Positions 1 through 35,501 of a DNA stretch of 35,501 nucleotides are shown in pieces. Source of the DNA: Bacteroides sp. (GTDB lineage: Bacteria > Bacteroidota > Bacteroidia > Bacteroidales > SM23-62); NCBI GenBank assembly GCA_030640625.1, contig DAOWJB010000136.1, positions 1 to 35,501 of the forward strand. The letters are read 5' to 3'. A model generated the notes under the pieces. The model worked only from the letters and a program-made list of their open reading frames with translations. It did not search any database and had not been told where the DNA came from. The number at the start of each line of letters is the position of its first letter. Within the stretch, counting starts at the first letter, position 1. A program made the position numbers and the translations under genes.

Positions 1-105
1 CAAAGCTTATTGGAGGGTTCTGACCTTCAGCTGCGAGTCCAGAACAATTTATCCCGCGAAATTGTGGCCAGTTTTCGATCTGTGCATTTAAGGGATTTAA
101 GATGA
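1..105 (+). CDS. 3' end of an unidentified CDS truncated by the window edge
   Basis: Frame 1 is open from base 1 to TGA at 103-105: QSLLEGSDLQLRVQNNLSREIVASFRSVHLRDLR*. No family recognised. Confidence 0.45.
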   Translation, partial: QSLLEGSDLQLRVQNNLSREIVASFRSVHLRDLR

Positions 106-580
106 AAAAACTCAAGGCTCCAAAAAGGATGATGGAAATGAAAACAGCAGTACTTTTTTTCATGATTAATCATTTCTAGGTTTAGAAAGTTTCAATGATT
201 CAATATTACATAGTGAAATAATCTAAAGTTGAAAATGTAACTGAAAGATTGAACTTGGAAAGTGCCAATTGCTATACATTCGAACTCTGCGATGTGTGGA
301 ATATTAAATAACAAGTTACGAAATAATTGCAAATGGTTAGTATATTGTTGAGTTCGGAGATGAAAGTATGTAAGGATTAAACTGCCCTTAACCTTAGGGA
401 TATTAACCATCCTGACCCAAAGGATCAGTTATCTCTGTGGCATGGAAAAGTACATTAATAGCAGCTGTATGGGTGATCTTATAGGTATAACCCGGGGGTG
501 ACTGGGGTTCGCCTTCATCCGACGTACAAAAAGCCAGGAGGGATGTTAGTCTCATGTTGTATTTTTTGGCTCTTTTAGGT

Positions 581-600
581 AACTCTAAGGTATTAGAGTT
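581..600. repeat. Perfect inverted repeat AACTCTAA-GGTA-TTAGAGTT (8-bp arms, 4-nt loop), upstream of the SnoaL-like gene
   Basis: Read directly from sequence; no T-tract follows on either strand, so operator-like rather than terminator-like. Confidence 0.5.
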
Positions 601-654
601 CGTAAAACATGATTGGTTTAATCCATAGAATTCCTAAACATAACCTCTTGTATT

Positions 655-1125
655 ATGAAATCAATAATAACCTTTTTTCTGATGGCCTTTCTGATCGCAT
701 CCGGATCCTATGCCCAGGACAGGGATCTGACAGCAGAAAAATCAAAAATTGCAAGTGTATGTGACAAATATGCAGACGCCTGGGCCGCACTGGATATTGA
801 GAAATTCTCAGTGCTGTTTGCACATTCTGAAGACCTGGTCATTTATGACGGATCATCCACCTTTATCGGCTGGGATGCATGGAAGAACAAGCTGGTAAAT
901 TCCTTTCCATCAGCCAAAGATGTAAAGGTATCTTTCAGGGATCATCATATCCAGATACACCAGTCTGGGGAGGTAGCCTTTCTTACCGCCAAGGAGGATG
1001 TAGACTATCTTGAAAATGGCAAGGCATTTAGCTTTGATGGAATGCGGGTTACATGGGTATTTGCCAGGGAGGACGGAAAGTGGGTGATTATTCATGGCCA
1101 CTGGTCAGTTCCGGTGAAAGAATAG
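655..1125 (+). CDS. Secreted SnoaL-like / DUF4440-type (NTF2-fold) protein
   Basis: Signal peptide MKSIITFFLMAFLIASGSYAQ; pattern ...YADAWAALDIEKFSVLFAHSEDLVIYDG...GWDAWKN...RVTWVFAREDGKWVIIHGHWS typical of SnoaL-like proteins. Confidence 0.8.
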   Translation: MKSIITFFLMAFLIASGSYAQDRDLTAEKSKIASVCDKYADAWAALDIEKFSVLFAHSEDLVIYDGSSTFIGWDAWKNKLVNSFPSAKDVKVSFRDHHIQIHQSGEVAFLTAKEDVDYLENGKAFSFDGMRVTWVFAREDGKWVIIHGHWSVPVKE

Positions 1126-1133
1126 TGGCAATG

Positions 1134-2543
1134 CTATTCATAATTCCATTTTAGTTTCCATGGATCTTCTGTATCATCCATGAATGATTTCAGTGTCTCC
1201 TTGAGGGCTGCAACAATCTCCCAGTATTTTTGTTCATAGGCCAGATTATTAATCTCGCCGGGATCATTTTCAATATCATAAAGTTCAAATTGTGGGCGCT
1301 TCAGGTAGGCTTCGATAGACCGTTGACCATACAATCCCTCCCTGCCATTTTTGTAGGCGGATTGCCAGGTTGGTGATTCCCAAAGATCGGAAGCACTGGG
1401 ATATTCAAGTGGCCAGGCTATGTTGTAAATAAACTTCCACTTATGGGTACGGACCACTCTCATGGGGTAATACATGGTGATCTCATGAAAGGTATGTGAG
1501 GCATAGATCTGCTCAGGGCCATCACCCTGGGGATCGTTTAAGGTGGAAGTAAAAGACCTGCCATGGAACCTGTTCTCCTGGGGAAATTCCCCAACATAAT
1601 CCAGGATGGTGGGCGTCAGATCCACCCAGCTTATGAGATGATCAGAAACTTTGCCAGCCTGTTTATTGTCCGGCTGTTTTATGATACAGGGAAGTTGCAT
1701 TCCTGGATCATACAGGGTGGTTTTTGCTCCCGGAAACGCAATGCCGTTATCGGAGATATAAATGATCAGGGTGTTGTCATATTTGCCTGTTTCCTTCAGG
1801 ATATCAACCAGTTTTGCCACTCCCTGGTCAACCCTGTTCACCGACTGGTAATACTGAGCCAGCTCGGCCCGGCATTCAGGGGTACCGGGAAGGAAATCCG
1901 GTACGACAGCCTGATCCGGACTGTATTCCGCTTTGACCACCCCGGGGTATCCCTCTGGCCGGTTCCCGAAGGCATTTGGTTTATGAGGCAGATCTACCCT
2001 GCCACCTCCCCGGTGGGGGTCAACTGTGCAGTAATACAGGAAAAATGGTTCATCTCCTGAACCCTCAATAAAACCGGCACAATTGTCTGCCATTTCTACG
2101 GTATTTCTTGCGTTGGCCCTGAAAACATGCTCAAATTTATAGACCGACTCGGGTGCCAGGTGGTATTTTCCCACCCTTCCTGTGCGGTAGCCTGCCTCCT
2201 TAAGGTAATGGACCAGGGATTTTTCATTGTCGTATGTGCTGAAATGATTATATCCATGGGAATGTCCATAATGAGCCGTTGCATGATTGAACCTGCCGGT
2301 CATGATAACAGATCTGCTGGCACTGCAGCTGGCACTGGTACAAAATGCATTGGTGAAGCGAATTCCTTCTGCTGCCAGCTGATCCAATGCCGGTGTTGCG
2401 ATCACCGGATTTCCATAACATCCAAGCGCATCAGTTCCATGGTCATCAGCAATGATCAACAGGATATTTACCCTGTCACTGGCATTAACCTGGAAAAAGC
2501 ATAGACTCAATGCACTTAATATTAAGATTTTAACCGTTTGCAT
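1134..2543 (-). CDS. Secreted sulfatase (arylsulfatase / N-sulfoglucosamine sulfohydrolase-like), Cys-type FGly site
   Basis: Signal peptide; NILLIIADDHGTDALGCYGN metal site; CSASRSVIMTGR FGly signature; IIYISDNGIAFPGAKTTLYDPG. Confidence 0.92.
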   Translation of the reverse strand: MQTVKILILSALSLCFFQVNASDRVNILLIIADDHGTDALGCYGNPVIATPALDQLAAEGIRFTNAFCTSASCSASRSVIMTGRFNHATAHYGHSHGYNHFSTYDNEKSLVHYLKEAGYRTGRVGKYHLAPESVYKFEHVFRANARNTVEMADNCAGFIEGSGDEPFFLYYCTVDPHRGGGRVDLPHKPNAFGNRPEGYPGVVKAEYSPDQAVVPDFLPGTPECRAELAQYYQSVNRVDQGVAKLVDILKETGKYDNTLIIYISDNGIAFPGAKTTLYDPGMQLPCIIKQPDNKQAGKVSDHLISWVDLTPTILDYVGEFPQENRFHGRSFTSTLNDPQGDGPEQIYASHTFHEITMYYPMRVVRTHKWKFIYNIAWPLEYPSASDLWESPTWQSAYKNGREGLYGQRSIEAYLKRPQFELYDIENDPGEINNLAYEQKYWEIVAALKETLKSFMDDTEDPWKLKWNYE

Positions 2544-2564
2544 ATTTTATGATTTTTTTTACAA

Positions 2565-3131
2565 TTAGTCCCATGGATCATCCTCCAGGATAGCAAAATG
2601 GTAATTATCTACCCAGTACCCCCGAATTGGCAGGATCTTTCTTCGTATCCCTTCATTGGTCATACCCACTTTTTCAAGAACCTTTATGGATCTGATATTC
2701 CCTGTAGCAACCCCGGCTTCAATTCTGTGGAGCTTCAGGCACTCAAATCCAAACCTGATCAGCTTTTTAGTCGCCTCAGTAGCGTATCCCCTGGTCCAGT
2801 ATTGGGGCATTAAATTGTACCAGATCTCCCCCATTTTAAATCTGTCAGCGGTAAGGGTCATGCCTGCAAGCCCTATGAATTTTTTTGAGGTCCCGAGACG
2901 GATGGTCCAGCAATACTTCTTCCTGACCTCAGCCTTGCGGTCTTCAATAAAAGGACGCAGATGTTCCCTGGTTACGTGAATGTTTTTCGGTATCCCCAAT
3001 GTATTATACTCATCTACCTCGGGTTGGGATTCCAGGATGAAAATATCATTTAGATCATCCCATTCCACCTCTGGAATAATTAATCGTTCTGATTTCAGTT
3101 TCATTTGTGATGATTGCTTGCTGGTCTTCAA
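2565..3131 (-). CDS. GNAT family N-acetyltransferase (RimJ/RimL-like)
   Basis: SERLIIPEVEWDDLNDIF...IGLAGMTL...GEIWYNLMPQYWTRGYATEATKKLIRFGFECLKLHRIEAGVATGNIRSIKVLEKVGMTNEGIRR. Confidence 0.9.
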   Translation of the reverse strand: MKTSKQSSQMKLKSERLIIPEVEWDDLNDIFILESQPEVDEYNTLGIPKNIHVTREHLRPFIEDRKAEVRKKYCWTIRLGTSKKFIGLAGMTLTADRFKMGEIWYNLMPQYWTRGYATEATKKLIRFGFECLKLHRIEAGVATGNIRSIKVLEKVGMTNEGIRRKILPIRGYWVDNYHFAILEDDPWD

Positions 3132-3137
3132 TGCTGG

Positions 3138-3923
3138 TCAAATTTCTATCCCTCCCACCAGATAGGTAACTGCCTTACCTGTGATGCGTACCCTGTTCTC
3201 CTGAAGTTTGCAGAATAACTCTCCCTGTCTCTTGGATAACTGCCTGGCAGTCAGGGCTTTTTTGCCCAGTCTTTCACACCAGTAGGGAGCCAATGTGGTA
3301 TGGGCGGAACCTGTTACAGGATCTTCATTAATCCCTGAACCGGGAGCAAAAAAACGTGAAACCAGATCGGTCTCCTTTCCAGGCGCGGAAACGATCACTC
3401 CTCTCACATCTGCATCAGACAATTGACCAAAATCTGGTGAAATCTTCTCAATATCTCCCTGTGAAGCGTATATCAATAAATAATCTGTCTTCCCCCGGTA
3501 TGTTTCAATGGGTGTCATTCCGATGGCAGCAATCACCTGCTGTGGAGCATCTACCTTCTCGATGGTATCAGCCGGGAAGTCAAGGGTTAAAAAATCCCCC
3601 TCCTTCAATACAGCCAGTTCCCCACTGTTACGGGAGTGAAAAATGATCTTCTCACCCGGAAAATATAAATTCTCGAAAAGAACATGAGCCGTTGCCAGGG
3701 TAGCATGGCCACAAAGGTCGACTTCGATGGCAGGTGTAAACCATCTGATTTCATAATCTTTTTCAAGCTTTACAGCAAAAGCGGTTTCAGACAGGTTATT
3801 TTCGGCTGCAATATTCTGCATCAGCTGGTCATCCAGCCATTCCTCAAGGATACAGACCGCAGCAGGATTACCATGAAACACCCTGTCTGTAAAGGCATCA
3901 ACCTGGTATAATTTGATTCTCAT
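3138..3923 (-). CDS. PhzF family phenazine biosynthesis-like isomerase
   Basis: YQVDAFTDRVFHGNPAAVCILEEWLDDQLMQNIAAENNLSETAFAV...DLCGHATLATAHVLF...GINEDPVTGSAHTTLAPYW. Confidence 0.93.
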   Translation of the reverse strand: MRIKLYQVDAFTDRVFHGNPAAVCILEEWLDDQLMQNIAAENNLSETAFAVKLEKDYEIRWFTPAIEVDLCGHATLATAHVLFENLYFPGEKIIFHSRNSGELAVLKEGDFLTLDFPADTIEKVDAPQQVIAAIGMTPIETYRGKTDYLLIYASQGDIEKISPDFGQLSDADVRGVIVSAPGKETDLVSRFFAPGSGINEDPVTGSAHTTLAPYWCERLGKKALTARQLSKRQGELFCKLQENRVRITGKAVTYLVGGIEI

Positions 3924-4086
3924 GGATTGAATTTTCCTATAAAGTTATTAATATTTGTTTCTGTGCGCATCCATTTTACAACATGGATAATTAACAGGAG
4001 GATTATTCAAAGGCGGAAATAAATTTTTAATCATGATGCGTATCTGTTAACTTTATTTCCGAAATAACTCCAATTTGGCCAACATA

Positions 4087-5970
4087 ATGAAAAATCAACA
4101 AGACCATAAAAAACGAAAAAGTTCAATATTTTTTTTGATTCTCATTGGCATAGCTTCAACTATCTGGTTTTTAATACGTGTCATTCCAAAGCCAAGCCGG
4201 GCAGCATATCCTTGCATGCGGGCAGCAGCCCCATTCATGTCTGCTTTTATTATTTATTTACTAAGTTTTGGTACCACTGTTTTTACCTTTAAAAAATTCA
4301 AACAGAATTTCGCAAAATCAAAGTATTTGTCAGGCTCGGTATTCCTAGTGGTGGCCATTCTTTCATTTTCTATTTATTTATTCCAGGACAGCAAAGAATC
4401 CATTGCCAGAACATTTATCGGATTGGATGATACATTCCCTGTCCCTTCAAATGAGCCGGTAGGAGAAGCAAAAGGTCTGTTTCCCGGAAGGGTTGTCTGG
4501 GTGTATGATCAGGATGCTACAAATGAAGAATACGATCCGGGATCAGCCGGAAATGACTGGTGGTACAGTCATAATAATGTGGACCAGGATGTAGTAGAAC
4601 AAATGTTATCCACGGCCGTTATGCAATATGCCGGCAATGATGATATTTCAAAAGCCTGGGAAGCTATATTCAAAAGTTTCAACAGCTCGCACGGCAGGGG
4701 TGAAAATGGTTATACAGCCGGAGAGAAAATAGCCGTTAAAATAAATCTCACGAATCAATGCTGCTCATCATCAGAAAGAATGGATGCAACACCCCAGCTG
4801 CTAAACGCCCTGTTACATGAATTAACTGTAAATGCTGGAGTACAAGAGTCTGACATTACCCTGGGCGACCCATACAGGGATTTCAGAGCTGAATATGTTA
4901 ATATCGTAATGTCTGAATTTCCAGACGTTAATTATGTGGACGGGAAAGGCGGGAATGGTGTAATACAAACCATTCCATCGGAAAATGAAGTGCTGGTTTT
5001 TAGTGATAAAGAAATAAAATCAACATTACCTCAATGTTATCTGGATGCAAGCTATCTTATAAATATGCCCTGCTTAAAGACGCACAATGCAGGCGGGATA
5101 ACAATTATTGCCAAGAATCACATGGGATCTTTTCTTGAAAAAGGCAGCGATCCGAGATCTCAATATGCTCAGGCAATGCATTACAGCCTGCCTGGAATTA
5201 CAACCGGTCAGAAAAAATACCGTCATTTGGTCGATTTTATGGGACATGAACAAACCGGAGGTAAAGGATTACTCTATATTGTTGATGGTATTTGGGCAGG
5301 CGAAGACTGGAGTGGATGGATTAAAAAATTTAAATCAGAACCATTTAACAACGATTATCCAAATTCAATACTTATTGGTCAAGACCCGGTAGCGCTCGAA
5401 TCCGTATGTTTCGATATACTTTTTGAAGAATGCCTTAGCGATGAAACTAAAGAAACCTACCCAATCTCCTTTAAAAATGAAGTTGCCGATTACCTGTTGC
5501 AGTGTGCCAGTGCTGATTATTGGCCAGACAATATAAGCTACGACCCTGAAGATGATAGCAGTCTGTTGGAAAGTTTGGGCGTATTTGAACACTGGAACAA
5601 TGCATCTGATAAAAAATACAGCAGAAATTTAGGAATTGGTGATGGTATTGAACTTATTTATATCGACTTGGCAGAATTGGCTATTAATACCGTTGGAGCA
5701 GAACAAGTTAATCTTGCCGCACCAAATCCTTTTTCAAGCTATACTACTTTTACATTACCAAAGGATTTGAGTCCCAATACAAAATTAGCTGTTTATGATC
5801 TCAGTGGAAGCATGGTAAACCTGATGACTTACGATGGGTCAGGTAACATTATGTGGTATGGTGATGATTCACAGGGTAGATTATTAATTCCAGGACTTTA
5901 TATTTATATTATTTCAGATAAGATAAAAAACATACTATATTCAGGAAAAGTTAGTATATCCAACAGATAA
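4087..5970 (+). CDS. DUF362 domain-containing protein with N-terminal TM helices and a T9SS type A-like C-terminal tail
   Basis: DUF362-like GEKIAVKINLT, NMPCLKTHNAGGITIIAKNHMGS, ILIGQDPVALESVCFDIL; C-term APNPFSSYTTFTLPKDLSPNTKLAVYDLSGSMVNLM...GLYIYIISDKIKNILYSGKVSI. The track ORF begins at TTG 4075; ATG 4087 is the likelier start. Confidence 0.85.
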   Translation: MKNQQDHKKRKSSIFFLILIGIASTIWFLIRVIPKPSRAAYPCMRAAAPFMSAFIIYLLSFGTTVFTFKKFKQNFAKSKYLSGSVFLVVAILSFSIYLFQDSKESIARTFIGLDDTFPVPSNEPVGEAKGLFPGRVVWVYDQDATNEEYDPGSAGNDWWYSHNNVDQDVVEQMLSTAVMQYAGNDDISKAWEAIFKSFNSSHGRGENGYTAGEKIAVKINLTNQCCSSSERMDATPQLLNALLHELTVNAGVQESDITLGDPYRDFRAEYVNIVMSEFPDVNYVDGKGGNGVIQTIPSENEVLVFSDKEIKSTLPQCYLDASYLINMPCLKTHNAGGITIIAKNHMGSFLEKGSDPRSQYAQAMHYSLPGITTGQKKYRHLVDFMGHEQTGGKGLLYIVDGIWAGEDWSGWIKKFKSEPFNNDYPNSILIGQDPVALESVCFDILFEECLSDETKETYPISFKNEVADYLLQCASADYWPDNISYDPEDDSSLLESLGVFEHWNNASDKKYSRNLGIGDGIELIYIDLAELAINTVGAEQVNLAAPNPFSSYTTFTLPKDLSPNTKLAVYDLSGSMVNLMTYDGSGNIMWYGDDSQGRLLIPGLYIYIISDKIKNILYSGKVSISNR

Positions 5971-5980
5971 CAATAGCCAT

Positions 5981-6397
5981 ATGAAAATATTCCCGATCAT
6001 CCTGGCAGTACTTCTGCCCCTGTGTGGATTGGCACAGGAAATGAAAGAGTACAGGATCACTTCTGTCCAGCATTGGAAGCTATGGCAGGACACAGTCTGG
6101 GTACTGGTAGATACGGAAGAGAATACCGATTACGTTTGCACTGCCTCCTTCGACAGTATTTAACTTTATGCAAAGATCTTCCTCCGGGATAAGGAGTATC
6201 ATGTCCGCTGCTGGATAGAAAAAAAGATCATCAACCTCGACGAATTTGAAACTGCTTACTCTGGTAAAGGGGAACTGGAAAGTAACCAGAGGATTGTGGA
6301 TGTTGAATTCAAGGCAAAGTACTGGGATCTGACCTGGCTCAGCGTTGAGGAAGAGGACCAGCGGGTTATACTGGAATTGCTGACCCGCAGTCCCTGA
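5981..6397 (+). pseudogene. Small secreted protein gene interrupted by a single in-frame TAA (6161-6163)
   Basis: MKIFPIILAVLLPLCGLAQEMKEYR...CTASFDSI*LYAKIFLRDKEYHVRCWIEKKIINLDEFETAYSGKGELESNQRIVDVEFKAKYWDLTWLSVEEEDQRVILELLTRSP* is continuous in one frame to TGA 6395-6397. Confidence 0.7.
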
Positions 6398-6416
6398 GGG
6401 AATTCACCGGTGCATG

Positions 6417-6911
6417 CTATTCGGTTATCCGTAATCCATAGAATTGATGGTTGTATTCGACACCATCGAAATCAGCAACATTGGGCATATCCCCCCATTT
6501 TTGAAAATTGAATTTTTCCAGCAACCTGATACTGGGAGTATTGGGTTCAAGCAATATGGCAATCAGGGTTTTAATATTGTAATCCCTGGCTTTTCTGATT
6601 GCATAGTCCAGTAGTTTTATGCCTATGCCCCTACCCTGCTTATCTTTCCGGATATAATAACTGACTTCTGATGTATAACGCAAAGCCCTTCTCCCCTTTC
6701 TGTATTCACTCAGGGAGATCCATCCTGTAACTTCGCCATTTTCCTCATAAACAAATATGGGGTAGTGTGCAACCTGATGTTCCTCATACCAGCTCCGCCT
6801 GTATTCAAGGCTGGTAAATTCCGTTTCGGCAGTTTGGTATTTTGACTGAACGGCCTGGTTATAGATATCATTTACCGCTTCCAGATCTCCGGTTTTGATC
6901 TTGCGTATCAT
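6417..6911 (-). CDS. GNAT family N-acetyltransferase (phosphinothricin acetyltransferase-like)
   Basis: MIRKIKTGDLEAVNDIYNQAV...GWISLSEYRKGRRALRYTSEVSYYIRKDKQGRGIGIKLLDYAIRKARD...LLEPNTPSIRLLEKFNFQKWG. Its start overlaps the end of the upstream lipoprotein gene by 4 nt. Confidence 0.9.
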   Translation of the reverse strand: MIRKIKTGDLEAVNDIYNQAVQSKYQTAETEFTSLEYRRSWYEEHQVAHYPIFVYEENGEVTGWISLSEYRKGRRALRYTSEVSYYIRKDKQGRGIGIKLLDYAIRKARDYNIKTLIAILLEPNTPSIRLLEKFNFQKWGDMPNVADFDGVEYNHQFYGLRITE

Positions 6912-7795
6912 ATTGTCCCCGGATCGATGATCTGGTTACGAATGAGGGCAATTTGTGCAACCAGGTCCTGGAAAATTTGATTCTCAGTGATATTACTGGT
7001 ATTAATATCGGCCAGCTCATCACTCCTGTTGAGTTCCATGAAAATAAGCCTCAGGTCATTCATCATGGCCATAAATCTCTCCCCTTCCTCGCTTCTCCGG
7101 ATCTGGTCCAGGAGGTTGATCAGCTGTCCGAGGGATTTTTCCTGGAACAGGAGGAGCAACATTAAATTTAAGTAGTTATCGGCATTTTCTTTATCTGCCT
7201 GTATAAACAACCGGGTGGTCAGGTGAAGTTTTTCAATGAATTCTCCCGTAACAAACAGGGTGCGGATCCGCTTCAATTCCATCAGTGTAAAATCATGCTC
7301 CAGTTGCTCGGCGGCTTTCCTTAAAACCATTAATAATGAATCCTGAGGGATTCCCAATGTCCGGTATCTTTGAAACATGCCGTGATCAAATAAATACCCG
7401 GCACCAATGCCATTTGCCAATGCCCTGGCCTTAGCCAGTTGATCAAGGGCTTCTTCATCCTTATAATAGGTGACCAGGTAAGCGATATCCACTGTATACA
7501 CGCCAAGGTTCAGGGCAGATAAGGCTGAATCAAGCAGGTAAAGGGAATCATGTTCATGGGTGTTTACGAGATCATCAAGGAATTCCGCACCGCACATCTC
7601 AATCAACGTGATCACCATAGCCGGATCCTGCAGTCCCGGATTAATGTTGTCCAATCTGCGCTGGAATTCATGCTCAAATAATTTGTCAGATATTTTTTTT
7701 CGGGAATCCCCTTTTTCCCTGCTGGAGCAAGCAGTGATGGCAAGGCTTACAAAAACCAGTAAAATGATTCGGGCAAAAGGCAGGTTCAATTTCAT
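6908..7795 (-). CDS. Putative lipoprotein, intact paralog of the 7927-8814 locus
   Basis: Lipobox-like SLAITAC; shares NINPGL(Q/E)DP, LGVYTVDIAYLV, LFVTGEFIEK(L/M)H and GE(R/K)FMAxMNDL with the neighbouring locus. Confidence 0.8.
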   Translation of the reverse strand: MKLNLPFARIILLVFVSLAITACSSREKGDSRKKISDKLFEHEFQRRLDNINPGLQDPAMVITLIEMCGAEFLDDLVNTHEHDSLYLLDSALSALNLGVYTVDIAYLVTYYKDEEALDQLAKARALANGIGAGYLFDHGMFQRYRTLGIPQDSLLMVLRKAAEQLEHDFTLMELKRIRTLFVTGEFIEKLHLTTRLFIQADKENADNYLNLMLLLLFQEKSLGQLINLLDQIRRSEEGERFMAMMNDLRLIFMELNRSDELADINTSNITENQIFQDLVAQIALIRNQIIDPGTI

Positions 7796-7864
7796 GTTAG
7801 ATCAGTAATACGCTTATCACAATAATAATAAGAATTCCGGGATTTGTCAACCAGGATGAGTAGT

Positions 7865-7894
7865 GAAAAAAAAAGCCCCGGATATTGGGGCTTT
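7865..7894 (-). terminator. Rho-independent terminator for the minus-strand lipoprotein transcript
   Basis: Stem AAAGCCCC (7872-7879) / GGGGCTTT (7887-7894) with a 7-nt loop. On the minus strand the hairpin runs into a T9 tract (A-run at 7866-7874). Confidence 0.8.
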
Positions 7895-7926
7895 ATGCTA
7901 TTGGATTTCTAATAATTTCATGCAAA

Positions 7927-8814
7927 TTATTCGATGGCAATAATGTCATTCCGCAACCTTACCACCTGCGTGGTGATCCTTTCCATGTACTCACCGGTCC
8001 TAACGGTCTGTGGTGTCCAGTTGGCGATTTTCTCCTTGAAATCGGCCTCAACATATATTTGCTTCAGGTCATTCATTTCGGCCATGAATTTTTCACCCTC
8101 ACCTTCTTCACGGATCTGTTCAAGCAAGCTGATAAGATCATTCAGGGCCTGTTCCTGTTCAACAATGGCCATCATCAGGTGCCTTAAGAGCTGGTAACGT
8201 ACCTCTTCCGGAAAATCATCGGGAAACTGCTTAATAACCTGTGTTAAAATATGCATTTTCTCAATGAATTCACCGGTCACAAAGAGAACTGCATGCCTGG
8301 CATGTTCTCCCTTCGACATTTCCACATCAATGTTATGGGCTGTCATGGTGAGCTGTTTCCTGAGTGTATCCGGATTCGCCCCTGCCGTGACATATCTCTC
8401 AAAAATCCCCTGCTCGAAGGAGCTAACAAGGCCAATGGCAGCGGCCAGTTTTCTGGCCCGCTCATATTTTATAAGTGCTGCGTCGGTCTTACCGTATGAC
8501 ACGAGATAGGCAATGTCAACCGTATAGACGCCCAATGCAAGAGCTGCCTGTGCCGGGTCCTGGGCTTAGAAGTCGACATTTGCCATGGGAATGACAAGTC
8601 CATCCATGTATTCTTCACCTGCCATATCAAGCGCGACCATTACAATTGACGGGTCCTCTAATCCGGGATTAATGTTTTGCAATTTCCGTTGAAATTCATC
8701 TATTTCTTCCGTTTCAGATTGAGCAGTCTTTTGCTGTCCGGCCTTCTGCTGGCAGGAGGTAAAAAGCACAGCAACCATGATGGTTGCGATAAACAAGATT
8801 CTGGTGATTTTCAT
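7927..8814 (-). pseudogene. Putative lipoprotein interrupted by a single in-frame TAA at 8568..8566
   Basis: Frame is continuous: MKITRILFIATIMVAVLFTSCQQK...EYMDGLVIPMANVDF*AQDPAQAALALGVYTVDIAYLVSYGK...RLRNDIIAIE*. The stop aligns with Tyr (TAC) in the intact paralog 6908-7795, with no indel. Confidence 0.8.
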
Positions 8815-8901
8815 AACAGTCTATAAAATTTAGTTAAATGCTTTAAAAATGCTGGCTAAAGATAACAAGAAATTGAAATGCAGACAACAAGGAATAATAA
8901 T

Positions 8902-8910
8902 TATCTTTAG
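8902..8910 (+). promoter_or_regulatory. Candidate Bacteroidota -7 box (TATCTTTAG) upstream of the symporter
   Basis: Matches the TAnnTTT core of the TAnnTTTG consensus about 20 nt before the start; no mapped TSS. Confidence 0.3.
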
Positions 8911-8928
8911 TCATCCAACCTGATCACA

Positions 8929-10314
8929 TTGAAACCATTCGGACAGTACATTATTGATTTCAGCAATTTCATCTGGGGAACGCCTCTGCTTATCCTGCTC
9001 CTTGGCGGCGGTATTTTCTTCCTCATTTATTCCAGGCTGACTCCCTTTCGATACATAAAGCATGCTGTGCATATCCTCATGGGAAGGTACGATGATCCAA
9101 ATGAACCAGGATATATCAGCCATTATCAGGCATTGTCCACTGCCCTTTCAGGAACCGTGGGCATGGGGAATGTCAGTGGGGTGGCAGTGGCGATAACTAC
9201 CGGTGGACCCGGAGCTATTTTCTGGATGTGGATCTCTGCCCTGCTCGGTGTGGCAACGAAATATTTTACATGCTCCCTGGCCGTCATGTACCGCGGAAAA
9301 GACTCCGCCGGCAACGTGCAGGGCGGTCCCATGTATTTCATTACCGAAGGCCTCGGTCAGCGGTGGAAACCCATGGCTATTTTCTTTTCCCTCGTAGGCA
9401 TGATCGGTGTTCTTCCCATGTTCCAGTCCAACCAGCTTACACAGGTGATCAGGGACGTGATCCTGGTGCCCAATGGGGTACAGACAGGATTCAATACTGA
9501 CCTGGTAACCGGACTTATCCTTTCATTGATTGTATCCATTGTAATTTTCGGGGGAATTAAAAGAATTGGCAAAGTAGCAGGCAAATTGGTTCCATTTATG
9601 GTTGTCCTGTATGTACTGGCCGTCCTGTATATCATTTTCTCACAGCCTGAACAGATACTTCCTGGATTCCGGACCATCTTTGCAGATGCATTCTCCGGTA
9701 ATGCTTTGCTGGGAGGAGCCCTGGGATCACTTATTGTGGAAGGGGTAAGGCGAGCGTCCTTCTCCAACGAAGCCGGGATTGGGACGGCACCCATGGCACA
9801 TGGAGCCGCCAAAACGAATGAACCAATACGTGAGGGACTTGTAGCCATGCTGGGGCCTATTGTTGATACGCTGATCATTTGTACCATGACAGCCCTGGCC
9901 CTTATCATGACAGGCGTGTGGGTAGATCCGGAGAGCGATGGTATATCCCTAACTGTCAATGCCTTTGACCAGGCCATGCCTGGAGCCGGTCCATATATCC
10001 TGATCCTGTGTGTCAGTGTATTTGCCATAACCTCCATGTTTGCATTTCCCTATTATGGAGCCAAATGTTTTGGTTTTGTCTTCGGCGCACGGTACCAGTT
10101 CATTTACAGTATAATACTTGTCATTGCTATCAGCATCGGGGCTGTGGGTACACTCAAGGTTGTTCTCAGTATTTTTGACAGTGCATATGCATTGATGGCA
10201 TTCCCCACAATGATCTCTGCCATCCTCCTTTCCCCAAAGGTGGTTAAGGAAACAAAAAAGTATTTTGCCCGATATCATCATAATAAATCAATAAAAATCC
10301 GGAAAACTGCATAA
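8929..10314 (+). CDS. Alanine/glycine:cation (sodium) symporter, AGCS family
   Basis: LSTALSGTVGMGNVSGVAVAITTGGPGAIFWMWISALLGVATKYFTCSLAVMYR; RRASFSNEAGIGTAPMAHGAAKTNEPIREGLVAMLGPIVDT. Starts at TTG. Confidence 0.95.
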   Translation: MKPFGQYIIDFSNFIWGTPLLILLLGGGIFFLIYSRLTPFRYIKHAVHILMGRYDDPNEPGYISHYQALSTALSGTVGMGNVSGVAVAITTGGPGAIFWMWISALLGVATKYFTCSLAVMYRGKDSAGNVQGGPMYFITEGLGQRWKPMAIFFSLVGMIGVLPMFQSNQLTQVIRDVILVPNGVQTGFNTDLVTGLILSLIVSIVIFGGIKRIGKVAGKLVPFMVVLYVLAVLYIIFSQPEQILPGFRTIFADAFSGNALLGGALGSLIVEGVRRASFSNEAGIGTAPMAHGAAKTNEPIREGLVAMLGPIVDTLIICTMTALALIMTGVWVDPESDGISLTVNAFDQAMPGAGPYILILCVSVFAITSMFAFPYYGAKCFGFVFGARYQFIYSIILVIAISIGAVGTLKVVLSIFDSAYALMAFPTMISAILLSPKVVKETKKYFARYHHNKSIKIRKTA

Positions 10315-10469
10315 AGGGGATGTTCAAAAAGAAACCAAGATCGTGATGAAACGTATAGGTATACTACTGGAGAAGCATTGAGATATCTGCCATCGCATCA
10401 AAGTGATGAGCAGAATCACCGGCATGGAAATAGAATCATTTCATTTTAACGCTATATTGCCGGTTTGAA

Positions 10470-10724
10470 ATGGAACACAACAAGAAGAAAACCAGTCAGG
10501 GTGAGTTCTGGATGGATCAGGATGGGATCCTTTACCAGGATTATTCGCCGGGTGCAGAACTCAAACTTGAAGATAGCCTAGCTACAGCTGCACTGATAGT
10601 CAGTCATCCGGTAAGCCGGATCATTGGTAATTTTTATATGGGAATAAACAAAACCAAAATGCCGGTCAGGATGTTCACCCGGACCGAAGATGCAAAAAAA
10701 TGGCTGAAGGATTTCTTACCCTAA
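10470..10724 (+). CDS. Small STAS/SEC14-like protein, apparently an internally shortened form
   Basis: GEFWMDQDGILYQDYSPGAELKLEDS joined to ATAALIVSHPVSRIIGNFYMGINKTKMPVRMFTRTEDAKKWLKDFL. Both ends resemble ~130-aa proteins commonly found beside PAS hybrid kinases. Confidence 0.6.
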   Translation: MEHNKKKTSQGEFWMDQDGILYQDYSPGAELKLEDSLATAALIVSHPVSRIIGNFYMGINKTKMPVRMFTRTEDAKKWLKDFLP

Positions 10725-10736
10725 GTATCCGCGTGT

Positions 10737-13700
10737 ATGAAAAAAGATGATCCCAGAATAGACACAATTCTTGCAGCCATCACTAAAATTGCTGCCGGAA
10801 ATTTGAATACCCGGATCGATATTTCAGATTCCCTTGATGAGATTGACGGAATTGCCACAGGGATCAATATGCTTGCTGAAGAAGTCAGGAACAGGATGGA
10901 TCAGCATGAAGCTGAAAATAAGAAACTTAACGAAACCATTACGCAACTCAGGAGAGTCAGGGCGCAGCTTTCCGATTCAGAACATATTTTTTCGCAGGTA
11001 TTCCAGACAAGTCCCGATGGCATCAGCATATCCAGACTGGATGATGGGGTATTTGTGGAAGTAAATAAAAGCTTTGAGGCGCTCACGGGTTATACAAGGG
11101 ATGAACTGATCGGACATTCTGTTTATGATTTCGGTATGTGGACGAAACAATCGGTCCGGGATGATCTTACAAAGCAACTCAGGGAAACAGGCGTGGTCAC
11201 CAACCTCGAATCTGAGTTCAGGATAAAGGATGGCAGCATTAAGCGGGGACTGATGTCTGCTTCACTGCTAAATATTAACCACGTACCGCATTTGCTGGCC
11301 ATCACCAGAGATATTACGGCCATCTCTGAAGCCAAAAAAGATCTTCAGCTTTCCCAGAAAAAATACGAAGAACTGATACAATTTGCACCGGAAGGGATTA
11401 TCCTGATAGATACAGAAGGAAGGATTAAAATGGCAAACCCGGCCTTTCTGCAGATCATCAGCATTGACATCAATGAGGTCAGGGAACTTCCCTTCAGTGA
11501 GATTCGTGGATTTGACCAGGAAGATCTTCGGGCCTATGCCCGCATTTTCTCCCAGGCAATCAAGGGGAAGGTCCCAAAACCCCTAGAAATGAGGTTCTTA
11601 AATCCTCAAAGACAGGTACGACACCTGGAGATTCATATTACGCCCCTGAGAAGGGATGATAAGATTAGTGGTGCACAAGCCGTCGTCAGGGATATTTCTG
11701 AAAGGATACAGGCCATCGAAGCCTTGCGTACATCAGAAGGCCAGTATCGCACATCCATGGATTCCATGCAGGACTCCATTTATGTCTTAAACCAGGACCT
11801 TGAGATCCTGCTGGCGAACCAGGCACTCCTGACCGGTCTCCAACAAATGGGACTCCCAACGGATGTCATCGGGAAAAACTACCTGGAAGCATTTCCCTTT
11901 CTTCCTGCTTCTACCATCGATGAATACAAAGAGATATTCAGCAAGGGTAAGTCCCTGCATAAGGAGGATACTTACCGCATTGCTGACCATGATCATTTCA
12001 CTGACACCCGTCTTATCCCCATCCTGGAAAATAAAACCGTAACGAGCGTTCTCACGATTGTACAGGATATTACTGATCGAAAGAAGATCGAACGGATTCA
12101 ACAGATCATGTACAATATTTCCAATGCGGTTAATATCACAAAAGATCTGAATGAACTCTTCCTTTCCATTCAGAAGGAACTGGGAAGTATTTTTGATACC
12201 ACGAACTTTTTTATCGCCTTCTACAATAAGGAAGATGATACCCTGACCCTCCCCTTCTTTGTCGATGAAAAGGATAGTTTTGAAGCATTCCCGGCAAAAA
12301 AGAGCCTTACCGGTTATATGATCCGGAATGACAGGCCGCTTCTGATGAAAAACAAGGATATTGCCAGCCTGGTAAAATCCGGAGAGATTGAAGATGTCGG
12401 AACACCCAGTAAGATATGGTTAGGAGCTCCCCTGAAGATCAAGGATGAGATCATCGGTGCGCTGGTTGTCCAGCATTATGAAGATGAACTAGCCTATACC
12501 GAAAAAGACCTGGAAATTCTGCAATTCGTTTCATCCCAGATTGGTCTGTCCATTGAAACCAAAAGGGCATATGATGATGTCCAGGTTGAAAAAGCCTATT
12601 TTGAGCAGTTGTTTGAAGGTTCTCCGGAATGCATTGTACTCACCTCCAATCATGGAAGATTGATCAGGGTGAACAGTGAATTCCAGAAATTATTTGGTTA
12701 TTCACCAGAAGAAGCAGTTGGTAATTATATTGATGAACTGATCGTCCCGAATGAATATTTGAAGGAGGCCCGGGTAATTACCAGGAAGGTGGCGAAGGGT
12801 GAGAAGATACTTATTGAAACTGTCCGGCAGCATAAGGACGGGAGCCTTATCCTGGTATCTGTGATGGGCACACCTATTGAAATTGGTAGCGGACAGGTTG
12901 GTGTTTACGGTATTTACAGGGATATCACAGACCGGAAAAAGGCTGACATTGCCCTCCGTGACAGTGAGGAGAAACTGCGCAATATTCTCTACTCCTCCCC
13001 TGATGCCATTACGGTTTCAGATCTCCGTGGATTCATCACTGAATGCAATCTGGCCGCCCTTGATGTTTTTCAATGCGAGAGTGACAGTGAATTACTCGGC
13101 ATGAATGCCAATCAATTCGTCATTCCGGAGATGAGGGGTAAAGGCATTGAGGCGCTAAAGACCATATTGAGAAATGGTTTCATTAAAAATATTGAATTTG
13201 AACTCATCACAAAAAGAGGCAACCGTATTTTTGTTGATCTTTCTGCAAGCCTGATACGGGATACCAACGACAAGCCCATAGGGATAGCTACCATCACCCA
13301 GAATATAACTGAACGGAAAGCCTATGAGAGGAACCTGGAAGAAGCAAAGGAAAAAGCCGAAGAATCGGATCGCCTGAAGTCAGCATTCCTGGCCAATATG
13401 TCACATGAGATCAGGACGCCCATGAATGCCATCCTTGGCTTTTCCGAATTACTCAGGTCAGAAGAAATTTCTAAAGAGGTCAGGAATGAATATACACAGA
13501 TCATCCAGAACAAGGGCAACGAATTAATGCTGATCATCAATGATATCATTGATATCTCTAAAATCGAGGCGGGAGATGTTAAGATCGTTAAATTGGATCT
13601 GGTGGTTAACGATTTTCTGAAATCCTTGTACAAGCAATATAAGGAGGAAATAGGCCTGATGAACAAGGACCATGTTCAGATGCGTTTAAGTATTCCCGAA

Positions 13701-14492
13701 AATGTTAATCCGGTCATTCATACCGATCAGGCAAGATTGAAACAGGTTCTTTATAACCTGATCAGCAATGCCCTTAAATTTACGCAGGAAGGATTCATTG
13801 AAATTGGCTATGCCCTCAAGGATGCAAAGGTGGAATTCTTTGTCAGGGATACCGGTATTGGCGTAACAAGCGAAAAACAGGATATCATTTTTGACCGGTT
13901 CAGGCAGGTGGATGAATCCCTCAACAGCCAGTTTGGTGGGACCGGGCTCGGATTGGCCATTTCCAGGAACCTGGTTAACCTGCTGGGTGGCGAGATTTGG
14001 ATGGAATCTGAAGAACAACGGGGATCTACCTTCTATTTTAACCTGCCACTATTTGAAAATAAAGAACAGGATCAGGCCGGTATTGAGGAAAATGCTTCCG
14101 GAATTATGCAGGGCGGGATCATTGATCTTACAGGCAGAAAAATATTGATCGCTGAGGATGATTCAGCCAATTACCATTTTATTGAATCTTTCCTGAAACG
14201 CAGCAATTCAACCATGCTGTGGGCAAGGGACGGACAAGAGGCGCTGGATATATTTACAAAAGATCCTGCCATAGACATGATCCTGATGGACCTGAAGATG
14301 CCAACCCTAAATGGCATTGAGGCCACAAAGACGATCCGGAAAACAAATAAGGAGATCCCGATAATTGCACTTACAGCATATGCTTTTGCCGATGATAAGG
14401 AAAACTCCATCAAGGCAGGATGTAATGAATATCTGTCCAAGCCGGTGAAGATTGAGCAACTTTCCGCAATACTTACGCGGTATCTGAAATAA
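10737..14492 (+). CDS. Soluble multi-PAS/GAF hybrid sensor histidine kinase with C-terminal REC
   Basis: HAMP-like N-term; about five PAS segments and a GAF-like segment; HisKA AFLANMSHEIRTPMNAILGFSELL; HATPase GGTGLGLAISRNLVNLLGG; REC KILIAEDDSANYHF...DMILMDLKMPTLNG...IIALTAYAF...LSKPV. Confidence 0.95.
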   Translation: MKKDDPRIDTILAAITKIAAGNLNTRIDISDSLDEIDGIATGINMLAEEVRNRMDQHEAENKKLNETITQLRRVRAQLSDSEHIFSQVFQTSPDGISISRLDDGVFVEVNKSFEALTGYTRDELIGHSVYDFGMWTKQSVRDDLTKQLRETGVVTNLESEFRIKDGSIKRGLMSASLLNINHVPHLLAITRDITAISEAKKDLQLSQKKYEELIQFAPEGIILIDTEGRIKMANPAFLQIISIDINEVRELPFSEIRGFDQEDLRAYARIFSQAIKGKVPKPLEMRFLNPQRQVRHLEIHITPLRRDDKISGAQAVVRDISERIQAIEALRTSEGQYRTSMDSMQDSIYVLNQDLEILLANQALLTGLQQMGLPTDVIGKNYLEAFPFLPASTIDEYKEIFSKGKSLHKEDTYRIADHDHFTDTRLIPILENKTVTSVLTIVQDITDRKKIERIQQIMYNISNAVNITKDLNELFLSIQKELGSIFDTTNFFIAFYNKEDDTLTLPFFVDEKDSFEAFPAKKSLTGYMIRNDRPLLMKNKDIASLVKSGEIEDVGTPSKIWLGAPLKIKDEIIGALVVQHYEDELAYTEKDLEILQFVSSQIGLSIETKRAYDDVQVEKAYFEQLFEGSPECIVLTSNHGRLIRVNSEFQKLFGYSPEEAVGNYIDELIVPNEYLKEARVITRKVAKGEKILIETVRQHKDGSLILVSVMGTPIEIGSGQVGVYGIYRDITDRKKADIALRDSEEKLRNILYSSPDAITVSDLRGFITECNLAALDVFQCESDSELLGMNANQFVIPEMRGKGIEALKTILRNGFIKNIEFELITKRGNRIFVDLSASLIRDTNDKPIGIATITQNITERKAYERNLEEAKEKAEESDRLKSAFLANMSHEIRTPMNAILGFSELLRSEEISKEVRNEYTQIIQNKGNELMLIINDIIDISKIEAGDVKIVKLDLVVNDFLKSLYKQYKEEIGLMNKDHVQMRLSIPENVNPVIHTDQARLKQVLYNLISNALKFTQEGFIEIGYALKDAKVEFFVRDTGIGVTSEKQDIIFDRFRQVDESLNSQFGGTGLGLAISRNLVNLLGGEIWMESEEQRGSTFYFNLPLFENKEQDQAGIEENASGIMQGGIIDLTGRKILIAEDDSANYHFIESFLKRSNSTMLWARDGQEALDIFTKDPAIDMILMDLKMPTLNGIEATKTIRKTNKEIPIIALTAYAFADDKENSIKAGCNEYLSKPVKIEQLSAILTRYLK

Positions 14493-14500
14493 TTATTTCA
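14485..14500. repeat. 16-bp perfect palindrome TGAAATAATTATTTCA spanning the stops of two convergent genes
   Basis: Direct reading; contains TAA of the kinase (14490-14492) and the TGA complement of the racemase-family gene (14498-14500). Confidence 0.6.
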
Positions 14501-15526
14501 CCGGATAATGAATCCTTCCTTCAGGGGGTCATCCGGATCAAACCAGAATTCTGAACTACCTGTGAAATGGGCGGTTCCCGATACCTCCGGTACAACGGCC
14601 CGGTAAGGCCCATAGTCTGTAATTTCAGCAATCCGCACCTGCATGGTAGTACCGAGAATACTCTCGATGGTGATCCAATGTCCGGGTTCCAGTTCCCCCC
14701 TGTCAAAATGGATGGCAGCCCTGGCACTGACCCCTGAACCGGTAGCCGAGCGGTCAAGTTCCCCCTCTGCAAAAATGCAGACATTGCGGCTATGATGATC
14801 AGGCAGCTCCGCCCTTCCGGTAAAGATCGTTCCATAAAGGAAACCCAGATCCTTCTCAAAGGGATGTGTGATTTCATGTTTCTCAGAAACAGCCTGCTTG
14901 ATCATTCTTCCCAGACTTATCAGATGGTTGGCATTGTTGGTTTCCAGGTCCAGTTTCAAATCATCTGCTTCGACAAAAGCATAAAATGCTCCACCGTATG
15001 CAAGGTCAAAACAGATAAGCTGGTCGTTGAGCGTGATCTCCCCCTGCTTGATGGAAACGAATGATGGAACATTCCTGAATATGACCCTTTCCACCACACC
15101 CTGCTTCCGGTAGGCAGTGGAAATGATTCGTCCAGGGGGACCGTCAATCCGGAGGGTAACCTTCTCCCCCTCTCTTATGATAATGCCCATATCAAGTACC
15201 ATTTTGGTAAGTGCAATAATGGCATGTCCGCACATGGTGCTGTATCCTTCGTTGTGCAGAAAAAACACACCAAAGTCTCCATCCGGAGTGACAGCTTCAG
15301 TCAATATCGCACCATACATATCCGCATGTCCCCTGGGTTCCCACATGGTTCCGGTTCGAATATGATCAAAATGCTCCCGGAAATACCTGCGTTTCTCAAG
15401 AATGGTTTTTCCTTTTATTTCTGGGAGTCCACTGGTCAGCACCCTCAGTGGTTCCCCTCCTGTATGCATTTCAATAGAACGAACCTTAAGCCAGTCCCCA
15501 GGTTCCCACTTCACATTATTATCCAT
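14498..15526 (-). CDS. Proline racemase family protein, predicted trans-3-hydroxy-L-proline dehydratase
   Basis: EMHTGGEPLRV, GTMWEPRGHADMYGA, STMCGHAIIAL (first Cys kept), DRSATGSGVSAR (Thr where racemases/epimerases have the second Cys). Confidence 0.85.
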   Translation of the reverse strand: MDNNVKWEPGDWLKVRSIEMHTGGEPLRVLTSGLPEIKGKTILEKRRYFREHFDHIRTGTMWEPRGHADMYGAILTEAVTPDGDFGVFFLHNEGYSTMCGHAIIALTKMVLDMGIIIREGEKVTLRIDGPPGRIISTAYRKQGVVERVIFRNVPSFVSIKQGEITLNDQLICFDLAYGGAFYAFVEADDLKLDLETNNANHLISLGRMIKQAVSEKHEITHPFEKDLGFLYGTIFTGRAELPDHHSRNVCIFAEGELDRSATGSGVSARAAIHFDRGELEPGHWITIESILGTTMQVRIAEITDYGPYRAVVPEVSGTAHFTGSSEFWFDPDDPLKEGFIIR

Positions 15527-15539
15527 AAATACCGTATGC

Positions 15540-16502
15540 TTAGGTTATATCGATGTCAATACCAACACCCTGGCTCTTCGCCTGGCTGTATATTTTCTCA
15601 GCCACGAGGAGATCAAACAAAGCCATGCCTACCGATTTAAAGAAACTTGTGGAATGTTGTGACGGCTTTATGGATTGGTTGATCAGTTTGCCAATGGTGA
15701 ATATTTTTTCTTCCTTTATTAAACCAGCCTTGAGCGCGTAGATCAGGTCACCTGATTCCTGGCTGGCCTGCCGTGAATCTACATAAACCCTGTTTATTAA
15801 ATGAAATAATCCTTCAGGGATCTCCCGCATGCTTGGCTTGAACGAGCCAATGCCAACGAATGTCTTTCCCCTGAGATTTTCCTTGTCTGATGGGATAACC
15901 GGATAAGGAGACGAGGTTGCTGTGATGACCACTTCCGAGGCCGTGACCAGATCTCCGTTCGAAGGAGAAATGATTATTTCAGCCTCCAGTTCACTGCTTA
16001 GACTGGAAGCCAGTTTTTCAGCCCTGTTTCTGTCGAGGTCTGAAATATATATCCGTTCAAGTGATCTGACTGCGCTGGCCATAATTGCCTGATAATAAGC
16101 CTGAATACCTGCACCGATGATCCCGAGTGAACGAACAGCCGGATCTGATAAATATTTGATCCCGGTGGCTGATACAGCTCCCGTCCTCATGCCGGTCAGG
16201 ACAGAAGCATCCATCATGGCCATGGGAGAGCCTGTTGCAGCATCGTTCAACAACATGACTCCCTGGATCACCGCCTGGTCATGCTTTAGGTTTTCAGGGA
16301 AAACGGTCACCAGTTTGGTACCGAAGGATGATTTGATAAAAGAAGGCATTAATAATAATACATTGCCTTCATATTCAGTGTGCATCCTCGGCGGCATCAG
16401 AAAATCATCCCCTTCATACAAAACCATCGCATGTTCAACAGCCTCAATAACCTCCGCCGGTGAAACAAGGTCCTTCAACAGACTTCCTTTCAGGATAAGC
16501 AT
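15540..16502 (-). CDS. Ornithine cyclodeaminase / mu-crystallin family, predicted delta1-pyrroline-2-carboxylate reductase
   Basis: RMHTEYEGNVLLLMPSF, GVMLLNDAATGSPMAMMDASVLTGMRTGAVSATGIKYL, LGIIGAGIQAYYQAIMA, FFKSVGMALFDLLVAEKIY. Located 13 nt upstream of the dehydratase gene. Confidence 0.88.
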   Translation of the reverse strand: MLILKGSLLKDLVSPAEVIEAVEHAMVLYEGDDFLMPPRMHTEYEGNVLLLMPSFIKSSFGTKLVTVFPENLKHDQAVIQGVMLLNDAATGSPMAMMDASVLTGMRTGAVSATGIKYLSDPAVRSLGIIGAGIQAYYQAIMASAVRSLERIYISDLDRNRAEKLASSLSSELEAEIIISPSNGDLVTASEVVITATSSPYPVIPSDKENLRGKTFVGIGSFKPSMREIPEGLFHLINRVYVDSRQASQESGDLIYALKAGLIKEEKIFTIGKLINQSIKPSQHSTSFFKSVGMALFDLLVAEKIYSQAKSQGVGIDIDIT

Positions 16503-16699
16503 TGTTTGGATATTAAAAATTTAATGTGAAAATTAATGATTTTTTTTACCTTTATATTCGCCTAAGACGAGTAATTATGAGAATTAAGTAGTACCCCCAC
16601 AGTTTACCTGCAACCATTTTTCCGGTTGAAGCCATCCATGTTATAGATCTTTTTATCCTGTGCAACAGGTTTTATACTCTTTGCTATTTGTCAATACCA

Positions 16700-18124
16700 A
16701 TGAATCAATTCATCCCAAATAATAACTCAAAACTCTCTCTTAAAAGACTCTGGAAGGATATACTCGAAGCTGTATCGGGTACTGACCAGGATTTCACAAA
16801 AGGCAGCATGCGAAGGGCCATCCTCCTGCTATCCATACCCATGGTACTGGAAATGGCCATGGAATCCGTTTTTGCAGTAGTCGATATTTTTTTCGTATCC
16901 AAGCTCGGTGCCGATGCCGTTGCCACGGTCGGGATCACCGAATCTCTCATGACCATTGTCTATGCGATTGCCATGGGACTGGCAGTGGGTACCACTGCAC
17001 TTGTATCGAGAAGGATCGGTGAAAAGAACCCGGAAGGCGCCTCTGTTACAGCCTTCCAGGCCATCGCTACCGGACTCCTGGTATCCTTGCTGATTGCCAT
17101 ACCCGGTGCCAGTTTTGCATCCAGGCTCCTGAACCTGATGGGTGCCGAAGATGAAATGGTCAGGGAAGGTTTCATGTATACAGGCATCATGCTGGGAGGC
17201 AACGGCATCATCATGCTGCTGTTCATTATCAATGCCGTGTTCCGCAGCGCCGGTGATGCAGCCATTTCCATGCGTGTATTGTGGATAGCCAACCTGATCA
17301 ACATTATACTGGATCCTTTACTGATCCTGGGTATAGGACCATTCCCCGAACTCGGTATCAAAGGGGCAGCCATTGCCACGACCATCGGGAGGGGAGTTGG
17401 TGTGGCCTATCAGTTCTGGTTGCTGTTCAACGGCAAGGGCAGGGTGCAACTGAAAATCCACCACATGTTCATTCAGGTTAAGGTATTGTGGAGACTTATC
17501 CGTCTCTCCCTCGGCGGCATTGGGCAATCCCTGATTGCCACCACAAGCTGGATCGGATTGGTCAGGATCATCGCCGAATTTGGCAGTGACATGCTCGCAG
17601 GTTACACCATTGCCATCCGTGTCATTATATTTACTTTGCTTCCCTCATGGGGATTGAGCAATGCGGCAGCGACGCTTGTGGGACAAAACCTGGGGGCCGG
17701 TCAACCGGACCGGGCCCAAAGCTCAGTCTGGCTTACAGCGAAGATAAACATGATCTTTATGGGACTTGTGGCTGTGATTTTTATCCTGTTCCCTGGATTT
17801 TTCATCCGGATCTTTATTGACGATCAGGATATCATTGCAAGCGGTGCAGTCTGCCTGAGGATCATTGCTTATGGCTATGTCTTTTATGCCATGGGTATGG
17901 TGATGATCCAGGCCCTGAATGGCGCCGGTGATACAGGCACACCTACCCTGATCAATCTCTTTTGTTTCTGGATGATTGAGATCCCCCTGGCATATTTGCT
18001 GGCCTTGAAGTGGGGTGTTGCCGAGAATGGGGTTTATATTGCCATTATCGTGGCCGAAACAATCATGGCCCTGATAGCCGCCCTGATATTCAGGCGGGGA
18101 AAATGGAAACTCAGAAAGGTTTGA
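16700..18124 (+). CDS. MATE family efflux transporter
   Basis: SIPMVLEMAMESVFAVVDIFFVSKLGADAVATVGITESL; GLSNAAATLVGQNLGAGQPDRAQ. ATG 16700 preferred over TTG 16688. Confidence 0.93.
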   Translation: MNQFIPNNNSKLSLKRLWKDILEAVSGTDQDFTKGSMRRAILLLSIPMVLEMAMESVFAVVDIFFVSKLGADAVATVGITESLMTIVYAIAMGLAVGTTALVSRRIGEKNPEGASVTAFQAIATGLLVSLLIAIPGASFASRLLNLMGAEDEMVREGFMYTGIMLGGNGIIMLLFIINAVFRSAGDAAISMRVLWIANLINIILDPLLILGIGPFPELGIKGAAIATTIGRGVGVAYQFWLLFNGKGRVQLKIHHMFIQVKVLWRLIRLSLGGIGQSLIATTSWIGLVRIIAEFGSDMLAGYTIAIRVIIFTLLPSWGLSNAAATLVGQNLGAGQPDRAQSSVWLTAKINMIFMGLVAVIFILFPGFFIRIFIDDQDIIASGAVCLRIIAYGYVFYAMGMVMIQALNGAGDTGTPTLINLFCFWMIEIPLAYLLALKWGVAENGVYIAIIVAETIMALIAALIFRRGKWKLRKV

Positions 18125-20542
18125 TCATTCATAACGCAGGCTGGATACCAGGTTACGGGAGGCAGCCTTCCAGGACTGGTAGCTGACCGTAAGCAGGCTG
18201 ACCAGGAGAAATCCTGCACCGGTCAGGAGCATGATCCACCATTTGATCTCAATGCGGTAGACAAAGTTCTCCAGCCAGGATTGAGCCAGGTACCAGGTAA
18301 CCGGGATCCCGATCAGAACGGCGACCAGGACCATTACCAGGAAATCCCTGTTCAACAGGATCAGAATGTTGCTAACCCTGGCTCCGTTCACTTTGCGGAT
18401 ACCGATCTCCCTGGTACGTGCCCCGGCCAGGTATCGCATCAGTCCCACCAATCCAAGGCAAGCAATGATCATGGTTAAAACAGATATGACACCAAGGATC
18501 CTGGCCTGGACGATCTCCCGCTGATAGGTATTCTCGTAGAGATCATCCACCAGGTCATAATTAAAAGGATAATCAGGATACAACGCATCCCATTTGTCGT
18601 TCACAAAGTCAACTGCAAACCGGAAGTTTTCAGCATCCACCCTGACGAGGAAGGTCCAGAACCAGATATGCTTCTGAAACATGACCATGGGTTTTAACTT
18701 CTGAGCCATGGTATAGAAATAGAAATCCTCTGTCACCCCGATGATCGATCCTCCTTTGAATATATCAGGCCAACCGAAGATCAGTTCAAAGGGTTGGCCG
18801 ATGGCCTGGTCGGGGGACTCAAATCCAAGCAGTTCAAGCGCTGTCTCATTGATGATGAAATGTTCCCTTGCCTCCATTCCGCCATAAGGTGGGAAACTCC
18901 TTCCGGCCAGCAGGTTTATCCCGAAAAAATCCAGAAAATTATCATCCACCGGGTAAACAGCAATAAACTGTTCCTTAAGAGATTCATCCATCCCATCCAT
19001 TTCAAAATGCATGGCATCCATCAACAGGTTTGAGGGTTCGTCCATGGAAGCACTGACCTCCCTGATCAATGGGTTCTCAAGTAATATTTCTTTGAAGAGC
19101 GTATACTTGTCAAGTGCAGGCCGGGGTAGATTTTTCATGACAATAATATCCTTTTCACCGCTCCCAATGCCTGATTGCAACATGAAACGCAATTGCAAAT
19201 TGATAAACAAAGTCATCAGTATCAGTATAACAGAAGCAGAAAACTGAATGACTATCAGCATCTTACGGCCTATTGTTCTGCGTCCGCTCTCCAATATGCC
19301 ATACCCTGTCAGGTAGAAAACCTTTCCGCTCAGGTAATGCAGCCTTTCCTTGATCCCCAGCATAAAGATCGGCAGCATGCCGATGAAAACACCCAGCAGT
19401 GATAGTAGTAAGATCAATCCTGTGATCTGTGCCCATACTGTAAGATTGTTGACCTGCAGGGAATAAGCAAAATAGTTATTGAACCATGGGACAGTCAATA
19501 AAATGATGATCAGGGCAAGGATGGCCGAGAAGAGATAAACCAGGGCGCACTCCCAGCCGACAAACCTGGCAATATCAGATATTCGTGCTCCATTTACCCG
19601 GTTCAGGAAAATGAATCGCATTTTTCCATTGATCATTGCCAGTTGAAGATTGGCGTTATTAATGAACACGATGATGAGGAATATGATACCCACGGCACCA
19701 AACACGTAGATATACAGAGCCTTGTTATTTTGTTCAATTTCCCTGTCCTTATCAGAATACAGATGAATATCTTTTACCTGCTGCAGATGGGGAGTCAGTT
19801 CTGCAACCTTGTCCTCTTCCATGTATTGTCCCAGGAACTCAGGAAATTTATCCAGCATATCCGCCGGATCGGTCCCACTTTCCAGCACGAAGTAAACAAA
19901 GGCCCAGCCCATATCCTCCGATGTGTAATCCACGGGAGCAAGCATATCGATTTTATAATGGGCGTTGACCGGTGAATCCTCCATGATCCCTGTGATGGTG
20001 AAATCATGGTAGGAGGTATCAAACTGATGGGCCGCCTGCAAAACTTGCCCGACCGGGTCCGAATCGCCGAAATAGGTTTCTGCGAGGCTTTCTGAGAGCA
20101 CCATGCTCTGGGGCTCACTGAGTACATAAGCAGGATTACCTCTCAGCAGGCGCTGTCCGAATACATCAAAATAAATACTGTCCGCCAGGTAAAACTGCCG
20201 GCTCATATATTTCTGTTCGTCTACTTTTATCCTAGAATTGCGCATGGACTGCAGTCTGACTATTGATTCAAGTTCAGGAAAGTAATCAACCATATCATCC
20301 GTCCAGGCCTGCCAGGTCCGGGCAAAATGAGAATGATGGTCCCCGCGTTGGAATTCCACAGTAAACCGGTACAGCCGGTCACCCCCGGGATGAAATCTGT
20401 CGTAGCTTGTCTCCAGGTTGATCCAGATAAGTATGTAGAAAACACTGGTAAAAGCAATGACCAGGCCTGCAATATTGATGAGGTGATAAAAAAGGTTCCG
20501 TCTGAAACTACGGAAAGTGTAACGGAGAATTAATCCAATCAT
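18125..20542 (-). CDS. ABC transporter permease, FtsX/MacB-PCD type
   Basis: Two MacB_PCD/FtsX repeats; LRYTFRSFRRNLFYHLINIAGLVIAF; GLMRYLAGARTREIGIRKVNGARVSNILILLNRDFLVMVLVAVLIGIPVTWYLAQSWL. ATG at 20542 preferred over TTG 20548. Confidence 0.92.
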   Translation of the reverse strand: MIGLILRYTFRSFRRNLFYHLINIAGLVIAFTSVFYILIWINLETSYDRFHPGGDRLYRFTVEFQRGDHHSHFARTWQAWTDDMVDYFPELESIVRLQSMRNSRIKVDEQKYMSRQFYLADSIYFDVFGQRLLRGNPAYVLSEPQSMVLSESLAETYFGDSDPVGQVLQAAHQFDTSYHDFTITGIMEDSPVNAHYKIDMLAPVDYTSEDMGWAFVYFVLESGTDPADMLDKFPEFLGQYMEEDKVAELTPHLQQVKDIHLYSDKDREIEQNNKALYIYVFGAVGIIFLIIVFINNANLQLAMINGKMRFIFLNRVNGARISDIARFVGWECALVYLFSAILALIIILLTVPWFNNYFAYSLQVNNLTVWAQITGLILLLSLLGVFIGMLPIFMLGIKERLHYLSGKVFYLTGYGILESGRRTIGRKMLIVIQFSASVILILMTLFINLQLRFMLQSGIGSGEKDIIVMKNLPRPALDKYTLFKEILLENPLIREVSASMDEPSNLLMDAMHFEMDGMDESLKEQFIAVYPVDDNFLDFFGINLLAGRSFPPYGGMEAREHFIINETALELLGFESPDQAIGQPFELIFGWPDIFKGGSIIGVTEDFYFYTMAQKLKPMVMFQKHIWFWTFLVRVDAENFRFAVDFVNDKWDALYPDYPFNYDLVDDLYENTYQREIVQARILGVISVLTMIIACLGLVGLMRYLAGARTREIGIRKVNGARVSNILILLNRDFLVMVLVAVLIGIPVTWYLAQSWLENFVYRIEIKWWIMLLTGAGFLLVSLLTVSYQSWKAASRNLVSSLRYE

Positions 20543-20606
20543 GCTCAAAAATAGATATCCTAATATACTAATCCTTCAGGTAAACGTTGTAATTTTATAA
20601 CAGCTT

Positions 20607-21365
20607 ATGAAGTTTAAAACAGGATTGGTTCTGAGTGGCGGAGGGACACGCGGGTTTGCCCATATTGGTGCCTTACAGGCCCTGGAAGAGGCCGGGATCC
20701 AGGTGGATGTGATCAGTGGTACCAGTGTAGGATCCATCGTGGGTGCCCTTTATGCAGATGGGCACAGTCCAACTCAGATGTTGGAACTCTTTCGTCAAAA
20801 CAAGGTCATACAATTAACCCGGCTGTCTCTGTTCAGCAATGGGATACTGTCTTTATCCGGACTTAAAAAAAAGCTCAATAAATACATCCGGGCCAGAACA
20901 TTTGAGGAATTGAAACGGCCATTATTCGTCACCATTACCAATATTCACAGGGGGGAGGTGGAATATGTGCATGAGGGTCCGCTGGCCGATATGATTGTTG
21001 CCTCGGCAACCATTCCAATCCTGTTTTCTCCGGTCAGGATAAACCAGGAACTGTACATCGACGGGGCAGTGATCGATAATTTTCCTGTAAAGCCTATCAG
21101 GCAGCTATGCGAGAAGATCATTGGCATTAATATTATGCCGCACAGCCGGATACAGAAGATCCGGGGTATCAGGGATGTAGCCATGAGAACCTTCCAGTTA
21201 TATGTATATGCCATGAACCGTAACAGTTCAGCAGAATGCGATTTGCTGATCGAGCCCATGGACATTGCCGGTTTTGGATACCTGGGAAGCAAACGGGGGA
21301 TGGAAATGTACCGGCTGGGCTACGATGCTGCCAAAAAGCAGCTTGATACATTCAAAAATTGGTGA
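20607..21365 (+). CDS. Patatin-like phospholipase family protein
   Basis: GLVLSGGGTRGFAHIGALQALEEAG (oxyanion loop), SGTSVGSIVGALYADG (GxSxG), YIDGAVIDNFPV (Asp of the dyad). Confidence 0.95.
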   Translation: MKFKTGLVLSGGGTRGFAHIGALQALEEAGIQVDVISGTSVGSIVGALYADGHSPTQMLELFRQNKVIQLTRLSLFSNGILSLSGLKKKLNKYIRARTFEELKRPLFVTITNIHRGEVEYVHEGPLADMIVASATIPILFSPVRINQELYIDGAVIDNFPVKPIRQLCEKIIGINIMPHSRIQKIRGIRDVAMRTFQLYVYAMNRNSSAECDLLIEPMDIAGFGYLGSKRGMEMYRLGYDAAKKQLDTFKNW

Positions 21366-21408
21366 TGGAAGTCATCATTTGATACCTCAATTGTCCCCTT
21401 TAATCTCC

Positions 21409-21417
21409 TATTTTTAC
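21409..21417 (+). promoter_or_regulatory. Candidate Bacteroidota -7 box (TATTTTTAC) upstream of the hybrid kinase
   Basis: TAnnTTT-like element 22 nt before the ATG, with TTG at 21391-21393 as a possible -33 element; weak consensus evidence only. Confidence 0.35.
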
Positions 21418-21438
21418 GCCTTGTCCTGATGAGATTGC

Positions 21439-24135
21439 ATGGATAATTCCACTACCAAAGATAATTCGCATGCCTGTGCTGAATTGCAAAAGGCCAAAGA
21501 CAGGCTGGATAGCATATTTGCCGCCGCCCCGGTAGGTATTGGCCTGGTCCAGGACCGGGTAATCAAGGAAGTAAATCCATTTTTCTGTCATATGCTGGGA
21601 TATCAGCCGGAGGAGCTGATCGGTCAGAATGCCCGGATCTTATATGCGAGTGATAAAGAATATGAACGGATTGGCAAAACCAAATATGCGGACATCTCCA
21701 AACACGGAAAAGGAAGCATAGAAACCCAGCTGGTCAGGAAGGACGGAAAGATACTGGATATTCTGGTGAGTTCTGTTCCGCTCGACCCTTCAGACCTTTC
21801 CGCCGGAGTGACATTTACGGCCCTTGATATTACTGGACAGAAGTGGACCGAAAAAGCCCTGGTTGATAGCGAGCAACGCTCCAGGAATTTTCTGGAGACC
21901 TCCCCGATGGGAATATTCATTTACCGGGTGAATGAAGCCGGAGAACTCATCCTGCTGGAAGCGAATCCTGCCACCCGGCGTATCCTGGGATTTGATACTC
22001 AGCTTTATCTGGGAAAGCGCATTCAGGATATCTTCCCAAATGTGTTTGGGACCGACCTTCCGGAAAGATCTAAAAATGCCGCACTGACAGGTGAATCCTG
22101 GAGTACCACTGATCTCAACTACAAGGATAACCAGATTGCCGGCGCTTATGATATTATTGCCTTCCAAATTGCACCCGGGCAGGTGGCCGTTAAGTTTTCT
22201 GATGTCACGGAGCGCAAACTGACCGAGCTGAAATTACAGCAGAGCGAGGAAAAGCACCGTACGATCTTCCAGAATATCCAGGACGTATATTTTGAAATGG
22301 CCCCTGACACAACCATCCTCGAGGTTAGTCCCTCGATATCTAAAATTTCCCAGTACAGGCGCGAGGATCTGATCGGCAAATCAATTGACCATCTGGTTGT
22401 GGACGAAAAAATCAAGAATACCTTTTTAAGTCTGCTCTTTGAGAGAGGGGAACTGAAGGATTTTGATGTTCCGCTGAAGGACAGGGACAACCGGTTGATT
22501 TATTGTTCAGTGAATATTAAAATTGAGATGGGATCGGACGGAACACCCATCAAGGTGATCGGCTCCCTGAGAGATATTACAGAGCGAAAAAAGGCAAGAG
22601 AACATATTTCCAAACTCGAGAGAGCCGTGGAACAAAGTCCATCTTCAATTGTGATCACGGACCTTGAAGGCAACATCGAATACGTTAATCCCAGGTTCAC
22701 CGAAATCACGGGGTATTCGAAAGAGGAAGCCCTCGGCCAGAATCCGAGCATCATGAAATCAGGGGAACATGATAAGGATTTTTATAAGGACCTCTGGGAT
22801 TCCATCCGAACCGGAAATGAATGGCGCGGAGAATTCCTCAACAAGCGGAAGGATGGAACAACCTTCTGGGAAATGGCCTCCATCTCTCCCGTCAGGAATG
22901 ATTTGAATAAGATCACGCATTATATTGCGATCAAAGATGACATAACGGAAAGAAAACAAATAGAGCAACAGTTGGTGGAAGCCAAGGAGAAAGCAGAGGA
23001 ATCTGACCGGCTGAAATCCGCTTTCCTTGCCAATATGTCACATGAGATCCGCACCCCCATGAATGCCATACTGGGTTTCTCAGAAATACTGCAGCATGAG
23101 GGTATCAAGCCAGAAGACAGGAAAGAATATATCAAATTGATCAATGATAAGGGGAATGATCTGATGAACATCATTTCTGACCTCATCGATATCAGCCGTA
23201 TTGAGGCCGGAGATATGAAACTGGTAAAAACCCATATCAGGGTCAAGGACCTGATCCTTGAGATCTACCAGCAACTGAAAAAGGAAAAAGCCCTCAAAGG
23301 AAAAGAACAGGTTCAGATCCGGCACCAGATCCGGCAGGATGCTGAATATTATATCCTTTCAGACAAAAACCGGCTGCGTCAGGTCTTCAGCAATCTCCTG
23401 GGCAACGCCTTAAAATTTACGAATGAAGGTTTTATAGAATTGGGTTACGAAATTGAAAATGGCCTGGTCCGGTTTCATGTAAAAGACAGTGGTATTGGGA
23501 TTACGCCTGAAAATCAGAAGATCATTTTTGAACGCTTCCGGCAGGAAGATAACACCTATACCCGGAAATATGGAGGAACCGGACTGGGACTTGCCATTTC
23601 AAAACAGATTGTAGAGCTGCTGGGTGGTGATATACGGGTGGAATCAAAACCGGAACAGGGAGCCAGTTTTTATTTCACTATTCCTCTCGAGAAGACTGCC
23701 GAACCTGTTCCCGCAATTTCAACAAACAAGCATACCCAATACCAGAACAATCTGAAGCTGGATACCAAAAAGATCCTGATCGCTGAAGACGACAGCTCCA
23801 ATTACATGTTCCTGGAATCCCTCCTGCGATCGACCAAAGCCAAATTAATCTGGGCTCGCAACGGCTTCCATGCCGTTGAAATGCATGCAGATCATAAAGA
23901 TATTGATTTGATATTAATGGATATCAGGATGCCTGAGATGAACGGCTTACTCGCAACGGAAAAGATCAGGAGCAGCGATCAGTGTATTCCTATTATTGCC
24001 CTGACCGCGTTTGCTTTCGCAGATGACCGGGAGAAATCACTCGAAGCCGGATGCAACGAGCATATTTCAAAACCCGTCAAGATAGAAGAGTTGAAACGGG
24101 TGCTGCAGAAGTACCTGGGAGGAACTCATCCCTGA
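21439..24135 (+). CDS. PAS-domain hybrid sensor histidine kinase with C-terminal REC
   Basis: Four PAS segments; HisKA SAFLANMSHEIRTPMNAILGFSEIL; HATPase GGTGLGLAISKQIVELLGG; REC KILIAEDDSSNYMF...DLILMDIRMPEMNG...IIALTAFAF...ISKPV. Confidence 0.95.
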   Translation: MDNSTTKDNSHACAELQKAKDRLDSIFAAAPVGIGLVQDRVIKEVNPFFCHMLGYQPEELIGQNARILYASDKEYERIGKTKYADISKHGKGSIETQLVRKDGKILDILVSSVPLDPSDLSAGVTFTALDITGQKWTEKALVDSEQRSRNFLETSPMGIFIYRVNEAGELILLEANPATRRILGFDTQLYLGKRIQDIFPNVFGTDLPERSKNAALTGESWSTTDLNYKDNQIAGAYDIIAFQIAPGQVAVKFSDVTERKLTELKLQQSEEKHRTIFQNIQDVYFEMAPDTTILEVSPSISKISQYRREDLIGKSIDHLVVDEKIKNTFLSLLFERGELKDFDVPLKDRDNRLIYCSVNIKIEMGSDGTPIKVIGSLRDITERKKAREHISKLERAVEQSPSSIVITDLEGNIEYVNPRFTEITGYSKEEALGQNPSIMKSGEHDKDFYKDLWDSIRTGNEWRGEFLNKRKDGTTFWEMASISPVRNDLNKITHYIAIKDDITERKQIEQQLVEAKEKAEESDRLKSAFLANMSHEIRTPMNAILGFSEILQHEGIKPEDRKEYIKLINDKGNDLMNIISDLIDISRIEAGDMKLVKTHIRVKDLILEIYQQLKKEKALKGKEQVQIRHQIRQDAEYYILSDKNRLRQVFSNLLGNALKFTNEGFIELGYEIENGLVRFHVKDSGIGITPENQKIIFERFRQEDNTYTRKYGGTGLGLAISKQIVELLGGDIRVESKPEQGASFYFTIPLEKTAEPVPAISTNKHTQYQNNLKLDTKKILIAEDDSSNYMFLESLLRSTKAKLIWARNGFHAVEMHADHKDIDLILMDIRMPEMNGLLATEKIRSSDQCIPIIALTAFAFADDREKSLEAGCNEHISKPVKIEELKRVLQKYLGGTHP

Positions 24136-24851
24136 TTGTTCTGACTTCTTCGCTGAAGATGATTCAATAATTTTTCCCTGTAGGATTGGCCCACCGGAAT
24201 ATCCTGCTCCCCTATCCGCAGCCTGTTGCCTTCTAAAAAGCGGATCTTGTCCAACGCAATAATATAAGACCGGTGAACCCTCAGGAATAGCGCTTCCGGA
24301 AGCGATTGTTCCAGGTTCTTCAATGTATCATGAGTGGTAATGATCCCGGCCGGTGTATGGATCTTCACATAATCTCCCAGGGCCTCAAGGGACAGGATCT
24401 CTGACAATTGAAGCCTGTATATTTTCCCATCCGCTTTTACCATCAGGAATGAGGAATCCTCAATGGCAGCATCCACGGATTTCTTTACCTGCATTTCGTA
24501 ACGCTTGGACGCTTTATTAACCGATTTCATGAATCTCTCAAACGAAAATGGTTTTATCAGGTAATCAACGGCATCCAGCTCAAATCCCTCAACTGCAAAC
24601 TCAGGATAAGCCGTTGTAAAGATGATTTCGGGTGGATTTTCGAGGGTGCGTATCATGCTGATTCCCGACAATTTCGGCATATTAATATCGAGGAAAACAA
24701 TATGGATATCCTCCTTCTCCAATATCTCTATCGCATCAAAGGAACTGGAACAACTAGCCCTCAGATCCAGCATTGGACAATCTGAAATATACTTTTCAAG
24801 AATTTCCCTTGCCAGGGGTTCATCATCCACGATTATGCAAGAAAGGTTCAT
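24126..24851 (-). CDS. LytTR family DNA-binding response regulator
   Basis: REC: SCIIVDDEPLAREILEKYI...HIVFLDINMPKLSG...IIFTTAYPEFAVEGFELDAVDYLIKPFSFERF. LytTR: ILSLEALGDYVKIHTPAGIITTHDTLKNLEQSLPEALFLRVHRSYIIALDKI. Confidence 0.96.
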   Translation of the reverse strand: MNLSCIIVDDEPLAREILEKYISDCPMLDLRASCSSSFDAIEILEKEDIHIVFLDINMPKLSGISMIRTLENPPEIIFTTAYPEFAVEGFELDAVDYLIKPFSFERFMKSVNKASKRYEMQVKKSVDAAIEDSSFLMVKADGKIYRLQLSEILSLEALGDYVKIHTPAGIITTHDTLKNLEQSLPEALFLRVHRSYIIALDKIRFLEGNRLRIGEQDIPVGQSYREKLLNHLQRRSQNNQG

Positions 24852-25906
24852 GTTAACTCAAGCTCTAGTTTTACCTGGAAATCCTCTCCATTATCAAGGA
24901 TCTCGAGAAAGCTCCTATCAGGATAGAGCAATTCCAGCCTGCGCTTTACATTGGCCAGGCCGATCCCTGAGTTTTCCTGACCTTCAATTTCATCCACCTT
25001 CCCCTTATTATTCTCAAGTGACAGATTCAGTTGCCTGTCCCTGATCTCCAGGTGGATCCTCACATAACCTCCGGCCGGATCACCTTTCACGCCATGTTTA
25101 AAGCTATTCTCCACCAGGGGGAGGAATAACAGGGGGGCTATTTTCAGCTCGCCCGGTGAACCGTCCTTTGTGTATTCAATCTTTGACCGCTGGTCTGAGC
25201 GAAGCCTCTGCAAGGCAATATAATTCTCCAGAAAGTCAATCTCCTTCTGTAAAGATACCTTTTCCTCATTTGATTCATAGATCATGTATCTCATCAGGTC
25301 AGATAATTTCAGGATGGCAGCCGGAGCTTTTCCGGATCCACCCATGGCAAGCGAATAAATATTATTCAGGCTATTGAAAAGGAAATGTGGATTGATCTGT
25401 GATTTTAATGCCTTTAATTCAGATTCTACCTTCTCCTGCCTGATCCTCATGATCTGCTTTTCGGCCTGGCTCAGCAGGAACCATCCCTTTGACAGTTTCA
25501 ACAGGCTGGTTAGTGCCACATAGACAAATACGAATTTCAGGATATCCCCAATATCATAAAAAGAAATAAAATAATATCCCGGAAGGATCAGGTCCACCAG
25601 GTGATCAAAGGTGACCTGGTTAAACTGGGCACTGATATAGATAAGAGCAAGTATGCAAACAAAGTAAATCAGGTATCTCGCCTTCTGCAGGACCCTGGGG
25701 ATCAAAATCCAGATATTGACATAAACGGCGGTGACAAGGCTGACATGAAACAGTGCGGTATAGATGTAATCTATCTTCTCCACCTTATTGGAAGCAGAAA
25801 AAAAGTTCACCAGGAAAATGAATGATGCCATCCAGAACAGGACATGTTGCAACACCCTGTTTCCTGCCAGTTTCAGGAAAACCCTGCGAATGTTAGAGAT
25901 GAACAT
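24848..25906 (-). CDS. LytS-type sensor histidine kinase (His_kinase family) with N-terminal TM region
   Basis: LKALKSQINPHFLFNSLNNIYSLA; KIAPLLFLPLVENSFKHGV; GQENSGIGLANVKRRLELLYPD. ATGA overlap with the response regulator. Confidence 0.95.
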   Translation of the reverse strand: MFISNIRRVFLKLAGNRVLQHVLFWMASFIFLVNFFSASNKVEKIDYIYTALFHVSLVTAVYVNIWILIPRVLQKARYLIYFVCILALIYISAQFNQVTFDHLVDLILPGYYFISFYDIGDILKFVFVYVALTSLLKLSKGWFLLSQAEKQIMRIRQEKVESELKALKSQINPHFLFNSLNNIYSLAMGGSGKAPAAILKLSDLMRYMIYESNEEKVSLQKEIDFLENYIALQRLRSDQRSKIEYTKDGSPGELKIAPLLFLPLVENSFKHGVKGDPAGGYVRIHLEIRDRQLNLSLENNKGKVDEIEGQENSGIGLANVKRRLELLYPDRSFLEILDNGEDFQVKLELELT

Positions 25907-25940
25907 CTGGGTATAAATTTAGGAATAAGAAGGATTCCTA

Positions 25941-26576
25941 TCAAATACGCTTAAAGATATCTGGCTCCAGTATGGCATCTTCTTCATTTCCGTATTTTAT
26001 GACGAACTTCTGCAACTCTTTGGTACCGGCAGTGACCAGGATACCATTATCATGTCTGATGTGAGAGATCTTGATCCTGTTATGTTCAATTAACTCCTCT
26101 AGGTAGGATGGATCAAAGAAACTCAGGGAAAGGGAATCTTCCGTCACTTTTACCTTGGAGAAATTATTTGCCCCTATCATATGCCAGGAGAGGAAACCAT
26201 GATCCAGCTCATAATCCTCCGGGTAGTAATTTAAGTAGTATTGTCCGTCAAGCACAAGCATATGCAAAACAAATTCAGCTTCCAGGGTATCTCCTTCCGA
26301 TACTTCATATGCCATTAGACGATAGGTCTTCTTTTCATCTGCCGGAGACCAACCGGGTTTATCCCTGGGAGACCAGTCGGGATTGAATAATCCCTTGTCG
26401 GGAGTACGATCGAGCCGTTCTATAACCCAGATACCATTATCACCCCCATCCCAGGTACCTTCCAACCGTTCATCCGTGACCAGGTCCTTTTCAGTATACA
26501 GCGGGAACAGGGAAGGGATACAGGAACCGGCCAGTGCAGTCAGCATTCCAACTAATAAAATTATTCTTGCCTTCAT
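25941..26576 (-). CDS. Putative lipoprotein, tandem paralog B
   Basis: Lipobox-like ALAGSC; CIPSLFPLYTEKDLVTDERLEGTWDGGDNGIWVIERLD aligns with the adjacent gene; ends ...LQKFVIKYGNEEDAILEPDIFKRI. Confidence 0.8.
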   Translation of the reverse strand: MKARIILLVGMLTALAGSCIPSLFPLYTEKDLVTDERLEGTWDGGDNGIWVIERLDRTPDKGLFNPDWSPRDKPGWSPADEKKTYRLMAYEVSEGDTLEAEFVLHMLVLDGQYYLNYYPEDYELDHGFLSWHMIGANNFSKVKVTEDSLSLSFFDPSYLEELIEHNRIKISHIRHDNGILVTAGTKELQKFVIKYGNEEDAILEPDIFKRI

Positions 26577-26586
26577 ATGATAGATA

Positions 26587-27231
26587 TTAGTTCAATTCGA
26601 AGATGGATGAGAAATCTGGCACGCCGGCTTCCAGCTGCTTTCTTACCAGCGTATCAGGCTCAATGAAGGTGGTACTGTCATTGGCGAATTTTGTTATGAA
26701 TTTTTGCAGTTCCTCTGTTTTAGCTGTCAACAGATACCTGTCGTTGAGTTCAACATAGGATATTTTGATCCGGTTGGTTTCTATCAGGTCCTCCAGCCAA
26801 TCCAGATCAAAAAAATGCAGGATCAGATATCGATCCGTGATTTCTGCTTTAGCAAAAATGTGGGTCGGTACCAGGTGCATATCCAGGAATCCATGCCTGA
26901 TCTCATAATCTACAGGAAAAAAATCCATGTATAGATCTTCTCCTAATTTCAGCAGGTGCAGGGCGAAATCTTCTAGTTCATCGTCCTCTCTAACGGTCAG
27001 CTTATAGGTATATCCGCTGTTATAATGTTTCCATCCATCAGAGAAGTTTTTTTCAAATTTTGGATCCAGCCTCCGGATATTCCAGTACTCATTATCATCT
27101 GTTTCGTACAAGCCGTCCAGCCGCTTGTCTATGAGCAGGTCCTTAGTCCTGTACAGGGGATAAAGTGAAGGGATACAGGATACAACGATGCCTGTTAGTC
27201 CAACAATAAACAAAACAGTCCTGATCTTCAT
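26587..27231 (-). CDS. Putative lipoprotein, tandem paralog A
   Basis: Lipobox-like IVVSC; CIPSLYPLYRTKDLLIDKRLDGLYETDDNEYWNIRRLD; shared C-terminal ELQKFITKFAND...EPDTLVRK. Gap to paralog B is 10 nt. Confidence 0.8.
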   Translation of the reverse strand: MKIRTVLFIVGLTGIVVSCIPSLYPLYRTKDLLIDKRLDGLYETDDNEYWNIRRLDPKFEKNFSDGWKHYNSGYTYKLTVREDDELEDFALHLLKLGEDLYMDFFPVDYEIRHGFLDMHLVPTHIFAKAEITDRYLILHFFDLDWLEDLIETNRIKISYVELNDRYLLTAKTEELQKFITKFANDSTTFIEPDTLVRKQLEAGVPDFSSIFELN

Positions 27232-27392
27232 GACTTGGGTTATTATAGGTTACGGGATCAAAATAACGGCAGCCTGAAAGCAAATACTATTTTTTTCGAC
27301 GAACGTGACATAAAAGAAGGTGAAACGGGAAAAAGTATGGTTTTTCATATTAACTTTATAAATGTATTAGAGTAACCCTAAAACCAAGCACC

Positions 27393-28208
27393 ATGAAGCA
27401 TTTTATTCTTTCTGCCATTTGGCTGATCGCCGCCTTTGCCATGACTTCATTCTATATCCCTGATCCGGTAAAAAAAATGGAAATGTCGGAAGATATTACC
27501 CTGACAATCCTTTATGATAATTATAAATATGAAAAAGGTTTTAAAAACAGCTGGGGATTCTCCTGCCTAATTGAGGGAACCGGTCAGACCATCCTTTTTG
27601 ATACCGGGGGCAATGATGGCAACCTGATGCATAATTTCAAGGCAGCAGGCAAGGATCCGAAGGAGGTGGATATGATCATATTATCACATATTCACGGGGA
27701 CCATACCGGTGGCATTACTGAATTCCTGGAATCTAAAACAGGGATCGATGTCTACATGCCTCACTCCTTCCCAGAAGAATTTAAAAATGAGCTGGTAAGC
27801 CTGGGAGCAAATCCCGTGATGGTACAGGATGCCAGAAAGATAAGTGATAAGGTCTGGTCCACCGGAGAAATGGGTAGCGAGATCATTGAACAATCCCTGG
27901 TGGTACAGAGTCCCAAGGGACTTATAATCATCACCGGTTGTGCCCATCCGGGAATTGAGAAGATCGTGGAAAAGGTTAGGGAAATGAAAGATGAGAATAT
28001 CTTATTGGTAATGGGTGGGTTTCACCTGCTCCGTACAGGGACAGATGTAGTGGAGGCCATTGCCAGGGAATTTAAGGACCAAAATATTCAGTATGCCGCC
28101 CCGACCCATTGCAGTGGGGATGGTACCAAAAGGGTATTTAAAGAAGTTTTTGGTGATCATTATTTACAACTGGGAACAGGGAAGGTAGTGAATACAGCCG
28201 ATCTCTAA
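27393..28208 (+). CDS. MBL fold metallo-hydrolase with N-terminal signal/TM (dihydropterin synthase-like MBL subfamily)
   Basis: ILSHIHGDHTGGITEFL (HxHxDH), VIITGCAHPGIEKIV-type segment, LVMGGFHLL, AAPTHCSGDGT. Confidence 0.9.
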   Translation: MKHFILSAIWLIAAFAMTSFYIPDPVKKMEMSEDITLTILYDNYKYEKGFKNSWGFSCLIEGTGQTILFDTGGNDGNLMHNFKAAGKDPKEVDMIILSHIHGDHTGGITEFLESKTGIDVYMPHSFPEEFKNELVSLGANPVMVQDARKISDKVWSTGEMGSEIIEQSLVVQSPKGLIIITGCAHPGIEKIVEKVREMKDENILLVMGGFHLLRTGTDVVEAIAREFKDQNIQYAAPTHCSGDGTKRVFKEVFGDHYLQLGTGKVVNTADL

Positions 28209-28216
28209 TAGACATA

Positions 28217-28238
28217 GCCCCGTCACCAGAGACAGGGC
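28217..28238. terminator. Possible stem-loop terminator between convergent genes
   Basis: GCCCCGTC-ACCAGA-GACAGGGC, 8-bp arms with one mismatch (a G:U wobble in minus-strand RNA); no strong T-tract. Confidence 0.35.
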
Positions 28239-28259
28239 CATTGTTTTCCGGGATAATAC

Positions 28260-28850
28260 CTAGCTCATTTTCCTGGTCAGCTTCTTTTTTGCCCGCTGAT
28301 AGCTTGCCGTTCCGGTTTTAACCTTTTTCTCAAGCCGGCTGAATTCGCGGGCCAGGCTCCTGATCTGTTTGCTCTTCTTTTTGCTTTCAATTGCTAAGAT
28401 CATGTCTTTCATTAATCTTTCCCTTTTCTTTTCCAGTTGGACTATTTCCTTCTTCTGCTTCTTCAGGGTTTTAAATGCCTTTGCCAGCTTCTTTGATTTC
28501 TTGGCTGATATCCTGGCCAGCTTTTTATCCTTTCCGCCGGAGGGTTTGCTTGGTAGCTTGGCGGAAGGTTTGGCTGGCGTGCTTGTATTGCTTTTTCCTG
28601 ACGGCTGGACCGGTGGTTTAGCGGGCGCCTTAGCTGCAGGGCTGCTGTTGGAGGGCTGTCCAGGCGATGCTTTTGTGGCAGCACTTGATGGTTTTGTAAC
28701 GCCGGTTGATGTTTTTGCCGGTGGACTGGTTGCTGCAGGGGGCTTTTGGGCAGTTGTTCCGGATGACTGTGTTGCAGGTTTTGCTGCCTGACGACTGGGG
28801 GATACGCCTGTAGATTTCTTTGATTTATCAGGCTGCTTGGTCTCTTCCAT
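28260..28850 (-). CDS. Low-complexity Pro/Ala/Ser/Thr/Lys-rich protein with Lys-rich helical C-terminus
   Basis: Disordered PAKPSAKLPSKPSGGK-type N-terminal half, then KKLAKAFKTLKKQKKEIVQLEKKRERLMKDMI; no signal peptide. Confidence 0.7.
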   Translation of the reverse strand: MEETKQPDKSKKSTGVSPSRQAAKPATQSSGTTAQKPPAATSPPAKTSTGVTKPSSAATKASPGQPSNSSPAAKAPAKPPVQPSGKSNTSTPAKPSAKLPSKPSGGKDKKLARISAKKSKKLAKAFKTLKKQKKEIVQLEKKRERLMKDMILAIESKKKSKQIRSLAREFSRLEKKVKTGTASYQRAKKKLTRKMS

Positions 28851-28948
28851 GACTTGGATTTTAATATTTTATCATATAAATGTAATCCATTTATTTAAAT
28901 TTAACATCTGGCATAGAAAAACTTAATATTGCAGATTGAATTCATCTT

Positions 28949-30046
28949 GTGCAGCATAAACTGCTTACATATCTTATAGGACTCTGGCTATCTGTGTTTC
29001 TTTCAGGACAGGCCCGGGCCATGTCAGACCAGGACAGTACAGGGCGGAATGTAAAATTTGCAGGATTTCCAGTGCTGGGGTATACTCCTGAAACAAGGAT
29101 CATGGGAGGGGTATACACGCAACTTTTAATGGGCGACCCCATGCTCAGACGTCCCTCCTCCCTGGGCTTGAGTCTGCTGGTCTCCCAAAACCGGCAATTC
29201 TCTATCAACCTCCTGCCGGATATCTGGTTGAAGGATAATACTTACAGACTTGCAGGTGAACTTAAGTGGCAATACTGGCCGGATAAGTTTTTTGGGATCG
29301 GGAACGATACCCGGAAGGAAGACGAGGAATACTATGTCTCAAGGATTGGGGGGATCAAACTGGATCTGTTGCGAACGGTGTACAGGGAATTATATGCAGG
29401 CATCCTGCTGGAGATTGAAAATAATAACATCGTAGAATATGACACAATCCCCCATGCTTCACTTCCGGATGGATCCATCCCGGGCAGTACACACTCCACC
29501 ATTTCGGGGATAGGCCTGACCCTGGCCTGGGACAACCGGTCTGATATACTGCTCCCCTCCTCCGGAGCTTACTATCAGTTCCGCCTGGTGTACTTCAACA
29601 GGGCGATGGGCTCCACCTACCCTTATACAAAATGGATCATTGATCTCAGAAAGTACTGGACACTCGGGACTGACCATCTGTTGTATGTGCAGGCCTACGG
29701 CAAGTTCCTATGGGGAAAGGAAATCCCTTTCAGGAATATGGCAATGCTCGGGGGAGATAAACTTCTGCGCGGGTATTTCAAGGGACGCTACAGGGATCAT
29801 AATATGTTTATCGGACAGGTCGAATACCATACACCATATATCTGGCGATTCAGCCTGGTAGCCTTTGCCGGTGCAGGTGATGTTTTCCATTCCGCAAGCA
29901 CAATCCATAGGATCAGGATCAAACCAGCCGGGGGTATTGGTGTACGTTTCAAACTGTTTCCCGACCGCCGGATGAATATCCGCCTGGATCTTGCCGCCGG
30001 CAGAGATGACCATGGATTGTACCTGAATATACTCGAGGCCTTTTAG
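28949..30046 (+). CDS. Outer-membrane Omp85/BamA-like surface antigen beta-barrel protein
   Basis: Signal-like N-term; GIGLTLAWDNRSDILLPSSGAYYQFRLVYFNRAMGSTYPYTKWIIDLRKYW; LLRGYFKGRYRDHNMFIGQVEYHTPYIWRFSLVAFAGAGDVF; GGIGVRFKL. Starts at GTG. Confidence 0.85.
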   Translation: MQHKLLTYLIGLWLSVFLSGQARAMSDQDSTGRNVKFAGFPVLGYTPETRIMGGVYTQLLMGDPMLRRPSSLGLSLLVSQNRQFSINLLPDIWLKDNTYRLAGELKWQYWPDKFFGIGNDTRKEDEEYYVSRIGGIKLDLLRTVYRELYAGILLEIENNNIVEYDTIPHASLPDGSIPGSTHSTISGIGLTLAWDNRSDILLPSSGAYYQFRLVYFNRAMGSTYPYTKWIIDLRKYWTLGTDHLLYVQAYGKFLWGKEIPFRNMAMLGGDKLLRGYFKGRYRDHNMFIGQVEYHTPYIWRFSLVAFAGAGDVFHSASTIHRIRIKPAGGIGVRFKLFPDRRMNIRLDLAAGRDDHGLYLNILEAF

Positions 30047-30078
30047 GATTCTAATAATCTTATAAAAGAATTATACTC

Positions 30079-31737
30079 ATGAGAAATACCGGTTTACTTA
30101 TCATGCTCCTCGCCCTTATCAGTGTTCATTGCACAAAAAATGAGAAAACAGGAGATCAGATCAGCACAAAGGACATCGCGGTGACGGAGAAACTTTTTGG
30201 ACTGGAATTTATTAAGGCTGAACGGGACAGCATGCTGCAAGGTGTCAATTCTAACCTTGAGTCCTACAGGAAGATCCATGATTTCAGCCTGGAAAATAAA
30301 ATTCCGCCCGCCCTGGTATTTAATCCTATACCACCTGGATTTCAGCCAGACCTGCAGAGCAGGCCTGTTCAATGGCCCATACCAGTCAAAGTGAGCATGC
30401 CAGAAGACATCAATGAGCTTGCATTTTATAGTGTGGCGGAGCTTTCTGCACTTATCAGAAACAGGCAGATCTCTTCCATGGAACTTACCCGGTTTTTTAT
30501 TGAACGGCTGGAAAAATATAGTGATACCCTGCAATGCCTGGTCACCCTTACCCCTGAGGTGGCCCTGGAACAGGCCAGGATGGCCGACGAGGAAATCAGC
30601 CAGGGTGGGTACAGGGGACCTTTACATGGTATTCCTTATGGTATCAAAGATCTTTTTGCTCACCCTGACTACCCGACAAGCTGGGGAGCCATGCCATTCA
30701 AGGACCAGGTAATCAATGAAAAGGCGGCAGTAATCCGAAAGCTGGAAGATGCTGGTGCTGTAATGGTGGCAAAACTAACCCTGGGCGCCCTTGCCATGGG
30801 AGATGTATGGTACGGGGGAAAAACACGGAATCCCTGGAACATGGAACAGGGTTCCAGCGGATCTTCGGCAGGCTCGGCAGCAGCGACTGCAGCTGGCCTG
30901 CTTCCCTTTGCCATTGGCACAGAAACCTGGGGTTCCATCGTCTCTCCAAGTAACCGCTGCGGGGTAACCGGGCTCCGGCCCACATTCGGCAGGGTAAGCA
31001 GGGCTGGTGCCATGGCCCTCTCATGGAGCATGGACAAGGGGGGACCCATATGCCGTTCCGCACTTGATTGTGGAATCGTATTCCAGGCAATAACAGGCCA
31101 TGACCCGGCAGATCCATCCACCCTGGATGTTCCGTTTAATTATGCCTCCATGAAAGATTTATCCTCGCTTAAAATCGCTTATCTCAGTTTTCTTTTTAAT
31201 GATGACCAGGACAACCGGGAGAATGACAGCCTATCGCTCGAAACCTTTAAAAAGCTGGGTATTCAGCCTGAAAAGCTGGATCTTCCTGATTCAATCCCTG
31301 TTGAAGCGCTCGCTCTCATTCTGGATACTGAAGCTGCAGCAGCCTTTGATGACCTTACCAGGAGCAAGCAGGATGATCTGCTGATGCGCCAGGGACGCAA
31401 TGCATGGCCCAATTATTTCAGGCAATCCAGGTTCATCCCGGCAGTTGAATACATCCAGGCCAATCGTATCCGCAGCTTGTTGATAAACAAGGTGAACGAA
31501 CTGGTCAGGGAATATGATGTGATCATTTCTCCCACTTTCGGTGGAGACCAGATGTTAATGACCAATCTCACAGGACATCCCTGCCTGGTCATGCCAAACG
31601 GATTTACAGAGCACGGGAGTCCTGCAAGCATCTGCCTGCTGGGAAATCTGTTTGAAGAAGGTACGCTGATCGAAGTAGCCCGCCACTACCAGCTGGCAAC
31701 GGAATTTGAAGACCAGCATCCTCCCTGCTTCCAATAG
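30079..31737 (+). CDS. Amidase (amidase-signature family), probable lipoprotein/exported
   Basis: HGIPYGIKDLF (Lys), EQGSSGSSAGSAAATAAGLLPFAIGTETWGSIVSPSNRCGVTGLRPTFGRVSR (Ser-cisSer region); N-term MLLALISVHC. Confidence 0.93.
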   Translation: MRNTGLLIMLLALISVHCTKNEKTGDQISTKDIAVTEKLFGLEFIKAERDSMLQGVNSNLESYRKIHDFSLENKIPPALVFNPIPPGFQPDLQSRPVQWPIPVKVSMPEDINELAFYSVAELSALIRNRQISSMELTRFFIERLEKYSDTLQCLVTLTPEVALEQARMADEEISQGGYRGPLHGIPYGIKDLFAHPDYPTSWGAMPFKDQVINEKAAVIRKLEDAGAVMVAKLTLGALAMGDVWYGGKTRNPWNMEQGSSGSSAGSAAATAAGLLPFAIGTETWGSIVSPSNRCGVTGLRPTFGRVSRAGAMALSWSMDKGGPICRSALDCGIVFQAITGHDPADPSTLDVPFNYASMKDLSSLKIAYLSFLFNDDQDNRENDSLSLETFKKLGIQPEKLDLPDSIPVEALALILDTEAAAAFDDLTRSKQDDLLMRQGRNAWPNYFRQSRFIPAVEYIQANRIRSLLINKVNELVREYDVIISPTFGGDQMLMTNLTGHPCLVMPNGFTEHGSPASICLLGNLFEEGTLIEVARHYQLATEFEDQHPPCFQ

Positions 31738-31818
31738 AACAATCTGGATGATCATCTTTATTTTTACGAGTTAATTTTAAATTTACTATATATTTACACC
31801 GCTTTCAATTTGCTGCCA

Positions 31819-33651
31819 ATGAAGTCCTCATTCATATACTATTTCAGATATGCACTATTTTTACTAGGCATCCAGGCTATTTTCCGCATATCGTTCCTGA
31901 TCATCTATCGTGATAATGCACATGGGATTGAGCTGTCAGATCAATTGTTGGCTATGGTCTATGGCTTGAAGCTGGATATTTCCCTGGCCGGCTATTGTCT
32001 CCTGATACCTACCCTGTTATTATTCCTGTCAAGCATAATCAAAAAACTTTCAGTTCAGCGCATCCTGGATATATACACATTCATCATCCTGCTTTTACTC
32101 ATCCCTCTGTTTTTCACAAACCTGGTTGTTTACAAATACTGGAACTTCCCCATTGACAGATCAATTTTTGATTATTTAAACACACCGGCAGAAATGTTTG
32201 CATCTCTCAATTTTATAGGACTGATTATCATTCTTGGGATTATTATCCTCGTCTTTTACCTGTCCTATTTTATATTCTATCGAAGATGGATTTCAAAACC
32301 ATTCATGGCAGGGCAAAAGGCCGGATGGATAGAACCGGTACTTTTCTTCTTGTTAATGCCATTACTTATCATACCCATACGCGGTGGACTGCAAACATCG
32401 CCTATCAATACGGGATCCGTTTATTTCCATCAGGAAGCCTATGTCAACCATATAGCCGTTAATCCGGTCTGGAATTTGATTTATACCCTTATTGAAGGCA
32501 AGAAGTTATCCCAGTCCGTAAGCTATATGTCCGATTCTGAGGCCAGTCAAATCATAAAGGAATTGCATGATAATAATGACGATCCCTTCCCCGTCCTGAA
32601 TAAGGAATCTCCAAATATTATAATCATTCTGCTCGAAAGTTTTTCGGTGCCAATTATCGATGAATTAAGTAAGGATAAGGAAGCGACACCAGAATTCAAT
32701 GCTTTGCTTCCTGAAGGTATCTACTTCAATAAGATGTATGCCTCTGGAACCATGACAGACAGGGCACTGGGATCCATCCTGGGGGGATATCCGGGGATTC
32801 CCGGCACCTGCGTCATCTATTATGAACAGAAAACCCAAAAAATTCCCAATCTGAATAAAAAACTCAAAGCTGATGGATATAATTCAGCATTCCTTTACGG
32901 TGGAGATATTGATTTTGCCCACATAAGGTCTTTTTTACTAACCAGTGGATTTGAGAAGATCATTTCCGATTATGATTTTGCACCATCGATTCCCCGGTCA
33001 AACTGGGGCGTGCCGGATCATATCCTTTTTGAACGCTTACTGGAAGAGACAGACAGTGCTTCTTCACCATTTTTCAATATACTGCTAACCTTGTCAAGTC
33101 ATACCCCCTTCGATGTACCGATGGAAACCGAATTTCCCGGGAATGATCTTACAATGAAATATTTAAATTCAATTTATTATACCGATAAGGCATTAGGAAA
33201 ATTTATTTCTGTGGCCAAGACAAAGGATTGGTGGGATGAAACATTGGTGATTCTGCTGGCGGATCATTGTTGCAGGGTAGGAAACCTGACAGAACATGAA
33301 GAAATGCGATTCAGGATCCCCATGTTATGGCTGGGAGGAGCATTAGCTGTCAGGGACACGGTGATCAATAATTTTGGCTCGCAGACAGACCTGCCCTACA
33401 CGCTGCTCAGCCAACTGAACCTTCCCCATAAAGATTTTAAGTTTAGTAATAACCTGCTGTCAGAGAATCCAAATTCATTTGCCTATTACACTTTTCATGA
33501 CGGTATTGGATTCATCAATGATAGTGCCTATGTTGTATTCAATCTTACAACAGATAGCTATATTATAGAGCAAGACAAGAATTCCGGAAAGGACCGGAAG
33601 AAAGGATTGGCATATCTACAATACCTCCTTGCGGATTTTAATAAGCTGTAA
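31819..33651 (+). CDS. LTA synthase (LtaS)-like sulfatase-fold phosphoglycerol transferase
   Basis: Multiple N-terminal TM helices; SPNIIIILLESFS, GTMTDRALGSILGGYPGIP, FLYGGDIDFAHIRSFLLTSGFEKIIS, WGVPDHILFERLL, LLTLSSHTPF, LLADHC. ATG 31819 preferred over TTG 31810. Confidence 0.92.
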   Translation: MKSSFIYYFRYALFLLGIQAIFRISFLIIYRDNAHGIELSDQLLAMVYGLKLDISLAGYCLLIPTLLLFLSSIIKKLSVQRILDIYTFIILLLLIPLFFTNLVVYKYWNFPIDRSIFDYLNTPAEMFASLNFIGLIIILGIIILVFYLSYFIFYRRWISKPFMAGQKAGWIEPVLFFLLMPLLIIPIRGGLQTSPINTGSVYFHQEAYVNHIAVNPVWNLIYTLIEGKKLSQSVSYMSDSEASQIIKELHDNNDDPFPVLNKESPNIIIILLESFSVPIIDELSKDKEATPEFNALLPEGIYFNKMYASGTMTDRALGSILGGYPGIPGTCVIYYEQKTQKIPNLNKKLKADGYNSAFLYGGDIDFAHIRSFLLTSGFEKIISDYDFAPSIPRSNWGVPDHILFERLLEETDSASSPFFNILLTLSSHTPFDVPMETEFPGNDLTMKYLNSIYYTDKALGKFISVAKTKDWWDETLVILLADHCCRVGNLTEHEEMRFRIPMLWLGGALAVRDTVINNFGSQTDLPYTLLSQLNLPHKDFKFSNNLLSENPNSFAYYTFHDGIGFINDSAYVVFNLTTDSYIIEQDKNSGKDRKKGLAYLQYLLADFNKL

Positions 33652-33656
33652 TTTTT

Positions 33657-34583
33657 ATGCAGTCAGAAATATTGAAGATCCTTTTCATCATCAATCCCAT
33701 TCTTGGAAAAAGGCTTGGAATAAATGTCAAAGGTCTCATAGCTGAAACCCTGGATCCGGCCCTTTTTGAACCTGCCATACTATACTCCGATTATCCCGGC
33801 CATGCCACAGAACTGGCCCGGCAAAACCTGGACAGGTACCAGGTAATTGTTGCCGGAGGCGGCGATGGAACGATCAATGAGATTGCCAGCCAGCTCATCC
33901 ATACGGACGTAATTCTCGGTATCCTGCCTCTGGGATCGGGAAAAGGGCTGGCACGATCACTGGGCATACCAATGGATATCAAAAAGGCCATTCAAACCAT
34001 TAACGACTTTACAGTTATGGAAATAGATACGGGCATGGCGAATCAATACAGATTCATAAATATTGCCGGCATTGGTTTTGATGCCAGGGTGGCCCATGCC
34101 TATGCCAATAAAACCGGCAGGGGGTTCTTCACCTATGCCATACAAACGGCAAAGCACTTGTTTCGATATGCCCCGATACCTGTACAAATAAGGACCGGCC
34201 AGCGGGAAATTTCGGTGAATGCTTTCCTGGTGTCTATTGCCAATTCAACCCAATGGGGCTACGGCGCACTTATCAGTCCGGATGCCAAAACAGATGACGG
34301 TATCCTGGACCTGTGCCTCTTGAGGAATTTCCCCAGGATATTAACACCTGAACTGCTAAGCAGGTTATTTAACGGATCCATCCATAAATCAAAATATGTC
34401 GAGATCATCCCCATAAAACAGGCAGAGATAACCGGGTCTGATAAATATATCGGACACATTGACGGGGAACCTGTCGAATTTACTGCACCACTCAACATTT
34501 CTGTGGACCCTTTGAGCTTAAAGGTTATTTGTGGCCAGCAGCCGGTCCGGGATCATCCCGGCCTCACCAACCAGAAAACCTGA
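33657..34583 (+). CDS. Diacylglycerol kinase / lipid kinase family protein (YegS/DgkB-like)
   Basis: KILFIINPILGK; VIVAGGGDGTINEIASQLI; LGILPLGSGKGLARSLGIP; NIAGIGFDARVAH; HIDGEPV. Confidence 0.93.
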   Translation: MQSEILKILFIINPILGKRLGINVKGLIAETLDPALFEPAILYSDYPGHATELARQNLDRYQVIVAGGGDGTINEIASQLIHTDVILGILPLGSGKGLARSLGIPMDIKKAIQTINDFTVMEIDTGMANQYRFINIAGIGFDARVAHAYANKTGRGFFTYAIQTAKHLFRYAPIPVQIRTGQREISVNAFLVSIANSTQWGYGALISPDAKTDDGILDLCLLRNFPRILTPELLSRLFNGSIHKSKYVEIIPIKQAEITGSDKYIGHIDGEPVEFTAPLNISVDPLSLKVICGQQPVRDHPGLTNQKT

Positions 34584-34625
34584 GCGCAAATTACCCCATG
34601 ATTAATTCAAATATGCAAAATTTAA

Positions 34626-34648
34626 TGTGATGTGATGTGATGTGATGT
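34626..34648. repeat. Short tandem repeat: four TGTGA units plus partial TGT
   Basis: Direct reading of TGTGATGTGATGTGATGTGATGT in the intergenic region before the GntR gene. Confidence 0.85.
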
Positions 34649-34699
34649 TTTATATTTTTTTGTATATTGCCATTCACATAACCAGGAATCTCCAGGAAC

Positions 34700-35501
34700 A
34701 TGCCGGCAGCGTCCAAAATACCACATATCCCCATCTATCAGCAACTATTTGACAGTTACCGACAATCAATCATTACACAAGAGCTTAAGCCGGGTACCCG
34801 GATCAATTCGATAACTGAAATTCAGCAAAAACATACTGTTTCGAGAGAGACTGCCAAAATTGTACTGAAAAAACTCGCAGAGAACGGATTGATCATCCAG
34901 AAAACAGGAAAGGGATCTTTTGTAGCCGATCTCGGACCAAGAAAAATGAAATGGGCTGTGGTGGTCCCATTCTTCTCTTCCTACATCGAAAATTTGCTCG
35001 AATTGATTAAAACCGAAGCCGGGAACAATAATAGGGGATTGGAACTCTATGTAGATTATAACAATCCAAAAGAAGAGATCCGGCTGGTAGGTGAGTTGAT
35101 TAACAAACGCTATGAAGCTGTCATCGTCATCCCTGTTTCTGATGAGACGAGCACTGCTGGATTTTACAGAAACCTGACATCCGGCGGTACGGTGGTAACC
35201 CTGCTGAACCATACCATGGCAGGTTCACATTTTACCTATGTAATACAGAGCTACGATCTTGGTGTGAAAAGAGCTGTCAAATATCTTGTTTCGAGAACAG
35301 GTAAAAACCTGCTGTTTGTAAAAAACAGGGTCTGGGCAGAAACCAACATGGTCCAGGAACTTATGGAAAGTACGTTCAGGAGTTTTACAGATGAAGAAAT
35401 TTCCGGGCAGAAGGCGCTTGCATGCGGCCATCTTGGTGAAATTGACAGAAATTATATTGAACAAAATAACATCGGAGGAATATTCTGCTGTGATGATATG
35501 G
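34700..35501 (+). CDS. GntR family transcriptional regulator with LacI/periplasmic-binding-like effector domain (truncated by window edge)
   Basis: MPAASKIPHIPIYQQLFDSYRQSIITQELKPGTRINSITEIQQKHTVSRETAKIVLKKLAENGLIIQKTGKGSFVAD, then WAVVVPFFSSYIENLLELIKTEA...AVIVIPVSDE...GGIFCCDDM. Open to the edge, hence absent from the ORF track. Confidence 0.93.
   Translation, partial: MPAASKIPHIPIYQQLFDSYRQSIITQELKPGTRINSITEIQQKHTVSRETAKIVLKKLAENGLIIQKTGKGSFVADLGPRKMKWAVVVPFFSSYIENLLELIKTEAGNNNRGLELYVDYNNPKEEIRLVGELINKRYEAVIVIPVSDETSTAGFYRNLTSGGTVVTLLNHTMAGSHFTYVIQSYDLGVKRAVKYLVSRTGKNLLFVKNRVWAETNMVQELMESTFRSFTDEEISGQKALACGHLGEIDRNYIEQNNIGGIFCCDDM

Follow-up and report, generated by a model that had tools for sequence, protein, structure and literature searches.

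In Escherichia coli, head-group transfer by OpgB in MDO synthesis, and probably by EptA, is followed by rephosphorylation of the diacylglycerol by DgkA (PMC8027125). In Bacillus subtilis, the soluble diacylglycerol kinase YerQ has been tied to LTA production, according to work cited in PMC12280919. Below we compare a locus from the genome of a Bacteroidales bacterium, most likely uncultured, with two such schemes, namely LtaS or LtaP with DgkB in Firmicutes, and OpgB (MdoB) or EptA with DgkA in Proteobacteria.

Bacteroidota make up a major part of the gut microbiota, and the head-group modification of their envelope, together with the handling of the diacylglycerol that results, is little described in the literature that we searched. 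For two lipid kinases of the broad DAGK/SphK family from this phylum, a sphingoid base or ceramide has been reported or suspected as the substrate: PG1348 is reported to act on dihydrosphingosine (PMC9045371), and BT4322 perhaps acts on ceramide (PMC12280919). Arylsulfamates were found in a 2025 study to inhibit the growth of Bacteroides by way of a lipid kinase belonging to the same broad family, an enzyme whose substrate is unsettled (PMC12280919).

The locus analyzed here lies near the end of a window of 35,501 nucleotides, by which we mean the whole stretch of DNA studied, and consists of two genes on the plus strand, a predicted LtaS/OpgB-type head-group transferase followed directly by a predicted lipid kinase. 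Their features are collected in Table 1. The positions, shared strand and spacing of the genes agree with the original prediction, which was also right in pairing an LtaS-type transferase with a neighbouring lipid kinase of the DgkB/YegS type in a Gram-negative genome. The transferase starts with an ATG at 31819, and an in-frame alternative start, TTG, is found 9 nt further upstream. We note that the source genome (4.0 Mb in 352 contigs) is approximately 90% complete, so that gene absences are provisional. No description of this transferase–kinase pair was found in the literature searched.

Table 1. Positions of the gene pair and of its catalytic and motif residues within the window
Feature	Position	Strand	Remarks
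LtaS/OpgB-type head-group transferase, predicted	31819..33651	+	610 aa; approximately 5 N-terminal membrane helices, periplasmic alkaline-phosphatase/sulfatase-fold domain
DgkB/YegS/SphK-family cytoplasmic lipid kinase, predicted	33657..34583	+	308 aa
Intergenic gap, transferase stop to kinase start	33652..33656	+	5 nt
E273, metal ligand (equivalent to LtaS E255)	32635..32637	+	invariant in 65/65 aligned sequences
T313, putative catalytic nucleophile (equivalent to LtaS T300)	32755..32757	+	first residue of predicted helix
H428, active-site His (equivalent to LtaS H416)	33100..33102	+	invariant in 65/65
D482-H483, metal ligands (equivalent to LtaS D475-H476)	33262..33267	+	invariant in 65/65
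GGDG nucleotide-binding motif, kinase residues 68-71	33858..33869	+	invariant in alignments of 60, 17 and 49 kinases
K96 of GSGKGLAR, in place of near-invariant Asn	33942..33944	+	Lys in 4/4 genus genomes with kinase

The transferase matches the Pfam family Sulfatase (PF00884, 7.8e-37). Its closest solved structure in sequence searches is VP1736 of Vibrio parahaemolyticus (PDB 3LXQ, 1.5e-41), followed by YfnI, LtaP and LtaS, and a profile of the transferase family matched 3LXQ at 7.4e-79 and the LtaS-type chains at 1e-42 to 3e-32. A Foldseek search with the AlphaFold2 model retrieved the same structures as the sequence searches (3lxq and 4uor); the mean pLDDT of this model is a moderate 66.7, higher across much of the catalytic domain, and it was used for the fold only. 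VP1736 is the nearest solved relative by both sequence and fold; it was deposited as an uncharacterized protein, and it has Ser at the nucleophile position where the window transferase has Thr. With LtaS and LtaP the window transferase shares a five-helix membrane part, an extracytoplasmic domain of alkaline-phosphatase fold, and the Glu, Thr and Asp-His set of metal and catalytic residues. A search with the second transferase subfamily described below (subfamily B) found no further strong LtaS-type protein in the source genome.

The catalytic Thr and the metal ligands, which had been set beforehand as a test of the original prediction, are in place. E273, D482 and H483 do not vary among the 65 aligned sequences, and position 313 is the sole position of its loop that is Ser or Thr in every one of them, being Thr in the family of the window transferase and mostly Ser in the others. 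A predicted helix begins at residue 313 in the AlphaFold2 model, and a helix start is where the nucleophile of the LtaS/alkaline-phosphatase-fold superfamily is expected. HMMER alignments print M312 opposite T300 of LtaS; we rejected this counterpart because 313 alone is Ser or Thr throughout and begins the predicted helix. On the alignment and the model, a difference of one residue in the length of the loop would account for the printed alignment. Between close members of the genus the transferase has a dN/dS of approximately 0.11. To judge from its sequence it appears to be an intact LtaS-type enzyme, the head group of which homology cannot tell.

The kinase matches DAGK_cat (PF00781, 1.2e-26) and YegS_C (PF19279, 1.7e-23) in Pfam, and its score of 133.9 bits against the YegS/Rv2252/BmrU subfamily TIGR00147 exceeds the cut-off of 118.65; the two-domain fold and the GGDG motif are kept. 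Its sequence matches are bacterial diacylglycerol kinases and YegS, and against the DgkB equivalog (PRK13337, diacylglycerol kinase) it scores 97.7, compared with a cut-off of 385. The AlphaFold2 model is of high quality (pLDDT 92.7). Foldseek placed DgkB (2qvl/2qv7) at the top with SphK1 close behind, at a TM score of approximately 0.78 for both, and since it cannot separate the two, the fold is silent on the substrate. In one other genome (G060, L103:3564-5753) a homologous kinase carries a C-terminal domain of the Beta-lactamase family (PF00144), the fusion forming a single ORF of 729 amino acids.

Residues 93–100 of the kinase read GSGKGLAR where GSGN was expected, as the original prediction had correctly pointed out. 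The usual motif of the family is GSGNG, with Asn at the position of K96 in 56 of 60 kinases across the order and also in G006, a genome of the same family as the window. The Lys is specific to the genus: it is common to the window genome and to G001, G002 and G003, the genus genomes that have the kinase, and its recurrence in these three other genomes rules out a sequencing error. The loop around residue 16 is unusual too, reading NPILE or NPILG as against NPISG. Decay of the kinase, which might be suspected from GSGKG, was considered and rejected, because all other motifs are intact and the dN/dS of approximately 0.25 between close genus members indicates purifying selection. That GSGKG alters nucleotide or lipid specificity is only a guess.

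The sample of the order represents approximately 120 families. Kinase homologues are present in 138 of its 149 genomes, and the named relatives that have a homologous kinase are Bacteroidales and other Bacteroidota. The same transferase stands immediately upstream of the kinase in G001, G002, G003 and G006, with gaps of at most 5 nt or touching genes. These are all the genus and family relatives that have the kinase beside readable sequence, and conservation of the pair, the other test fixed in advance, holds for every one of them. The upstream neighbour could be read at 133 distinct kinase loci. In 38 of these (approximately 29%, the window counted) an LtaS-type gene lies directly upstream on the same strand, and the gaps in relatives range from −29 to +219 nt, mostly below 20 nt. 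We estimate that random placement of a few such genes in a genome of 3–4 Mb would give well under one case overall. Conservation of the pair far exceeds chance expectation.

The wider surroundings are less constant. In the window the order is Omp85-family protein, amidase-like protein, transferase, kinase and GntR-type regulator, with the flanking genes at 28949-31737 and 34700-35500, and it is identical in G001 and G002. This arrangement of Omp85, amidase-like and GntR-type genes is absent from G003 and G006, so that the pair outlives its neighbourhood. The stretch that separates the kinase from the GntR-type regulator contains a perfect 5-bp tandem repeat, ATGTG, in 4.8 copies (34625-34648), which could be a spacer of variable length.

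Two distinct transferase subfamilies take part in the pairing. Subfamily A, to which the window transferase belongs, is usually on a contig other than that of the kinase outside the genus and family. Subfamily B lies directly upstream of a homologous kinase in 33 further loci, spanning Bacteroidales, Flavobacteriales (such as Fluviicola) and other Bacteroidota. The two, which diverged anciently, are approximately 20–28% identical and form separate branches of the transferase tree at 100% SH-aLRT. In the kinase tree the A-paired kinases form a single clade (98%), and the B-paired label must have changed at least 6 times on well-supported branches, and 15 times in total. Several kinases without a transferase partner are directly preceded by a small lipoprotein gene, one that elsewhere stands before B, which suggests that B was lost there from an older lipoprotein–B–kinase order. 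One kinase (L104, in G053) is flanked by two B-type transferases, one on each side. The strongest evidence that the transferase and kinase activities are linked is that two distinct transferase subfamilies adjoin one kinase family.

The pair would work like the known diacylglycerol recycling schemes, yet the transferase and the kinase do not reach the equivalog cut-offs of LtaS, OpgB or DgkB. We consider head-group transfer by the envelope transferase, with recycling of diacylglycerol by the paired kinase, to be the best explanation and a probable one. The two genes would form an operon-like pair serving one cycle. The membrane-anchored transferase, using its Thr nucleophile and metal in the periplasmic domain, would remove the phosphorylated head group from a glycerophospholipid, here more likely phosphatidylethanolamine than phosphatidylglycerol, and hand it to a glycan or lipid of the envelope; diacylglycerol would stay behind in the membrane. 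Diacylglycerol reaching the inner leaflet would then be converted by the cytoplasmic kinase to phosphatidic acid and return to phospholipid synthesis. Conservation of the pair, intact catalytic and metal residues, the LtaS-type fold of the transferase and DgkB as the best fold match of the kinase all point to recycling. The proposed cycle resembles the OpgB/EptA scheme in its periplasmic transfer from a phospholipid and in the release and recycling of diacylglycerol, and differs from it in the kinase, DgkA being an unrelated integral membrane enzyme. It shares with the LtaS/LtaP scheme the link to a soluble kinase of the DAGK family, and differs in its Gram-negative host and in the adjacency of the two genes.

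No DgkA was recognized in the source genome (approximately 90% complete) or in G001–G006, and another enzyme must therefore handle diacylglycerol. The paired kinase is a candidate. A second DAGK-family kinase gene, on contig C329 of the source genome and approximately 5 kb from the gene for a PssA-like protein, could do this recycling instead, which counts against the preferred reading, as do the reports cited above of a dihydrosphingosine-active and perhaps a ceramide-active member of the broad kinase family elsewhere in Bacteroidota; substrates within the family may vary from lineage to lineage. Across 57 genomes of the order, pairing shows no link with the absence of DgkA (Fisher p = 1.0): DgkA is present in 10 of 21 paired and 16 of 36 unpaired genomes. 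The kinase is therefore not simply a substitute for DgkA.

The original prediction combined diacylglycerol recycling, which is plausible, with decoration of a glycan or lipid with phosphoglycerol, a part that the results leave unsupported. For a phosphoglycerol transferase with phosphatidylglycerol as its donor and local recycling of diacylglycerol, one may cite that, among named families, the transferase matches LtaS and phosphoglycerol transferase I best, and that LtaS structures are among its best folds. These matches are far below the NCBIfam equivalog cut-offs, at 57.6 bits compared with 970 for LtaS, and 54.4 and 25.7 bits compared with 572 and 574 for OpgB. Contacts of Staphylococcus aureus LtaS with glycerophosphate include H347, D349, W354, R356, H416 and F353 (PMC4973235). 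Only H416 (as H428) and F353 are retained in the window transferase, where H347, D349, W354 and R356 are replaced by Y360, G362, A367 and I369. The sole CDP-alcohol phosphatidyltransferase found in the source genome is PssA-like, with 95.8 bits, just below the pssA cut-off of 107, and 40.2 against the pgsA cut-off of 109.1. Most of 60 genomes of the order likewise carry one such protein, and PgsA exceeds its cut-off in none of the 60, compared with 6 of 14 control genomes. Many genomes of the order may lack canonical phosphatidylglycerol synthesis, and the source bacterium, with a genome approximately 90% complete and other routes possible, may make no phosphatidylglycerol. We regard phosphoglycerol transfer here as unlikely. 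Less likely again is a role in sphingolipid metabolism, in which a sphingoid base or ceramide would be the substrate of the kinase, while the transferase would add a head group to dihydroceramide. Its appeal lies in PG1348, to which the window kinase is likened, as to BT4322, at the level of the broad family only, and the loss of which raises phosphoglycerol dihydroceramides (PMC9045371). It lies also in several genomes, Bacteroides among them, where a homologous kinase and serine palmitoyltransferase are encoded back-to-back. In Bacteroides xylanisolvens (L196:4178-7026) the kinase is divergent from serine palmitoyltransferase, and this arrangement, which recurs in several genomes, offers a lead to a sphingolipid role of unpaired kinases. 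Set against this, a CFB-type serine palmitoyltransferase (NF047600) was not found in the source genome (approximately 90% complete): the top scores are 351 (for a glycine C-acetyltransferase), 316 and 281 bits, compared with a cut-off of 640 and 691 for a true member. Close homologues are likewise missing from the six other genomes of the genus and family, and across the 57 genomes pairing shows no link with serine palmitoyltransferase (p = 0.77).

The least probable reading that we considered takes the two as envelope or lipid housekeeping genes that are merely co-transcribed and have no common metabolite. The modest fraction of kinase loci that are paired, and the separate contigs on which kinase and transferase lie in many genomes, speak for it. 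Order and strand are strictly fixed, however: of the 40 LtaS-type genes that lie no more than three genes away from a kinase in the neighbourhoods analyzed, 37 occupy the direct-upstream position on the same strand. Pairing is moreover kept in distant lineages and with both transferase subfamilies. Returning to head-group transfer with diacylglycerol recycling, the gene absences, in a genome approximately 90% complete, make diacylglycerol a likelier kinase substrate than a sphingoid base, and phosphatidylethanolamine a likelier donor than phosphatidylglycerol. More tentatively, this may be an LtaS-type enzyme that works in bacteria without phosphatidylglycerol. It would take phosphoethanolamine from phosphatidylethanolamine, transfer it to an acceptor in the envelope and have its own diacylglycerol kinase, with GSGKG in this genus changing the nucleotide or lipid preference of that kinase.

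If the donor proves to be phosphatidylethanolamine, LtaS-type enzymes would extend beyond phosphatidylglycerol chemistry. The conserved pair also provides a genetic handle on what the kinase recycles. Elsewhere in the window, on the minus strand at 25941-27231, two similar lipoprotein-like ORFs without a Pfam match adjoin each other, and are possibly a tandem duplication.
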